From positions 1,550,001 to 1,614,000 of the forward strand of contig NZ_CP014945.1 in NCBI RefSeq assembly GCF_001606025.1: 64,000 bases of DNA, read 5' to 3'. Origin of the DNA: Psychrobacter alimentarius. GTDB taxonomy: Bacteria; Pseudomonadota; Gammaproteobacteria; Pseudomonadales; Moraxellaceae. The notes beneath the pieces are model-generated. The model did no database searches, had not been told where the DNA came from, and saw nothing but the letters and a program-made list of their open reading frames with translations. Both the position numbers and the translations under genes were made by a program. How positions within the stretch are numbered: the first letter of the stretch is position 1; each line of letters opens with the position of its first letter. Of the stretch, positions 1 to 64,000 are shown piece after piece.

Positions 1-1
1 T

Positions 2-415
2 CGTAACCCATTGTTTGATGAGCTACAGAAGACAGGTATCACTGAGGTAGATTATGTCGTGAGTCTCAATAACACCGATGAGCATTATGAAGAAATCATC
101 AAATGCTTAAAGCCACAAGGTAAGTTAGGACTTATCGATGATCCTGAATCATTAGACGCTAAGGCGCTTAAAACTAAATGTCTGAGCCTACATTGGGAGT
201 TTATGTTTACGCGCTCAATGTTCCATACGCCAGATATGCTTGAACAGCATCGTTTATTAACGGATGTTGCCAACATGATTGACGCAGGCGAGATCAAGAC
301 CACCGTTGCCTATCATCTTGGCACTATCACAGCTGAACATGTACGCAGTGCGCACCAAATGCTAGAAAACCAGCAAGCACATGGCAAGATAGTGTTAGAA
401 GGTTGGCCTGCGTAG
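2..415 (+). CDS. Zinc-type alcohol dehydrogenase family protein, C-terminal part
   Basis: This is the 3' end of a gene that starts before the window; the frame is open from base 2. The visible 137 residues are the end of the nucleotide-binding half of a medium-chain dehydrogenase/quinone-reductase: a VDYVVSLNNTDEH stretch, a KPQGKLGLID strand-turn, and the closing GKIVLEG typical of the zinc-binding alcohol dehydrogenase family. The catalytic zinc ligands would lie upstream and cannot be checked. A terminator follows the stop codon. An internal TTG at 11 is not a real start because coding similarity runs through it. Confidence 0.85.
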   Translation, partial: RNPLFDELQKTGITEVDYVVSLNNTDEHYEEIIKCLKPQGKLGLIDDPESLDAKALKTKCLSLHWEFMFTRSMFHTPDMLEQHRLLTDVANMIDAGEIKTTVAYHLGTITAEHVRSAHQMLENQQAHGKIVLEGWPA

Positions 416-456
416 GGCTTATATTTTCATCAAGTATAATCTTAAAACCAAAATAA

Positions 457-493
457 AAACCACCTTAGCTTGATCGGCAAGGGTGGTTTTTTT
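457..493 (+). terminator. Rho-independent terminator of the alcohol dehydrogenase gene
   Basis: An inverted repeat (AACCACCTT paired with AAGGGTGGTT, one bulged G) is followed directly by a run of seven T. It lies about 45 bases after the dehydrogenase stop codon. Confidence 0.8.
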
Positions 494-573
494 GGGCTTG
501 CGTGGTTATACAATTAGTCGTACTTCAATATCTAATAGTAACTCCGTCACGCAGTGTAACCAAAAGCGCTATT

Positions 574-793
574 CTACTGATGAAATTGAGAAAACAGGTG
601 TTGAATATCAAAAATAAATTTGGGTACTAAAAAAGATATGCATAGTAAAAAAATTGAAATGATTAAACAATATGAAAAAGAGAATGGCAAACTTATGGAA
701 ACAATAGCCATTCAGATTATCCAGTTAATTATGATATTTTTGATAGAGATATAAGGGTCAGTACTGGAAAGATCGTTTAAACCAATTGCAAGG
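574..793 (+). pseudogene. Decayed toxin C-terminus upstream of an immunity gene
   Basis: No intact frame is present, but pieces of one protein can be read across frames: YSTDEIEKTGVEYQK then a stop, KKIEMIKQYEKENGKLMET, SDYPVNYDIFDRDIR and finally QYWKDRLNQLQGN ending just before the next gene. The order and spacing suggest a single coding sequence broken by at least two frameshifts and a stop. Its position 8 bases upstream of a SUKH-type gene fits the C-terminal toxin domain of an Rhs- or CDI-like polymorphic toxin. The toxin identity is inferred from context; I do not recognise the domain itself. Confidence 0.5.
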
Positions 794-801
794 AAATTAA
801 T

Positions 802-1248
802 ATGAGTTCATTCAATACAGTGGAAAAGTTGTTATCTGAAAAAAAGCATGCTGCATGTCTAATGCAAAAAAAAATTGAAAAGAAAGAAAGTACAGAAAAT
901 ATTCTTTTAGAGTATGGTGTTAAAAAGGACAGTGGTTTTTTTAAATTGTATACAAAATATTTTTTAAGATTTTTGAATAGTCGTTCTGGTGCTGGTGAAA
1001 TAGTTGATCCTCTGCCACCTCAGGGTTTCTCAGCTAAAATGGTACATGATTATTGGGATGTACCTAACAACTATATTCTATTCAGTACAGGCGAAGGTGA
1101 AGGGGGTTATTTGTATAACATAGAAAATGATAGTGTATGGGACTTTCAGATTGGTCAGCTACAGCAACTAGCCGACGGTACATTACCGCATTGGGATAGT
1201 TTTTACGATTTTATGATATGGTATTTGAGTGATGAAGAAGATGCCTAA
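802..1248 (+). CDS. Probable SMI1/KNR4 (SUKH) family immunity protein
   Basis: A 148-residue acidic soluble protein with no signal peptide or membrane segment. The N-terminal third is Lys-rich and helical. The C-terminal half has the SUKH-like pattern: NNYILFSTGEGEGGYLYN (a strand, then a GG turn), a W-D-F strand, and a closing helix HWDSFYDFMIWYLSDEEDA. Proteins of this superfamily often neutralise nuclease or other toxins delivered between bacteria. The ATG at 802 has a weak AAGGAA site in front. Toxin relics lie directly upstream, so this looks like an orphan immunity gene kept after its toxin decayed. The family call rests on pattern only. Confidence 0.6.
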   Translation: MSSFNTVEKLLSEKKHAACLMQKKIEKKESTENILLEYGVKKDSGFFKLYTKYFLRFLNSRSGAGEIVDPLPPQGFSAKMVHDYWDVPNNYILFSTGEGEGGYLYNIENDSVWDFQIGQLQQLADGTLPHWDSFYDFMIWYLSDEEDA

Positions 1249-1269
1249 AGCTCGACGATTTTTTATCAT

Positions 1270-1296
1270 AAAGCCTAACTAATTAAGTTAGGCTTT
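1270..1296 (+). terminator. Hairpin after the SUKH-type gene
   Basis: A perfect 11-base inverted repeat, AAAGCCTAACT with AGTTAGGCTTT, lies 20 bases after the stop codon. The T tail is interrupted (ATGTTTTTAA), so efficiency is uncertain, and the hairpin could act in either direction. Confidence 0.65.
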
Positions 1297-1322
1297 ATGT
1301 TTTTAACTGCTTCATTCACGTC

Positions 1323-1478
1323 AAAATAGTCGTAGTACATCACGATAATAGCTACTCTCAACATTTCAGATTAAAAAGTATGTCTGACAATCGTAGGCAT
1401 ACTGAAGAAATGGAAGGTAAGGGTGGTATCCAAGATATTGTTGTGGAAATGAAGCAGTTTTTAAATGAAGGAAAGTAG
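1323..1478 (+). pseudogene. Second toxin C-terminal fragment or 32-residue ORF
   Basis: A frame without stops reads VVVHHDNSYSQHFRLKSM and on to a TAG at 1476. The only ATG in it is at 1380, which would give 32 residues (MSDNRRHTEEMEGKGGIQD and a short tail). The stop lies 2 bases before the ankyrin gene start, the usual spacing of a toxin tail and its immunity gene. There is no room for a full toxin because the preceding hairpin interrupts it. I read it as a displaced or decayed toxin C-terminus, but a real small ORF translationally coupled to the next gene cannot be excluded. Confidence 0.4.
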
Positions 1479-1480
1479 AT

Positions 1481-2083
1481 ATGAAAATGACTAAACAGAG
1501 AAGAGAAGAAATATCGAAACGTTATCAAGAGCTTTATGAACAAGATCCTGAATTGCGAGTGGCTCATGCAAATAGGAAAGGTGATATTGATTTTTTGAAT
1601 AATATTTTTTTAATAGATAACCTTCTTGCTATCTCAGCTGTAACGGAAGAAGCAAAGTGGAACTGGCTACATCGTTCACTAATGCATATTCCTAATCAAG
1701 CTAAAGAATGGACAGGCACACCACTAACAACTGTTAAATTCTATATTGATAAAGGAGTGACTATTAACGCTCAAGATAGGTATGGTATGACGCCATTGCA
1801 CTATGCCATGCGAGGTAAAAATGCGGAAGCAGCCATAGCCTTACTAGAAGCAGGAGCAGATCCAAATATACCAAACAGAGACAACGTTATTCCCTTAGCT
1901 ATGATTGGAGGAATGCCTGAAAGACTTGATCTACTTAAGCTAATGCTTGATAAGGGAGCCAATACACACTATAAAAATGGTAATAATGAACTAAGTATAG
2001 TAAATAGTATGAAAAAGCACCTTGGAAGGCAGGAAAAATTCATACCCGTTATCCAACTCTTAGAGCAATACGCATCGATATAG
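1481..2083 (+). CDS. Ankyrin-repeat protein, possible immunity protein
   Basis: A 200-residue soluble protein. Residues about 80-190 contain two clear and one degenerate ankyrin repeats, with hallmark strings YGMTPLHYAM, LLEAGADPN, LLKLMLDKGAN and NIPNRDNVIPLAM. The first 80 residues are helical and unlike any family I recognise. Ankyrin proteins of this size commonly sit after toxin C-termini as immunity or protein-binding partners. The start is 2 bases after the toxin-like fragment and 9 bases after a GAAGGAAAG ribosome site. Function is inferred from context; the repeats are plain in the sequence. Confidence 0.75.
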   Translation: MKMTKQRREEISKRYQELYEQDPELRVAHANRKGDIDFLNNIFLIDNLLAISAVTEEAKWNWLHRSLMHIPNQAKEWTGTPLTTVKFYIDKGVTINAQDRYGMTPLHYAMRGKNAEAAIALLEAGADPNIPNRDNVIPLAMIGGMPERLDLLKLMLDKGANTHYKNGNNELSIVNSMKKHLGRQEKFIPVIQLLEQYASI

Positions 2084-2118
2084 ATATTCTATTTCGCGGT
2101 ATCCAAAGATATAAAATA

Positions 2119-3168
2119 TCAACTCCATATCTTATCCAACACAGCAAACCAATTTTTTGACGTGATCTTTTCAATAAGCGCATCAGAGAAGTGGCGTTGT
2201 TGCATCCGCTCAATCAGCTTGGAGATTTGACTGATATCAGACAATTCATCAGGTAACAGGCATCCATCAAAATCAGAGCCAAAGCCAACGTGATCTTCGC
2301 CTAGATGGTCAATCAGATAAGCAAGATGATTGACGATCACATCAAGTGAGGTCTGCGTATCTCGCTGCCCATCCGCACGCAGAAATGCTACATCGAAGTT
2401 CACCCCAACCAGACCACCATTTTGTTTAATGGCAGCCAGTTGTCGATCAGTCAGGTTTCTTGCTTGCGGACATAAGGCATGGGCGTTCGAGTGGGTTGCG
2501 ACAATGGGCTGATCGATAATTTCTAGCGTATCCCAAAACGCACGCTCATTCATGTGTGACACATCGATGAGCATGTGTTTATTACGACACGCCAAAATAA
2601 GGTCTTTGCCTTTAGTGGTGAGACCAGATCCTGTATCTGGAGAGTGCGGAAAGGACGCATTTAAGCCATCACCAAAGAGGCTTTTTCTATTCCACAGTGG
2701 GCCGATACTTCTGAGTCTTGCTTCATAAAATACATCCAGCAACTCAGGCTCAATAGCCAAAAACTCAGCACCTTCAAGATGAAGAACAATGGACAATTGC
2801 TGATTCTGCTGGCAGGCTCTGATTTGTGCAACAGATGTACAGATCTGAATCTGACCGTCTGATCGCGCCTCTAATTGCTGGGCAAGTTCTAATTGTGCGC
2901 AACAAATATCAACGATTTCTTGCGGAGTGAAGTCTGAGTTTGACGGATTGGATAACTTATCGGGATGGTTGTTTTTTACATAAGCATAGGGCGGTAAGAA
3001 AATAGAGAATAATCCGCCCATCCAACCTGCTTGTCGGCAACGCTTTAAATCTAAATGTCCCGGTAGCGTGCCATAAATAAAATCATGCACCGGATCGTCA
3101 GCCGAGCTTAGCCACAGGCGGGTTAACAGATCGTTATGGCCATCAAAGATGATAGGCTTGGCATTCAT
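2119..3168 (-). CDS. Membrane-dipeptidase family M19 peptidase at the end of the pqq operon
   Basis: A 349-residue metallopeptidase of the renal dipeptidase family. FDGHNDLL near the N-terminus supplies the first His-x-Asp zinc pair; a Glu lies in HLEGAEFL, a His in LIDVSHM, another in IVATHSNAHAL, and GFGSDFDG is near the C-terminus. The family cleaves dipeptides and some cyclic amides. It starts 3 bases after pqqE and is clearly co-transcribed. M19 genes also occur at this position in Acinetobacter-type pqq operons, so it may help process the excised PqqA product or salvage the leftover peptide. That role is inference; no PqqF/PqqG-type zinc protease is present here. Confidence 0.9.
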   Translation of the reverse strand: MNAKPIIFDGHNDLLTRLWLSSADDPVHDFIYGTLPGHLDLKRCRQAGWMGGLFSIFLPPYAYVKNNHPDKLSNPSNSDFTPQEIVDICCAQLELAQQLEARSDGQIQICTSVAQIRACQQNQQLSIVLHLEGAEFLAIEPELLDVFYEARLRSIGPLWNRKSLFGDGLNASFPHSPDTGSGLTTKGKDLILACRNKHMLIDVSHMNERAFWDTLEIIDQPIVATHSNAHALCPQARNLTDRQLAAIKQNGGLVGVNFDVAFLRADGQRDTQTSLDVIVNHLAYLIDHLGEDHVGFGSDFDGCLLPDELSDISQISKLIERMQQRHFSDALIEKITSKNWFAVLDKIWS

Positions 3169-3170
3169 AT

Positions 3171-4367
3171 TTAATCCATCAGGGTACGAGTAGGAATCAA
3201 TTGCTCTTGACCTACTTGTACTTTATTGACTTGTGTTTCATTGACTTGTTTATCACTTAACCGCTTGGAGTTTTTAGGGTTGCGAAAGCGCAATTCCTCA
3301 AAAGGTACGGGCGTCTCGCTGTTGACACGCGCCTCTTCGATCAGATAGTGATAAGGCGATTTGCCACATACTGGATCGGCGTTTTTGGCATCGCCCGTCA
3401 GCATAAACGCTTGGCAACGACAACCGCCATAATCGCGTTCTTTATCAGGGCAGCTTTGGCACATATCAGGCATCCACTCATCACCGCGAAAGTGATTGAA
3501 GCTGTCTGAGTCATACCAGATGTCTTTTAATGGTGTCTGCCTGACATTAGGAAACTGCATGGGCAGCTGTCTGGCGGCATGACACGGTAGGGCAGTGCCA
3601 TCAGGCGCGACGGTCAAAAAAATCTTGCCCCAACCATCCATACAAGGTTTTGGGCGTTCTTCATAATAATCAGGTACCACAAAGATCAGTTTGCATTTGA
3701 TACCACGTTCTTCAATTTTTTTGCGGTATTCATTGGTAATGCGTTCGGCTCTGACCACTTGCTCTTTGGTCGGAAGTAAACCTTCAATGTTTTCAAACGC
3801 CCAACCATAAAACTGGCAAATAGCCAGCTCAACCGTGTCTGCTTCAAGCTCTAAGCATAGATCAATAATCTGGTCAATCTGATCGATATTTTGGCGATGA
3901 ATCACAAAGTTAAGTACCATCGGATAGTCATATTGCTTGACCAGACGTGACATCTCATACTTCTGTTCAAAAGCATGTTTTGAACCCGCCAATGCATTGT
4001 TTACCGACGGATCACTGGCCTGAAAACTGATTTGAATATGTTGTAGGCCTGCTTCTTTTAAACTCGCGATTCTGGCCTCAGTGAGTCCCATACCTGAAGT
4101 GATCAAGTTGGTATAAAAGCCTTGCTTGTGTGCATAAGCGACCAGCTCTTCCAAATCTTGGCGAACCAGCGGCTCACCACCCGAAAACCCAAGCTGTACC
4201 GCGCCCATTTGCCGCGCTTGATCAAACACATCAAACCACTCCCCAGTCGTCAGCTCTTCTTTATACTGAGCATAATCAATGGGGTTGGAGCAATATGGAC
4301 ACTGTAATGGGCAGCGATAAGTCAGCTCCGCCAGCAGCCATAATGGTAGTCCTACTGGCGCAGTCAT
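3171..4367 (-). CDS. pqqE: PqqA peptide cyclase (radical SAM) PqqE
   Basis: The radical-SAM enzyme that cross-links Glu16 and Tyr20 of PqqA with PqqD as peptide chaperone, the first chemical step of pyrroloquinoline quinone synthesis. The CxxxCxxC cluster motif is in [12 protein letters not shown] (Cys19, 23 and 26 from the chosen start). A SPASM-type Cys-rich C-terminal region follows, with [18 protein letters not shown] and [17 protein letters not shown] chose the ATG at 4367, which overlaps the pqqD stop as ATGA; a TTG five codons earlier is possible but less likely. The last 40 residues, rich in Gln, Val and Asn, look like a species-specific tail. Confidence 0.97.
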
Positions 4368-4648
4368 ACTAAATCGATCCAATGTTCGCGCTGGGCCACT
4401 AGCATATACTCAACGATGTCTTGCTCGATTTCAGGTACATCACCAAACATGGCTTTTACCTTTTGGATAATATCCGCAATGGAGGCTTCACCATCAATAT
4501 GCTGACCAATGACGCTGGCGCTGTCATTAAGTTTGATCATGCCTTCAGGGTAGAGCAACACATAAGCATTTTGGGCTGGCTCGAACTGAAAGCGATAGCC
4601 ATGACGCCATACAGGTACGATAGAATGATCTAACTCAGGTATACTCAT
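4364..4648 (-). CDS. pqqD: PQQ synthesis peptide chaperone PqqD
   Basis: A 94-residue RiPP-recognition-element protein that binds the PqqA precursor and presents it to PqqE. It has the PqqD pattern of a beta-strand [18 protein letters not shown], then [15 protein letters not shown] and a helical C-terminus. It overlaps both neighbours by 4 bases (ATGA), the arrangement of translational coupling. Length is normal for the family. Confidence 0.95.
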
Positions 4649-5403
4649 TTAAACAATCCTTTATGCCAGACATTATCTGTTGTGACGCTCTGGTAAGGGG
4701 CTTGATTATGAACATAAGCCAAGCTCAACGCATCCAAAATCGTCCATAAAATATCAAGCTTGAACTGTAAGATTTCAAGCATACGCTCTTGTTGTTCAAC
4801 CGTTTTGAATGAGTCGAGTGTGATGGTCAGACCATGCTCAACATCACGGCGAGCTTGACTCAAGCGTGAGCGGAAGTAGATATAGCCTTCTTCTTTGATC
4901 CAAGGATAATGTTTGGGCCAAGACTCTAAGCGAGACTGATGAATCTGCGGGGCAAATAGCTCAGTCAGTGAGCTACTGGCGGCTTCTCGCCATGAGGTGC
5001 GACGCGCAAAATTCACATAAGCATCAACGGCAAACCGCACACCCGGTAAAACCAACTCTTCAGAAATCACTTGCTCACGTGTCAGACCAACTGCTTCAGC
5101 CAGACTGAGCCACGCTTCGCGGCCACCGCCATCAGGATACACACCATCTTGATCAATCATGCGTTGAATCCACTCTTGACGTACGCGCTGGTCGGGACAG
5201 TTTGCCATGATGGCTGCGTCTTTTAGTGGAATATTGATTTGATAGTAAAATCGGTTAGCGACCCACGCTTGAATTTGCTGCTGCGTTGCCTGTCCTTCAT
5301 GCATCATGATATGAAAAGGATGGTAAATATGATAATACTGACCTTTTGCCAAAATCGCTTGTTCAAACGCTTCTGTGCTAAGTGCTGCTTTTTCTTCTTG
5401 CAT
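4645..5403 (-). CDS. pqqC: Pyrroloquinoline-quinone synthase PqqC
   Basis: A 252-residue cofactorless oxidase catalysing the final ring closure and eight-electron oxidation that yields PQQ. Family hallmarks are present: [15 protein letters not shown], the helix [49 protein letters not shown] and the closing region [13 protein letters not shown]. Length matches the family (about 250). It is separated from pqqB by 30 bases and overlaps pqqD by 4. Confidence 0.96.
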
Positions 5404-5433
5404 TGCTTTTACCTTAGTATTTCAGTCTTCACC

Positions 5434-6345
5434 TTACAACTCAATCTGCATGCCATCAAAAGCCACTTCAACCCCATGCTGCTTTAATTGGGCTTTCTGT
5501 TCAGACTTTTCGTTCAGTATTGGATTGGTGTTGTTGATATGGATCAATATCTTGCGTGAATTGGTGAGCTGGTCTAAATAATGGAGTGAGCCATCTTCGC
5601 CACTGATGTGCAAATGCCCCATGTCTTGGCCGGTTTTTGTACCGACACCGCACTCTTGCATCTCATTATCAGTCCATAGGGTGCCGTCAATCATCACGCA
5701 ATCAGACGCTTTCATGATTTGCATGACGTCATCGTCAATTTTGCCCAAACCTGGCGCATAGAACAGCTGCTTTTGTGTTTTCAAATCTTTCACAATCAAA
5801 GCAATATTGTCGCCATCATGCGGATCATTGCGATGCGGAGAATAAGGAGGTGCTGAACTTCTGATAATCAATGGGGTTAGCTCTAAATTACTGTAGCCGT
5901 CAATTTGAAAGCTCTTTTTTGGATCGATTTGATTGTATTGTAGGCCGCCGTTCCAATGCTTTAGCATATTGAAAAGAGGAAAACCTGTGCTGAGGTCTTG
6001 ATGCACCATGTCTGTACACCATATCCGAATAGGGCAGCCTTCACGTAGGGTCAACAGGCCTGTGGTATGGTCAAGTTGACTGTCCATCAAAACCACATCG
6101 GTAATTCCTGTGTCTCTCAAGTGACGAGCTGGCTGAGCCGCCTTAAAGTCAAATAACTGCTGGCGAATATCAGGTGAGGCGTTGAATAGTATCCAATCTA
6201 TGCCATTTTCTGATATGGCGATTGACGATTGGGTACGCGTTTGTGCTTCAATCGTGCCCTGACGCACGCCATGACAGTTATCGCAATTGCAATTCCACTG
6301 CGGAAAGCCGCCACCAGCTGCTGAGCCTAAAACATGAATATACAT
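5434..6345 (-). CDS. pqqB: PQQ biosynthesis protein PqqB
   Basis: A 303-residue metallo-beta-lactamase-fold protein. It begins with the diagnostic [17 protein letters not shown], whose Cys/His-rich N-terminal site is characteristic of PqqB, and has [14 protein letters not shown] in place of the usual HxHxDH of hydrolases. PqqB is understood to hydroxylate the tyrosine of the PqqA-derived diamino acid. It is the first gene after an intrinsic terminator that separates it from pqqA, so its expression depends on read-through or on a promoter of its own. Confidence 0.96.
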
Positions 6346-6376
6346 AGATCAATTTTTCCAAATTTCTAAAAAAATA

Positions 6377-6401
6377 AAAGCCCTAATCATCTAGGGCTTT
6401 T
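6377..6401 (-). terminator. Intrinsic terminator between pqqA and pqqB
   Basis: A perfect 10-base stem, AAAAGCCCTA with TAGGGCTTTT around a 5-base loop. Read on the minus strand it is followed by ATTTTTTTAG, a proper T tract. It lies 24 bases after the pqqA stop and 32 bases before the pqqB start. A partial terminator here would give much more pqqA transcript than downstream pqq message, as suits a peptide that is consumed as substrate. Confidence 0.85.
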
Positions 6402-6424
6402 AATGTACTGAGTTCTAGTAAATC

Positions 6425-6499
6425 TTAACGTGCTTCAAAATACATAGTGATTTCGAAACCGATACGGATGTCTTGAAAAGCGGGTTTAGTCCACTGCAT
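6425..6499 (-). CDS. pqqA: PQQ precursor peptide PqqA
   Basis: A 24-residue ORF, too short for ordinary gene calling. It begins [16 protein letters not shown] and ends TMYFEAR. It has the invariant Glu16-x-x-x-Tyr20 pair that PqqE cross-links to form PQQ, and the WTKP..xDxRxGFE consensus. An upstream CGGAGA sequence 8 bases from the ATG is a good ribosome binding site. It sits at the head of pqqBCDE in the same direction, with a terminator behind it. Confidence 0.97.
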
Positions 6500-6678
6500 G
6501 GGATGTCTCCGAAAAGTTATTATGGGATCATCGTTGAGATGAATGAAAGTAACCATCTATAAAGTAACTATATATCAATGGTATTATAAGCTGACCCTCA
6601 ATGTCAATTTGTTAAAAATTATGTTTGGAGGGTTTTGGTAACAAAGACTGACGGTAGTGAACGCTCTGACTCTAATGC

Positions 6679-6957
6679 TTAGGTTCTATAAAGAACTTTG
6701 ACCACATGCCAGCCAAATTTGGTTTTTACTAAGTGCGGGGTCAGGAGCTCACCGCTGAAGCAGACTTTATCAAATGCCGGTACCATTTGACCTTTTGTAA
6801 ACTCCCCTAAGTTGCCGCCTTGTTTACCTGATGGGCAGGTGGAGTGTTTCTTAGCCAGCACATCAAACTGAGCGCCTTTTTTGAGCTTGGCGAGGATGTC
6901 ATCAGCCTGTTCTTTGTGTTTTACTAAAATGTGTAATGCGCTAGCGGTACGAGCCAT
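6679..6957 (-). CDS. ppiC: Parvulin-type peptidyl-prolyl cis-trans isomerase
   Basis: A 92-residue single-domain rotamase of the PpiC type, accelerating isomerisation of peptide bonds before proline in the cytoplasm. The full parvulin fold is visible: [51 protein letters not shown], and FGWHVVKV with the second conserved His at the end. There is no signal peptide, which separates it from SurA and PrsA. It stands alone, about 180 bases upstream of pqqA on the same strand. Confidence 0.95.
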
Positions 6958-7854
6958 AGTGTAAACCTTTCATAAAATATCGATTATCAAGGCATTATAT
7001 CATGGCTTATCTTGGTTGCTAACCTCGCTTGGATAAGCGAATTCGTTAGAAGCTATCTTGCTTCTCAAGTCTCATATTTTGATTTATGAATCTGACCAAG
7101 AAAATGTGATGAGAGATGAGGCTATTTTTGCGATACTGTGTTTTAAAATATGGTTCAGCTATAAAAGCTGCCTTTAATAAAGATGATCGCCGTTTAAGAG
7201 AATTGATGATTGTGGGCACGGCACTTTAGTTAATAAATAATTATTTAATCGGTTCACCTGCTGCATGAGCATTCTGTAGTTTAGGGTTTGGGTACAATAG
7301 TGAAAATAAACAATATTGGCTCAGCTGCTCATTCTCCTGAACGTGTAGCAGAAAAGATGCTTGGCCTGATTCAGACAGGCGAGCGCCAGGACGATTTGGT
7401 ACCTAAAGGATAGGGTGGTCGTATTGATCTTTGAGTATTTATAATTTTAAAGAGATTCAATAAAGTCGAAGAAGATACTGGTGATCTAAAACCTTTTTTT
7501 ATCAACGAAAAGAAAAATTGAATATTTAGTACAGAGTTTGTTGATTATCTGAACAACTCAATAACTATTCAGTATCGAGATCTTCCATAATACTTGGAGA
7601 ACACCTATAGTTTAGTATGCATATGCTTTTTGATCAGTGTCAAAAAGACTAATTTCATAGGAGTCAGCTTTCGTAAAATATTCAAATGTATATGTAGTCG
7701 TTATAATTTCCAATAATATAATTAAAAGTAGTTTTAGTGTGAAATTATAGAAAATACTGTTCAATATATTATTTATATGTTTAGGAGCTTATTTTTCAGT
7801 GAAAGTATGAGTAAATGAAATATAGGGCATTTTGGAGTACTACAGGAAACCAAA
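6958..7854. other. 897-base AT-rich gene-poor stretch with coding remnants
   Basis: No intact gene is visible. Short frames read like decayed coding sequence, for example FNKDDRRLRELMIVGTAL before a TAG near 7210 on the plus strand, and the fragment listed separately at 7300. From about 7430 the DNA becomes very AT-rich up to the next gene, and no clear hairpin or repeat stands out. Confidence 0.5.
7300..7413 (+). pseudogene. Possible short-chain dehydrogenase C-terminal relic
   Basis: A 37-codon stretch contains AAHSPERVAEKMLGLIQTG followed by ERQDDLVPKG and a stop. The string resembles the tail of short-chain dehydrogenase/reductase proteins, where S/TPE-x-VAEK-I-LI-TG followed by a PKG-type turn is common. 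After the stop, GGRIDL continues in frame, as if a Tyr or Glu codon had become TAG. No upstream portion of the enzyme is recognisable. Confidence 0.35.
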
Positions 7855-9534
7855 ATGGGATCTAATAAGACGTTACGAATTAGTAAGGAATTAATTTCAA
7901 TGGAAGAAAAGAAGCCATACTTATACTTAAACGCATTCTTGGCAAAGGATGAACATGCTTCGCTAGAAGCATCCGATTTCTTAAAAGGAACATCCCAAGT
8001 GAACGCTTATGATCTAGACAGCAAGCATGAGCTTGAAGGAAAGCTATTCGTAAAAATACCGGAAGAAAAGAAGCCAAAATGGAGTGCATTTACCGAGGGT
8101 ATTACAGGCGTTTCACTCGATGAACTTACTAATCGCTCTAGCTCGGCAGTTCTCATTATAAAAACAGCAAAGACTACAATGGCTTTTACCTTCGGTTATG
8201 GTCGGTTCTTGATAGACACAAAATACTTTGTTCATGACTTTGGGATAAAAACTGCACTCAATACGCTCAATCATGATAGCTTGCGCAGTGTTGACCTCTT
8301 CACTTTAGAAGATCAAGCCGTACAGAAAAAGTCGCAAGCATCGAGGGAATCAACGGTTGGAGTATTTGGTATTGATATTTCCAGAGATGTTTTACGAGCT
8401 GTTACTGGGTCACCAAAAACTAGCGTGAATTTAGAAAATATTTCAGGCGGTGATTCTGTATACTCCTTTGCTATAAAGATTGATGTCGATGAAATATCAA
8501 GCTTGGTAGATTTGCTTTCTAACTACTATAGTAATGACTCATATAAAAATGGATTTTCATGGGTTGACAATATTAGGAAGGTTAAAGGAAATTCAGAAAT
8601 CAATAGTCTGGACGAAAAGCTACTTGAAAAAATTAAATTAAAGAGTTTAGACATAACAATAACTCTTCCTGAGATTGTTCAATGGGATGCGATTTATGGT
8701 TTTAGTTTTACTCGCTCTAAGTGTTCAATAAAGCCAATAATTGAGACAAGTAATTATTTTGACAGTTTAGATATTGCAGCGGTTTCAATTGATTCAATTA
8801 AACGGGACCGATTGTTCGTATATGATGTTCACGAAAATGAATCCTCATATAAAATATATAAATGCATTTATTTTGAATATAAAGAAGCAAATAATACTTA
8901 TATATTGTTCGCGGGTTTATGGTATGAAATTGATAATAGTTTTATGTCTAGAATTGATTCTGTTCTTGCTCAAATAAATATATCAAACTTGATTTTCCCC
9001 AAGATCTATGTATGGGAAGAAACTAAAGATGAGCAGCTAAAATCAAAAATTGAAACTGAAGGCGACTACAATGAAAGGGTTGCTAATGACCATTCTTATC
9101 ACTTGCTTGATAAGAAGCTGATAAAAAGTAACAAGACAACCTCATCTATTGAACTTTGCGATTTGATGACCGATAACAAACAGTTTATTCATGTAAAGCA
9201 TAGAAAAGGAGGTTCAGCTGGTTTAAGCCACTTATTCGCTCAAGGTAGCGTTTCTGCTGAAATCTTACTTGGTGACAAAGAGTTTAGGAAAAAAGCACGG
9301 AAAGTTTTGAAAAAAGTCAGCAGCGGCTTGCAGGATAGCGTTTCACTTGACAATTTCAAAAGTGATGGAGTTGAAGTCGTCTTCTTAATTTTAGGCGAAG
9401 ATTCAGCTAGCCTAAAGAGTAACTTGCCATTCTTTAGTAAAGTTAACCTATCGAAGGCATTTGAAAATCTTTCTCAAAGAGGGTTTAAAGTAACTATTTC
9501 AGGTGTTGATACAGAGCTGAAACTTGATACATAA
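7855..9534 (+). CDS. TIGR04141/DUF6119-like sporadically distributed protein
   Basis: A 559-residue soluble protein resembling the family named TIGR04141 (DUF6119). Supporting strings are PYLYLNAFLAK at the start, KWSAFTEGITGV, SAVLIIKTAKTTMAFTFGYG, RFLIDTKYFVHDFGIKTAL followed by LNTLNHDSLRSVD, and SHLFAQGSVSAEILL near the C-terminus. The biochemical role is unknown; members are scattered among genomes and often lie near mobile or defence genes, which is recollection rather than proof. The ATG at 7855 has AGGAAA 6 bases ahead; an ATG at residue 16 is an alternative. The gene is AT-rich and sits alone beside decayed DNA, consistent with horizontal gain. Confidence 0.7.
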   Translation: MGSNKTLRISKELISMEEKKPYLYLNAFLAKDEHASLEASDFLKGTSQVNAYDLDSKHELEGKLFVKIPEEKKPKWSAFTEGITGVSLDELTNRSSSAVLIIKTAKTTMAFTFGYGRFLIDTKYFVHDFGIKTALNTLNHDSLRSVDLFTLEDQAVQKKSQASRESTVGVFGIDISRDVLRAVTGSPKTSVNLENISGGDSVYSFAIKIDVDEISSLVDLLSNYYSNDSYKNGFSWVDNIRKVKGNSEINSLDEKLLEKIKLKSLDITITLPEIVQWDAIYGFSFTRSKCSIKPIIETSNYFDSLDIAAVSIDSIKRDRLFVYDVHENESSYKIYKCIYFEYKEANNTYILFAGLWYEIDNSFMSRIDSVLAQINISNLIFPKIYVWEETKDEQLKSKIETEGDYNERVANDHSYHLLDKKLIKSNKTTSSIELCDLMTDNKQFIHVKHRKGGSAGLSHLFAQGSVSAEILLGDKEFRKKARKVLKKVSSGLQDSVSLDNFKSDGVEVVFLILGEDSASLKSNLPFFSKVNLSKAFENLSQRGFKVTISGVDTELKLDT

Positions 9535-9650
9535 CAAGTTACTCCACTACTTGAACGTTATGAACCCCTACTTCTCATTTGATTATACAAAATAGCACAA
9601 CCTAGCGTTTTAACCACTTCGAAGCTGGACGACTCTGTTTATAACAAAAA

Positions 9651-9678
9651 GGCTCAATCGGTCATAACCAATTGAGCC
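9651..9678 (-). terminator. Terminator of the flavin oxidoreductase gene
   Basis: The inverted repeat GGCTCAATCGGT / ACCAATTGAGCC (one G-T pair, 4-base loop) lies 16 bases downstream of the oxidoreductase stop. On the minus strand it is followed by TTTTTG, a short T tract. Confidence 0.75.
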
Positions 9679-9694
9679 AGTATTGCCTATATGC

Positions 9695-10789
9695 TTACTC
9701 TATTGGAGAAGGCTTACCATGTGGGCTTGAGCGCAGATATTGTTTAGGCGCTTTTACCTTTGCGCCAAGCTTTGCAGCAGCGTGCCAAGGCCAGTGCGGG
9801 TCATAAAGCATGCCTCGTGCCAATGCAACTGCATCCGCTTGCTGCTTGGTGATGATGCTTTGCGCTTGCTCGGCTTCGGTGATTAAGCCTACTGCGATGA
9901 CGGGTATATTGACCGCTTCTTTTATCGCGGCGGCAAAAGGCACTTGATAGCTCGCTTCCACAGGGATTTGCTGCTCTGGGCTCAGTCCTGCGGTACTCAC
10001 ATGGATATAATCACAGCCTAATGCTTCTAATGCTTTAGCCAGCTCGATCGTTTGGGTAAGGTCCCAGCCGCCTTCGACCCAATCGGTTGCAGACACTCGC
10101 ACACCCACGGGCTTGTCACTTGGAAACTCAGCTCGAACTGCTTTAAATACGTCAAGTAACAAGCGCATTCTGTTCTCAAGACTGCCGCCGTATTGATCAT
10201 CACGTTTGTTAGAAAGTGGCGATAAAAACTGATGTAATAGGTAACCGTGCGCACCATGAATCTCAATCAAGTCAAGACCCAGCGCATCGGCGCGTTTTGC
10301 CGCATTGACAAAATCGCTTATTAACTCGTCAATGTCATTTTGAGTCATTGCTGTAGGCACGGTAGAGCTTTCATCATATGCCAGCGCCGACGGTGCCACC
10401 GTTTGCCAACCATTTACCTTATCAGGGGCAATCGACCCGCCGCCGTCCCATGGCTTTTCGGTTGACGCTTTACGCCCAGCATGCGCAAGTTGTACGCCAA
10501 TCGGCATCGGGCTGTACTGTCTGATAGCTGTTAGCGTTTTATCTAGTGCCGCTTGCGTTCGGTCATCCCATAATCCCAAATCAGCATAGCTGATACGTCC
10601 TTGTGAATTGACCGCAGTTGCTTCTAAGATAAGTAGTCCTGCGCCGCTCAAACTCATTTGGCCTAAATGGATTGTATGCCAATCGCTTGCCGCGCCATCA
10701 TTGGCAGAGTACTGGCACATGGGTGCGATTATAATACGGTTGTCTAATGTGAGTTGCCCAAGTGTCAAAGGCGAAAAAAGTTGGCTCAT
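9695..10789 (-). CDS. NADH:flavin oxidoreductase, old yellow enzyme family (YqjM/XenA-like)
   Basis: A 364-residue FMN-dependent ene-reductase that reduces activated C=C bonds of enals, enones or nitro compounds. It is of the thermophilic-like (YqjM/NamA, XenA) class: MCQYSA contains the Cys25 that tunes FMN, WHTIHLGQMSLSG is conserved, QLAHAGRKAS gives the substrate-binding region, and IHGAHGYLLHQFLSP supplies the ligand-binding His pair with YGGSLENR. The C-terminus has VALARGMLYDPHWPWHAA. It is a single-gene unit with its own terminator, so its physiological substrate cannot be told. Confidence 0.93.
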   Translation of the reverse strand: MSQLFSPLTLGQLTLDNRIIIAPMCQYSANDGAASDWHTIHLGQMSLSGAGLLILEATAVNSQGRISYADLGLWDDRTQAALDKTLTAIRQYSPMPIGVQLAHAGRKASTEKPWDGGGSIAPDKVNGWQTVAPSALAYDESSTVPTAMTQNDIDELISDFVNAAKRADALGLDLIEIHGAHGYLLHQFLSPLSNKRDDQYGGSLENRMRLLLDVFKAVRAEFPSDKPVGVRVSATDWVEGGWDLTQTIELAKALEALGCDYIHVSTAGLSPEQQIPVEASYQVPFAAAIKEAVNIPVIAVGLITEAEQAQSIITKQQADAVALARGMLYDPHWPWHAAAKLGAKVKAPKQYLRSSPHGKPSPIE

Positions 10790-11264
10790 GGTGAATCCTT
10801 AAAAAACGCGCCTAAAGGCACGGAAAATAATATGCAAAAGTGATATAAATTATTTATGGTCGATGCTCTTTAAAAGAGACGTAAGACTGGGATGAGTGCT
10901 GCGCAGTCTTTGTATTAACAGCACGCAACAAAAATCTATACCAGTCTCACATCATGATGAACGTATCTATTTTACTGAGAACTGACTATATGTGATGACC
11001 GCTTAAATAGTTGATGGGGATGACTTGTTATTTTTATAGGGCACATCTAACGGCAGGTCGTTACGGTTATGCATTAGTCGTTTAAAAATTGTTAGTAGGT
11101 ATTTCTTCGTATGATGTTTCACTACTCGGTTTTTGCTGCAATGCTTTTGCAAGGTATAGAACGGCTAGAGAGCCGCTATCTTGGCTTAAGTGGATTGTCG
11201 ATTAACAACTATCGATTTGTTATGACTAAAATGCAGATGAACGAGATGAAAATAACCTTATAAA
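10790..11264. other. 475-base intergenic stretch
   Basis: This holds the promoter side of the oxidoreductase gene and the 3' side of the IclR gene. I see no gene fragment, transposase relic or convincing terminator in it. Confidence 0.5.
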
Positions 11265-12110
11265 TTAGCTAATGTACAGATTGTCTTCAATGCTATTTTT
11301 CATATGTAGCAGGCGAGGGGCGATGTCTTCTTCTAGTTTGTCACGACTAAGGACGAAGCTTGGTGCCCCGCAGTTAAAGGTCAATAGGCCTTCAGTCGGA
11401 TGCATCAATGCTGTGGCAACCGCATTGACGTCTTTTTGCCATTCACTGATAGAAAAACAATAGCCGTAATCGTCATAATCTTTAAAAGCCTTATCGAGCC
11501 CGCGTCTGATCTTTAACCAATCCTCTTTATGCTTCGTACGAATGGCATCCAGTATGAATTCTTGCTCAGCTTGCGGCATGCTGGCTAGGCAGGCTCTTCC
11601 CATTGAGCTTAAATGAATCGGTAAATACGAGCCGACATTGCGTCGCATGGTCGTGGTGCTAGATCCTTGCACAACATTGAGATACACCATCGTTAGGCGA
11701 TCACGAGTGGCCATAGCCACGGCACTGTTAGCATAGTCTGCCAACTCTTCCATAAAGGGGGTGACCAAATTATTAATAGAGATATTGGCCATCATGGTAT
11801 AGCCGAACCCCAACACGCCTACAGAAAGTTGATACTTGCTACTATTTGGAGATTGCTTTAAATAACCTAACTTGACTAAGGTATAAGTGAGACGCGTGAT
11901 GGTTCCTTTAGGAAGCCCTGTTAATTGACTTAACTCTTGGTTTCCTAAAAAAGGGCGTTGCGGGGTAAAACAACGCAATAGCTCAAGTCCTCGAGCCAAA
12001 GCAGTGATGAACTGTCTATCGTTTTGATCTCTCATCTCTGCAATGGGCTCTAGCAACTCAATATGCGTCGTATTATTAGCACCTTCGTCTGTAGGATTTT
12101 TAGTGGTCAT
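11265..12110 (-). CDS. IclR-family transcriptional regulator of the adjacent catabolic cluster
   Basis: A 281-residue regulator. After a 30-residue extension comes the IclR winged helix: ITALARGLELLRCFTP, then LTGLPKGTITRLTYTLVKLG as recognition helix and wing. The ligand-binding half has MVYLNVVQGSS, LPIHLSSMGRACLA, GYCFSISEWQKDVNAVA and LTFNCGAP. It resembles the PcaR/PcaU/DcaR subgroup that controls aromatic and dicarboxylate catabolism. It reads the same way as the MFS and acyl-CoA dehydrogenase genes. A copy of a palindromic motif sits about 115 bases upstream of its start, suggesting autoregulation. Confidence 0.93.
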   Translation of the reverse strand: MTTKNPTDEGANNTTHIELLEPIAEMRDQNDRQFITALARGLELLRCFTPQRPFLGNQELSQLTGLPKGTITRLTYTLVKLGYLKQSPNSSKYQLSVGVLGFGYTMMANISINNLVTPFMEELADYANSAVAMATRDRLTMVYLNVVQGSSTTTMRRNVGSYLPIHLSSMGRACLASMPQAEQEFILDAIRTKHKEDWLKIRRGLDKAFKDYDDYGYCFSISEWQKDVNAVATALMHPTEGLLTFNCGAPSFVLSRDKLEEDIAPRLLHMKNSIEDNLYIS

Positions 12111-12224
12111 ATAGTATTTTTATCTCAATTAAGTTCATATAAATATGATAGTAAACGCACAATTCGCGGTAATAATATTATATTAAAGACACGACTAAGA
12201 GATTCACAAAGGTATTATAATCTA

Positions 12225-12242
12225 TTTCGCTATGCGGTACAT
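12225..12242. promoter_or_regulatory. Candidate IclR operator upstream of iclR
   Basis: TTCGCTATGCGGTACA on the plus strand (complement TGTACCGCATAGCGAA). The core TACCGCATAGCG is shared with the site at 15059 and nearly with the perfect palindrome at 14944. It lies 115 bases upstream of the regulator start. A weaker half-site, TTCGCGGTAAT, is at 12162-12172. Confidence 0.6.
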
Positions 12243-12255
12243 ACATGGACGACTA

Positions 12256-13521
12256 TTATGCTTTTTGTGGGTCATATTGCTGTTCTTTGATAAATAGGGT
12301 TGGAATAAGGCCACATAAGAAGTACGCGCCTGCCATGAGCAATAGGCCTGCGCCGATAGAGTTGTGCATGGCCATATAACCAATGGCGACAGGGGCAATC
12401 ACTGAGCCGAGTCGTCCAAGATTAAAAGCACCGCCAATCGCCGTTCCGCGAATAGCGGTGGGGAAGCTTTCGGTTAAATAGGTGGCATTAATGGCATAAG
12501 GAATACCATATAAGAAACCAAAGGTAATCATCAGCCAGCCGATGTTTTCCGGTGTATGCATATATACCAAAATAGGAATAAATAAGGCGGTACCCATCGT
12601 GCCAAAGGCAAACACGATTTTGCGACCGATTTTATCAGCGACAAGGCCTGCGACGACTTTAGCAAACATCATAGTCAAATAAGTACCCGCCATGTAGAGT
12701 GCCATCTCTTTAAATTTTATGCCAAGCTCGGTTTCTAAATAAGAAGGTAGCCAGTTACTGACCCCAAAATAACCAAAGAGTAGTAATCCTGAGCTCATCG
12801 ACCATAAGATAAACATCAAGCGATGCTTTGGATTTTCAAAGATGGCTTTATAAGGATTTTCAGGTTTTTGTAGAGGGTCTTTTGCGCCACTGAGTTTGAG
12901 CGCGCGCGCCGCTTTCCAAGACTGCGGCTCAGGAATCAAAAAATACATAGAGATTGAGAGAAGAATAGGGATAAAGGTTAAGAGGTATAAGGTGCGCCAG
13001 CCATAACTTGGAATGATCCAAGCGGAGATGCTTGTGATTACTAAAGACCCTAAGGTAAAACCTGTCATCAATGCGGCAAGTACCGTCGTTCGATGTTTAG
13101 TCGGCACCATCTCAGACATCAAGGTATTGGTTGCGATATACAAACTACCAAGACCCAAGCAGGCGACAAATCGTAAGCCCACAAACTGCTCATAGCTCTG
13201 CACAAATCCGCTAAAACCAGACAAGATAGAAAACATTGCCGTTGCAATTACAATAACCCGTACTCGCCCAAAACGATCACAGGCCCAGCCGCCAAAAACC
13301 CCGCCGATGGCCATACCAAATAATGACCAACTGCCAAGCGCGCCAGCTTGAACATTGGTCAATCCAAATTCTTGCTTCAAACTTGAGAGAGTAAAGGCGA
13401 GAATACCAATATCGGCACCGTCACATAACAAGACTAAAAAACAAAAAAAGAACGCCAGTTTCCAAGGTTGCTTTTGTGCAGCACCCAAGTCTGGATCCGA
13501 AGTTATAGCAGCACTTTTCAC
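12256..13521 (-). CDS. MFS transporter, probably a carboxylate/aromatic acid:H+ symporter
   Basis: A 421-residue major facilitator with 12 predicted membrane segments. LLCDGADIG in TM1 corresponds to the DGxD motif of the PcaK/BenK/DcaK acid:proton symporters; GGWACDRFGRVRVI is the loop 2-3 signature and ADKIGRKIVFAFG its loop 8-9 repeat. I start it at a GTG at 13521, 10 bases after AAGGAT; the longer frame back to 13611 adds an unlikely hydrophilic leader. It lies between the IclR gene and the acyl-CoA dehydrogenase on the same strand, so it probably imports the substrate of the pathway. Confidence 0.9.
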   Translation of the reverse strand: MKSAAITSDPDLGAAQKQPWKLAFFFCFLVLLCDGADIGILAFTLSSLKQEFGLTNVQAGALGSWSLFGMAIGGVFGGWACDRFGRVRVIVIATAMFSILSGFSGFVQSYEQFVGLRFVACLGLGSLYIATNTLMSEMVPTKHRTTVLAALMTGFTLGSLVITSISAWIIPSYGWRTLYLLTFIPILLSISMYFLIPEPQSWKAARALKLSGAKDPLQKPENPYKAIFENPKHRLMFILWSMSSGLLLFGYFGVSNWLPSYLETELGIKFKEMALYMAGTYLTMMFAKVVAGLVADKIGRKIVFAFGTMGTALFIPILVYMHTPENIGWLMITFGFLYGIPYAINATYLTESFPTAIRGTAIGGAFNLGRLGSVIAPVAIGYMAMHNSIGAGLLLMAGAYFLCGLIPTLFIKEQQYDPQKA

Positions 13522-13673
13522 AATATATATATCCTTATTGTTGTGAGAGTAAAACACTATAGTGACGTGACTAACATGAATGAGGTATCTGCGTCCTAGC
13601 AAATACCTCAATACGCTTTGATAAAGTTAATGCCTGCTGATACTCAAACCAATGGCATTGAAAGAAGTGCGCA

Positions 13674-14828
13674 TTACTCGCTCACTTCTTTGATCATATT
13701 GCGTGCAATGATGATTTGCTGAATCTGAGTCGTCCCTTCATATAAGCGGTATAAACGCACATCACGATAAAAGCGCTCAATACCATAATCGGCGATATAG
13801 CCTGCGCCGCCATGAATCTGAACGGCTCTATCAGCGACGCGGCCACACATTTCGGTGGCAAACATTTTGGCGCATGAGGACTCTGTAATGACATCTTTGC
13901 CTTCATCACGTAAACGCGCTGCATCTAACACCATAGATTTGGCTGCATAAATCTCTGCCTTTGAATCGGCAAGCATCGCTTGAATGAGCTGAAAATTGGC
14001 AATGGGTTGTCCAAACTGTTTGCGATCTACCGCATAATGCAGCGCGTCATTTAACATACGTGTAGCAGCGCCTGTACTGGCAGCCGCGATATGTAAACGC
14101 CCTTTATCCAGCACTTTCATGGCAGTTTTGAAACCCACACCTTCTACACCACCTATTAACGCACTGGCAGGCACGACGCAGTTATCAAAAATTACGTCAC
14201 AAGTGTGAGCGCCTTTTTGTCCCATTTTTTTATCAATTTTGCCGAGTGTGATACCAGGCGTGTCACTCTCAACGATAAATGCTGAGATGCCCCCTGATCT
14301 TTTATTTTCGGGGTCAGTACGGGCCATCACAGTAAATACGCCAGCTTGAGGGGCATTGGTTATATAACGTTTGGTGCCATTGAGTACATAGTTGTCACCA
14401 TCTTTAATGGCGGTGGTTCGAAGTGAAGCAGCATCCGAGCCTGACTCTGGTTCGGTCAAGCAAAAAGAGCCGATAATTTCACCGCTCGCAAGTTTTGGCA
14501 GATATTTTTGTTTTTGTTCTTCGGTACCGTCAATTACAAGACCGGACGAGCCAATACCATTGTTCGTGCCTATTAATGAGCGAAAGGCAGGTGAGGTACG
14601 CCCCAATTCAAAAGCCACAATGACTTCCTCTTCCATCGTTAGGCCAAGTCCACCGTAGGCTTCAGGAATAGTCAGTCCAAACAAACCCAATTCACGCATT
14701 TGCTCAATGATATCTTCTGGCAGACGATCGTTTTCTGCTACCCAATCCTCTTTTGGTATCAGTTGGTCGGTGACAAACTGACGGACGGTTTGGACGATAT
14801 GGTCGAGTACTTCCTTATCTCTAATCAT
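13674..14828 (-). CDS. Acyl-CoA dehydrogenase
   Basis: A 384-residue FAD enzyme introducing the alpha-beta double bond in an acyl-CoA. Family signatures are visible: GLFGLTIPEAYGGLG, FCLTEPESGSDAASLRTTA (FAD and substrate binding), RYITNAP, DRKQFGQPIANFQ, QIHGGAGYIADYGIERFYRD, and RLYEGTTQIQ, whose Glu is the expected catalytic base. It resembles the short-chain/dicarboxylyl class. It is transcribed away from the hydratase gene across an intergenic region containing two copies of the palindromic motif, implying coordinate IclR control of both directions. Confidence 0.95.
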   Translation of the reverse strand: MIRDKEVLDHIVQTVRQFVTDQLIPKEDWVAENDRLPEDIIEQMRELGLFGLTIPEAYGGLGLTMEEEVIVAFELGRTSPAFRSLIGTNNGIGSSGLVIDGTEEQKQKYLPKLASGEIIGSFCLTEPESGSDAASLRTTAIKDGDNYVLNGTKRYITNAPQAGVFTVMARTDPENKRSGGISAFIVESDTPGITLGKIDKKMGQKGAHTCDVIFDNCVVPASALIGGVEGVGFKTAMKVLDKGRLHIAAASTGAATRMLNDALHYAVDRKQFGQPIANFQLIQAMLADSKAEIYAAKSMVLDAARLRDEGKDVITESSCAKMFATEMCGRVADRAVQIHGGAGYIADYGIERFYRDVRLYRLYEGTTQIQQIIIARNMIKEVSE

Positions 14829-14943
14829 GTATTTCTTCCTTGTTGAAACAATGGCTAAGCTTGCTTAATGAGGGTGTTACGGTTCATTCGAATAAACAGC
14901 ATAATAGATAGCTTGTTAAATTACAATGATTTTGGTTTAAAAA

Positions 14944-14956
14944 ACCGCAATGCGGT
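14944..14956. promoter_or_regulatory. Candidate IclR operator, perfect palindrome
   Basis: ACCGCAATGCGGT is a 6-base perfect inverted repeat around a single central base. It lies in the divergent promoter region, 116 bases upstream of the acyl-CoA dehydrogenase start. It is related to the sites at 12225 and 15059. Confidence 0.65.
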
Positions 14957-15056
14957 ATTTAACGACAATTGAATATATTAGAATTATGGTCTTCTTTTAA
15001 TAATATCTGTGGTTGTCTCTTCACAAATAGAAATAAACAGTATATATTGGAATTAA

Positions 15057-15074
15057 ATATCGCTATGCGGTATT
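15057..15074. promoter_or_regulatory. Candidate IclR operator upstream of the enoyl-CoA hydratase
   Basis: ATATCGCTATGCGGTATT; complement core TACCGCATAGCGATA. It lies 34 bases before the hydratase ATG and about 110 bases from the site at 14944. It shares the 12-base core TACCGCATAGCG with the site upstream of iclR. Confidence 0.65.
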
Positions 15075-15107
15075 TATTGTTTACAAAGGTTTAAAAGGAA
15101 TGGTGTC

Positions 15108-15884
15108 ATGGAAGAGCAAACAATTTTGATTGAGTCGCCAGTGAATGGTGTTTGCGTGATCACGCTCAATCGACCCAAAGTTCGCAATGCGTTAAATACT
15201 GAATTGCGTCAGAAACTGGCAGATATCTTTATCCAACTCAATGACGAGCCACAGACTAAAGCCATTGTGCTGACTGGTGGTGATAAGGTATTCGCAGCTG
15301 GTGCTGACGTTAATGATTTTTTGACGGCAAAAACAGTCGATGTATATCTACGTCATAGTGAGCGTTATTGGGATGCGATTACCAACTGTCGCAAGCCAAT
15401 CATTGCTGCGGTCAATGGTTATGCGCTTGGCGGTGGCTGTGAGCTGGCTATGCATGCTGACATCATTGTGGCTGGCAAGTCCGCTAAATTTGGTCAACCA
15501 GAAATCAAAATTGGGCTGATGCCAGGAGCTGGAGGCACGCAGCGATTGTTTCGCGTGATTGGCAAGCATAAAGCCATGAAGCTGATACTGACAGGCGATA
15601 TGATCAGCGCTGAGGCCGCGGATCAAATGGGACTGGTCTCTGAAGTGGTTGACGATGAAACCACCATCAAGCGTGCCATTGAGATTGCTGAAAAATTGGC
15701 AGGTTACTCGCCCATAGCGTTGATGCAAATCAAAGAAGTGGCCAATCTTGGGGTCGATATGCCGCTACAGGCTGCGTTGGCTTTGGAGCGTAAAGCCTTT
15801 CAGATTTTGTTTGATACCGAAGATCAAAAAGAGGGCGTGAAGGCCTTTTTGGAAAAACGCGACGCCAATTATAAAGGTCAGTAG
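15108..15884 (+). CDS. Enoyl-CoA hydratase (PaaF-like)
   Basis: A 258-residue crotonase-fold hydratase adding water to 2-enoyl-CoA. It has TLNRPKVRNALN, FAAGADVNDF (oxyanion region), VNGYALGGGCELAMHADI with the first catalytic Glu, and FGQPEIKIGLMPGAGGTQRL with the second. It resembles PaaF/DcaE-type hydratases acting on dicarboxylyl-CoA. An AAAAGGAATG site precedes the ATG. It heads a plus-strand unit running through dehydrogenase, thiolase and ligase. Confidence 0.94.
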   Translation: MEEQTILIESPVNGVCVITLNRPKVRNALNTELRQKLADIFIQLNDEPQTKAIVLTGGDKVFAAGADVNDFLTAKTVDVYLRHSERYWDAITNCRKPIIAAVNGYALGGGCELAMHADIIVAGKSAKFGQPEIKIGLMPGAGGTQRLFRVIGKHKAMKLILTGDMISAEAADQMGLVSEVVDDETTIKRAIEIAEKLAGYSPIALMQIKEVANLGVDMPLQAALALERKAFQILFDTEDQKEGVKAFLEKRDANYKGQ

Positions 15885-15959
15885 CGTGTGGTTTGCTAAG
15901 GATAAGCAGACTCGTTTTTGAAAATAAAATTATTCAACAAGATCATATAAAGGACTACT

Positions 15960-17555
15960 ATGACCGCCAATACAACAAACATCAAATCATTGGCCATCAT
16001 CGGCACAGGTGTCATGGGTATGGGTATCGCCCAAATTGCTGCCCAAGCAGGTATTCAGGTGCTTTTGTTCGATGCCAAAACGGGCGCTGCTGCACAAGGG
16101 CGTCAATCTCTTCAAACCATGCTCGAAAAACTAACGGCGAAAGGTAAGTTCACTGACGCGCAGCTTCAATCTACTTTGGCAAATCTGATAGTAATTGACG
16201 ATATAGCCAAAATATCTATAGTAGATGTCATTGTTGAAGCCATTGTTGAAAACCTAGAAATCAAGCAACAGCTTTTTAAACAGTTAGAAAGCATTGTGTC
16301 TACCAAGACAATTTTGGCAACCAATACTTCCTCATTAGCCGTGACCGCGATTGCCGCCGATTGTGCGCACCCAGAACGTGTGGCTGGATTTCACTTCTTT
16401 AATCCAGTGCCATTAATGAAAATCGTTGAAGTAATTCCGGGGCTTTCTACTCATCCATCCGTCGTCGAGACATTGACTGCATTAGCGACACACATGGGAC
16501 ATTTGGGTGTGGTAGCAAAAGACACGCCAGGCTTTATCGTCAATCATGGTGGCCGCGCTTATGGCACGGAGGCTTTAAAAATATTAGGGGAAGGGGTTGC
16601 CAGTTTTGAGGATATTGATCGCATTTTGCGTAAAGGGGCTGGTTTTCGGATGGGACCGTTCGAACTACTTGATCTTACGGGTATCGACGTATCGCATCCA
16701 GTGATGGAATCTGTTTATAACCAATTTTACTCTGAGGCACGTTATCGTCCCCATCCTTTAACGCGTCAAATGCTGATAGGGAAAAAGCTCGGTCGCAAAG
16801 TTGGTGAAGGCTTTTATCAGTATGAAGAGGGTCAAAAAATCACAGCAAATACCCCTCAACAGTCATCGTTTGAGGTGTCAGTATCTGATGCAGCCATTAC
16901 TTCAGTTTGGATTGGCGCAGATTTAGTAGAGGATAGGCAGCAGCTGGTTGATTATTTGTATTCTAACAATATCAATATTGATGATAACGACAAGCCACAT
17001 TCTGACAGCCTGATATTACTGGCCATGTATGGCGAGGACACAACCAATGCTGCTATGCGCTATCAAGTGAATCCCAAACAAGCGGTTGCCATCGATATGC
17101 TGACTGACTTGTCAATGCATCGTACTTTGATGCCAAGTATCGTCACCCAAGATAAGTTTGTGGCACAAGCTTATGCTTTGTTCGGTAAGAGTCCAGACAA
17201 AACTATCAATGAAAATAAAGAATTAATACAGTCTACTGCTGGTGCCACGCTCATCAATGAAAGCACGGGCTTTGTGACGCAGCGAGTCATTGCGATGGTA
17301 GTTAATTTAGGGTGTGATATTGCACTACAGGGCATCGCATCTCCTAACGATATTGATAAGGCGGTTAAGCTTGGATTGGGTTATCCGTATGGCCCTATCT
17401 CATGGGGAGATGAGCTTGGTGCTGAGCGAATACTACTTATCCTAACGCGTATCTATGCGTTAACGGGTGATCCGCGTTATCGTCCAAGTCCATGGTTACA
17501 GCGCCGCGCTACTCTTGGCATCTCGCTGTTTACTCAGCAAACCCAATATTCGTAA
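15960..17555 (+). CDS. 3-hydroxyacyl-CoA dehydrogenase (PaaH-like, duplicated C-terminal domain)
   Basis: A 531-residue NAD-dependent enzyme oxidising the 3-hydroxyacyl-CoA. The Rossmann motif IGTGVMGMGIAQIAAQAG lies at residues 14-31; LATNTSSLAVTAIA and GFHFFNPVPLMKIVEVI carry the catalytic-site His, and KDTPGFIVNHGGRAYG follows. Two HCDH C-terminal domains are present, at about 185-285 and 405-510, the long PaaH/DcaH layout. The ATG at 15960 is preceded by AAGGAC. In the usual motif GFIVNRxxRP this copy has NHGGRA, a small deviation. Confidence 0.94.
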   Translation: MTANTTNIKSLAIIGTGVMGMGIAQIAAQAGIQVLLFDAKTGAAAQGRQSLQTMLEKLTAKGKFTDAQLQSTLANLIVIDDIAKISIVDVIVEAIVENLEIKQQLFKQLESIVSTKTILATNTSSLAVTAIAADCAHPERVAGFHFFNPVPLMKIVEVIPGLSTHPSVVETLTALATHMGHLGVVAKDTPGFIVNHGGRAYGTEALKILGEGVASFEDIDRILRKGAGFRMGPFELLDLTGIDVSHPVMESVYNQFYSEARYRPHPLTRQMLIGKKLGRKVGEGFYQYEEGQKITANTPQQSSFEVSVSDAAITSVWIGADLVEDRQQLVDYLYSNNINIDDNDKPHSDSLILLAMYGEDTTNAAMRYQVNPKQAVAIDMLTDLSMHRTLMPSIVTQDKFVAQAYALFGKSPDKTINENKELIQSTAGATLINESTGFVTQRVIAMVVNLGCDIALQGIASPNDIDKAVKLGLGYPYGPISWGDELGAERILLILTRIYALTGDPRYRPSPWLQRRATLGISLFTQQTQYS

Positions 17556-17687
17556 TAATAGATGCGTCACTTTATTCAACCATACATTTTATGGCTGCTT
17601 ATTTTAGGCAGACAGCTTTTTTAAAAACCATACTTTAGAAGACAACGGTTTAAAAGACAAATATCAAAAATACGACAAGGAACAGTT

Positions 17688-18644
17688 ATGTTAGATGCCT
17701 ATATTTATGATGGATTAAGAAGCCCTTTTGGTCGGCATGGCGGTGCATTAGCAACGGCTCGTCCTGACGACTTGATTGCCACGGTGATAAAGAACTTGGT
17801 GGAAAAGCACCAATTGCCTAACGATATCTTTGATGAAGTATTGATCGGTAATACCAATCAAGCTGGTGAAGACTCACGCAACATCGCCCGTAATGCTGCG
17901 CTGTTAGCAGGGTTAGATGTAAAAACACCGGGTCAAACGGTCAATCGCCTATGTGCTTCAGGATTATCAACCGTCATTGATGCTGCTCACAGTATTACTT
18001 GCAATGAGGGAGATATCATTTTAGCGGGCGGTGTTGAATCCATGACTCGCGCACCCTTTGTATTTGCCAAAACCGAGCAGCCCTTTAGTCGTGAATGTAA
18101 AGTATTTGATACCACCATTGGCAGTCGCTTCCCCAATCCTATAATCGAAAAACAGTTTGGTAGCGATAGTATGCCGCAAACGGGCGATAATGTTGCTCGT
18201 AAATATGGTATCAGTCGTGAAGCTGCGGATAAGTTCGCAGCAGCTTCGCAAGCTAAATACCAAGCCGCCAAACAAGCTGGGTTCTTCGACGATGAAATAA
18301 CACCAATTATGGTATCACAAGGCAAAAAGCTTCCTGAAAAAGTGATAGTGGAAGATGAGCATCCGCGCGCCAGCTCTACGGTTGAAGCATTACAAAAATT
18401 GAAACCTTTAAATGACGAAGGTGTCGTTACAGCTGGCAATGCGTCAGGTATCAATGATGGCGCCGCTGCTTTGATTATTGGCTCAAAACAGGCGGAAGAA
18501 AAGTTAGGCTTCAAGCCTATCGCCAAGATTCTCTCATCTGGTGCCACGGGGGTTGAGCCAAATATTATGGGCGTAGGTCCTGTTGAGGCCATTAAGCTGG
18601 CGTTGAAGCGTGCTGATTTGACCCTCTACGAATCAAACTATTAG
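17688..18644 (+). pseudogene. 3-oxoadipyl-CoA-type thiolase, truncated by a deletion
   Basis: The first 313 residues match a PcaF/PaaJ-type thiolase: GNTNQAGEDSRNIARNAA, TVNRLCASGLSTV with the nucleophile Cys89, ILAGGVESMTRAPF, and DTTIGSRFPNP, a stretch characteristic of oxoadipyl-CoA thiolases. A normal family member is about 400 residues. Here homology stops after LKRADLTL and the frame ends six codons later. The missing segment should contain the NEAFA motif, the GGAIAIGHPLG His and the second catalytic Cys, so the product should be inactive. The following bases already belong to the ligase gene, so the cause is an internal deletion rather than a point stop. Confidence 0.9.
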
Positions 18645-18699
18645 TTACGCCGATAAGGTTACTTATACGTATGCTGAGTTTTTCAAGCGCGTTAACCGT

Positions 18700-20247
18700 T
18701 TGGCAAACGTGCTTAAAAACATGGGTTTACAAGCAGGTGATGTGGTTGCCGTTATGGATTGGGACAGTCATCGTTACCTTGAAGCCTATTTTGCTGTACC
18801 CATGTCTGGCATGATTTTGCAAACGGTCAATGTACGTCTGGCTGAAGACAAAGTGCTCTATACCATCAATCATGCCAAGCCGAAAGCATTGTTATTAAAT
18901 GCTGAATTTGAGCCAATGGCGAAAAACTACCGTCATGACGCGCCTTCTATCGAGAAAATTATTTGGCTCGATGACACAGAGCTTGATGATACAAAACTCG
19001 ATAACGAAAAGTATGGCGAATATGAGCCACAAACTGAGCGATCCAGCATGCCGGATTATGTCGAAGGTGAGTATGAATCCCTGTTAGCTGCGGCCAGTGA
19101 CGCGTTTGATTTTCCAGATTTCGATGAAAACACCATTGCCACGACATTTTATACCAGTGGCACGACGGGCGACCCAAAAGGTGTCTTTTTTACCCATCGG
19201 CAAATCGTATTACAGACGCTGGCAAGTACGCTAGCATCCGCACTAAATGCTGAAGGCCAAGGCGCTCGCTACAATGATGTCTACATGCCAATGACACCGT
19301 TATTCCATGTGCACGCTTGGTGTTGGCCGTATGGAGCAACCATGATAGGACTCAAACAAGTATATCCAGGGCGCTACCTCGCCCCAAGGCTGGTAGACTT
19401 AATTGAACAGCATAAGGTGACACTTTCACACGGCGTTCCAGCAATCTTACAGATGTTATTAAAGGAGATGGCAGCACGAGGACGTAAGTTTGATGGTCTC
19501 AAATTATTGTTAGGTGGCTCCAAGTTAAATGAAGGCTTAGCCAAAGCGGCCATTGAAAGCGGTATAGAGTTTATGTCTGGATTTGGTATGTCAGAATCCT
19601 GTCCTGTATTATCCAGAGCGGTATTTGATGATAAAACTGACTCGATGGAAATGAAAGAGCAGCTTAACTATCGTTGTCTTTCTGGCTCACCAATTATGCT
19701 CGTCTCCATGGAGATATGGGACGAAAGTGGTAAGCCTCAACCCATGGATGGTAAATCTACAGGAGAGTTGGTTATTCGAGCGCCTTGGCTGACCCAAAGC
19801 TATTTTAAAAACTCAGATGCTGGAAATGAGCTATGGGAAGGTGGCTGGATGCATACCCAAGATATTGCCAGTATTTCTTCTAGTGGTACTTTAAGCATTA
19901 CGGATCGGCTAAAAGATGTGATTAAGTCTGGTGGTGAATGGATATCCTCGCTTGAAGTTGAAACTATTTTCTCTTTTCACCCAAGTGTCGCTGATGTTGC
20001 GGTGATTGGGGTGCCCGATGAAAGGTGGGGCGAGAGACCGTTAGCGTTGGTCGTCTTAAAACCTGACTATGCGGATACCAAAGCGGCTGATATTTTAGCA
20101 TTAGGCCTTCAAGCAGTTGAAAAAGGATATCTGCCAAAGTATGGCGTACCAAATGAAATCAAATTTTTATTAGAGATGCCAAAGACTAGTGTGGGCAAGC
20201 TTGATAAGAAAAGAATGCGGATGATGTGCGCAGAAAAACTGATTTGA
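18700..20247 (+). CDS. AMP-dependent acyl-CoA ligase, N-terminally truncated
   Basis: Converts a free carboxylate to its CoA thioester through an acyl-adenylate. It has TTFYTSGTTGDPKGV (P-loop), PMTPLFHVHAWCWPYG, GFGMSESCPV, TGELVIRAPWLTQSYF, WMHTQDIASI, DRLKDVIKSGGEWISSLEVE and KTSVGKLDKKRMR near the C-terminus, resembling the DmdB/medium-chain group. Ligase-like coding is readable in frame from about 18628 (QTISYADKVTYTYAEFFKRV) but has no start codon. Translation would have to begin at TTG 18700 or ATG 18721. The first 30-50 residues are therefore lost with the thiolase end. Activity is doubtful but the catalytic core is complete. Confidence 0.88.
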   Translation: MANVLKNMGLQAGDVVAVMDWDSHRYLEAYFAVPMSGMILQTVNVRLAEDKVLYTINHAKPKALLLNAEFEPMAKNYRHDAPSIEKIIWLDDTELDDTKLDNEKYGEYEPQTERSSMPDYVEGEYESLLAAASDAFDFPDFDENTIATTFYTSGTTGDPKGVFFTHRQIVLQTLASTLASALNAEGQGARYNDVYMPMTPLFHVHAWCWPYGATMIGLKQVYPGRYLAPRLVDLIEQHKVTLSHGVPAILQMLLKEMAARGRKFDGLKLLLGGSKLNEGLAKAAIESGIEFMSGFGMSESCPVLSRAVFDDKTDSMEMKEQLNYRCLSGSPIMLVSMEIWDESGKPQPMDGKSTGELVIRAPWLTQSYFKNSDAGNELWEGGWMHTQDIASISSSGTLSITDRLKDVIKSGGEWISSLEVETIFSFHPSVADVAVIGVPDERWGERPLALVVLKPDYADTKAADILALGLQAVEKGYLPKYGVPNEIKFLLEMPKTSVGKLDKKRMRMMCAEKLI

Positions 20248-20386
20248 TTCAAAGAATACTTTTTAAGGATTATACAACCATTATTTAAGCTGAATGCTTA
20301 TTTTAGTAGGTGTATTCATAGGCTGGTTTTTACATAGATTTATAAATAGATAGGTACATTCATCGGTATGACGAGACGGGAATAAT

Positions 20387-20863
20387 ATGAAGGCTTTAGG
20401 TATATTACCGGAAATACAAGAAACGCTTGATAAAGACAAGCATCACCCTATGCATGGTTTCGCTGCGGTTTACTCTCAACAAGTAGAGTGGGGCGATATG
20501 GATTCTTTTGGCCATGTCAATAATGTGGTCTATTACACTTACGCTCAAAATGCCCGTATCTACTATAACAGTCAATTGAATTTATTCAATGAAAAGACTT
20601 TTTCTGTCATGGCAGCGTCGTCCTGTCAATATTTCAAACCTGTGACTCATCCTGATACCTTATGGATTGGCGTTCGAGTCAAAAAAATTGGCAATGCTAG
20701 CTTGATTCATGAATATACTTATTATAGTACGGCTACGAATACTATCGTCGCTAGTGGTGAGTCAGTATTAGTATATCTTGATAAAGATAGTGGGCAAAAG
20801 AAAAATATTGATGAGACTAAAAAAACGGCGATTATGGCTTTTGATAATTTTAAAATGATTTGA
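20387..20863 (+). CDS. Acyl-CoA thioesterase, 4HBT hotdog family
   Basis: A 158-residue single hotdog-domain protein. QVEWGDMDSFGHVNNVVYYT is the 4-hydroxybenzoyl-CoA thioesterase signature with its catalytic Asp, followed by the long helix and the strands LWIGVRVKKIGNASL and HEYTYYSTATN. Such enzymes release CoA from short or aromatic acyl thioesters. It follows the ligase by 139 bases on the same strand and may relieve CoA sequestration during catabolism; that link is inferred. The ATG at 20387 follows GGGAATAAT. Confidence 0.88.
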   Translation: MKALGILPEIQETLDKDKHHPMHGFAAVYSQQVEWGDMDSFGHVNNVVYYTYAQNARIYYNSQLNLFNEKTFSVMAASSCQYFKPVTHPDTLWIGVRVKKIGNASLIHEYTYYSTATNTIVASGESVLVYLDKDSGQKKNIDETKKTAIMAFDNFKMI

Positions 20864-20954
20864 TAGACATTGTCATAACCTCACCGTACTACAAAATTTA
20901 ACTCGTATTTGGGCACTATATTTTTATAGTGTTTTACCTCCACTCAATCACTGC

Positions 20955-21030
20955 CAAACTAGACCGAGTGGCAATGGTCGGATAAAAAACTATAACCACT
21001 GGTTAGTCGCACGCGGCTATCACTACCTTC
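20955..21030 (+). pseudogene. Fic family (DUF4172) 5' fragment, copy 1
   Basis: The frame reads EWQWSDKKL, a stop, then PLVSRTRLS, matching the N-terminal domain of Fic/DUF4172 proteins and the better-preserved copy at 26164. It is cut off by DNA that reads as a transposase tail. About three quarters of the bases are shared with the second copy over this stretch. Confidence 0.6.
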
Positions 21031-21400
21031 GATATTGGTCGAGATGTCAATATTAAAGGCGATTCCATTACCTGTCTTGGCGATTTATAACCTAAACTCT
21101 TTTGAATCCTCGTTTGATTGTAGTACAGCTTAATATAGCTAATAATATCGTTGATCGCTACAATCCTTATTTTATAGTCTTGTTGATATACTAATTCATT
21201 CTTCGATTGTCAGAGTGCACGATTAATATTTGGCTTGGGCCTCTATTCTTGACAGCCATGTTCAATGCTTTGCCTACTAGATCTGCGGTCATTCGCTTAT
21301 TGATAGCATAGCCGACCAACTCTTTGATAAACTCCGCTTAATATGCTTAGTTTACCAAGTTTGGTTTTACATTTTTTCAGCATAGCTCAGTTTGGCAGAA
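21030..21400 (-). mobile_element. Decayed IS3-family transposase (OrfB) fragment
   Basis: Minus-strand frames read VGYAINKRMTADLVGKALN and VKNRGPSQILIVHSD, the middle of an IS3 DDE integrase core. After a frameshift comes SYIKLYYNQTRIQKSLGYKS, the usual IS3 OrfB C-terminus. Stops and frameshifts make it inactive. No terminal inverted repeats or target duplication could be picked out. It abuts the Fic fragment and may have inserted into that gene. Confidence 0.75.
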
Positions 21401-21701
21401 AATTTCGGCTTTAGTTAAGAATTCTAAAGGCGTGTGTGGGAAGGTGTAGTTATCGATATTAAATAGGCGTATCTAGATTTTTTGTAAATGTTGGCATAAA
21501 ATGAATGACTGTTACACAGAATTCAGGATAAAGTCGGTATTTTTTGCAAAAGAACTAATAAACCGTAACGCTTAAATCTGTAATGTAGTTTGTCTAATTA
21601 TCTTCTGGATTTAGACCAGCATTATCACTGAAACCACTGTTACTTTTTAGCAATAGCTGTATTGTTCTCTTAATCCCTTTCAATAAAGAGTATCAAATTA
21701 A

Positions 21702-23255
21702 ATGATAGAACTTCTAAGCGATCCTTCGATATGGCTTGGTTTTCTTGCGTTAGTTAGTCTTGAGATTATCCTAGGTATTGATAATTTAGTTTTTATTGCC
21801 ATTCTTGCTAACAAACTTCCCCCGCATCAACGTAGTAAAGCTCGCAATCTAGGGCTTGGTCTAGCGCTAGTTATGCGCTTAGGGCTACTGTTTGTCATGT
21901 CATGGCTTGTGACACTGACTGAACCTGTGGTTAGTTATGGTACATTCAATTTATCAATCAGAGACTTGATCTTGGTTGTCGGTGGTTTCTTTCTATTATT
22001 CAAAGCAACACTTGAGCTGCATGAACGATTAGAAGGCAAACCTGATACTAATAATAATAGTAAAGTATATGCAGGCTTTGCGGCTGTTGTTGCGCAAATC
22101 GTTATCTTGGATGCCGTCTTCTCCTTTGATGCAGTGATAACCGCGGTCGGCATGGTAAAGCATGTAGAAGTAATGATGGCTGCGGTTATTGTAGCCATGG
22201 CAGTAATGATTTTAGCGGCCAAAGCTTTAACTGATTTTGTGGGTAAGCATCCTACTGTCGTTATCCTATGCTTGGGCTTTTTGCTTATGATTGGATTTAG
22301 TTTGATCGTTGAAGGATTAGGCTTTCACATACCAAAAGGCTATTTATATGCAGCTATTGGCTTTTCTATTGTTATTGAAGCCTTTAATCAATTCATGCAA
22401 CGTAACCGTAATAAGCATGAGAGCGTTATTCCTCTACGAGATAGAGCTGCAGATAGTATTCTAAAACTGATGGGTGGTAAAACTTCTAACGACAATGAAG
22501 ATCTGCTAACGGAAGACAAAAGCTCCATACCAGTCATTCCTTTTGAAGAAGAGGAGCGTTATATGATCAGCGGTGTGCTCGCGTTAGGCGAACGAGATGT
22601 TGAAACCATCATGACGCCACGCTCAGATATCTCTTGGATTAATATAGAAGATAGTATAGACGAGATATATAAGAAAGTACTATCAACACCACACAGTTTA
22701 TTACCTGTTTGCCAAGGACAGTTAAACAAGATATTGAGTGTAGTACGAGCCAAAGATATCTTATCGGTATTGAACAAACAGCCTGACAATATTTACTCGG
22801 CTTTAGAACCTTTATTTACTAAGCAAAAGCCTGTCTTCGTTTCTAATAGCATTGGTAATTTGCGTCTTATTAATTTACTAAAAAATGCCAAGGGTAACTT
22901 GGCCATAGTGGTTGATGAGTATGGTCAAGTCGCAGGACTAGTGACGCCTTTAGATCTGTTTGAAGCCATTGCTGGCGAGTTTCCTGATGAAGATGAAACG
23001 CTAGAGTTTTTTAAACAAGAGGATCATTGGATAGCTGAAGGTACTATTAGCCTAGATCAATTGCGTCTTGAGTTAAATGAGCCAAGTTTATTAGAAGAAG
23101 TCGAGCAGTTGACCTTAGGTGGCTATATCAATTTTAGGCTAGGCGGTATTGGTCAAGTTAATGAGCAAGTCAGCAGTGATGGGTATGTTTTTACAATTTT
23201 AGAAGCTTTGTCTACAAGAATTCTTCTAGTAAAAATTGAGAGAGATGACATTTAA
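21702..23255 (+). CDS. TerC-family membrane protein with CBS and CorC/HlyC domains
   Basis: A 517-residue inner-membrane protein of the YoaE/YegH type. Residues 1-235 form the TerC domain with about seven membrane segments and the two Asp motifs [13 protein letters not shown] and [15 protein letters not shown]. Residues about 290-415 form a CBS pair ([48 protein letters not shown]). Residues 430-515 form a CorC_HlyC domain. TerC proteins are tied to manganese/calcium export and extrusion-linked metalation. It stands alone; upstream is transposase debris. Confidence 0.92.
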
Positions 23256-23269
23256 TGAAACTCATGGCT

Positions 23270-23446
23270 TCTATAGCTATACTATAAACCGTCCCAAATT
23301 TGTCTGATTCTTTAAGGACAGGAAGTCTTCGACAATCTCTGGGCGGTTCAACTTTTGGAGTTAAGGCAGGCATTATATGCGTAAATATAATGGCATCCCA
23401 AAAGATCAATTACATCATCTAAGGCAATGGTTTAAATAGGAGTTAA
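23270..23446 (+). mobile_element. Relic of an IS1595-like transposase C-terminus
   Basis: The plus-strand frame reads TINRPKFV, stop, FFKDRKSSTISGRFNFWS, stop, GRHYMRKYNGIPKDQ. This follows the IS1595-type ending, in which an H-x-x-G-x-ENFWS motif precedes KRHLRKFNGIP. Only about 60 codons remain, with two in-frame stops. Confidence 0.55.
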
Positions 23447-23468
23447 ATTATTTATTTAAGAAAGCCTT

Positions 23469-24098
23469 TTAAATATTAATATTACTGTGCTGAGCAGAAA
23501 TTCGACGTTTGATAAGCCAAGCGATAACAATAGCTATGGCAAGCAGTAAGAAAAGCTTAGAGTATGGTGCTAGCATGGTCGCAATGACTTCATAATTTTT
23601 ACCCAGATAAAACCCTGCTAGAGTCAACGCTGTCGTCCAAATACTAGACCCTAAAGCCGTTAATGTTAAAAAAGAGATCAGCGACATTTTATTCATTCCT
23701 GCAGGGATAGAAATCAGTGAACGAATACCAGGTACCATACGGCCAAAAAAGACCGCTTTCTTACCACGTTTATCGAACCAAGCATTGGAAGATAAAATAT
23801 CCTCAGCCTTAATAAATACGTATTTACCGTACTTTTCAGTAAATAATATTAGGCGTTCTTTATTAAACAAAGTTCCTAAATAGTATAGAGGCAAGGCACC
23901 AATAACGCTGCCAAACGTACCCGTTAGTATAACTAGAAATATATTTAAATCACCTCTAGCTGCCGCAAAACCTGCTGCTGGCATAATAAGCTCAGACGGT
24001 ATAGGCGGGAAAACATTTTCGGCAAACATAGCAAATACAATGCCGAGATACCCAAACTTTACCATGATAGCCAGCACCCACTCACTCATTTGATGCAT
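23469..24098 (-). CDS. DedA family membrane protein
   Basis: A 209-residue polytopic membrane protein of the DedA/SNARE-associated family. Visible motifs are FAENVFPPIPSELIMPAAGF (the conserved E...PxPxE re-entrant region), GTFGSVIGALPLYYLG, and FFGRMVPGIRSLISIPAGMN with the F/GR-x(3)-G-x-R signature. DedA proteins maintain membrane lipid homeostasis and are proposed undecaprenyl-phosphate or phospholipid flippases. It converges on the TerC-CBS gene, separated by a transposase relic. Confidence 0.94.
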   Translation of the reverse strand: MHQMSEWVLAIMVKFGYLGIVFAMFAENVFPPIPSELIMPAAGFAAARGDLNIFLVILTGTFGSVIGALPLYYLGTLFNKERLILFTEKYGKYVFIKAEDILSSNAWFDKRGKKAVFFGRMVPGIRSLISIPAGMNKMSLISFLTLTALGSSIWTTALTLAGFYLGKNYEVIATMLAPYSKLFLLLAIAIVIAWLIKRRISAQHSNINI

Positions 24099-24289
24099 TA
24101 AATTACCTTATCCTATTGGTGACTTATTTATTATTGTAATGGAATAGAACGGGTTCAAATCAAAGGTAATTTGTAACAGTAGTTTCTATTCATCGTTTTA
24201 TCGATGGCCGTTGCCATATTATAATAATGAATGTATCCATGGATCTGTTGCTCTAATGACGATCCTTCTAACTATAAGACACTTAATAA

Positions 24290-24780
24290 ATATAATTAAA
24301 CTGCCTGATCTAATTTCTGTGTCAGCGTAGAGCTGCTACTATGCATATTAAGTCGTGCGTTATTGTAATGATGCAACCAATCCTTTGTTTGTTTACGGAC
24401 TCGATCTAAATCCGTAAACAATTCTTGGTTTAACCAATCATAGCGTATCGTTCTTTTATAGCGCTTAACATAAGCATTTTGTTGTAGATAGCCTTAATAT
24501 AATTGTTCAGGATGCTTTGTTCTATCATTCAGTCTTTGAGTGTATTACTAAGGTATTCAGGTCTGTTATCACATCTTACTTGAACCGGTTTACCTCGGTA
24601 TTCAATTTCAATCAGCTGATTCAGCCTACGTATGATTGAGCATGCAGTAAGAAGTCAATCCCAATGGTTAAGGCTTCACGGTTGTACTCATCAATAATAT
24701 TAAATAGTCTAAAAGCATGACCATTCGTCAAAGTGTATTGGTCAACTATACCTAAGTTTTTAGTGTTAGATAAGGAGATT
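24290..24780 (-). mobile_element. Decayed IS3-family transposase, second type
   Basis: On the minus strand, broken frames read TNGHAFRLFNIIDEYNREAL, TIGIDFLL, EIEYRGKPVQVRCDNRPEYL, YVKRYKRTIRYDWLNQELF and WLHHYNNARLNMH. This is the DDE core and C-terminus of an IS3-family OrfB, of a different subgroup from the relic at 21030. Several frameshifts and stops make it dead; the left part of the element is missing. Confidence 0.75.
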
Positions 24781-24877
24781 AAACAGGAGCTTGACGCAGC
24801 TAAACCAGCTCCTGCAGAAACTTACAGTGCACGTTTCAGACCAAGGTTTTGATAGATATGTTTAGTCCCATATTTGC

Positions 24878-25882
24878 TTATATCTGCGCCTGCGGATTAT
24901 TTTTAGCATAACGCCATGACATCAACCCAGTAATAATTAGCACTACTGCAATAAAGCCTAAAGAGATGGCAATTGGAACATGATAAAGATCAAGTAGCAG
25001 CATTTTTATACCAATAAAGGTCATGATTACGCCTAGCCCATATGGTAAGTAGTGCATTGTGGCTGCTGCGCCTGCTAACAGGAAGAACATAGCACGTAGA
25101 CCTAAAATAGCGAATAAGTTAGCACTCAATACAATGAATGGGTCGGTGGTAATGGCAAAAATGGCAGGAATAGAGTCAACCGCAAAAATAACATCAGAGA
25201 TTTCGACTAAAATTAGCACTACCAACATGGGTGTCGCCCACAATAGACCATTTTCACGCACTAAAAATTTTTCGCCTCGCAGCGTGGGCGTAATGCGCAT
25301 ATGTCTACGTAGCCATTTTAACAGCTTCATTTCTTCAAGATCGACAGGTTCGTCGTGACCACCTTTTAGAAACTTATAACCGGTATAAACCAAAAACGCA
25401 CCAAAGATATAAAGTACCCATGAAAACTCTTGAATTAGCCATGCGCCTGCAAGAATAAAAATAGTGCGTAAAACAATAGCGCCTATTACACCATATAATA
25501 GTATACGACGCTGCAAAGCAGGTGGGACAGCAAACGCGCCAAAAATCATGAGCCAGACAAACACATTATCAATCGCTAGTGATTTTTCGATTAAATAACC
25601 AGTCACAAACTCCAAGGTTTTTTGGTTAGCAACTGCCGTGCCTAAATTTGTATTTAGATACCACCATAATCCGCCTGCGAATAAAGCAGATACACTGACC
25701 CAAGCAATACTCCATAGCACAGCCAATTTAATAGATACAGGTTGATGCTCATTTTGTACTGCGTTTACGTCGGAATTCTCTAGCGGATCTTTATGCTTAA
25801 AGCCCAAAAAGTCGATCAGTAGCATGACTGCGACTATTGCAAAAAAAATGGCATATAGCCAAGGTGTGCCGATTGTTTCCAC
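24878..25882 (-). CDS. alx: TerC family membrane protein (Alx-like)
   Basis: A 334-residue membrane protein with about nine segments, the stand-alone TerC layout of Escherichia coli Alx. The paired acidic motifs are [16 protein letters not shown] and [20 protein letters not shown], separated by [18 protein letters not shown] and [13 protein letters not shown]. Alx and its relatives export manganese or adjust it under alkaline stress. A second TerC gene lies 1.6 kb away. I looked for a yybP-ykoY manganese riboswitch upstream and saw none. Confidence 0.92.
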
Positions 25883-26163
25883 AATATTCCTTAAGTATAG
25901 ACAACTGGGGTCAATATTCTATTCAGATTCTTATTAGAATATTACCTTAAAAATACTGTTTTTACATATTACTTTCAGTCATATAAATTGACCCAAACGT
26001 TCAATTTAACCTCTACGTGTCAAAGTAGGTCGACGAAAATACCTAGGATTATTTTATCCTACATATACTGACTTCATTGATCTTATGTATTGTCTCTATT
26101 GCTTAATCTCCGCATAATATAAGGAGATTAATGGCTTTATCTCTGCACATCTCTGAGGAAAAT

Positions 26164-26481
26164 ATGAAGCATATGATTTATATTCATGAGCATTCAAACA
26201 GGACTGAGTGGTAATGGTCGGACAAAAAACTATTGCCACTCGTCAGTCGTGTACGAATACTATAAGGACGTTTATTAGGAAAACTGCTCACGCTAGGATT
26301 TGATCTGAATGTCGAGACACGGTTAAATACAGTGACTCTAGAGATTATTAAAACCTCTTAGATTGAAGGTGAGGCTCTAAATAACGAGCAAGTGCGTCCC
26401 TCAGTTGTGCAGTATTTAGGTATAGATAACGCCAGCATGTCAGCATACTTTTTAGACCACCATCGGATTTTTTATAAGTAA
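26164..26481 (+). pseudogene. Fic family (DUF4172) N-terminal domain, copy 2
   Basis: The frame starts MKHMIYIHEHSNRTEW, then a stop, WSDKKLLPLVSRVRIL, a stop, GRLLGKLLTLGFDLNVETRL, EIIKTS, a stop, IEGEALNNEQVRPSVVQYLG. This matches the DUF4172 N-terminal domain of Fic AMP-transferases, including the SxxIEGE region. Three in-frame stops (TAA, TAA, TAG) and loss of everything after IDNAS, including the HPFxxGNG catalytic domain, show it is dead. A related fragment lies 5.2 kb upstream. Confidence 0.8.
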
Positions 26482-26483
26482 TG

Positions 26484-26681
26484 CTAAGTTGACCGTAACT
26501 TATATTGCCTAATTAACCACTGAATCAAGGTAGCTAACGTTAATGCTGCTAATAGTGCACAGATAGCCAATAGATCAATACGGATAGGGGCGATCATATC
26601 CTCTGTTAATCGCTGGCTAATAAAGTAATAAGGTATAGACAGTAACCATATTCCTAAGGTAACCATTTGTAGTTTAGTCAT
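26484..26681 (-). CDS. Small two-helix membrane protein
   Basis: A 65-residue protein with two hydrophobic helices: VTLGIWLLSIPYYFIS at about residues 7-22 and LLAICALLAALTLATLIQWL at about 38-57, ending in a basic tail RQYKLRST. The topology suggests both ends on the same side of the inner membrane. I do not recognise the family. The ORF length and amphipathic pattern argue that it is real, but it has no informative neighbour. Confidence 0.5.
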   Translation of the reverse strand: MTKLQMVTLGIWLLSIPYYFISQRLTEDMIAPIRIDLLAICALLAALTLATLIQWLIRQYKLRST

Positions 26682-26837
26682 ATGCTTAAGCCTCTATTAA
26701 AGTTATGGTAGTGTATCAAAAAATACTCCGAGGGATGAAAAGAGTAGTAACAGCCAAAGGTTCAAGCCCTCACTAGCGAACCGAACCAGTGAAAGCATCT
26801 GATTGGTTCGCCTTAGATAGACCTAAAAAAATATAAC

Positions 26838-27725
26838 TTAGACTGGAGCCCTTTTGCCAGTTTGGATCAATAGAACGCCACCAAGAATCAATATTAAAGC
26901 TACGATCTCTAGACTGGTAATATCCTCTCCAATTATGATACCAATAATAACAGCAACGATTGGCGCAATATAAGTAGCACCAGCAGCCTTCACAGAACCT
27001 AATTTTTCAATAATAAAATAATAGATGAGATAAGCTGCACCTGTTCCTAATACGCCAAGTCCAAGTACTGTTCCCCACATTGCCTTCGTGTTTGTTGCTA
27101 TCTTAGTAATACCCTCAAAATCAATCAGTACTGACAGCGTTAAAACGGCTATACCCGTCTGCCAAGTTGCCAACGCAAGTGGTGGTAGTTTCAAAGGAGA
27201 TAGAAAACGACGTGCATATACAAATGATGCACCGACGCTCAGAGATCCTGCTAACATCCATAATACGCCTATGAGAGAAACACCCATCGCCCCTTGCCAA
27301 GGTCGGGCGCTTAATGCAATACCAGCAAACCCTAACAAAACGCCTAGAGCCATTTGCTTAGTTGGTCGCTCTTCAGGCAAGAATAACGCAGCACCTAAAA
27401 AAGTAAAAATGGGAATTGAACCGCTCAATAATCCTGCAATACTACTGGGTAATAGCGCAGTGCCTGCAACAAACCCATAGTAATAAAAAGAAGTTGCGAG
27501 CACTGACATCACTATAAAGTTTGGTATATGAGGCAGCTGTTTACGAGTAATGACCTTACTACGCCATGCGATTAGTGCTAATGGCAAGAAACCAAATAGT
27601 ACTCGTAAAAATACAGTTTGAGCGGGCGAAATTAAGTCTGTAGCCCATTTCATAAAAATGAAATTTGACCCCCAAATCACACCCAGTAAAATGAGCGCTG
27701 TATATACTCTAAACATAAAAGCCAC
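26838..27725 (-). CDS. DMT-family (EamA) exporter
   Basis: A 295-residue permease with ten predicted membrane segments in two EamA repeats (about 10-140 and 155-290). The repeat starts are LGVIWGSNFIFMKWA and VLWMLAGSLSVGASFVYARR; ends are ALGVLLGFAGIALSA and EIVALILILGGVLLIQTG. Members export amino acids or other metabolites. It is divergent from a LysR gene across 344 bases, so that regulator probably controls it. Substrate cannot be told from sequence. Confidence 0.92.
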   Translation of the reverse strand: MAFMFRVYTALILLGVIWGSNFIFMKWATDLISPAQTVFLRVLFGFLPLALIAWRSKVITRKQLPHIPNFIVMSVLATSFYYYGFVAGTALLPSSIAGLLSGSIPIFTFLGAALFLPEERPTKQMALGVLLGFAGIALSARPWQGAMGVSLIGVLWMLAGSLSVGASFVYARRFLSPLKLPPLALATWQTGIAVLTLSVLIDFEGITKIATNTKAMWGTVLGLGVLGTGAAYLIYYFIIEKLGSVKAAGATYIAPIVAVIIGIIIGEDITSLEIVALILILGGVLLIQTGKRAPV

Positions 27726-28069
27726 CTTAAAAACTCGAAAGCCATCTAAGTAGCTAGACGGCGATTTGCCTCGCTTGTGAGGTAGAACAAACTCCCATCA
27801 ATAGGTATCTACTTGATAAGCGTAGAGCCAATGAAATCTATGCTTTATATAACTTATAGATGAGAGTATGGCTTTATGACAGATTAAAGAAGTTTAAGAG
27901 CTGAAGTAGGCTCTTTGTTTGATCTACTGCTGTAAAAGGAATGAGTTTTTCTACAGTCACCCTCTACTTCATTAGCTATCATTTATTCATTATAGCCAGT
28001 GAATGTAAATAACTTGCATGATATTAAAAGGTGTTAGACTGTAGATAATCTATTGTTTGGAAGGGTGTT
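27726..28069. promoter_or_regulatory. Divergent intergenic region between DMT exporter and LysR gene
   Basis: This stretch must hold the promoters of both genes. I could not identify a convincing T-N11-A LysR box or -35/-10 pair by eye. A GGAAGGGTGTT sequence directly precedes the LysR ATG. Confidence 0.45.
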
Positions 28070-28942
28070 ATGCCAAACCATCGTTCTCTGCCGCCGCTAA
28101 ATGCCTTACGTGCATTTGAAGCTGCTGGTCGCAAGCTAAGTTTCCGTGCAGCCGCTGATGAGCTTTTTGTGACCCAAGGGGCAGTTGCTCAGCAAGTTCG
28201 CATATTAGAAGAATATATTGGGTTTTCTTTATTTCAGAGGCTACCCAGAGGCGTTTCACTTACCAGTAAAGGAAGCGTATATTTTGCAGAAATCACACAG
28301 GCTTTTGACACTATAAATAAGGCAACAGTACAACTACTTAAGGAGCCTGAAACTGTTACTATTAGCGTGACACCTGCTTTTGCAACTAAAATCTTGTTGC
28401 CTCAACTATCTGCCTTAACGGCCGCAGTGCCTGATATTGATTTGCGCACGGTAGCGACCGAATCCATTGCAGACTTTGATCGTGATCAAGTAGATATTGC
28501 TGTGCGTCTCACTGATCCACCATTCCCTACATCGTTTGAGACGCGGCTACTGTTTAAACAAAAACTTGTACCAGTTGCCAGCCCTCATCTTATCGGTGAC
28601 AGAACACTTCCTATATCACTTAAGTACTTGCGTGATATGCCATTGCTGCACGACTCGCACAATCATTGGCCACGCTTCTTTGGGATTACAGGTAAATTAC
28701 CGGGTGCAGTATTTAATCAAACTGCACTCGCTTTAGATGCTGCTTTGGCTGGTCAGGGAGTTGCGATTGCCTGTCAGGCTTTTGTACAAGCGGACTTATC
28801 GGCGGGTCGCTTGATTCAAGTGAGTGAGTCGGATCTAATCGTAGAACCAAATTATTATCTTGTCCGAAAACGAGTGACTGCATCGAGAAAGAATGTGGAT
28901 GCAGTATGGAATTGGTGTATTGAAAACTTAGTAACTATTTAA
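28070..28942 (+). CDS. LysR-family regulator (GcvA-like)
   Basis: A 290-residue LysR regulator. The winged helix-turn-helix is at residues 7-65: LPPLNALRAFEAAGRKLSF, AADELFVTQGAVAQQVRILE, LFQRLPRGVSLTSKG. This is the GcvA/AmpR/TrpI subgroup pattern. The effector domain has TPAFATKILLPQLSAL and FDRDQVDIAVRLTDP. It is transcribed away from the DMT exporter gene, the usual arrangement for local control. Confidence 0.93.
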   Translation: MPNHRSLPPLNALRAFEAAGRKLSFRAAADELFVTQGAVAQQVRILEEYIGFSLFQRLPRGVSLTSKGSVYFAEITQAFDTINKATVQLLKEPETVTISVTPAFATKILLPQLSALTAAVPDIDLRTVATESIADFDRDQVDIAVRLTDPPFPTSFETRLLFKQKLVPVASPHLIGDRTLPISLKYLRDMPLLHDSHNHWPRFFGITGKLPGAVFNQTALALDAALAGQGVAIACQAFVQADLSAGRLIQVSESDLIVEPNYYLVRKRVTASRKNVDAVWNWCIENLVTI

Positions 28943-29313
28943 ATTCCTTAGCCCTACTTAAAACTAAAATTACTATGAGCTATGCTTACTATCCTATAGG
29001 AACCAACTTGGGATATTTCAATCAAACAGCTTAATGATAATTAACCATGCTACCGACTTCGCAGCCATTAGAGTTATATTTAACATTAGTAGTTTGATGC
29101 TTGTATAGGGAACGATCTATATTGAATCAGTTCAGCAATTACTAGCTCATTAAATTGGTTCAGTAAGATATAGAGCCATTGAGCTATCAATGTCGGTATT
29201 TGCAGGTTTGACAGCATAGATCAAAAAGCGCTATACACATATTAAAGGTTAGTTGGCTAGCATTGATAATAGGTATATGTGGTTGGACTGAGTTGTTGTT
29301 CTAAACGTTTCTG
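28943..29313. other. 371-base intergenic stretch
   Basis: It lies between two convergent LysR genes. I see no intact ORF, clear terminator hairpin or recognisable transposase relic. Confidence 0.45.
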
Positions 29314-30237
29314 CTAACTTTTTTCGTTAAGCTCTGAATTAAGCACACTAATAATTAATTGCCTCAGCCAATTATGCGCGGCATCGCCCTCACGGCGTTG
29401 ATGCCATAGCAATTTAAAATCGAATGATTCAATTGGAAAAGGCGGTTCGAATATTTGAACCTGTGAGTTGCTATCAGTCATATCGAAGCTACGCCGCGCC
29501 GCTGTCAAGATCAGGTCAGTACCGGCCACTAATTGATTGGCAATTCCCCAGTGCGGCAGAGTCATTACAACATGACGACTTAATCCTGTGCCACTAAGTG
29601 CACGTTCAATTTCATTGTTGGCACCTGACTGCATGGCTACGAGGATATGCGGTCGAGCCAACCAACTACTCTTGTCGAGAGTACCACTATTTGGCAAAGT
29701 GTTTTTGTCTGCTAAACAAGCAAAAGACTCAACAAACAGGGTGTACATACGAAGCGCTTCTGGCACTTTATCTGGAAAGACACCGAAAGCCATGTCAGTT
29801 TCACCATCGAACACATCCGCCATCATCGCTTCTCGACTTCCTTGACTCACCTCAAGCTCAATACCAGGCGCAAGCATTCTTAATGAGCGCACCAAACTCG
29901 GCATAAATACACGCGCGCCATAGTCAGACATAGCCAGACGAAATACTCGCTTCGCACTGAGAGGATTGAATTCTGGGGTATCAATCAACGCACCAAGCTG
30001 CTCTAAGACATCAGTCAAGGGCAGAATTAACTCGCTCGCTCGCGAAGTCAGTTCCAACTTTCCCGAACGTCGAACCAATAGAGGATCATCAAATATGGTA
30101 CGTAAATGAGCCAGCGCATGGCTAACTGCCGGCTGACTTTTATGTAACCGGAGAGCAGCTCGTGATACGTGCTTTTCAATTAATAATGCGTGCAACGTCA
30201 CGAGCAAATTAAGGTCGATACGTCTTAAGTTATTCAT
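29314..30237 (-). CDS. LysR-family regulator (NodD/NahR-like N-terminus)
   Basis: A 307-residue regulator. The ATG at 30237 gives the typical start MNNLRRIDLNLLVTLHALL; the longer frame to 30273 adds a hydrophobic leader not found in the family. The DNA-binding part continues with HVSRAALRLHKSQPAVSHAL and LVRRSGKLELTSRASEL. RLAMSDYGARVFMPSLVRSL begins the ligand-binding domain. It is divergent from a DUF606-type permease 95 bases away, its probable target. Confidence 0.92.
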   Translation of the reverse strand: MNNLRRIDLNLLVTLHALLIEKHVSRAALRLHKSQPAVSHALAHLRTIFDDPLLVRRSGKLELTSRASELILPLTDVLEQLGALIDTPEFNPLSAKRVFRLAMSDYGARVFMPSLVRSLRMLAPGIELEVSQGSREAMMADVFDGETDMAFGVFPDKVPEALRMYTLFVESFACLADKNTLPNSGTLDKSSWLARPHILVAMQSGANNEIERALSGTGLSRHVVMTLPHWGIANQLVAGTDLILTAARRSFDMTDSNSQVQIFEPPFPIESFDFKLLWHQRREGDAAHNWLRQLIISVLNSELNEKS

Positions 30238-30332
30238 ATGACGAATAGTGAAGTAAAAAAACAATAATTTCAATTCAAATTTTTAATATGAAATAATTAT
30301 TCCAGAAAATTAAATACATCTGGAGCAAACTT

Positions 30333-30902
30333 ATGAATTTCCCACTGACTGGCATCTTTTTTGCCATTATCGCCCTAGTTGCCGGCGCTTTAGTCCCTCT
30401 CCAAGCTGCAAGTAATGCTGAGCTAGGCCGTGCTCTTGGACATCCTCTTTGGGCGACAGTAGTGTCGCTATTAGTGAGTGTGCTTATAGCAATACCTGTC
30501 ATTCTCGCTATGCGTGTCCCTGCGCCAATATTGAATCAAATGGGACAATTACCGATGTGGGTGTGGCTTGGTGGTATAGCTGGCGTCATTTATATTACAT
30601 CCGCATTAATTTTAGTTCCTCGTTTAGGAGCAACTCGCTTTATCGTGTGCGTGATAGCGGGGCAAATGCTTATTTCATTAATATTAGATCAATACGGTTT
30701 TATGAATTTACCAATGAAAGAAATAAATGCTGGCCGTTTAGTAGGTGTTACTTTCGTTCTACTAGGCATGATTATGGTGCTGTGGCTCACTCCTTCATCT
30801 CCCAATCTAGGCGATGTTAAAGCAAGCATGACTGGCAATTTGAATGACATAGAAAGTACGCCGACAAGCAATGCTAAGCCTGTGTCTCATTTTGAAAGTT
30901 AG
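30333..30902 (+). CDS. DMT-family permease of the YdcZ/DUF606 type
   Basis: A 189-residue membrane protein with five predicted segments, the half-size DMT layout of the DUF606 group, which probably works as a dimer. Family motifs are GALVPLQAASNAELGRALGH, WVWLGGIAGVIYITSALILV, PRLGATRFIVCVIAGQML and GRLVGVTFVLLGM. The last 35 residues are hydrophilic. Substrate unknown. Regulation by the divergent LysR gene is likely. Confidence 0.9.
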   Translation: MNFPLTGIFFAIIALVAGALVPLQAASNAELGRALGHPLWATVVSLLVSVLIAIPVILAMRVPAPILNQMGQLPMWVWLGGIAGVIYITSALILVPRLGATRFIVCVIAGQMLISLILDQYGFMNLPMKEINAGRLVGVTFVLLGMIMVLWLTPSSPNLGDVKASMTGNLNDIESTPTSNAKPVSHFES

Positions 30903-31698
30903 TGATGCCTGTTTCAATGCGTAAGCAATAGGGATTAAGTGCTATTTAGTGATCTTATCGAGCTTGTTTTTGAAATTTGAAAAAAGCTATTAGCCAGTTA
31001 GTAAGTGTGTAGAAGGATTTGGATTGTAGTTTAGATTGAGGTAGGACCACCTATATTCTAAATGTATAGCAATGTAGGTGGCAAAAAACTCACGTAAGAG
31101 ATAGTAGGTCTATAGCGACTTCAATATATAAAATACTCATATCTAAATCGTGGATTAAATAGCCCGTAAATAAATATCATTGTGAAAAAAACCACGTGAT
31201 TATAGTAAAAAACTTTATGAATCCATTACCACACAGTCCGAAAATAAGATTTATGTAATGTATGGTTTTGAACACTTTAAAGGAACTTATCAGCTTTTAA
31301 AAGCAGAGGATCCACGTTGGCAAATTATGTCGGTTAAATGGATGCGTACGATTGATGGACCACAAGAGTATCAAGGAAATTTAAGTCTTTGAATGAAATA
31401 TAAGACTGACAACAAAATACCAAGACAATGTAAATATTAGTCATAAAACTTACAGTTTAATGGCTATGTAGCGAGCCAAGTAATCTAAAAGAAGTCAATG
31501 CACGTAAAGACACATTATTTGGTTATCTACGGTCATCAATTGAAAATTTGGTAATCTATTTATTTTTGTCTACTATACTTTGTAAGCCCGGCTGAGACCA
31601 TCCGGAAGCTGATTTTTAGCCACTGAGAGACCAACGTAATTAGCGGCTATCTTTTCGACCGTTTTAACTTTAAAATCGGTCTTATATATAGCGATTTT
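30903..31698. other. 796-base gene-poor stretch
   Basis: Apart from the fragment listed at 31186-31392, no ORF is supported. Near 31085-31160 and 31500-31690 there are only short broken frames. It may be decayed accessory DNA, but I see no transposase signature. Confidence 0.4.
31186..31392 (+). pseudogene. Unrecognised coding fragment
   Basis: An open frame without a usable upstream start reads DYSKKLYESITTQSENKIYV then MYGFEHFKGTYQLLKAED, PRWQIMSVKWMRTIDG and ends at TGA 31390. The only ATG near its start is at 31258. Its amino-acid mix is that of a real globular protein, so I take it as the surviving end of a lost gene, but I do not recognise the family. Confidence 0.35.
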
Positions 31699-33156
31699 CT
31701 ATTCACATTGTTTAGGTTCGATAATATAAAGCCTATTGGTATCTTCGATTGTTTTATTAATATCTAAATATTTTTGTTCTATATTTTCATCTTCATCAGT
31801 GATGCCAAAATCATCATCATTTAAGAGTCCAATAGACCCATCCTCTCTCAACCAAATGCCTTCAAGCTTATCATGCGGATAATCAATCTCTGACATTACA
31901 TCGACGGCTAACTGCTTTTTCACAGGTAGAATTGCAAGCTCAAATAAACGCTCCCATCCCAAATTTTTTGAGGCAACAATCTGTTCAAGGGTTTTGCCAT
32001 CAATAAGTAATCCCAAATCCTCATCCTGTACTAAGTCGAATTCGCGGTAAGGGTTATCGGTTATGCTGGAATCACCATTAGCTTTTACAATGCTCTCAAT
32101 ATCAGTAGCCTGTGAGACATCTATTTTGTAAATATGTTTTTGAGGATGTCCAGTCTGTAATGGGAATTTCCTGTCATGTTCAATCACATAAAACTCATGA
32201 TGATTTATGGCGACAATACCGGATGTAAATTGCTGTGCATTGTTTAATCGATATAAGTATTGAGAAATCTGTCCTGTTTTGAGGTTAATGGTCACTATTC
32301 GGGTGAGATCACATGATGCACCAGACCCTGAAGGGTTATTCAAAGAGGCTTCAATTATGGCAACCAAAGTTGTTTGATCTGGAGTAATGGTCAAAGACTC
32401 CATACCTTTATTTGCATTACGTTTGCACAGCTCATAGGGTAGTAGAAGGATTTTACCGTTCACGATGACATTATTACGCTTATCATTATTAAAAGGGTTG
32501 ATTCGCTCAATCTCTACACCTTCAGCATTAAAATGCACAATGTGCGGACCATATTCATCACTAACCCAAAAGCTACCATCCATCAAAGCGACTAAGCCTT
32601 CAGGGTCAAGGCCCCATACATCTGTTTTAATTGGATTGATTACTACATCAAATGGTCGTGTAGAATCACAAGTTATTAGTTGACCATTGATATCATAGGG
32701 CACTTCATTTGTGCCCCCTAATGCCTTGGGATTTGGCAGTCCACTTATTGGGTTTTTCGAGGTATCTTTTAGTAGGATTTCTTTTATTTTGATAATAGTG
32801 CCATCACTTTGGATCTCAAAAAGCCCAATACGGGGTGTGTAATCTGCTATTAAAAATTTCTTACCTGCACCTTCTGAGCCTTCAAAGTCCGCATTAGGGC
32901 CTCTATCAGTTAGAGCGTAAAACTGATTGGGATTAGTAGGATGGGATGCTAAATCCGATCCAAACCCTCCATTACGCACTTCAACAACTTTGTCAGAGTT
33001 GTTTGTACTACCTTGTAAGCTCAGTATGGTCTTATGAGGTAGTGCGCCCCCTTGAATTATCTTTTTGGGTGGCATCATAGAATTGTTTTCATGCTTGTTG
33101 CTCATATTAAGAAACTCACTGTTGGTATGTGTGATTATATTCAATGTTGATGACAC
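31699..33156 (-). CDS. Phytase-like esterase domain protein
   Basis: A 485-residue protein with the 'esterase-like activity of phytase' beta-propeller domain. Blades are marked by GGFGSDLASHPTNPNQFYAL followed by TDRGPN, DPEGLVALMDGSFWVSDEYG, NKGMESLTITPDQTTLVAI, FYVIEHDRKFP and EGIWLREDGSIGLLNDDDFG. Family members are usually secreted or periplasmic, yet no clear signal peptide is visible here; the N-terminal 30 residues are polar. The GTG at 33156 is the longest start, with ATG 33105 (MSNKHENNS) as an equal alternative. Substrate unknown. Convergence with decayed DNA gives no context. Confidence 0.8.
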   Translation of the reverse strand: MSSTLNIITHTNSEFLNMSNKHENNSMMPPKKIIQGGALPHKTILSLQGSTNNSDKVVEVRNGGFGSDLASHPTNPNQFYALTDRGPNADFEGSEGAGKKFLIADYTPRIGLFEIQSDGTIIKIKEILLKDTSKNPISGLPNPKALGGTNEVPYDINGQLITCDSTRPFDVVINPIKTDVWGLDPEGLVALMDGSFWVSDEYGPHIVHFNAEGVEIERINPFNNDKRNNVIVNGKILLLPYELCKRNANKGMESLTITPDQTTLVAIIEASLNNPSGSGASCDLTRIVTINLKTGQISQYLYRLNNAQQFTSGIVAINHHEFYVIEHDRKFPLQTGHPQKHIYKIDVSQATDIESIVKANGDSSITDNPYREFDLVQDEDLGLLIDGKTLEQIVASKNLGWERLFELAILPVKKQLAVDVMSEIDYPHDKLEGIWLREDGSIGLLNDDDFGITDEDENIEQKYLDINKTIEDTNRLYIIEPKQCE

Positions 33157-33239
33157 GCCCTATATATAAAACAAGTAACCTCTATAGCGCGAATAATAAG
33201 AACCTCTTATTAGCTTTTCGATTCCATTCATCTTATATA

Positions 33240-33287
33240 CATCAAAAATAGGCTTATTACTTAACAGTAGTAAGCCTGTTTTTGATG
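33240..33287 (-). terminator. Long hairpin terminator of the LysR gene
   Basis: An imperfect inverted repeat of about 20 bases per arm (CATCAAAAATAGGCTTA / TAAGCCTGTTTTTGATG) overlaps the last codons of the LysR gene. Read on the minus strand the stem ends in CCTATTTTTGATG, giving a T tract. Confidence 0.65.
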
Positions 33288-34166
33288 TAATGATTCTCGC
33301 AAATGGGCAACGAGCAGTTTTAATTTTTGATCTGGTTGCTTTGCCTTAGGGTAAACAGCGTACATCCCCATTCTTTTTCGGGTAAAACGTTGCAAAATCT
33401 GCGTAAGCGTATTTTGCTGAAGCTCATTATAAACAAGTGCTTGTGGTAAAAATGCAATGCCTAAATCGCTAAGAGTGGCTTGTTTAATGGCACTAAGATG
33501 ATTGCTATGAAACCGACCATGTACAGGGAGTAGTTGTTCTGTGCCGTCTATATATAGTGGCCATATGTCGTTAGAAGTGTTATCAAACTTATAGATCAAG
33601 CACTCATGGTTTTGTAATTGTTCAGGCGTTTGAGGAGTGCCATGCTGCTTTAAGTAGTTTGATGTCGCACATATGACCCATTGGCTATCTATAAGGCGTC
33701 TTGCAATGAGTGATGAGTCTTCAAGTTCGGCAGTTCTTATCGCAAGATCATAGCCTTCTTCAATTAAATCAACGATTCGATTGGTAATTTGTAATTCTAC
33801 CGATATTTCAGGATGGATTTTACAAAATTCGGCAATTGACGCGCTCAATATCAAATTAGCGGACACCACAGGCACAGTAATACGTATATGGCCTTTCATA
33901 TTATCACCATAACCGTTTACCGCGTTTTCTGCTTCTTGAAAGGCAAATTTAGCTATTTTAGCTTTGTTATACAGTGTTCTTCCGGCATCGGTTAGGCTGA
34001 GCTTTCGAGTGGTTCTGTACAAAAGCTGTGCATTTAAGTTTTCCTCCAGCCGTGCAATACGTTTGCTGACCACAGAATTGGTTAGTGCCAGTTTTTCAGC
34101 AACCTTAGAAAATGAGCCTTCATCAACGACCAGAACGAATAGAATTATATCGTCAGCTTTAGCCAT
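33261..34166 (-). CDS. LysR-family regulator, probably of the lactate operon
   Basis: A 301-residue LysR regulator. The helix-turn-helix is VDEGSFSKVAEKLALTNSVV plus SKRIARLEENLNAQLLYR; the effector domain includes GHIRITVPVVSANLILSA and EGYDLAIRTAELEDSSLIAR. It belongs to the large CrgA/DmlR-like group. It is divergent from lldP with 197 bases between, so it is the natural candidate regulator of lactate use, in place of the GntR-type LldR that normally does this job. That role is inference. Confidence 0.9.
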   Translation of the reverse strand: MAKADDIILFVLVVDEGSFSKVAEKLALTNSVVSKRIARLEENLNAQLLYRTTRKLSLTDAGRTLYNKAKIAKFAFQEAENAVNGYGDNMKGHIRITVPVVSANLILSASIAEFCKIHPEISVELQITNRIVDLIEEGYDLAIRTAELEDSSLIARRLIDSQWVICATSNYLKQHGTPQTPEQLQNHECLIYKFDNTSNDIWPLYIDGTEQLLPVHGRFHSNHLSAIKQATLSDLGIAFLPQALVYNELQQNTLTQILQRFTRKRMGMYAVYPKAKQPDQKLKLLVAHLRESLHQKQAYYC

Positions 34167-34363
34167 ATCTGTTCTCTAACTGGTGTAATGTGTTTCATAT
34201 TATAGCAAAAAAGGAAAATAACATTGTCTTTTGATGCCATTTATCTCTTCATTAGCAAAGAGTAGAGTGTGTTAGTCCTATATTAAGTGCGATTGAATCA
34301 TAACGATAAGCGCTTAAGGAATTTTGTACAAGGAAGCACACACAATACAAAGGAGTTGTGATT

Positions 34364-36070
34364 TTGAATCAAACAATATATGGGCTGCTGGCATTATTAC
34401 CCATTGTACTGAGCGGTATCCTGCTTATTGGCTTGCAATGGTCAGCAAAAAAAACTATGCCGATTGTTCTGGCTGTAACCGCTGCTATTGCTCTTTTTAT
34501 CTGGGATATGACATTCAACCGCGTGTTCTCCTCTATTCTTGAGGGGAGCGTGATAACCGTATCGGTATTATGGATCGTCTTTGGTGCTATTTTTTTACTG
34601 AATACGCTAAAACATACAGGCGCTATCGCCGTAATTCGTGCTGGGTTCATAAACGTATCGCCTGATCGGCGCGTGCAGGCGATTATTATTGCATGGTGTT
34701 TTGGTACTTTTCTTGAAGGTGCATCTGGCTTTGGGACACCAGCCGCGATTGCCGCACCTTTGATGATGGCTATTGGCTTTCCGGCACTGGGTGCTGTTTT
34801 AATGGGTATGATGATACAAAGTACGCCCGTATCGTTTGGTGCGGTCGGTACCCCTATCGTCATTGGTGTCAATAAAGGGTTGGATACAACTGCCATTAGT
34901 GTGCAACTGGCACAACAAGGCTTGGCGTGGGAGGATTTTCTACAATTAATCACCAGCCAAGTTGCTATGATTCATGGTGTGATTGGGACATTTATGCCCC
35001 TGCTTATGGTGATGATGCTCACGCGCTTTTTTGGCAAAAACAAAAGCTGGAAAGAAGGTCTTGCGATTTGGCCATTTGCCATATTTGCGGGTTTGGCCTT
35101 TACGATTCCTTATACATTAACTGGTGTTTTTTTAGGACCCGAATTTCCAGCCCTAATCGGTGGGTTGGTCAGTATCGCGATTGTGATTAACGCGGCGAAA
35201 AGAGGGTTTTTGGTACCAAAAACAACATGGGACTTTGAACCGCAAAAAAACTGGCCAAGCGAGTGGATGGGTAAATTGGTCATCAGTAAGGAAGATATTG
35301 CTGTCCCGTTGGAAAATAAAACAATGTCCGCTGTTATGGCATGGTTTCCTTATTTGCTGGTGGCGCTGCTGCTGGTTTGTTCAAGAGTGTTTGTTGAGTT
35401 TAAAACCTTACTCACCAGTGCGACGTTAGACTTTACCTCTATTTTAGGTGAGTCTGATATAAGTGCCAGCTTTAGCCCCTTATACTTGCCTGGTGGATTA
35501 TTATTGATCAGTGCATTGGTTGCTGCTTTTGCGCAAACCAACAAGCCAACCAAAGCCTTGAGCGATGCTTTTGGGGAATCCAGTAAAACTGTCTTGAGTG
35601 CAGGGTTTGTGCTAATTTTTACCATTCCTATGGTCAGAATCTTTATCAACTCTGGCGTCAATCTAACAGATGTAGCCAGTATGCCAGTCGCTAGTGCTGA
35701 GCTGTTTGCGGGTACGTTTGGCAATGCTTTTCCCTTAGTAAGTGCAACCATTGGTGCCTTAGGTGCCTTTATCGCAGGCTCTAATACCGTATCTAATATG
35801 ATGTTCAGTCAGTTCCAATATGAAGCTGCCATGAGCTTACATATTTCACCTTCTCTAATTATCGCAGCTCAAGCGGTTGGTGCAGCCGCCGGTAATATGA
35901 TTGCTATACATAATGTAGTGGCTGCATCAGCAACGGTGGGTTTACTTGGTATGGAGGGCGCCACACTTAGGCGTACTATTTTACCCACTCTATATTATGT
36001 GTTGTTTTGTGGAATAATCGTCATGGCCGCCATTTATATTTTTGGTTTTAAAGGGCCTTTGGCCTCATGA
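34364..36070 (+). CDS. lldP: L-lactate permease
   Basis: A 568-residue LctP-family lactate:proton symporter with 13-14 membrane segments. Signatures include FGTFLEGASGFGTPAAIAA, GMMIQSTPVSFGAVGTPIVI, TFGNAFPLVSATIGALGAF and IAGSNTVSNMMFSQFQYEAA. I favour a TTG start at 34364, 8 bases after AGGAG; the GTG at 34358 is too close to that ribosome site. The stop overlaps the dld start as ATGA, so transporter and dehydrogenase are translationally coupled. Confidence 0.95.
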   Translation: MNQTIYGLLALLPIVLSGILLIGLQWSAKKTMPIVLAVTAAIALFIWDMTFNRVFSSILEGSVITVSVLWIVFGAIFLLNTLKHTGAIAVIRAGFINVSPDRRVQAIIIAWCFGTFLEGASGFGTPAAIAAPLMMAIGFPALGAVLMGMMIQSTPVSFGAVGTPIVIGVNKGLDTTAISVQLAQQGLAWEDFLQLITSQVAMIHGVIGTFMPLLMVMMLTRFFGKNKSWKEGLAIWPFAIFAGLAFTIPYTLTGVFLGPEFPALIGGLVSIAIVINAAKRGFLVPKTTWDFEPQKNWPSEWMGKLVISKEDIAVPLENKTMSAVMAWFPYLLVALLLVCSRVFVEFKTLLTSATLDFTSILGESDISASFSPLYLPGGLLLISALVAAFAQTNKPTKALSDAFGESSKTVLSAGFVLIFTIPMVRIFINSGVNLTDVASMPVASAELFAGTFGNAFPLVSATIGALGAFIAGSNTVSNMMFSQFQYEAAMSLHISPSLIIAAQAVGAAAGNMIAIHNVVAASATVGLLGMEGATLRRTILPTLYYVLFCGIIVMAAIYIFGFKGPLAS

Positions 36071-37839
36071 GTGACATGCAATTACAATACAAGGAGCGTC
36101 ATATTTCTTCATTAAATAGAGATTCTCAAGACCTACTCAGTCCTGAGCACGTGTTAGATAAACTAACCAGCTTATTAGGAGCCAGTAATGTACAGGCAGA
36201 CTCAGAGAAAAACGAGCATTATAGAATGGGGTGGCGTTCTGGTGGCGGCAATGCCTTGGCGGTTTTATTCCCGCAAACGTTATTAGATATTTGGCGTAGC
36301 TTAGAAGTGTGCGTTAAAGGCGACTGCATCATTATTATGCAAGCAGCAAAAACAGGCCTGACTGAAGGCTCAACACCTAGTGGTAATGACTATGATAGAC
36401 CAGTTGTTGTTATCAATACGCTTGCAATGAACCAGTTGTATCTGGTGAATGATAATGAGCAAGTGATTAGCTTACCTGGGGCTACATTGCATCAGTTGCA
36501 AAGCCAACTGAATGCCGTAAATAGAGCACCTCATTCAGTCATTGGTTCCTCGACATTGGGTGCATCTATTATTGGTGGTATATCTAATAACTCAGGTGGT
36601 GCTCTTGTTAAAAGAGGCCCTGCTTATACTGAGCTGGCGCTGTTTGCCCAAATAAACGAACACGGTCAGCTGGTACTAGTCAATCACCTAGATGTAGAGT
36701 TAGGAAATACCCCTGAAGAAATACTCACTAACTTACAAACAGGTAATTTTGATAAAAGAGAATTACCTGACACTGGCAAGCTGGCATCGGATAAAGAGTA
36801 TATCGCCAGAGTGACAGATGTTGAGGCAGGCACGCCCAGTCGTTTTAATGCTGACAAGCGAAGACTGTATGAAGCAAGTGGTTGTGCAGGCAAGCTTGCT
36901 GTATTTGCCGTACGCCTTGATACCTATCCAACCGCTGCAAGAGAGAAAACCTTTTATATAGGCAGTAATAGCGTAGGTGAGCTTGCACAGTTGCGACGAC
37001 AGATATTATCAAGCTTTAAAAATATTCCTGAAATTGGCGAGTATATGCACCGTGATATATTTGACGTATCTGCTAAATACGGCAAAGACACTTTCTTGAG
37101 TATTAAGCACCTAGGTACGAATGCATTGCCAAGACTGTTCTCTATCAAAGGCGCTATTGATGCCAAGTTGAATAAGTGGCCGTGGATGCCTAAACATTTT
37201 ACTGATAAAGTCATGCAATTTATTGGCAATATATTTCCAAAGCATTTGCCCAAGCGAATGATAGAATATCGGGATAAGTACGAGCATCATCTCATCGTAA
37301 AAATGAGTGATGACGGTATAAAAGAGGCACAAGATTTCTTGAAATCTTTTTTTGAAACTTCGGAAACGGGTACTTATTTTGAATGTAATAAAGAAGAATC
37401 AGAAAGCGCCTTTTTAAATCGTTTTGCAGCAGCAGGCGCTGCACTACGGTATGAAGTCATACATGAAAAAGAGGTGGGTGAGATATTAGCGCTTGATATC
37501 GCTATCCCACGTAATGAATTAGACTGGCTGGAAACCCTACCTAAAGAAATAGCACAACATCTAGAAAAAAAGCTCTATTACGGACATTTCTTTTGTTATG
37601 TGTTTCATCAAGACTATATCTTGAAAAAGGGTAGTGATGCTCACAAGGTCAAAAAAATGATGTTAGAGCTGTTGAATAAACGCGGCGCAAAATATCCTGC
37701 TGAACATAATGTTGGGCACTTATACGAAGCGGAACCTGATTTACAGAACTTTTATAAAAGCCTAGACCCAACGAATACGTTTAATCCTGGCATTGGTAAA
37801 ATGCTAAAAACTAAACGCAACTGCTCGTGCTGTGTGTAG
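36067..37839 (+). CDS. dld: Quinone-dependent D-lactate dehydrogenase
   Basis: A 590-residue FAD flavoprotein of the membrane-associated Dld type, passing electrons from D-lactate to quinone. The FAD-binding PCMH domain includes GLTEGSTPSGNDYDRPVVVI, VIGSSTLGASIIGGISNNSG and GALVKRGPAYTELALFA. The Dld C-terminal membrane-binding domain includes LDIAIPRNELDWLETLP, YGHFFCYVFHQDYIL and YPAEHNVGHLYEAEPDLQNF. Length matches Escherichia coli Dld (571). It ends CSCCV, an unusual Cys-rich tail. It overlaps lldP by 4 bases. Confidence 0.95.
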   Translation: MSDMQLQYKERHISSLNRDSQDLLSPEHVLDKLTSLLGASNVQADSEKNEHYRMGWRSGGGNALAVLFPQTLLDIWRSLEVCVKGDCIIIMQAAKTGLTEGSTPSGNDYDRPVVVINTLAMNQLYLVNDNEQVISLPGATLHQLQSQLNAVNRAPHSVIGSSTLGASIIGGISNNSGGALVKRGPAYTELALFAQINEHGQLVLVNHLDVELGNTPEEILTNLQTGNFDKRELPDTGKLASDKEYIARVTDVEAGTPSRFNADKRRLYEASGCAGKLAVFAVRLDTYPTAAREKTFYIGSNSVGELAQLRRQILSSFKNIPEIGEYMHRDIFDVSAKYGKDTFLSIKHLGTNALPRLFSIKGAIDAKLNKWPWMPKHFTDKVMQFIGNIFPKHLPKRMIEYRDKYEHHLIVKMSDDGIKEAQDFLKSFFETSETGTYFECNKEESESAFLNRFAAAGAALRYEVIHEKEVGEILALDIAIPRNELDWLETLPKEIAQHLEKKLYYGHFFCYVFHQDYILKKGSDAHKVKKMMLELLNKRGAKYPAEHNVGHLYEAEPDLQNFYKSLDPTNTFNPGIGKMLKTKRNCSCCV

Positions 37840-37969
37840 TAGCAAGTGCGGGCTAAGCTTGCTGCTTTAAAAATAAGTCAGTTGTATCCCTCGATTATTA
37901 CTGAGTTATGCACAAGTAGATGTCCGAAAATATTACCTAATTATCTAACAGAATAAAAAGGGCAAACGT

Positions 37970-39112
37970 ATGATTATTTCATCTGCAAATGACTACAGAG
38001 CCGCTGCCAAGCGCCGACTGCCTCCATTTTTGTTTCATTATATAGATGGCGGTGCTTATGATGAATATACCTTAAAACGTAATGTTGAAGATTTATCACA
38101 AATTGCCCTTAGGCAACGTGTACTCAATGATATGTCACAACTGAGCTTAGAGACGCAGTTGTTTAATGAAACCCTGTCTATGCCTGTCGCCCTGTCCCCC
38201 GTCGGTCTGACAGGCATGTATGCCCGCCGCGGAGAAGTACAGGCCGCTACGGCAGCCGATCAAAAAGGCATTCCGTTTACAATGTCGACGGTTTCGGTGT
38301 GTCCAATTGAAGAAGTGGCACCCAAGATCAACCGTCCGATGTGGTTTCAGCTTTATGTATTGAAGGATAGAGGCTTTATGAAAAATGCCTTGGAGCGTGC
38401 TAAGGCGGCAGGGTGTTCGACTCTGGTCTTTACGGTAGATATGCCAGTACCAGGCGCACGCTACCGCGATGCGCACTCTGGTATGAGTGGTAAAAATGCC
38501 GCTATGCGACGTTACTTACAGTCTGTGACGCATCCACAATGGGCGTGGGACGTAGGACTGAATGGCCGTCCGCATGATTTAGGTAATATTTCTACTTATT
38601 TAGGTAAGCCTACAGGGCTAGAGGACTATATAGGCTGGTTGGGTAATAATTTTGACCCTTCTATCTCTTGGAAAGATTTGGATTGGATTCGTGAATACTG
38701 GGATGGGCCTATGGTCATCAAAGGTATTTTGGACCCAGAAGATGCCAAAGACGCGGTGCGTTTTGGGGCAGATGGTATAGTCGTGTCTAATCATGGTGGA
38801 CGACAGTTAGATGGTGTTTTATCAAGCGCGCGTGCTCTACCTCCTATTGCCGATGCGGTGAAAGGAGAGATTAAAATTTTAGCAGACTCTGGCATACGCA
38901 ATGGCTTAGACATTGTGCGCATGTTAGCTTTAGGGGCTGATGTTTGTATGCTAGGGCGTGCATTTATATATGCTTTAGCTGCAGGTGGCGGTGCAGGGGT
39001 AAGCAATTTGCTAGAGCTGATGGATAAAGAGATGCGTGTCGCGATGACTTTAACTGGCGCCAAAACGATTGCTGATATTAATTCTGACTGTTTGGCAAAA
39101 CTGAATCATTAA
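37970..39112 (+). CDS. lldD: FMN-dependent L-lactate dehydrogenase
   Basis: A 380-residue FMN alpha-hydroxyacid dehydrogenase oxidising L-lactate to pyruvate with quinone as acceptor. It starts [20 protein letters not shown] followed by IDGGAYDE as in Lld[14 protein letters not shown] holds the catalytic His275, [19 protein letters not shown] binds FMN phosphate, and [20 protein letters not shown] is conserved. It follows dld by 130 bases. With dld it lets the cell use both lactate isomers; no lldEFG genes are nearby. Confidence 0.96.
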
Positions 39113-39258
39113 ACTGAGTCTGTTGAAATTATAAGTATAAGTGATGATGAGCGATTATTTATAGAAAGCAGTGCAGGTCAGAATAAAAGTTCCGAATTGT
39201 ATACGCACTTAAATAAAGGTCATAAAGTGATTTCATCTAACCGTTATATTAAACGAGG

Positions 39259-40038
39259 CTAAGCTTGTCTGGTCACGGATACCGATTGGTTGACCAATTC
39301 CATAGATCCGAACGCAGTTAAGAACGCGACGCTAGACGCGTCGGATCCAACACCAATGCGGGCCATCGTGTCAGCATCTGCCATGCCAGTGGGATCAATG
39401 AGGTGCCAGCTCCCCCCAATATAGACTTCGGCCACCGCATGAAAGTCCTGTGGCGTCACATCGGGCGCATAAACGCTCACGAACCTAGCTGGTATCGACG
39501 ACGCGCGCGCTAGTGCTACAAGAACATGCGCGAAGTCGCGGCATACGCCCTGACGTTGAACAAAACTGTCAAGCGCGGTAGTTTGAGCGTGGCTCGATCC
39601 GGGCACATAGCTAAACGCTGACTCGATCCAATCGCGCATTGCGGTAATCCGTGCGCCGCCAGCAAGATCGCCAAACTCGGCGTCCACGAAGGCTTGGAAC
39701 TGGTCTGACGGGCAATAGCGAGACGGCATCAAATGCTTGATTGTCTCTCCAGGCAAAAGATGGAGGGGCACTTGGGGCAGTGTCGATATATCCAAGGCAG
39801 GACGGTCAACGGCAATTTCTGCGATGTAAGTGCAGCTAAAATCCCCGTCGGCGCGGATCCAAGTCCGCTCTCCTATGCCATCATCGGCGACGACCCGTGA
39901 AAAATGCGAAACGTCTGATGTCCAAATCTCGGCCGAACGCACCCGTTGATCCGCAAGATCGGCAGCTTCGATTTGAAGCAAAAGGTCCATTGGGGCGGGG
40001 AGCCGATAATGGAGTTTGACGTTAAGTTTCAGGATCAT
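39259..40038 (-). CDS. Transglutaminase-like cysteine protease family protein, likely acquired
   Basis: A 259-residue soluble protein with the bacterial transglutaminase-like fold. The catalytic triad is visible as Cys166 in RQGVCRDFAHVLVALARA, His200 in PQDFHAVAEVYIGG and Asp215 in WHLIDPTGMAD. Family members act as peptidases or amidases; the substrate is unknown. The gene is strikingly richer in G and C than its neighbours, with codons such as GCG, GGC and CGC, and its sequence is more like alphaproteobacterial homologues. No integrase is next to it. The ATG at 40038 is preceded by TTAAGGAGC. Confidence 0.88.
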   Translation of the reverse strand: MILKLNVKLHYRLPAPMDLLLQIEAADLADQRVRSAEIWTSDVSHFSRVVADDGIGERTWIRADGDFSCTYIAEIAVDRPALDISTLPQVPLHLLPGETIKHLMPSRYCPSDQFQAFVDAEFGDLAGGARITAMRDWIESAFSYVPGSSHAQTTALDSFVQRQGVCRDFAHVLVALARASSIPARFVSVYAPDVTPQDFHAVAEVYIGGSWHLIDPTGMADADTMARIGVGSDASSVAFLTAFGSMELVNQSVSVTRQA

Positions 40039-40587
40039 GTTCGAGCTCCTTAAGGGTATTGATCTGGCGGGCTAACGAGCGCGTGGGAGTTTCTGATCGG
40101 TGCAAGGCGAATCCTAAGCCGCTCAGGTCTATCAAGTCAATGAACTGATCCGACTATATCAAAGACTGGTTCACCTGAGTCAGTCAGAAATGCCTGACAG
40201 GCTTAGATTATTATAATACCGCTTTTTAAATTCAAAGGGTGACAAGGGTCCCCATTTCAACATCTTTCACCCCATGCCACTGCTTTTTTAGGTAACTCAG
40301 TCACCGCATTTAGAAATGGAATATTTTACTTTGAACTCATGTTTTATGCTTTCAAGTAATCAGTATTATAAAAGAATACCCTAAGGGGTCCAGCTATTTT
40401 ACTCTTCAAAAACGTTATTGTTAATAATTTATTAAAAGCTATTAAAAGTTAACAAAAACGTCTTAGTAGGTATATATATTAATATGAGAATTCGTTTAAA
40501 GTGACGGTTAGGTTGCAATATTTAACACCATAATCAATGTTTTATCTTAGCGCTACTATTTATCTTAACCTTATTAAGGATATTAAA
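40039..40587. other. 549-base intergenic stretch with a GC-rich to AT-rich transition
   Basis: The first 100-150 bases keep the higher GC of the transglutaminase gene and are probably part of the same imported segment. From about 40200 the base composition becomes that of the host. No inverted repeat or gene was identified; a promoter for the lipoprotein gene must lie in the last part. Confidence 0.45.
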
Positions 40588-40977
40588 ATGAAGAAACTTA
40601 CCTCTAACCATTCACTTCAAAGTAAATTATGGATTGCGTTATTGGTCAGCGCTGTGGGACTTAGTGCTTGCAGTAACGAAGTGGAAGAGAAGCCAGCTAG
40701 TACGAACACTACTGAAGCTGCATCTGTTGAAACAGGACCGACTGATACTGAAGTAGGTACAGACACTGCTATGGGTGAAACAACGAACGATATGGGCATG
40801 GCAGATAGCCCCATGGATCCAGCTGACACAACTACGACTGGTACAGAAGGCACTGGTACGATGACGGATAATACCGTAACCGATGAAATGACTGATGGCT
40901 CAGTAATCGGTGACTCAACAATGGTAGACGAAGAAAATACGAGTTTCAATCAAACACCACCAGAAAGTGCTCAATAG
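40588..40977 (+). CDS. Small Thr/Asp-rich lipoprotein
   Basis: A 129-residue protein starting MKKLTSNHS, with a hydrophobic segment LWIALLVSAVGLSAC ending in the lipobox LSAC at about residue 28. After the Cys the mature part is low-complexity: Thr, Asp, Glu, Gly and Met rich (for example DTEVGTDTAMGETTND), with no Lys after the first few residues. It is probably an acidic, disordered envelope lipoprotein. I chose the ATG at 40588, 7 bases after AAGGAT, rather than the longer frame from 40537. Function unknown. Confidence 0.8.
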   Translation: MKKLTSNHSLQSKLWIALLVSAVGLSACSNEVEEKPASTNTTEAASVETGPTDTEVGTDTAMGETTNDMGMADSPMDPADTTTTGTEGTGTMTDNTVTDEMTDGSVIGDSTMVDEENTSFNQTPPESAQ

Positions 40978-41060
40978 ATTGTATATGTAATAGCTTTGAT
41001 AATGCGCCGATAGAGAGTTTCTAGTGTATTCAGCCGTTTAAGCTGTCTATAATTATTTTT

Positions 41061-41099
41061 AGGAGTCAGAGAAGGCTTATAAGTTTTCTCTGACTCCTT
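41061..41099 (+). terminator. Terminator downstream of the lipoprotein gene
   Basis: A perfect 13-base stem AGGAGTCAGAGAA / TTCTCTGACTCCT with a 12-base loop. The T tract is short (CCTTTGG), and the distance from the stop is 84 bases. Confidence 0.7.
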
Positions 41100-41265
41100 T
41101 GGCCTGTTTGGTCTGTGTATTAATGAGAGGTTTGCTAACTTTTGGTATTTTTGCGGTATCCTAATTTAGGTTTCGATCAATACCGTAAGGAATACCGTAA
41201 AAAGTATCGTTTGTAACCAGTGGATATTGTAAGCTAACATAGCTTTTCGGTAAATAAAAAATAAA

Positions 41266-41297
41266 AAACCCTTGTAGCACTTGGCTTACAAGGGTTT
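41266..41297 (-). terminator. Terminator of the tRNA-Arg gene
   Basis: The 11-base stem AAACCCTTGTA / TACAAGGGTTT is followed on the minus strand by TTTTTATTTTTTATTTA. It begins 25 bases downstream of the tRNA 3' end. Confidence 0.85.
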
Positions 41298-41321
41298 ATC
41301 GATACATACCTTTATATTTGA

Positions 41322-41397
41322 TGGTGCGCCCACAGGGACTTGAACCCCGATCGGTCGCTTAGGAGGCAACTGCTCTATCCTGTTAAGCTATAGGCGC
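41322..41397 (-). tRNA. tRNA-Arg (anticodon CCT)
   Basis: A 76-base cloverleaf with encoded CCA. The acceptor arm GCGCCTA pairs with TGGGCGC, with one G-T pair. The anticodon loop CTCCTAA has anticodon CCT between stems GTTGC and GCGAC; the T arm reads CGGGGTTCAAGTCCCTG. It decodes AGG. It carries its own terminator. Confidence 0.95.
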
Positions 41398-41467
41398 ACT
41401 GAGGAGTGACATTGTAGGAAAAAGTTGTTACAAAAGCAATCCGCAAAGTCCAAATAGAGACAATTTA

Positions 41468-42283
41468 TTATGACTCGCTATTGCTGAGAGCATCCGAGAC
41501 GTCTACTGAAGTATCATTTGATGGTTTTTCTGATGAGGTGGTTGGACTAAATAAATCATTGACACTGTTTTTATAACCTTCAATATTATTGTAATCATGT
41601 TTTTTTAATATATCTTGCCCCACGCTAGAAAGTAAAAAATTGCGAAAATTAATCGCGGCAGTGTTATCCGTCAAAATAACGCCTTCAAGCATCTGATCGT
41701 CTTTGAGCGCATAGCTATAAGAATTCAGTATGCGAGTATCTGTATGAGTGGTCTGAGCTGTTTCCGTTTCCGCACTATCTTCATTAATTGAGTCTTTATT
41801 ATCTTCAGCAGTTTGACTGGTATCGGCTTCATTTTGATTGATTTTATCTTGAGCCGCTTTTAGCTCTGCTTGTAAGGGTGCAAGTCGTTTTTTTGGTAGG
41901 CTGCTGTTTGAAATAATCATGTCTGTACTGACAATGAAATCTGAGTTTTCTTCATTGTTAGAAGAGTTATCAGGTAGTGTAAGCAGAGTACGAGAGGGTA
42001 CATAGCTTGTCTCAACCTTTATGCTTGGATAACGAGATTCAAAACGGACAATAACCTCGTCTAGAGCCACCTGTAAGCTTTTTTCTGCTTGTATATGTAA
42101 CGTACTATCGGAAGTAGGCATTTCGCTATCGTTTCCAGCTATCACTTTAGGTTCGTTTTCACCAGCCATGATAGGTAATGGGTTGGTGTTTTTGCGGTTA
42201 TTAACCCATAACCAAGTAAAGAGAACAGTACAGATTATCAACAGTAAAATTAGTCCAGCTATCAGTAGCTTGTAGTCTTTCAT
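41468..42283 (-). CDS. Membrane-anchored ModA-like solute-binding protein with acidic insert
   Basis: A 271-residue protein from the ATG at 42283 (TTG 42316 would add 11 polar residues). One N-terminal membrane helix, LLIAGLILLLIICTVLFTWL, is followed by a periplasmic part. SLQVALDEVIVRFESRYPSI resembles the first helix of molybdate-binding ModA, and AINFRNFLLSSVGQDILKKH resembles its closing helix. The intervening domain is much shorter than in ModA and contains a long Asp/Glu/Thr-rich insert (about residues 125-165). No permease or ATPase gene is nearby, so it is unlikely to serve a normal ABC importer. Function unknown. Confidence 0.6.
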   Translation of the reverse strand: MKDYKLLIAGLILLLIICTVLFTWLWVNNRKNTNPLPIMAGENEPKVIAGNDSEMPTSDSTLHIQAEKSLQVALDEVIVRFESRYPSIKVETSYVPSRTLLTLPDNSSNNEENSDFIVSTDMIISNSSLPKKRLAPLQAELKAAQDKINQNEADTSQTAEDNKDSINEDSAETETAQTTHTDTRILNSYSYALKDDQMLEGVILTDNTAAINFRNFLLSSVGQDILKKHDYNNIEGYKNSVNDLFSPTTSSEKPSNDTSVDVSDALSNSES

Positions 42284-42349
42284 ATATGACCGATCTTCTG
42301 TTTGTGAGTGATTCAAAGGTTACGTGAGACACGTAATCTATTGTTTGGT

Positions 42350-42865
42350 TTAAAGTGGTTGGTGCAGCACTTCCTCTGTCAACTCTGCCAACATCTCTGC
42401 AAAAACGTCTTTCTTTAGAGAAAGAGCTGTACCTTTATTAACGCTGTTACGATCCGTATTATGGCTCTCAGCGGGATAATAGTTTGAAGCGGAAGTAGGA
42501 TGGTTGTCAATCGCTTTTGTAGAGGCTTGATGGCCTGCTAGCGGCGACTGTCCCTTCATAAGTTTATCTTTAAGCCATTTAAAACCATGGGTCTCCCACC
42601 ATGCCTCAAAGCGTGGTAACGTGCTGCCATGCACTGCTACAGGCAAATTCAACGTTCGCAGTTTCTGTGATAATACGGGGTCATTAATGGTTTGATGAGT
42701 ACTGAGGTAAAGCCCACTGCTATCATCAGTATAAAGTCGCTTATTTTGCCATGATCTGTCATCAATTTTCATACGTGGTAGTTGCCATAACTCACCACGA
42801 TAATACACCACGTATACGCGTTGTTTTGGATGTACAAAAATAGCATCGATTGGGCGTAAGAGCAT
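42350..42865 (-). CDS. Hypothetical protein, Moraxellaceae-type
   Basis: A 171-residue soluble protein I do not recognise. The first 90 residues look like a folded domain rich in aromatic and basic residues (PIDAIFVHPKQRVYVVYYRG, LWQLPRMKIDDRSW, LPRFEAWWETHGFKWL). Residues 100-140 are a low-complexity Ser/Asn/His linker, and the end is a helix MLAELTEEVLHQPL. It is 66 bases upstream of the ModA-like gene on the same strand, so the two may be one unit. Confidence 0.65.
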   Translation of the reverse strand: MLLRPIDAIFVHPKQRVYVVYYRGELWQLPRMKIDDRSWQNKRLYTDDSSGLYLSTHQTINDPVLSQKLRTLNLPVAVHGSTLPRFEAWWETHGFKWLKDKLMKGQSPLAGHQASTKAIDNHPTSASNYYPAESHNTDRNSVNKGTALSLKKDVFAEMLAELTEEVLHQPL

Positions 42866-43255
42866 AATATTAATTCATTCCGTGAATAATAAAGGTTAAG
42901 TTTATGTAATGCATGGAAATCAATTTAAAAGATATCAGTTTACTCTCTTTTTTAGTAACCACGAATGGCATAATAAGACGACACTCGCTGTCGCAAGTTA
43001 TTATAATACTGACATCTACACTAGTAAACGATAACCATCAATGGCACACTGAGGCTGCCATTATTTTGTATTCGTAAATATCATGCTAGCAGAAATGCAG
43101 TACGGTAACGACTACCAAACATGTATTGATGAGTACCGTTTGTTGCTTGATTTTTAATCCCCTCAAGGCCTTTGGTCTTAGATTTTTTTGTCTTTTTTGC
43201 TTTAATTTGTGTTCGTCGGTCTTATTATTCTACTACTCCAATCAGATTATCCGCT
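42866..43255. other. 390-base intergenic stretch upstream of recC
   Basis: Divergent region between a hypothetical gene and recC. It contains the recC promoter region. An open frame from GTG 43172 into recC is present but has no family-like sequence. No repeat or relic was recognised. Confidence 0.45.
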
Positions 43256-46200
43256 ATGTTTACCATCATTCAGTCGCACCGTACCGAAAAACTCGTTGAT
43301 CAATTGCTTGTACAATATCAGTCAAAGAACCAATCTGTGTTCGAGCCTTTTATTGTCATTGTACCCTCAATGGTATTGGGTGACTGGTTGGATAAGACGA
43401 TTGCCAGTCGTGCTGGCATCAGTACGTTGGTGCGTACCAAGTTTTGGGGTCAGTATCAGTGGACGCTGATGCAGGACGTGCTAACGCGTCACAATGCCTA
43501 TTTGTTAGAAAATAATCCTGAGGCGGTCGTTTTAAATGTGCCTGAAGTGGCTGTATTATCGCCGACAGTCATGCAGTGGCGACTGTTTGGATATCTCACC
43601 TACTATCAAGCGTCGATTGTCAAAAGTGAGACACATCCCGTTCACCCCTTACTGGCGTCTTTGATTGATGAGCCACAAGAAAGCGTGAAGCAAGACGCTG
43701 TACAACAAGACAAAGCACAACAAGATGCGCGTATTTGGCAGCTGGCAAGTGATTTGGCTAGAGTATTTAACCGCTACTTAACCCATCGTGAGGATTGGCT
43801 GGCATTATGGTCACACAATAAGCCACTCAACGTAGATGCACTGATAGCAGATAAAGACGCGTTGTCATTGCGCTTTGATAAGTATGCACGCGGTACGCCT
43901 GAATGGTTGGTGGAACATTATGTAGAGCTGGAAGTTGCGCAACGATTCTTATGGTCGCAGTTGTTTGCCGATGTTCATCAGCACCGTGTGACCATTGAGG
44001 ACAACTTTTGGTCAGCTTTGAAGCACAATCAGGCAAATGAGCGGGGTCAATTGCCCAAGGTATTGCGTATCTTTACCATTCAGCAATTGCCTCAGACTGA
44101 GCTTGATTTTTTGCAGCGCTTATCGCAATACATGGACATCACATTACTGCACTATAATCCCTCAAAGCTGTTTTGGGCAGATATTGTCGATAAGTCATGG
44201 CTACAGCGTCAACAGATCATCAATCCTGAAAGCGTGTTTTTGCGTGATTATGGTCACAGTTTGCTGTCGCGTTTGGGAAAACAATCTCGCGATACTTTTG
44301 CTATGCTTGCCAACCTATCAGGTAATGAGCAGTACCAAGAGGCGCTTGTAGAGTGGCAAGACAATTTTGATGACGGGTTTAGTGATGAGACTGGTCAAGG
44401 TGTTGATGATAATACCTATCAGCGGGCGCAAAATAGCCCAAGCTTATTGCGACGTTTGCAAAACGATGTGTTGATGCTGGATGAGCAATCGACACAACAA
44501 GCAACAGCGGCAAAAGTTTCAGAAGCGGTCAGTCAACAAATCGAGTTAGGTTTTGAGCAAGAAGCGTCAGATACGCCTTGGTACGACGATGAAGTGCTAG
44601 AAAATAAGCGCTTTGAAAAAGAGCGTTTTTGGGCGATATCGTCACAAGATAATAGCCTAAGCATTCATTCGTGTCATAATTTACAGCGTCAACTTGAAGT
44701 ACTGCGTATCATGATTGGGCGCTGGCTCAATGAACCTGTTAAACCTAATCAGAAAAAACGCCATATATCAGATATTGTGGTTTTGTTACCTGATGTTGAG
44801 CGTCATCATGCACTCATTGGTTCTATTTTTGTCAATGGTAAAGGCCAAGATGGTTTGACCCTGCCTGCAAAAGTAACAGGGGTGGTCGATACTGATATTC
44901 GTCAGCTATGGGAAGCCATCATTGGGTTTTACAAATTATTAGGCAGTCATAGCGCCCGTTTTGAAGCAGCCGAGGTCTTAGACTGGCTAATGTTGCCTCC
45001 TTTATTTGAAAGCTTTGGCCTGACTCATGAACAAATGAGCCGTGGTTGCGATTTGTTGGTAGAGGCGGGCTTTATCCGCGGGTTTGATGAGCGACATCTC
45101 AAGCAAACCTTAGACGTTAATGACTACGATTATCGCTTTAGTTTTGCCCAAGCGTTAGACAGATTGGCCTTAGGATTAGTGATGCCAGAGGCCAGTTTGA
45201 GTGATTGTTTGTATCCTTTGCATGAGGATGACTGGGCAAGCACTGCAATGCCTGAGATGAGTTTGCCATTACCACAGGTGAGCCTAGATGATGCGATGAT
45301 TGTTGAAGCGCTCAGCCGTATTTATGTAGGTTTGGTTGAACGACGTGATGATCATACCCAAAGAATGAAAGCGGAAGATTGGCTGGATCAGATCGAGACG
45401 CAAGTGATCCATCGTTACTTTGGCGATGTCGATCAAACTCGTACAATGCGCGCCATATACAATGCCATGAACGGCTTTAAATCAAGTTTGCGCGCCAACC
45501 GTCATTATAGACAGTACTCTAGCGGTGATAGCGCCAACAAAGAAGTTGAACACAGGCTGGCAGGCGTTGAGCAGTTACCATTAAAACTGAGCTTTATGCT
45601 AGATAGTATCGAAGACGAGCTAGAAAGTCAGCAAGTCAGTGCCGAGCCAACGGGTGTGATTACTTTTGGTCGATTTGGTGCCCTGAGAAACGTGCCTTTT
45701 GAATTGGTGGTGATGCTTAACATGGATCTCTCTGAGTTTCCGGCGCGTGACCGTGATAACCGATATGATTTGATCAAAGCCACCAATGCCCGTCGCGGTG
45801 ATAGAGTCAGCGAAGATGATGACAATGGCGCATTTTTGGATGCGTTGCTGTGCGCGCGTAGCGCATGCTGGATATTCTACAATGGTCAAAGCCTGACGGA
45901 TACGCATGAGCACTTGCCAGCCAATCCCGTCAGTGAGTTGCTACAATTCTTACAAGGTGAGGTACAGTGGCAGGTAAACTCGCTTGAAACCTTGCCTGAA
46001 AATATTGATCCGAATACTGAGAGTCTTAAACGTTATTTACCCAAGCTAATTAAACAATGGCTGGTAACTGAGCATCCAGCACTGCCTTTTCATCGCAGTC
46101 TGTTTGAGACAGACGTGGAAAATGATCTCTTTGAGCACGAAAAACAGACCAAGGTATCCGTTAATGATAGTCAGTCCACTGTTGATGCTCAGAGTAATAA

Positions 46201-47785
46201 CGCCGTCACAGTATCTGATGAGCTAGATGCTTTATTAAATAAAGCCATGCGTAAAACCAAATTGGCACAGAAAAAACAATTTCCTCCCGCGCCATTATGG
46301 CAAGCTGTTTTTGATACCTTAAGCGGTAGAACCACTAGCAAGCATGCGCCACTGGTTGGCTTACCCAATAACGCACAATACGAAGCAATCGCTACGATGC
46401 TTGGTCAAGGCGTTGGTCAATTGGGAAAACTAGATGATCACATCTTGTCTGCATTGGCTGATATGTTGGCGCTAGATGGTGCTCCTAATATCAATGACGC
46501 GACCAAAGCGCCTGACTTAACGATGTTTGATAGTATATTTAACATTGGTGAGATAGACATTGAAGGAGGATTGGTCTATCAAGTACGTCACCCTGCCAAA
46601 GCATTTTTACGCACTCAAAAGGTCCATGTGGTGCAAGGTGAAGCAGCGATGGCGCACCAAGAGCCGTTATTTTTGGATAACCTGACGACTTATCAGATCA
46701 AAGAGCATTTGATTCAGTCATTGGTTGCCGATGCAACCGCCTCAAGTGATGGCAATGCAGTTATTGAAAATGCCAACGCCACTATGATGTATCAAAAAAT
46801 GATACCAGCAGGGGTGGCTCGCCAAACCACCATACCCAACCAAAAGCAAAAGCTACAACAGCAATGTATGGAGTTCAAAGAGCAATTGATTGCTAATGGT
46901 TTCGATGATATCGACATGGATAGTAGCTATAGTGAGGTATCAGATAGCAATGGTTTGCAACTGCTTACCCCAACGATAGAAAAACCTATTGAAATCAGAG
47001 ATGTGGCAATGGTTTTAAATGCCAGCAATCATCAATCAGACAGCGGCTCAGACCGTCAGGTAAAAACAGAAGCATGGCGTAAATTACTGCCTGCCTCTAT
47101 TAAAATAAAAGGCTCAGTACCGATATTAGTGCCAATATCAGCACCGTTATCAGTGTCGCCAGATATCCGTAATATAAACGCTCATCAGCAATCAAGCCTG
47201 TCTTATGCTGAGCAATCACCCAAGCAATGGTTAAATATCTTACCTAACTCTGCGAGTCCCAGACACTTACTCAAGTTTTGGTTGTCACATTTGTATTGGC
47301 AAGTTGCCAGACGCACCACCGCTCAGCAGGTGGTATTAAATGATGGCGTCAGCATTTGGCGTTTTAATAAAGCCAGCTCGCAAGTGGATGCTTATAAAAA
47401 CTCGATGACATTTAAACTAAGCCCTATTGTGTATGAAGATGCTGTCATTGAGCTGATTAAGTGGGCGATTTTTGGCAATCTATCAGGTCAAGTACCGATG
47501 ACGTTGCTGCCGGAGTATGCACTCAGTTACCTTGGTAAATGCGCAAAAGCTGAAGAAAGCGAGAGTACAACTGAACGCTATTGGCCAAAACGATCAGATT
47601 TTTCCGACTGGTTAAGACCCAGTTATTATTCAGACGCGGTATACGATACTTGCGCGCAACATGCCATTTGGCAATACATATTGCGTGATCAAGATGCTTT
47701 TAGAGCGCTATCAAGGGCGTTGACCACCTTGGCGCAACCACTGTATGAGCCGATGTTTACGGCACTAAGCGGGCTAGATAATTAG
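43256..47785 (+). CDS. recC: Exodeoxyribonuclease V subunit RecC
   Basis: The non-catalytic RecC subunit holding RecB and RecD together and reading Chi. I use the ATG at 43256, which gives the expected start MFTIIQSHRTEKLVDQLL; upstream codons are not RecC-like. Further landmarks are FEPFIVIVPSMVLGDWLDK, NSLSIHSCHNLQRQLEVL, DIVVLLPDVERHHALI, GVITFGRFGALRNVPFELVV and LNMDLSEFPARDRDNRYDL. At 1509 residues it is about a third longer than the Escherichia coli protein (1122), with extra linkers near residues 390-440, 960-1010 and 1160-1290. It is the first gene of recC-recB-recD. Confidence 0.94.
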   Translation: MFTIIQSHRTEKLVDQLLVQYQSKNQSVFEPFIVIVPSMVLGDWLDKTIASRAGISTLVRTKFWGQYQWTLMQDVLTRHNAYLLENNPEAVVLNVPEVAVLSPTVMQWRLFGYLTYYQASIVKSETHPVHPLLASLIDEPQESVKQDAVQQDKAQQDARIWQLASDLARVFNRYLTHREDWLALWSHNKPLNVDALIADKDALSLRFDKYARGTPEWLVEHYVELEVAQRFLWSQLFADVHQHRVTIEDNFWSALKHNQANERGQLPKVLRIFTIQQLPQTELDFLQRLSQYMDITLLHYNPSKLFWADIVDKSWLQRQQIINPESVFLRDYGHSLLSRLGKQSRDTFAMLANLSGNEQYQEALVEWQDNFDDGFSDETGQGVDDNTYQRAQNSPSLLRRLQNDVLMLDEQSTQQATAAKVSEAVSQQIELGFEQEASDTPWYDDEVLENKRFEKERFWAISSQDNSLSIHSCHNLQRQLEVLRIMIGRWLNEPVKPNQKKRHISDIVVLLPDVERHHALIGSIFVNGKGQDGLTLPAKVTGVVDTDIRQLWEAIIGFYKLLGSHSARFEAAEVLDWLMLPPLFESFGLTHEQMSRGCDLLVEAGFIRGFDERHLKQTLDVNDYDYRFSFAQALDRLALGLVMPEASLSDCLYPLHEDDWASTAMPEMSLPLPQVSLDDAMIVEALSRIYVGLVERRDDHTQRMKAEDWLDQIETQVIHRYFGDVDQTRTMRAIYNAMNGFKSSLRANRHYRQYSSGDSANKEVEHRLAGVEQLPLKLSFMLDSIEDELESQQVSAEPTGVITFGRFGALRNVPFELVVMLNMDLSEFPARDRDNRYDLIKATNARRGDRVSEDDDNGAFLDALLCARSACWIFYNGQSLTDTHEHLPANPVSELLQFLQGEVQWQVNSLETLPENIDPNTESLKRYLPKLIKQWLVTEHPALPFHRSLFETDVENDLFEHEKQTKVSVNDSQSTVDAQSNNAVTVSDELDALLNKAMRKTKLAQKKQFPPAPLWQAVFDTLSGRTTSKHAPLVGLPNNAQYEAIATMLGQGVGQLGKLDDHILSALADMLALDGAPNINDATKAPDLTMFDSIFNIGEIDIEGGLVYQVRHPAKAFLRTQKVHVVQGEAAMAHQEPLFLDNLTTYQIKEHLIQSLVADATASSDGNAVIENANATMMYQKMIPAGVARQTTIPNQKQKLQQQCMEFKEQLIANGFDDIDMDSSYSEVSDSNGLQLLTPTIEKPIEIRDVAMVLNASNHQSDSGSDRQVKTEAWRKLLPASIKIKGSVPILVPISAPLSVSPDIRNINAHQQSSLSYAEQSPKQWLNILPNSASPRHLLKFWLSHLYWQVARRTTAQQVVLNDGVSIWRFNKASSQVDAYKNSMTFKLSPIVYEDAVIELIKWAIFGNLSGQVPMTLLPEYALSYLGKCAKAEESESTTERYWPKRSDFSDWLRPSYYSDAVYDTCAQHAIWQYILRDQDAFRALSRALTTLAQPLYEPMFTALSGLDN

Positions 47786-47874
47786 TAGGATGGCTAACGC
47801 CTAGTTTCTTTCACTTAGTTCTTTGACCTCATAGATTTTGACCTTGTAGATAATAATGAAAAGTATCCGCCTAT

Positions 47875-50800
47875 ATGACAGACTTTAGTGACACAACTGA
47901 TATCTCTACGCAACCGCATTTATTTGATGAGTATTCAAGTGAATGTGATGATTTGACTGCGATGGCTGAGCCTAAAGCAGATGTGACACCAGCAGTGGCC
48001 GTTGAATTAACGGGTAAGCATCTTATCGAAGCCTCAGCAGGGACTGGCAAGACGTGGACGCTAACTGGTATTGTGCTGCGTCTCCTGATTGAAGCACGGC
48101 GCGCGCCAGAGCAAATCATTGCCACGACTTTTACGCGAGCGGCTGCAGCAGAGATGCGTCAGCGTATCCACGACCGTTTGGTAGATTTTTATCAGCTACT
48201 ACAATGGGTTAATAATCTAAGTGCTGACACCAAGAACAGAACTATGTTATATCCCGATGTATTGCAGATAATGCCTGACAGTAATGAGGATAAACCAGCA
48301 GGTAATGATTTAAGTATCGATTCAAACACTCAGACAGATATTGATGCATTCAATCAAGATATTGAGCAAGACCAGCAAGTTGTAACTGAAAAGCGTATCC
48401 AAGCAAAAGAAACGCGTGACAATTGGTTGATAGAGCAAGCCGAATATGTACGCTTAGATAACATCATGCAAGATCCTATTAATTTACATTTAGTGAGTTA
48501 TTTATTAGATCATGTGTATAGCTACCCGATGGCAGAAGCGCTGCGACGTACCGCACTGGTATTAACCACATTGGACAAGCTCTTCGTCGGTACGCTAGAT
48601 AGCTTGGCGCAAAAATGGTTGACCGAATACAGTAGCGAAACTGGTCATCAGCAAGGCATGTCTATTATCGAAGACAGTAGCATTGAGCAAGTGACCGACA
48701 GCATCATTCATGATGAGCTGCGCCAATTTCAAAGCCGCTTGTATCATGAGCAGCCTAAGCTGTATGCGCTGATGGATCAGCAGGGAAAGCTGACTGCAGT
48801 GAGCGATCATAAAAAGTATGTTTCTCGTTCGCTTAACTTTATTTCTGCACCGATTGATGAGATAAAACTTGAACAAGGTTTTGACTTTAATGCATATGAA
48901 CAGCTCATTGCTGAGTTTGCACAGTTAGATTTGGCCGATATTCAGCCTTATTTGAATCCTGATTATAGAAAGTCGCAAGGATTTCGTGGTGGTTCTAATT
49001 TAACCAAGCAGTTTGATGCCCTCATTGATGTACATCAGAAAATAGCAAAATATCAGTTAGCATTTAACAGTTATTTAAATGAGAGCGAACGTAAGATTTT
49101 GACCTCATTACAGGATGCCAGATATCCAGATGAAGACGGTAAAATTAAGAACTTCAATAAAAATAAAGAGAAAGAACATCAGACGCTTTTTGAGTTAGAA
49201 ACCATCAGCAGGTTAATGGCTCTTTTAGACATGGTTGAAGGATTGAATCAGCATATTGTCCTGATACTAGCCAATCTCAACCGTCACATTGTACTTGCCG
49301 TGCGTGATAGGCTGCCAGTGATTTTAGAAGAGCGCGGCGAGACGACCTTTAGCCTGCAAATGGTGCGTTTAAACCAAGCATTGACAGGGCGACAAGGCAA
49401 CAAGCTGGCGCGTTATATTCGTCATCATTATCCAGTGGCACTGATCGATGAATCGCAAGACATCAATGGTGAACAAGCCATTATGATTGAAAGCATTTAT
49501 TTGCCAAAAAACAAGCGAACACAAGAGGGAAAAGACAAACTATCAGGCTCTAATAAAACCAATCGCGAGTTTTTGCTATTGGTGGGTGATCCAAAGCAAG
49601 CCATTTATGGGTTTCGTGGTGGCGATGTGGCCAACTATAACTACATGAAAGCCCAGTTTGATACCAGCAGTCGTTGGACGCTTGATACCAATCGCCGCTC
49701 AAATTCAGGTGTGATTCATGCACTGAACTGCTGGTTTGGTATGCCAATCGTAACAACTGATAATAATAAGTTATCGCAGCTGGGCAGCGACATTTATTAC
49801 CAGCATATGAAAGCATCACGACCTGAAAGTCAGCTGTCTTGGTTTAGTAACCAAGACAGGATAAATAGCGACTTGGTGACTGAGGTGCTCTCTGCTCAGC
49901 CAGTGAGCGTATTGCATTTGCCTAGTGATAAAGACGTAGAGCTTGAGTATGATGAGCATGAAATCACCGCGCGTCATATTGCCACTTTGCTCAGCAGTAA
50001 TCAGACACTAAAAGGCAAGGCCATCCAGCCTAGTGATATTGGTGTGCTGGCACGTGCCAAAAAAGACTTAAAGCGGGTTGAAGACGAATTGGTGAAACTG
50101 GGTGTACCGACTTTGACCACCAGTGATGTCAGTATTTTTGAGACCATCATGGCAGAAGACGTGGCAGCACTGCTCAGCGCCATGCTATATCCGTACCGCC
50201 ATGACATGATCAATCGGGTCTTGACCAGTCATCTCTATGGTCTTAGCATCAAAGACGTCAAAGCTATGATGACGGATCATGAGTCAGGTATGGTCGAGGC
50301 CAGCAGTACAACACATACTCACTCAAAAGATGCGTCAACGACTGATCACAAAAAAAGCTATCAAGACTTTATTACCTATTTAAAAGAAGGGACACAGCGT
50401 TGGCAGCATTTTGGCATATTGTCGGCGCTACATTACTTATTGGATAAAAGCCCCGTGCAGCCACAAGGCGTTTGGCAATCTCTGGCTGCTCACGCCGAAG
50501 GAGATCGGCATATCATGGATCTGCGCCATTTAATGGATGTGTTGGCGCAGTATGGCACAGGTATGGGCGAGCACGAACTGCTGGCTTGGTTCAGACAGCA
50601 CATAGATGCAGCGCCCAATAGCGATTGGGCCAAGCAGTACCCGCTACCGACAGAGTCTGGTGTGCAGCTTATGACCATTCACAAATCAAAGGGACTTGAG
50701 TTCCCGATTGTCTATGTACTGGGTATGGGTGATGCCAGTAGAAAGTCAGGTAATAATGAGAAGTCTGGTCTTTATTTATACAATGCCGCACAAGCTCCTT

Positions 50801-52347
50801 CCGCATTAGTGCAGCAATCACTACAAAATCAATTGATAGGCAATCAGCGCCGCTTCTCACCACTGCAAAGCTCTGCCACCACCGATGGTTACTATACCGA
50901 TCTTGAAACGCAAGAGGATTTCGATGAGCTACGCCGTCTTGGTTATGTAGCATTTACTCGCGCCAGTGAGCAACTCTATATAGTGCTGCAAGAACCGAAA
51001 AAAAATGTAAACGCTCACTTAAAACCCGTGCTTTATTGGTTTGATACGCCAGAAGCGAACTTTGAATTGCCTGATCGGTTAAAAGGTACAATAGGCATGA
51101 TCAGAGGGCATAAGGTCAATGAGTTCCATAATGACAGCTTTGCGAAACATGCCAACCCAGCAGGCTTGGATGATGCAACCCAGCTTACTACAATTAAACC
51201 CATGACAGAGTCTATTGAGTACGATTCTTTTTCAGAGGTCATGAAAACCAACTACTTTTATGGCTGGGCCAAGACCAGTTTTACCGCGCTCGCCCGTCAG
51301 TTGGATGAATCCACCCAAGCGATGGCGATAGTGGATGAGCGTATTGATGATGCAATAGATATTGACATGAGAAACGCATCCGCTCCAGCTGAGCCATTAT
51401 CCAATAGCAGTGAGCCTGTTACAGAAGCCAATGAATCAAAGCTTAAGATGGAAGATGATATCCGCTTTACCTTTGTTAAAGGGGCGAATGCAGGTACGTT
51501 TTTGCATGAGATATTTGAAAAAATTGATTTTACCAATAAATCGCAGTGGTCTGGGGTGATTGATAGAGCGGTAAGTAGCTATCAGTTGCCGCTGGTCTAT
51601 AGCAGTGCCGAGCAGCAAAGCCGTCGATTACAAGGGCAAGAGGGCAAAGCAGCTGGCCTCATTGAACCTGATTCGATAGATACGACGAAGCATGACGCAT
51701 TGATCAGTTGGATTGAAGAAGTAATACATGCGCCGTTATTGGCATCCAACCAACCTTTACGTTCTCTTAGCGTCAGTCAGCGATTTGCTGAATTAGAGTT
51801 CAATATGGGTTTGTCAGAACGTTTTAAGGCACAGGATATGAATAAGCTGTTTCAGCAGCATCTGCCTAATGACACAGACAAACACGTTAGCCTTGTTGCG
51901 CAAAACACAACGCATTTGTATCGTTATTTACGCGGCGAAATTGACTTGGTATATGAGCATGCTGGCAGGTATTATGTGGTCGATTATAAAAGTAATTTTT
52001 TAGGAAATAGCCTAAGTGATTATGACAAAAATACGCTCAAGCACGCCATGTCCAAAGCAGGGTACTGGCTACAAGCAGCCATTTATCAAGTAGCATTGCA
52101 TCGGTTTCTTTCCATAAGAATTCAGGACTATGCAGGTAATGAAGAGAAATATCTAGGCCCTGTAGAGTATGTATTTTTACGAGGCGTATATGGTTCACAT
52201 ACCGATGCAATCGATAATGTATCACCCAATACGAGCGAACCTGCTGGCAGCGTACCACCTAATGAGCGCTATGGATTGGTAACTTGGGATATTCCAATTG
52301 ATTTTATTAAAGGGTTAAACGCGTTATTTGGTACGCCTGACTCGTAA
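47875..52347 (+). CDS. recB: Exodeoxyribonuclease V subunit RecB
   Basis: The 3'-5' helicase and sole nuclease subunit of RecBCD. Walker A is EASAGTGKTWTL at residues 52-63; other helicase motifs are ATTFTRAAAAEMRQRI, IDESQDIN, GDPKQAIYGFRGGD, LMTIHKSKGLEFPIVYV and GYVAFTRASEQLYIVLQ. The nuclease site is intact: GEIDLVY with Asp1357 and DYKSNFLG with Asp1370 and Lys1372. It has 1490 residues against 1180 in Escherichia coli, with polar inserts after motif I (about 110-180) and before the nuclease domain (about 1160-1200). It follows recC by 89 bases. Confidence 0.96.
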   Translation: MTDFSDTTDISTQPHLFDEYSSECDDLTAMAEPKADVTPAVAVELTGKHLIEASAGTGKTWTLTGIVLRLLIEARRAPEQIIATTFTRAAAAEMRQRIHDRLVDFYQLLQWVNNLSADTKNRTMLYPDVLQIMPDSNEDKPAGNDLSIDSNTQTDIDAFNQDIEQDQQVVTEKRIQAKETRDNWLIEQAEYVRLDNIMQDPINLHLVSYLLDHVYSYPMAEALRRTALVLTTLDKLFVGTLDSLAQKWLTEYSSETGHQQGMSIIEDSSIEQVTDSIIHDELRQFQSRLYHEQPKLYALMDQQGKLTAVSDHKKYVSRSLNFISAPIDEIKLEQGFDFNAYEQLIAEFAQLDLADIQPYLNPDYRKSQGFRGGSNLTKQFDALIDVHQKIAKYQLAFNSYLNESERKILTSLQDARYPDEDGKIKNFNKNKEKEHQTLFELETISRLMALLDMVEGLNQHIVLILANLNRHIVLAVRDRLPVILEERGETTFSLQMVRLNQALTGRQGNKLARYIRHHYPVALIDESQDINGEQAIMIESIYLPKNKRTQEGKDKLSGSNKTNREFLLLVGDPKQAIYGFRGGDVANYNYMKAQFDTSSRWTLDTNRRSNSGVIHALNCWFGMPIVTTDNNKLSQLGSDIYYQHMKASRPESQLSWFSNQDRINSDLVTEVLSAQPVSVLHLPSDKDVELEYDEHEITARHIATLLSSNQTLKGKAIQPSDIGVLARAKKDLKRVEDELVKLGVPTLTTSDVSIFETIMAEDVAALLSAMLYPYRHDMINRVLTSHLYGLSIKDVKAMMTDHESGMVEASSTTHTHSKDASTTDHKKSYQDFITYLKEGTQRWQHFGILSALHYLLDKSPVQPQGVWQSLAAHAEGDRHIMDLRHLMDVLAQYGTGMGEHELLAWFRQHIDAAPNSDWAKQYPLPTESGVQLMTIHKSKGLEFPIVYVLGMGDASRKSGNNEKSGLYLYNAAQAPSALVQQSLQNQLIGNQRRFSPLQSSATTDGYYTDLETQEDFDELRRLGYVAFTRASEQLYIVLQEPKKNVNAHLKPVLYWFDTPEANFELPDRLKGTIGMIRGHKVNEFHNDSFAKHANPAGLDDATQLTTIKPMTESIEYDSFSEVMKTNYFYGWAKTSFTALARQLDESTQAMAIVDERIDDAIDIDMRNASAPAEPLSNSSEPVTEANESKLKMEDDIRFTFVKGANAGTFLHEIFEKIDFTNKSQWSGVIDRAVSSYQLPLVYSSAEQQSRRLQGQEGKAAGLIEPDSIDTTKHDALISWIEEVIHAPLLASNQPLRSLSVSQRFAELEFNMGLSERFKAQDMNKLFQQHLPNDTDKHVSLVAQNTTHLYRYLRGEIDLVYEHAGRYYVVDYKSNFLGNSLSDYDKNTLKHAMSKAGYWLQAAIYQVALHRFLSIRIQDYAGNEEKYLGPVEYVFLRGVYGSHTDAIDNVSPNTSEPAGSVPPNERYGLVTWDIPIDFIKGLNALFGTPDS

Positions 52348-52419
52348 GTACTAAATACATATCAGCTATCCAAAAAATATCCTATCGATTCAGCAGATCA
52401 ATATAGAGACAAGCATACT

Positions 52420-54606
52420 ATGAGTAATAATAACAATAAAAGTAAGGCAGCGATTGGGGTAAAAGAAAGCTGGGCCAGTAACCTCAGTGACTACATTCTA
52501 TTACGCCGTCAGCAAACGCATTTAGCGTATAGTGCAACAGATTCAAAAGCAAATACTGATAGCAATCAATTCGATAAAACAGAAGACAGTATGCTATTCA
52601 CTGCTTTTTTTGTGATGTTAGCGACCCATTTAGAAGAGGGGCACACAGTACTAACTATTGAGGAAGCTGAGGATGAAGTACCGTTGCAAGGCCAGATCAA
52701 TCACGAATTCGTTGCGCTATATGGGTGGCAAAAAGCGTTGTTAGCAATGCTCGCAACGCCAATCTTCGCTCTGATAGACACCCAAATCAGTACACAAATG
52801 GAAGAGGATTCGACAGCTGAAATATCACTATTTACCTTGCTAGATACTTTATTTACCAAGGAAAGTCAGCTTTGGGTGCAGCTTGCCCTAAGTAATCCTG
52901 AAAAAGAGATGCTGAACAAGCGCTTTACTACGATTGCCAGCTTATATCGACTACTAAAAAATACAGATTTAGATTTTTTCATGGAATTGGTCACTCAGCA
53001 TACTTTATTCGCAGACGTGGGCGCTGACATCACAAAACAAAATAGCCTAAGCAACAACAAACCCATTATTTATAAAAAAATTGAGCATGAAAAAACATCA
53101 GCAGTATCCATCACTTTTTGGCTGCATCGCTCTTGGCAAGCGGAGTTCAACTTAGCAAAACACATCAGTACTATTTTAGAACAACCCATAACACCTCTAG
53201 CGTTATCCATACCCAAAAACCTGAACGAGCAACAAACAAAAGCCATCAATGTGGCCAACAACAATGCGTTTAGTATCATCACTGGGGGTCCAGGCACAGG
53301 CAAAACCTATACGGTCGCCCAGCTCGTTATTGCGTTACAACAGGCCACAGAGAGTAGGGATGAGCAGCAAGAGAGCATTAGATTCAGTACAGATAGTGCA
53401 AGCCTAGCGCTCGCAGCACCGACTGGTAAAGCAGCACAGCGAATGCAAGAGTCTTTGCAAGCGGCTCTAGATACATCAGAAGTGAAAATGCAATTACAAG
53501 AAGCCAAAACCATCCATCGTTTGCTAGGCATCGGTAGAACGGGTAGACCGCGTTATGATGCCAGTAATCCTTTGGGTGAGGACATCATTATTGTTGATGA
53601 AGCCTCAATGCTGGGTGTTGAATTGGCCAATTATCTTGTCAGCGCCGTAAAGCCGGGTGCAAGGCTGATACTGTTAGGAGATGCCAACCAGCTAGCAGCG
53701 GTAGATGCAGGAGCAGTACTGGCTGATTTGTGTCATATTCCGATATTACAATCCATTCATGCTGAGCTACTCGAAAGCCGCCGTTTTAGCGCAGAATCAG
53801 GTATTGGTAAACTTGCAAATCAAATCAATCAAACAGAAGTAGACACTCAAAAAATTTGGCAGTTATTAAAACAAGACGACGCATTGAGCTTCCAATACGT
53901 AAACACCCTGCAAATAGATGAGAGTAATGATAATAAGATAAAAAATAGCCTAAGTAGAAATAAAAATATTTCAAGAATGACAGAAAATTACCATCCCTAT
54001 ATAGCCAAAATTAAAGGTCTACTAGAAAATCCAATGAAAAAATCCATGCCAGAATCGGTAAATGCGACAGTTACAGCGCTGATAGAGGTGTTTAATCAAT
54101 TTAGAATTTTAAGCGCGGGTCATAATGGTGAATGGGGTGATCACTATATCAATAATTACCTCACACAATGGCATCTTGCTGAACTCAAACTACCACTAGG
54201 TCAGAATACATGGTTCCATGGTCGCCCTGTTATGGTTTTACAAAATAACTATGAGTTAGGATTGTTTAATGGCGATATTGGTTTTTGTTTGCAGACAGGA
54301 GATGAGAGAAGTCGATTAGAAGTGTTTTTTGAGAATAAAGCACAAGGTATCGCTGTTAATCTACTGAATGAAGAAGTGATTGCGACCGCATATGCGATGA
54401 CCATTCATAAGTCACAGGGATCTGAGTTTGATCATGTTGCTATTACTTTTGACAATAGTCATGCCAGACTGCTCAGCAAAGAGCTTATTTATACAGCGGT
54501 GACACGGGCTAAAAAACAAGTGACCATCTATAGTACAAAATATGCGTTTGAAAAAGCAGTTCAAACCCCAACTGAGCGTCATACTGGTTTAGGACTACAA
54601 TTTTAG
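52420..54606 (+). CDS. recD: Exodeoxyribonuclease V subunit RecD
   Basis: The fast 5'-3' helicase subunit of RecBCD, 728 residues. Walker A is GGPGTGKTYTV (residues 289-299); further motifs are LAAPTGKAAQRM, AKTIHRLLGIG, IIVDEASMLGVELANYLVS, LLGDANQLAAVDAGAVLADL, and the C-terminal AYAMTIHKSQGSEFDHVA and IYTAVTRAKKQV. The N-terminal 200 residues are the RecB-contacting domain. It starts 72 bases after recB and ends at a strong terminator. Confidence 0.96.
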   Translation: MSNNNNKSKAAIGVKESWASNLSDYILLRRQQTHLAYSATDSKANTDSNQFDKTEDSMLFTAFFVMLATHLEEGHTVLTIEEAEDEVPLQGQINHEFVALYGWQKALLAMLATPIFALIDTQISTQMEEDSTAEISLFTLLDTLFTKESQLWVQLALSNPEKEMLNKRFTTIASLYRLLKNTDLDFFMELVTQHTLFADVGADITKQNSLSNNKPIIYKKIEHEKTSAVSITFWLHRSWQAEFNLAKHISTILEQPITPLALSIPKNLNEQQTKAINVANNNAFSIITGGPGTGKTYTVAQLVIALQQATESRDEQQESIRFSTDSASLALAAPTGKAAQRMQESLQAALDTSEVKMQLQEAKTIHRLLGIGRTGRPRYDASNPLGEDIIIVDEASMLGVELANYLVSAVKPGARLILLGDANQLAAVDAGAVLADLCHIPILQSIHAELLESRRFSAESGIGKLANQINQTEVDTQKIWQLLKQDDALSFQYVNTLQIDESNDNKIKNSLSRNKNISRMTENYHPYIAKIKGLLENPMKKSMPESVNATVTALIEVFNQFRILSAGHNGEWGDHYINNYLTQWHLAELKLPLGQNTWFHGRPVMVLQNNYELGLFNGDIGFCLQTGDERSRLEVFFENKAQGIAVNLLNEEVIATAYAMTIHKSQGSEFDHVAITFDNSHARLLSKELIYTAVTRAKKQVTIYSTKYAFEKAVQTPTERHTGLGLQF

Positions 54607-54641
54607 TCATTATCCTTAGCCATACTTGTGCTTCAGCTAAT

Positions 54642-54670
54642 AAAAAAGCATCCAAATTGGATGCTTTTTT
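54642..54670. terminator. Bidirectional terminator between recD and hpt
   Basis: AAAAAAGCATCCAA / TTGGATGCTTTTTT is a perfect 14-base stem, with A and T tracts on both sides. It lies 36 bases after recD and 19 bases after the convergent phosphoribosyltransferase gene, so it serves both. Confidence 0.9.
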
Positions 54671-54688
54671 AGAATTCAGATATAAGCG

Positions 54689-55252
54689 TTACACTTTATC
54701 TTCTTTAATTGCATAGATGCCAGGCAAATGGCGCAAGTAACCATGAAAATCCATACCACAGCCATAAACATAGCGGTCTGCAACATTGATACCCACAAAA
54801 TCTACCTCAAAATCTGCGACTTTACGATCGTGTTCTTTATTGAGTAAGACACAAGATTCAATCGATAAAGGTTTTTCTTTGCTCAGCTCTTCAACGACTG
54901 CTTTTAAAGTAATACCTTCATCAAAAATATCATCAATCAGCAATACGTGCTCGTTTTCGATACTGACATCAGGTTTGAATTTCCAATCGAGTTCGCTGGT
55001 GCCTTCGTTGTCGCGATAGCGCGATGCATGAATATAATGCATACGATGGTAGAACGTCAGATGAGTCAATAATTGACCAGCTGGGATAAGTCCACCATTC
55101 ATTACAACCATTACAATTGGGTTTAAGCCCGCATAATGTAGGTTGAGTTGAGCAGCAAGACGCTCATAAGCAGCAGCAACTTCGATACTACTAATAAGGC
55201 ACTCTGAATTACGCAGGGTTTTTTCTATTTCTTGATTACTAATTTGGGTCAT
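54689..55252 (-). CDS. hpt: Hypoxanthine(-guanine) phosphoribosyltransferase
   Basis: A 187-residue purine salvage enzyme making IMP/GMP from base and PRPP. The PRPP-binding motif HVLLIDDIFDEGITLKAV is at about residues 101-118; PIVMVVMNGGLIPAGQLLTH matches the N-terminal flexible loop region and VDFVGINVADRYVYGCGMDF the base-binding C-terminal hood. It resembles the long HPRT-like form found in Pseudomonas and Moraxellaceae. It converges on recD. Confidence 0.9.
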   Translation of the reverse strand: MTQISNQEIEKTLRNSECLISSIEVAAAYERLAAQLNLHYAGLNPIVMVVMNGGLIPAGQLLTHLTFYHRMHYIHASRYRDNEGTSELDWKFKPDVSIENEHVLLIDDIFDEGITLKAVVEELSKEKPLSIESCVLLNKEHDRKVADFEVDFVGINVADRYVYGCGMDFHGYLRHLPGIYAIKEDKV

Positions 55253-55342
55253 GATTTGCGCCTTGGATAAAAGTGCCGCCTATTTTAGCAAATTTTAGTA
55301 AATTTGCCCAACATTACAGTCCTAATAAAAACGACCTATCGG

Positions 55343-56014
55343 TTATTCTGATTTTTCTATGATAAAAGGACGGTAGTAGTCTGCCAAACGATTCAAAGAG
55401 CGATCTGGTAAGTCAGGTAGAAGTTTATTAAGTGCCATGTTCATACCTTTATCAATAGCCGCTTTCGCAACGGGCACGGACTTACGCTTAATCATACCCA
55501 GTTTCAACGTCTCAGCATAACGGCTGATAAAGTGCGTGAGCGTTTCTTCATTCATCGTTTCAAGCGCAGTCTTAAATGCTTTCACGTCTACGTGTTCAGG
55601 TGTGATAGCGGCGAAACCTGTATTAACAGTTTTGGCATCTGCATCAGACAACTTAAATCCCACACGTTTTATGCCGTCATTATCGATAAATGTTGCTCTG
55701 TCTCTCAAAAAATGAAAACTTGGCATCACTTCTTCGTTGCTTTCTTTACCCAGTAAAATGTTGAGTAGGGTATCGGTTGAGCGTTCAATCATAGTGACAA
55801 TTTTGCGCATAGCAGCTTGACGCTCAGGATTGGGAATAATTTCAACCAAACCTACCAAGAGATTATCAATCAGATCCCGCGCTGTTTGGTGAGTAAGGGC
55901 ATCACGATAAGGGTAATAATCTACCTGTTCATTTGAAGCAACGACTTGTTCGGCCTCGCTGATTAATGCTTTTAATTTATCTGAAGGTACGAATCCAAAA
56001 TAATATGCCATCAT
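55343..56014 (-). CDS. Conserved hypothetical alpha-helical protein
   Basis: A 223-residue soluble, largely helical protein that I cannot place in a family. Notable strings are DALTHQTARDLIDNLLVGLV, FLRDRATFIDNDGIKRVGFK and DKGMNMALNKLLPDLPDRSL. No signal peptide, membrane helix, metal site or nucleotide motif is visible. Two Met codons begin it; the second (56011) would serve as well. It lies 90 bases upstream of hpt on the same strand, so co-transcription is possible. Confidence 0.7.
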   Translation of the reverse strand: MMAYYFGFVPSDKLKALISEAEQVVASNEQVDYYPYRDALTHQTARDLIDNLLVGLVEIIPNPERQAAMRKIVTMIERSTDTLLNILLGKESNEEVMPSFHFLRDRATFIDNDGIKRVGFKLSDADAKTVNTGFAAITPEHVDVKAFKTALETMNEETLTHFISRYAETLKLGMIKRKSVPVAKAAIDKGMNMALNKLLPDLPDRSLNRLADYYRPFIIEKSE

Positions 56015-56312
56015 GCTTCCTTTATTTGTTGTTTTTAATGCCTTACCAACGTTACATTCTTGGTCAAATCAGTTACTATTTAAAAAGAATACCAAACAAA
56101 GGCTCATCGTAATACATGCTAATCACTTGTGTGCTTCAATTATGAAATGCAGGGCTTTGTTGAATATAGCCAGTATTGCGATATTTTTACGATTTATCTA
56201 ATAACCGATGAGCCGAACCATTCACCGCACACTAATTTAGCATATTTTTTATATTCTAATTTAAAAAGCTTGAACTTATAAGGCTAACTAATACTTATCT
56301 AGGGAGAGATAA

Positions 56313-57992
56313 ATGAATAGTGCTATTGTACTGTTATTTGGCGTTGCCGCTATGCTATGCGGCTACTTGTTTTATTCAAAGTTTATCGCCACTAAAATTT
56401 TGGCATTAGACAACAGTCGTCCCACGCCAGCTCATACGATGAAAGATGGCGTAGATTACGTTCCCACCAATAAGTACGTATTATGGGGTCACCATTTTAC
56501 CTCAGTAGCAGGGGCAGCACCAATCATCGGTCCTGCTATTGCTGTGATCTGGGGCTGGGTGCCAGCCATCATTTGGGTAGTACTGGGCACCATTTTTATG
56601 GCTGGTGTCCACGATATGTCAGCCATTTGGGCAAGTATGCGTAATAAAGGCCAATCGATTGGTTCTATCGCTGGTACTGTAATGGGTACACGTGTGCGCA
56701 GTTTGATGATGATTGTCATTTTTTTACTCCTACTGATGGTAAACGCCGTATTCGGTGTTGCTATCGCTAATATGATGATAAAAACGCCTTCAGCGGTATT
56801 GCCTGTGTGGGGCGCACTCATTGTTGCCTTCATCATTGGTCAGTGTATCTATCGCTATAAGATGAATCTGCTTTGGGTATCAATCATTGGTGTCACGGCT
56901 TTATACGGACTTATTTATCTTGGCCCCATGTTCCCAATTGTGTTACCTGAGACTGTTTTCGGTTTGCCTGATAATGCCGTATGGATTCTGATTTTATTCG
57001 GTTATGCGGCAGTTGCGTCTTTATTGCCAGTATGGATGCTGCTGCAACCACGCGATTACATCAATGGCTTGCAGTTATTTGTCGGTTTGATTTTATTGTA
57101 CGCAGCCATTTTTATTGCGACGCCAGATATTGTCGCGCCAGCCATCAACACAGCATTACCCGTTGGCACACCGTCACTGATGCCATTGTTGTTTGTGACG
57201 ATTGCCTGCGGTGCTATTTCAGGCTTCCATGGATTGGTGGCAACAGGTACCACGTCCAAGCAGATTGATAAAGAAGAAGATGCTCGGTTCGTTGGTTACT
57301 TTGGTGCATTTGGTGAGGGTATGCTTGCGCTGGGTGCCATACTTGCTGCCACGGCAGGTTTTGCCACACTGGCTGATTGGCAAGCGGTTTATCAAAAATT
57401 CGGCGATGGTTCTATCGGTGCCTTTATTGATGGTGGCGCTACCATCCTAAATGCCGGGGTTGGCATTGACTTAGTGTTATCGCAAACGATGCTGACAGTC
57501 ATGGCAGCACTATTTGCCGGTACTACTATGGACACTGGGGTGCGTTTGCAGCGTTATATTTTTCAAGAGTTTGGAGAGTTTTATAACTTGCCAGCATTGA
57601 ACAAAGGGGTTGTCGCAACGTTACTTGCAGTCGGAAGCTGTTTGTTATTGGCGTTTGGCGCAGGTGGTATCGATGGTGCAGGCGGTATGATTATTTGGCC
57701 ACTATTTGGTACAACCAATCAATTAATGGCCGCATTGACCTTAATGATTGTCACCGTGATTTTATTACGTAAGGGCAAGCCTGTCTGGTATACCTTGGCA
57801 CCATTGACGTTCTTACTGGTCATGACGGTCTTCGCACTACTCATTCAGCTCAAAACTTTCTTCACTGATGGTAATTGGCTGCTCATCATTATGGATATCA
57901 TTATTTTGATAGCAACCATTTTGGTGACGTTTGAGAGTCTGTCGGTATTGCGCAAAGAATGGACAATACACAAAGGTAAAAGCGATACCTAA
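56313..57992 (+). CDS. cstA: CstA family carbon-starvation transporter
   Basis: A 559-residue polytopic membrane protein with about 15 segments, the short CstA form (Escherichia coli CstA has 701). Signatures include the conserved DGVDYVPTNKYVLWGHHFTS, VAGAAPIIGPAIAVIWGW, MAGVHDMSAIWASMRNKGQS, FHGLVATGTTSKQ, FAGTTMDTGVRLQRYIFQEF and WPLFGTTNQLMAALTLM. CstA proteins import pyruvate or peptides under carbon limitation. A GGGAGAGATAA sequence precedes the ATG. A terminator separates it from the small Cys-Cys protein and the ArsA-like gene downstream on the same strand. Confidence 0.94.
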   Translation: MNSAIVLLFGVAAMLCGYLFYSKFIATKILALDNSRPTPAHTMKDGVDYVPTNKYVLWGHHFTSVAGAAPIIGPAIAVIWGWVPAIIWVVLGTIFMAGVHDMSAIWASMRNKGQSIGSIAGTVMGTRVRSLMMIVIFLLLLMVNAVFGVAIANMMIKTPSAVLPVWGALIVAFIIGQCIYRYKMNLLWVSIIGVTALYGLIYLGPMFPIVLPETVFGLPDNAVWILILFGYAAVASLLPVWMLLQPRDYINGLQLFVGLILLYAAIFIATPDIVAPAINTALPVGTPSLMPLLFVTIACGAISGFHGLVATGTTSKQIDKEEDARFVGYFGAFGEGMLALGAILAATAGFATLADWQAVYQKFGDGSIGAFIDGGATILNAGVGIDLVLSQTMLTVMAALFAGTTMDTGVRLQRYIFQEFGEFYNLPALNKGVVATLLAVGSCLLLAFGAGGIDGAGGMIIWPLFGTTNQLMAALTLMIVTVILLRKGKPVWYTLAPLTFLLVMTVFALLIQLKTFFTDGNWLLIIMDIIILIATILVTFESLSVLRKEWTIHKGKSDT

Positions 57993-58020
57993 ACTCTATA
58001 AATAGTAAATGAAGCAAAAG

Positions 58021-58049
58021 AACGCTAGCAGCAATTGCTGGCGTTTTTT
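58021..58049 (+). terminator. Terminator after cstA
   Basis: ACGCTAGCA / TGCTGGCGT with one G-T pair and a short GCAAT loop region, followed by six T. It is 29 bases after the cstA stop and 68 bases before the next ATG, so the small Cys-Cys gene depends on read-through or its own promoter. Confidence 0.8.
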
Positions 58050-58116
58050 ATATCGTGTAGGCATGATAGATTAAAGATAAGTCAATGTAAAAAAACATGC
58101 AAGAGAACAGATAATT

Positions 58117-58410
58117 ATGGAAAATACAAATACACCAAAGGATCATGCAGATATAGAACCATGGTGGCAGCGCTTTGTGGCTGGGCTCAATGAGTTTTAT
58201 CATGCCCCTTATCGCCAAACGATGGCGCGCGCTGTCCGCGATGAAGAAGATTTTTTTATGCTGCTGCTGTTTGCCGAGAGTTTGGGGATTGATAATCCTG
58301 CCAGCTTTTATACTTTGGAGCTGCAACCACTATTTTTAGAGAATTTCCACGAATGGCATACACGCATGGGTATGGACAGATGTCCTTTTGATCATGTTGG
58401 TTGCTGTTAA
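58117..58410 (+). CDS. cory-CC-star-like small protein ending in Cys-Cys
   Basis: A 97-residue soluble protein. It has WWQRFVAGLNEFYHAPYRQT, the helix DEEDFFMLLLFAESLGID, NPASFYTLELQPLFLENFHE, and a C-terminus MGMDRCPFDHVGCC that stops directly after two cysteines (Cys89, 96, 97). This matches what I recall of the NCBI-named 'cory-CC-star' family. The acidic and His residues near the end plus three Cys suggest a metal or metalloid ligand or a redox site; that is inference. It precedes the ArsA-like ATPase by 38 bases and is probably co-transcribed with it. Confidence 0.75.
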   Translation: MENTNTPKDHADIEPWWQRFVAGLNEFYHAPYRQTMARAVRDEEDFFMLLLFAESLGIDNPASFYTLELQPLFLENFHEWHTRMGMDRCPFDHVGCC

Positions 58411-58448
58411 TTGCATCAACAACTGTTGTAAATTGATAAAAATGAGAA

Positions 58449-59486
58449 ATGAGTATGGCGTTACAACCTCTACCGACTCTAGTCGAACAATTAAAAACGC
58501 AGCCTATTATATTTATTGGTGGAAAGGGCGGTGTGGGCAAAACCACCACCGCTGCGGCACTTGCCAGCTATTATGCCAGCCAACACCAAAAGACGCTAAT
58601 TGTCTCAACCGATCCTGCCCACAGTTTGGGTGATGTACTGAACGTACAATTAACCAATGAAAAAATCGCGATCAATCCTTATCTGGATGCCATTGAGCTC
58701 AATCCTGATGTCATCGTTGACGCACATTTCGCTCAAGTTGAGCGTACGATAAAATCTTATGCCAATCCTGATATGATGCCAAAAATTCGTGAACATTTGC
58801 GTTTGTCAAAGTCAGCACCTGGCGCGCAAGAAGCCGCTATGCTTGAATCTATGTGTCAGCATTTGGTCACGGCAGCTGATGAACATTATGAGCATATTAT
58901 CTTTGACACAGCACCGACCGGACATACGCTACGGTTACTGGTATTACCAGAGATGATGGGCGCGTGGACGGATGGACTGCTTGCCCAGCAGCGCAGGCAA
59001 TCTAAGCTGCGCTCAGTATCACTACATTTGGATAATAGTGGTCAAAAAAGCCTCCAGCAAAAAAACGAGATTGCCAACCCATTTGCTCCAAAAAAACAAG
59101 ACCGCTGGGAGCAAGCCGTCTCTGTGCTAGAAAAGCGCAAACAGCTGTTTCGACAGGCAGGGGTACTGCTACATGATCGTACGCAGACCGCTATTGTATT
59201 GGTTATGACCGCTGATGTACTCCCATTGGCTGAGACCAAGCGCGCCATAGAACAGTTGGAAGAGAGTAAGCTCACGCCAGCTGCAATCGTCGTCAATCAG
59301 CTCATAGCACCAGCCCAATCTGATGCGTTTTGGCGTCATCGGGCTGATCGTCAGCAGCAATTGATGCAAGATATCGAAAATAATTTTTCTAAATATCCCT
59401 TGTATCCAATCTATCTACAACAAACCGATGTACGCGGTACGGACGCCTTGAGCAATTTATTAATCACTAGTTTGCGCGCTCATTAG
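58449..59486 (+). CDS. ArsA/Get3 (TRC40) family ATPase
   Basis: A 345-residue single-domain ATPase of the ArsA/Get3 family. The deviant Walker A GGKGGVGKTTTAAAL is at residues 24-38, the switch I region has STDPAHSLGDVLNV, and IIFDTAPTGHTLRLLVLPEM is switch II. PLAETKRAIEQLEE and the A-loop-like AIVVNQLIAP follow. It has one ATPase unit, not the two of plasmid ArsA, and I see no clear ArsA metalloid-binding Cys triad. No arsB, arsR or tail-anchored substrate gene is near, so arsenic resistance is not supported. Its 3' end overlaps the convergent DUF3482 gene by 20 bases. Confidence 0.93.
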   Translation: MSMALQPLPTLVEQLKTQPIIFIGGKGGVGKTTTAAALASYYASQHQKTLIVSTDPAHSLGDVLNVQLTNEKIAINPYLDAIELNPDVIVDAHFAQVERTIKSYANPDMMPKIREHLRLSKSAPGAQEAAMLESMCQHLVTAADEHYEHIIFDTAPTGHTLRLLVLPEMMGAWTDGLLAQQRRQSKLRSVSLHLDNSGQKSLQQKNEIANPFAPKKQDRWEQAVSVLEKRKQLFRQAGVLLHDRTQTAIVLVMTADVLPLAETKRAIEQLEESKLTPAAIVVNQLIAPAQSDAFWRHRADRQQQLMQDIENNFSKYPLYPIYLQQTDVRGTDALSNLLITSLRAH

Positions 59487-61140
59487 ATTGTAACTTTGCA
59501 GACAATGACCATGCCGTATCCGCTCGCAGCAGCTGTGCTTGTTCTGATTTACCACTACTAAGCGATGACCATTGCGGTTTGCCACGCGCTTTTTTTAACT
59601 CACTTGGCAATTTATGCGTGGGCCATGGCGTGATTGAGCGACTTGTTTCATCTGTACTATCATCGTTAGCTGCTGAGTCAGATGATTCAAAGGTTTTTGT
59701 CTCGCCTTTATATAAAAGCTGTGTCGCATCGGTTGCGGCATGTCCGCGATGGCGTAGGGCAGTGAGCAAGTCTATCGCACGCGTGGCGAGCAATGTCAGT
59801 GTTGCAGGATCAATGTATAAGCGTTTTACGCCCGTAATCTTGTCGGCAATACTGCTGGTGTTAGACAATAACCCGCCTGCGATACCGCCGATTGCCGCGC
59901 CCAGTCCTAGCGTTGTGCCCAATGCAGCAGCATCAATCCCCAATCCCAATAATGCACCAGCAGCAGCACCTGATGTGGTGCGAATGCCATAGCTTTTTAA
60001 AAGTTCAGGATCGAATGGATCTTGCTGATACGCTTGCAATTCAAGTGGGGTCGCTGCTACTGCATTGTCATAAAATTTGTATAAATTGAGCAGGCTGTGC
60101 TGCATGGTACGCTCGCTTTGTCTCACTGCTTCCTGCATTTGCTGTAACACAGGCATTGGGTCATCATCTTCGTCAATCTCACGTACAAAAGCGGCCACAT
60201 TCAACAAAAAATCTGCAATGATAATATTGGCCTCATCATGCAGTTGTGCCCAATTTTCAGCACGTTGCGCCATCAGTTGCTCAAGTCGCTCAGAGTGAGT
60301 GAGCATGGTGGCGAGGTTTTGCCATAAGCGCATTTCATCCTCAAACTCAAACGCCACCGAATCAAAGCGTGTTGAGATGTGCAGATTGCGTCTTGCCAGC
60401 ATGGTCTGCCAATCATCAATATTGGCATCTTGGCTGTCAGTGAAGTTAAATACAGGCATAACAGGAATGGCGGCCCAAGATAAAATCGCCAGCTCGTCTT
60501 TGTATTTACCCAGCACGGGCTCACGGGCATCGACGACATAAATCGCCATATCACTTGCCAGCAATTGCCGAACCACTTTGGCTTCTTGACTATAATCATA
60601 ACCTTGCGCGTCGTAACCATAAGCCGCACCATCATCTGACGCTTGGGCGATATCTGCTGCCAAAAACTGCTGTAAGCGCTCGATACCATCGCGGCGACTG
60701 GCAGTATTGTCTTCCAGCCAGTCCATCAGCCCTGAGGCATCCTCTAAACCAGGCGTATCGTATAAGGTTACCAGCACTTCACCGGTTTGACTGTCGGTCA
60801 GCTGGGCACGCTCAACATGCCGCGTGGTTGCCGCTTCATTTTTCACTTCACCAAAATAAACGTCTCGTAATAGGGTACGCAGGATGGAGGTTTTACCTGT
60901 GTTGGTGTGACCAACGACCGTCAGCTTTAGTGACTCACCACTCGCGATGGTTTTCTTAAGAGGCACAGTACTCGGGTCTGGCTCTTCACTTAATTTCTGT
61001 GGGTTTTGTGGGTGCGGTGCTGACTCAGCATTGATGATAGGCGCTGTTTCATAAGCCTTGTCGGCAAATAGACCCGCAGGTTTATTATTCTCACGATTGT
61101 CATAGCTATTATCGCGATTTTGTTTATTGTCATGGTTCAT
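59467..61140 (-). CDS. GTPase with DUF3482 domain
   Basis: A 557-residue protein. After a disordered, Asn/Pro-rich 70-residue start comes a TRAFAC-class G domain: P-loop VVGHTNTGKTSILRTLLRD at about 76-94, switch region ATTRHVERAQL, G3 motif LYDTPGLEDASG, and a possible G4-like VFNFTDSQD. Residues about 300-470 are the DUF3482 part, with the glycine-rich amphipathic hairpin AGALLGLGIDAAALGTTLGL and GGIAGGLLSNTSS that could insert into membrane. It is convergent with the ArsA-like gene. DUF3482 and DUF2868 genes commonly sit together, as here. Confidence 0.88.
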   Translation of the reverse strand: MNHDNKQNRDNSYDNRENNKPAGLFADKAYETAPIINAESAPHPQNPQKLSEEPDPSTVPLKKTIASGESLKLTVVGHTNTGKTSILRTLLRDVYFGEVKNEAATTRHVERAQLTDSQTGEVLVTLYDTPGLEDASGLMDWLEDNTASRRDGIERLQQFLAADIAQASDDGAAYGYDAQGYDYSQEAKVVRQLLASDMAIYVVDAREPVLGKYKDELAILSWAAIPVMPVFNFTDSQDANIDDWQTMLARRNLHISTRFDSVAFEFEDEMRLWQNLATMLTHSERLEQLMAQRAENWAQLHDEANIIIADFLLNVAAFVREIDEDDDPMPVLQQMQEAVRQSERTMQHSLLNLYKFYDNAVAATPLELQAYQQDPFDPELLKSYGIRTTSGAAAGALLGLGIDAAALGTTLGLGAAIGGIAGGLLSNTSSIADKITGVKRLYIDPATLTLLATRAIDLLTALRHRGHAATDATQLLYKGETKTFESSDSAANDDSTDETSRSITPWPTHKLPSELKKARGKPQWSSLSSGKSEQAQLLRADTAWSLSAKLQSNERAN

Positions 61141-61246
61141 ACTAGCGTCTTATATCAGTGAGTAACGTTCAAAAAGCATAAAAAACATAATAGTAGCTGT
61201 TTATGGTAAATAAGTCAGGCTTGGTATCGGTATTCATACACAATCG

Positions 61247-62233
61247 TCAATGGGTTTTAGACTCGGTAGCACTGGGCGGATAAAACAGCACTTTGAGTTT
61301 TTTCTTAATGCCTTTGACTCGAAAAAACCGTAGCCACATCCGGTAAAACACACCAAAAATTAAGCCGATAATATGATCATGACTGTCTTCACCAACGGCA
61401 CCATATTTTACCGGATTATTGACCGTGTCTTCCTCTACATACGTCCCAAACCATCGATCAAAAATAATGAGTACCCCGCCATAATTTTGATCAATGTACG
61501 CACCATTGGTACCATGATGAGCGCGATGATTGGATGGCGTGTCAAAAACATATTCAACCCATTTTGGGAATTTGCCCACTGTTTCGGTATGAATAAAAAA
61601 CTGGTAAATCAGATCTAACGCATAAAGGAAAAATACCCATACTGGATGTACGCCAAGTATCATCAGTGGTACAAAGAATACCCACCAACCGGTGACTGAA
61701 TACAAAAGGCTTTGGCGCATGGCGGTAGAGAGGTTCATATGGTCATCAGAATGATGCACGACATGGGCCGACCAAAACCAATTGACTCGATGTGAGGCGC
61801 GGTGAAACCAGTAATAGCTAAATTCAACCGCGATGAATATCGGAATGGCGGTCAGCAAGGTCACCTCAATAGTAAACAAGCGATATTGATATAACCACAA
61901 GCAAATAGGTAAAACGATGAGCGCTTGCACAATCAGCTCAAAACCCAAGTAAGAACCGCCTAAACTAAAATTGGTCATCGCACGGCGCCAGCTAAAGCTT
62001 TTGCCATTGCCACGCTTGGACTGATAAAACCACTCGGCTAAAAACAGCAGAAAAAAGGGCCCGCCAGCGAGCGGCAGTAACCATTCTTGCCAGTGCCCAG
62101 GTAAAATACTACTCAATATTGGCTGCCAAGATTCAGGAGAGATGGCCACTATATGCTGGTTCAACGTATTTTTATAGTCATCCAATATCTGACCGTACTG
62201 ACCTAGGGTCATAAGATTGTTATCTGCTGCCAT
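61247..62233 (-). CDS. Sterol desaturase/fatty acid hydroxylase family membrane enzyme
   Basis: A 328-residue membrane di-iron oxygenase. The His clusters are YYWFHRASHRVNWFW (HxxxH), WSAHVVHHSDDHMN (HxxHH) and PSNHRAHHGTN (HxxHH), as in the ERG3/FA hydroxylase superfamily. About five hydrophobic segments surround them. Bacterial members hydroxylate or cleave lipids. It sits between the DUF3482 and DUF2868 genes on the same strand, 106 and 134 bases from them; whether it is functionally tied to them is unknown. Confidence 0.92.
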   Translation of the reverse strand: MAADNNLMTLGQYGQILDDYKNTLNQHIVAISPESWQPILSSILPGHWQEWLLPLAGGPFFLLFLAEWFYQSKRGNGKSFSWRRAMTNFSLGGSYLGFELIVQALIVLPICLWLYQYRLFTIEVTLLTAIPIFIAVEFSYYWFHRASHRVNWFWSAHVVHHSDDHMNLSTAMRQSLLYSVTGWWVFFVPLMILGVHPVWVFFLYALDLIYQFFIHTETVGKFPKWVEYVFDTPSNHRAHHGTNGAYIDQNYGGVLIIFDRWFGTYVEEDTVNNPVKYGAVGEDSHDHIIGLIFGVFYRMWLRFFRVKGIKKKLKVLFYPPSATESKTH

Positions 62234-62367
62234 GCTGGACTCCTATCCACTATATCGTCAATGCACTATAAACATTCCTTGTTATGTCAGTATGATACTA
62301 AACTTATGAATCAGCATGGATAAAAATGGTGTTCTGTCAGTTCTTATCGGTGATATCAAAAAATTGT

Positions 62368-63777
62368 CTACAGGTTACGATCAACAACGGTACCACCAAC
62401 GTGACTGTCAGGATTGACAAGGCCTATTTTTCGAGCAGAAAGGGCGGTTTGCCACTGCTGATAACGCACGTTGTTAGGATCGTCTGGTGATATGGATATG
62501 TCAGCACCAATAGGACTACTTCCTAGTAATTGTACAATCAACCCCTCTGTCGCATGACTGGCGATTTGATCGAGCTTGCGAAGGGTACCACGGTCGGGCA
62601 GCGCGCTTTCATGAATGCCCAATAACACCTGTACCGGATGCCTGTCCAAATAAGACGTGAGCCTTGCCATATCATCACGGTCATCGATAATGCCAAAATT
62701 TTCGACCTCAAATTTATCATTGAAATGAGTATCCAAACCCAATTGCCACCAATCATCCTGATCTGATGGGTATTCAAGCAAGGCAACCAGTTTTTTGCCC
62801 GCACTGATCGTTGCTGTTGGCGCGATGGGCGCTGGTGCTTCTTTAAAATCATCGGCATCCACCACCTGACGCTGCCAAAAGTTCAAAATCTTTTGATAAT
62901 AGGGCAGTTTGATATCCAAGCGCATTTTTTTGCGGCGGAACATGAGCGCACAAAATGACCATGCAATCGCACGCGGCACGATACCGTACATCAGCAAGCT
63001 ACCGACAAGCAAACTTGCCCATTGACGCGCAACAGACAACGGCATCGCCTCTGTTACCAAGCGGCTTTGGACGATAGCAGTGCTGTCAGGAACCTCAAAT
63101 CCCACCATACTTGGCAACCAGCCAAGCACTCGCGTTAAGGTAATCAGCGCCTGATCAGAGAGTAAGGTGGACTCCCAGCTAAAGCTATATTGCCTTACCA
63201 CGAGCAAAAATATGATCGCAAAAAGCATGCCGGTTAACGTGGCGAGCCATAACTGGTGGCTGAACTTGCCCAAATACCATCGCATACCGCTGTGATACAA
63301 TTGGCGCTCATATAAATCAACGGCGGCGATAGTGACATCATCCTTGCCGCGTATAAGATAACTGGGACTCACGAAATTGGCGAACCAATTTGAGGATTGT
63401 TTGCCTTGATTGATGAGTGCCATTACCAGCCAGCCGACCAGCATCAGGGTATGAAACCCCAGCAAGCAGACCAACACATAAAAGAAATTCACCACATTGC
63501 TCTGTAATAAGGTGAATAGTCCTAAAAACCCTGAAACACACCACAAGATGCTCATGACAATCATGATGCCTTTGATACGACCGTCAATCTTACCGAGCAC
63601 CCGTGCCAATGCACCATTGCTATCAATACGCGCGGCGCGGCGATGCAACTTTTGGAGGGGCTTGCCGTCTTCATTTTTTAGCTTTTCCGTGATGAGTAGC
63701 GGATCAGTGGCAAAGACGTATTGCTCAGTCTCAAGCGTGCGTACCAGCTCAGTCAATTGGTCTTGGGGGGATAGCAT
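62368..63777 (-). CDS. DUF2868 membrane protein
   Basis: A 469-residue protein of the DUF2868 family. After a soluble 65-residue start, membrane helices appear near residues 70-95 (IMIVMSILWCVSGFLGLF), 95-120, 175-195 and 255-280. The region RRAARIDSNGALARVLGKID is a good family marker. The C-terminal 190 residues are soluble, including LVALLEYPSDQDDWWQLGLD and PVQVLLGIHESALPDRGTL, which resembles a small alpha/beta domain. DUF2868 partners DUF3482 GTPases in many Gammaproteobacteria; function unknown. Confidence 0.85.
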   Translation of the reverse strand: MLSPQDQLTELVRTLETEQYVFATDPLLITEKLKNEDGKPLQKLHRRAARIDSNGALARVLGKIDGRIKGIMIVMSILWCVSGFLGLFTLLQSNVVNFFYVLVCLLGFHTLMLVGWLVMALINQGKQSSNWFANFVSPSYLIRGKDDVTIAAVDLYERQLYHSGMRWYLGKFSHQLWLATLTGMLFAIIFLLVVRQYSFSWESTLLSDQALITLTRVLGWLPSMVGFEVPDSTAIVQSRLVTEAMPLSVARQWASLLVGSLLMYGIVPRAIAWSFCALMFRRKKMRLDIKLPYYQKILNFWQRQVVDADDFKEAPAPIAPTATISAGKKLVALLEYPSDQDDWWQLGLDTHFNDKFEVENFGIIDDRDDMARLTSYLDRHPVQVLLGIHESALPDRGTLRKLDQIASHATEGLIVQLLGSSPIGADISISPDDPNNVRYQQWQTALSARKIGLVNPDSHVGGTVVDRNL

Positions 63778-63984
63778 AGGTCGATAACATCCGTATAAAA
63801 GCGTTTATTTGGTAGGCAGTTTTTGAATATTGTAGCCTATATATAATTGCGGTTTTATACCTTTTTGTCATGGTAAATCCAATAAAAATGCGCCAAAATT
63901 GATCATGATAAGACGATATGAATGACAAGTTTCATCAGACGCCATGAACACGCATCACAAAAATAATCAAAAAAAGGAATTGTT

Positions 63985-64000
63985 ATGACGGATACAACGA
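63985..64000 (+). CDS. Start of a gene running off the window
   Basis: An ATG preceded by AAAAAAGGAATTGTT, a strong ribosome binding site, opens MTDTT before the window ends. Only five codons are visible, so nothing can be said about the product. Confidence 0.5.

What the first reader, a model, noticed from the sequence alone, without database searches (positions are those of the whole stretch)
58117..63777. cstA / Cys-Cys small protein / ArsA-like ATPase next to a DUF3482-desaturase-DUF2868 block
Seen: a carbon-starvation transporter, a 97-residue protein ending RCPFDHVGCC, and a single-unit ArsA/Get3 ATPase in one direction, facing a GTPase-desaturase-DUF2868 block whose 3' end overlaps the ATPase gene. 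Known: ArsA/Get3 ATPases move metalloids or tail-anchored proteins. No ars genes are present and there is no double-ATPase ArsA. Inference: the Cys-Cys protein may be the cargo, metal carrier or adaptor of this ATPase, and the pair may insert or mature a membrane protein, perhaps CstA itself. The membrane-linked GTPase block may be a separate unit or part of the same envelope process.
Basis: partly seen in the sequence, partly recalled or inferred. Interest (0 to 1): 0.7.

Follow-up and report, generated by a model that had tools for sequence, protein, structure and literature searches.

The report
CstA transporter with dedicated Cys-tail ATPase module
A carbon-starvation-type nutrient importer sits in one gene cassette with a small protein ending in two cysteines and an ATPase that seem to serve it; the association was published in 2010, but what the two helpers do is still open and can be tested.

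Summary
cstA (56313-57992), a 97-aa protein (58117-58410; NCBIfam NF041419 'cory-CC-star') and a single-domain ArsA/Get3-type ATPase gene (58449-59486) form a conserved module in a Psychrobacter-like genome. The order holds in 109 of 110 loci, in distant Proteobacteria and in three plasmid loci read, one from Bacillota. In 321 genomes of the class, cory over cut-off occurs only with CstA (8 of 8), 7 of 8 genomes with a strong single-domain ArsA have cory, and none has both cory and the other CC-ending partner family, YbdD/YjiX. Five of five cory-less Psychrobacter lack CstA; three show an empty site with the GTPase block in place, so that block is separate. The association is not new: Castillo and Saier (2010) described cstA-cstX-arsA. 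Beyond the parts of that paper I read: the invariant HxWHxR...P...CC end, no membrane span, exclusion with YbdD, and a CstA lineage nested in the cory clade without the helpers. Best reading: Cory is an accessory arm of CstA handled by the ATPase. Arsenic export and tail-anchored insertion are disfavoured. No mechanism is shown.

The parts
56313..57992 (+). cstA, short-type CstA family transporter, 559 aa
   Evidence: PF02554 E 9.1e-136; NCBIfam equivalog NF011590 (CstA) 238.7 bits, below its cut-off of 1188; placed with the cory-linked CstA rows
58017..58049 (+). terminator-like hairpin running into a T run, between cstA and cory
   Evidence: 71-nt fold -19.8 kcal/mol, z -3.8; a hairpin plus T run within 200 nt upstream of cory in 59 of 71 loci with full flank, no shuffled control run for this count; the simple terminator scan did not list it
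58117..58410 (+). cory (probably CstX of Castillo and Saier 2010): 97-aa predicted helical hairpin with a tail ending Cys-Cys
   Evidence: NF041419 E 2.7e-38, 129.8 bits, cut-off 80; conservation n=80; AlphaFold2 pLDDT 81.0, pTM 0.55
58449..59486 (+). arsA-like single-domain ATPase, 345 aa
   Evidence: PF02374 E 2.9e-66; TIGR00345 227.5 bits, cut-off 135; P-loop GKGGVGKT and DTAPTGHT intact, no CxxC
59467..61140 (-). DUF3482 GTPase: neighbour, not part of the module
   Evidence: PF11981 E 4e-73; in place in Psychrobacter genomes that lack the triad
61247..62233 (-). fatty-acid-hydroxylase family protein: neighbour, variable
   Evidence: PF04116 E 7.5e-28; no match in 35 of 67 loci over 11 kb that have both GTPase and DUF2868
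62368..63777 (-). DUF2868 protein: neighbour, not part of the module
   Evidence: PF11067 E 1.6e-61; in place where the triad is missing

Best explanation
The locus is a three-gene module: a CstA-family importer and two proteins dedicated to it. SHOWN by comparison: cory was found only in genomes that have CstA (where CstA was looked for), the set is present or absent together in Psychrobacter, cory and arsA are often translationally coupled by overlap, and cory-linked and YbdD-linked CstA belong to different parts of the CstA tree. INFERRED: Cory is a soluble accessory arm of CstA. Its invariant HxWHxR...P...CC end carries the chemistry (a thiol/disulfide switch or a bound metal), as was suggested for the Cys-Cys or Cys-Sec end of YbdD/DUF466 proteins. 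The ATPase, probably a homodimer, binds Cory and uses ATP to deliver it to CstA, or release it, and so matures or switches the transporter. The transporter itself most likely remains a secondary symporter for pyruvate or a similar small nutrient (by family; E. coli CstA from PMC5847655).
For: Order cstA>cory>arsA on one strand in 109 of 110 loci, in 6 of the 7 further class-sample genomes with cory, in 3 of 3 more genomes and in the 3 plasmid loci read out of 6 records. In 321 genomes cory over cut-off goes with CstA in 8 of 8 (p 2.5e-7); 7 of 8 genomes with a single-domain ArsA match at E below 1e-40 have cory (p about 1e-12); among 51 CstA genomes 8 have cory, 28 have PF04328 and none has both over cut-off (p 8e-4) (genomes treated as independent, E limit set after seeing the list). 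In the first CstA tree the 19 cory-linked and the 30 YbdD-linked rows each lie on one side of one branch. 5 of 5 Psychrobacter without cory lack CstA and 5 of 5 tested with cory have it; three have an empty site. Pairwise distances of CstA, Cory and ArsA correlate over 18 triads (r 0.75, 0.63, 0.59; 0 of 2000 permutations as high). In 12 of these 18 the arsA frame opens inside, or its ATG overlaps, the end of cory. 170 of 173 listed Cory relatives end CC; H78, W80, H81, R83 and P90 are 80 of 80 in a thinned set. In E. coli, pyruvate uptake fell to 13% without cstA and 20% without ybdD (PMC5847655, passages). A terminal Cys-Sec in DUF466 was taken to suggest redox activity (PMC4607533, passages).
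Against: No interaction, metal or redox state was measured and no complex was modelled. Cory and YbdD show no sequence relationship (hhalign probability 0.8%), so carrying over from YbdD is analogy only. A CstA lineage nested inside the cory clade (G634, G387, G645; family f161) has no cory or ArsA match in the stretches read and no cory in the genome, so this kind of CstA can exist without them. G226 has cstA and cory but no strong ArsA match. One single-domain ArsA genome (G190) has no CstA. In L015/L051 (one contig) the ArsA match covers only 185 of 345 residues and in L033 it falls in two frames. The published alternative, that ATP hydrolysis drives CstA transport, is not excluded.
Confidence: 0.5

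Rival explanations
1. ATP-energised transport: the ATPase stays on CstA through Cory as a linker and ATP hydrolysis powers the uptake itself, as ArsA does for ArsB. This is the proposal of Castillo and Saier (2010).
For: Published coevolution argument and shared operons (PMC2963123); the ATPase keeps intact nucleotide motifs.
Against: CstA relatives occur without an ArsA: no ArsA match in the YbdD-type stretches read or in the f161 stretches; E. coli BtsT is described as an H+/pyruvate symporter (abstract listing), although a P-loop GTPase gene, yjiA, follows btsT-yjiX there.
Confidence: 0.2
2. Thiol sensor: Cory is a redox-responsive regulator that opens or closes CstA by a Cys-Cys disulfide, and the ATPase only recycles it.
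For: Near-invariant terminal CC; Cys-Sec end in DUF466 proteins taken as redox-active (PMC4607533). One plasmid locus has ahpC/ahpF upstream and another has sulfur-transfer genes downstream, which may be coincidence.
Against: The tail's His, Trp, Arg and Pro are as invariant as its cysteines, which suits a metal site or a docking motif equally well. No search for redox partners was made.
Confidence: 0.15
3. Get3-like targeting: the ATPase inserts CstA or another membrane protein and Cory is its adaptor.
For: The ATPase is over the TIGR00345 (TRC40/GET3/ArsA) cut-off and matches algal ArsA1 and archaeal Get3-like chains.
Against: No CxxC in 18 of 18 triad ATPases checked; the stretch after the conserved Trp is polar, mean hydropathy -0.89 (n=18) against -0.19 in the one archaeal protein compared; Cory has no membrane span; CstA is polytopic, not tail-anchored.
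Confidence: 0.1
4. Arsenic or metalloid export ATPase.
For: Family name only.
Against: Single domain, no conserved cysteine, no ars family among the eight neighbouring proteins scanned; [quoted passage not shown]
Confidence: 0.02

Closest known systems
cstA-cstX-arsA operons of Castillo and Saier 2010 (PMC2963123)
   Same: Transporter, ~90-aa protein and single-domain ArsA in one operon; CstX never found without CstA. Their ArsA cluster 18 lists Psychrobacter arcticus 273-4 and Psychrobacter sp. PRwf-1; four of its seven members were found in SEED, all in such operons (which four is not said in what I read)
   Different: They describe archaeal CstX as a single-TMS protein; Cory here has no membrane span by hydropathy. 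YbdD, YjiX and Cys-Cys do not occur in that text. That CstX equals Cory is inferred from position, size and genus, not from sequence
cory-CC-star protein (NCBIfam NF041419)
   Same: Full-length match over cut-off; 170 of 173 listed relatives end CC
   Different: Nothing; it is a member. The one-line model description seen gives no function
CstA-YbdD and BtsT-YjiX-YjiA of Escherichia coli K-12
   Same: CstA-family importer followed by a small protein ending Cys-Cys; btsT-yjiX is also followed by a P-loop GTPase gene
   Different: Other part of the CstA tree and longer CstA; YbdD unrelated to Cory by profile; no cobW match within 10 kb of PF04328 in the 29 sample genomes that have it, so the GTPase parallel is not general
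Get3/TRC40 and double-domain ArsA
   Same: Family profile and nucleotide motifs
   Different: No CxxC, no conserved cysteines, polar client-region stretch, single domain

Membership tests
cory-CC-star (NF041419) | Score over the curated cut-off | tested here: met
   129.8 bits against 80
cory-CC-star (NF041419) | Terminal Cys-Cys | tested here: met
   Ends GCC; 170 of 173 listed relatives end CC
CstX of cstA-cstX-arsA operons | About 90 aa, with cstA and a single-domain arsA in one operon | tested here: met
   PMC2963123
CstX of cstA-cstX-arsA operons | Sequence identity with the published CstX proteins | not testable with these tools
   Their CstX sequences were not in the text seen
CstX of cstA-cstX-arsA operons | Single transmembrane segment | tested here: not met
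   Highest 19-residue mean hydropathy 1.17 in the window protein; highest 1.60 over 173 relatives. The published statement concerned archaeal cluster 14
YbdD/YjiX (PF04328, KCU-star NF033934) | Profile match or profile-profile relationship | tested here: not met
   No PF04328 match in the own genome; no NF033934 match; hhalign probability 0.8%
CstA family (PF02554) | Pfam gathering score | tested here: met
   454.2 bits against 27
CstA pyruvate/proton symporter equivalog (NF011590) | Equivalog cut-off | tested here: not met
   238.7 bits against 1188
TRC40/GET3/ArsA ATPase (TIGR00345) | Score over cut-off; Walker A and switch motifs | tested here: met
   227.5 against 135; motifs
Get3 tail-anchored targeting factor | CxxC zinc motif (recalled as a mark of eukaryotic Get3) | tested here: not met
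   Absent in 18 of 18 triad ATPases checked, window included
Get3 tail-anchored targeting factor | Hydrophobic client groove | tested here: inconclusive
   Stretch polar, mean -0.89, n=18, against one archaeal protein at -0.19; no structure model of the ATPase was made
ArsA arsenite pump ATPase | Two ATPase domains, arsenite cysteines, ars genes | tested here: not met
   345 aa, one domain; one cysteine, not conserved; no ars family among eight neighbouring proteins scanned

The most novel reading that the evidence does not exclude
CstA-family importers need a detachable terminal Cys-Cys arm, which has arisen twice from unrelated proteins: YbdD/KCU-star in one CstA clade and Cory in the other. 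In the Cory clade a Get3-type ATPase has become a dedicated loader for this arm, a role for Get3/ArsA ATPases distinct from metalloid export and tail-anchored protein delivery: ATP-controlled assembly, or redox or metal loading, of a secondary transporter's soluble subunit.
Probability: 0.3. Interest if true: 0.72.

Novelty: new member of a known kind. Interest (0 to 1): 0.45.

Why it matters
It gives a compact, testable system for a question open since at least 2010: what a Get3/ArsA-type ATPase does for a CstA transporter. The exclusion with YbdD and the natural absence of the helpers in one lineage supply ready controls. It also ties the unexplained Cys-Cys (or Cys-Sec) ends of two unrelated small protein families to one transporter family.

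Tried and rejected
GTPase/hydroxylase/DUF2868 block as part of the process: rejected. Homology of Cory with YbdD: none found (the Cory alignment was narrow, Neff 1.8). G3E GTPase next to YbdD as a general parallel to ArsA: seen in E. coli K-12, but no cobW match lies within 10 kb of PF04328 in the 29 sample genomes. Solved relatives of CstA and Cory by sequence: none. Fold search of the first Cory model: one match, E 8.6; for the second model Foldseek had no chain for the VIA second look. CstA positions that separate cory-linked from cory-less members: only Y180 stands out (Tyr in 19 of 19, Lys in 3 of 3 of f161, but Tyr also in 10 of 12 of the separate cory-less clade); weak. CC-ending small ORFs beside CstA without cory: none convincing.

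The first CstA tree suggested one cory clade. After 14 more neighbourhoods three cory-less rows fell inside it, so the claim was reduced. Rows: CstA pieces under 450 aa and the loci L191, L195 and L223 were left out of both trees; G229 and G255 were not fetched; the second tree kept 6 of 30 YbdD rows. The YbdD label is by genome; in G084 and G192 the PF04328 match is not next to the CstA used.
Full report
What is there. The window lies in a Psychrobacter-like genome: of 80 named records found by the small protein, 75 are Psychrobacter. On the plus strand are cstA (56313-57992), a 97-aa ORF (58117-58410) and a single-domain ArsA-type ATPase gene (58449-59486). The ORF is a member of NCBIfam NF041419 'cory-CC-star protein' (129.8 bits, cut-off 80). 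The ATPase is over the cut-off of TIGR00345 (TRC40/GET3/ArsA). On the minus strand are a DUF3482 GTPase, a PF04116 fatty-acid-hydroxylase family protein and a DUF2868 protein. The GTPase ORF overlaps arsA by 20 bases.

Neighbourhood in near relatives. In 110 loci fetched by cory (30, 80, partly the same organisms), the order cstA>cory>arsA on one strand holds in 109. In the exception, L106 (genome G656), CstA lies about 8 kb upstream of cory on the same strand, judged from coordinates that coincide with those of G023. Cory is in 31 of 36 genomes of the genus (own included) and in 0 of 21 others. CstA was tested in 10 of the 36: the five without cory lack CstA (one of them, G014, is 83% complete) and the five with cory have it.

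Empty site. Four of the five cory-less genomes were searched for the flanking genes. In G004, G025 and G028 the order is HGPRT, a 223-aa protein gene, DUF3482 GTPase, DUF2868, with about 60-120 bases between the 223-aa gene and the GTPase gene and no match to cstA, cory or arsA. In G021 other genes lie between. So the triad is present or absent as one unit, and the GTPase block is independent of it. The block was not matched in the five loci from other genera. The hydroxylase gene is variable: no match in 35 of 67 loci that have both GTPase and DUF2868.

Class-wide survey. One sample of 321 genomes of the class (Gammaproteobacteria, recalled) was searched with four families. CstA is in 51. Cory is at E up to 1e-3 in 9 and over cut-off in 8, own genome included. 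PF04328 (YbdD/YjiX) is in 29, of which 28 have CstA. Single-domain ArsA matches with E below 1e-40 are in 8 genomes: seven of the cory genomes, and G190; the other matches of that strength lie in double-domain proteins. The 8 cory genomes have CstA frames of 559-607 aa. The PF04328 genomes have frames of 691-776 aa, except G367 (613, at a contig end). No genome has cory and PF04328 both over cut-off; G367 has PF04328 and a sub-threshold cory match. Fifteen CstA genomes have neither, several as fragments. Chance figures are; they treat genomes as independent, which they are not, and the ArsA limit was set after seeing the list. G226 has cstA and cory but no strong ArsA match; its ORF downstream of cory has no family match over cut-off.

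Wider spread. In a 299-genome phylum sample cory is in 6, three of them new (G552, G568, G655), each with the triad. In the same sample CstA is in 156, so most CstA there goes without cory. Plasmid records with cory: 6 (Paracoccus 1, Pseudochrobactrum 4, Cytobacillus 1). The three read (L245, L246, L247) each carry 'carbon starvation protein A', 'cory-CC-star protein' and 'ArsA family ATPase'; in Cytobacillus a 95-aa ORF without a family match sits between cstA and cory. Of 14 control genomes only Haloferax volcanii gave a cory match, below cut-off.

Evolution. A tree of 59 CstA proteins puts the 19 cory-linked ones on one side of a branch (97/86) and the 30 YbdD-linked ones on one side of another (100/100). 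After adding 14 short CstA proteins without cory, chosen by me from the 156 CstA genomes, a lineage of three (f161: G634, G387, G645) sits inside the cory clade without cory or ArsA in the stretches read, and no cory was found in those genomes. Ten of the 14, with two from the class sample, form a separate clade; one more (L259) falls elsewhere. So cory goes with CstA, but this kind of CstA does not always go with cory. Long branches are present and some joins may be false. Distances between the three proteins correlate over 18 triads. In 12 of these 18 the arsA frame opens within the Cys-Cys codons of cory or its ATG overlaps the stop, which suggests translational coupling (start codons are inferred). 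In this window there is instead a gap of 38 bases, and a terminator-like hairpin stands between cstA and cory (58017-58049), with a similar feature in 59 of 71 loci (no shuffled control). This may set a lower dose of the two helpers.

Proteins. The two protein searches found 155 and 2486 relatives and listed the best 120 of each, so the 173 sequences used are biased to close ones. Of these 170 end CC. In a thinned set of 80, P31, R33, E54, G57, N60, E68, H78, W80, H81, R83 and P90 are 80 of 80 and C96 and C97 are 78 of 80. In the wider set (81 sequences) R83 is 90% or more, not invariant; the Bacillota protein has Asp at position 54 and L230 lacks N60. AlphaFold2 gives a helical hairpin with a non-helical tail (pLDDT 81.0, pTM 0.55). 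Hydropathy shows no clear membrane span. Profile comparison with YbdD finds no relationship, although 29 of the 31 YbdD-family rows gathered end CC (L146 ends CPC, L141 is truncated). In 18 triad ATPases the P-loop and switch motifs are kept (GKGGVGKS in L247), CxxC is absent and no cysteine is conserved; the stretch compared with the Get3 client region is polar.

Literature. The library held nothing for 'cory-CC-star' or for 'ArsA family ATPase' with 'carbon starvation protein'. A search for ArsA, CstA and ATPase found Castillo and Saier 2010 (PMC2963123). I saw the abstract, section 3.2, the tables and passages of the rest. They report 26 cstA-arsA associations, 24 with cstX, CstX never without CstA, coevolving trees, and a proposal that CstX links CstA transport to ATP hydrolysis. 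Two Psychrobacter ATPases are in their cluster 18; [quoted passage not shown] YbdD and YjiX do not occur in that text. The ybdD evidence in E. coli is from passages of PMC5847655. The Cys-Sec end of DUF466 and its suggested redox role are from passages of PMC4607533; the KCU-star entry is from a passage of PMC13188914. A word search of PMC7730263 found no ybdD. E. coli YbdD and YjiX match KCU-star (NF033934) below its cut-off.

Interpretation. The direction of dependence, the exclusion with YbdD and the invariant tail point to Cory as an accessory of CstA and to the ATPase as its handler. Which chemistry the tail carries, and whether ATP drives assembly, switching or transport itself, is not decided by sequence. 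I commit to assembly or switching at 0.5.

Verdict.

Noticed in passing
57990-58060: Strong hairpin with T run between cstA and cory, with a similar feature in 59 of 71 loci, although the genes otherwise look like one operon.
   Followed up: partly
L188:5944-6144: YbdD-type protein of a genome in the same family as the window's (G063) ends RCPC instead of RCC.
   Followed up: no
L015, L051, L033: ArsA match covers 185 of 345 residues in L015/L051 and falls in two frames in L033, while cstA and cory are matched; possible decay of the ATPase gene.
   Followed up: partly
L260, L261, L262: CstA lineage (f161) nested in the cory clade without cory or arsA nearby; CstA Y180 is Lys there and Tyr in 19 of 19 cory-linked ones.
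   Followed up: partly
L281:385-2533: The 223-aa protein gene occurs twice, on both sides of HGPRT, and other genes fill the triad site in G021.
   Followed up: no
58117-58410: The protein database lists PF25952 for the Cory relatives shown, but the Pfam copy scanned here gave no family for the window protein or two relatives; some sources name Cory 'DNA helicase'.
   Followed up: no
L247:5675-5962: 95-aa ORF of no known family between cstA and cory on the Cytobacillus plasmid.
   Followed up: partly
L246:618-2829 and L247:8825-12243: ahpC/ahpF upstream of the triad on a Pseudochrobactrum plasmid, and TusA-type sulfur-transfer genes downstream of it on the Cytobacillus plasmid.
   Followed up: no
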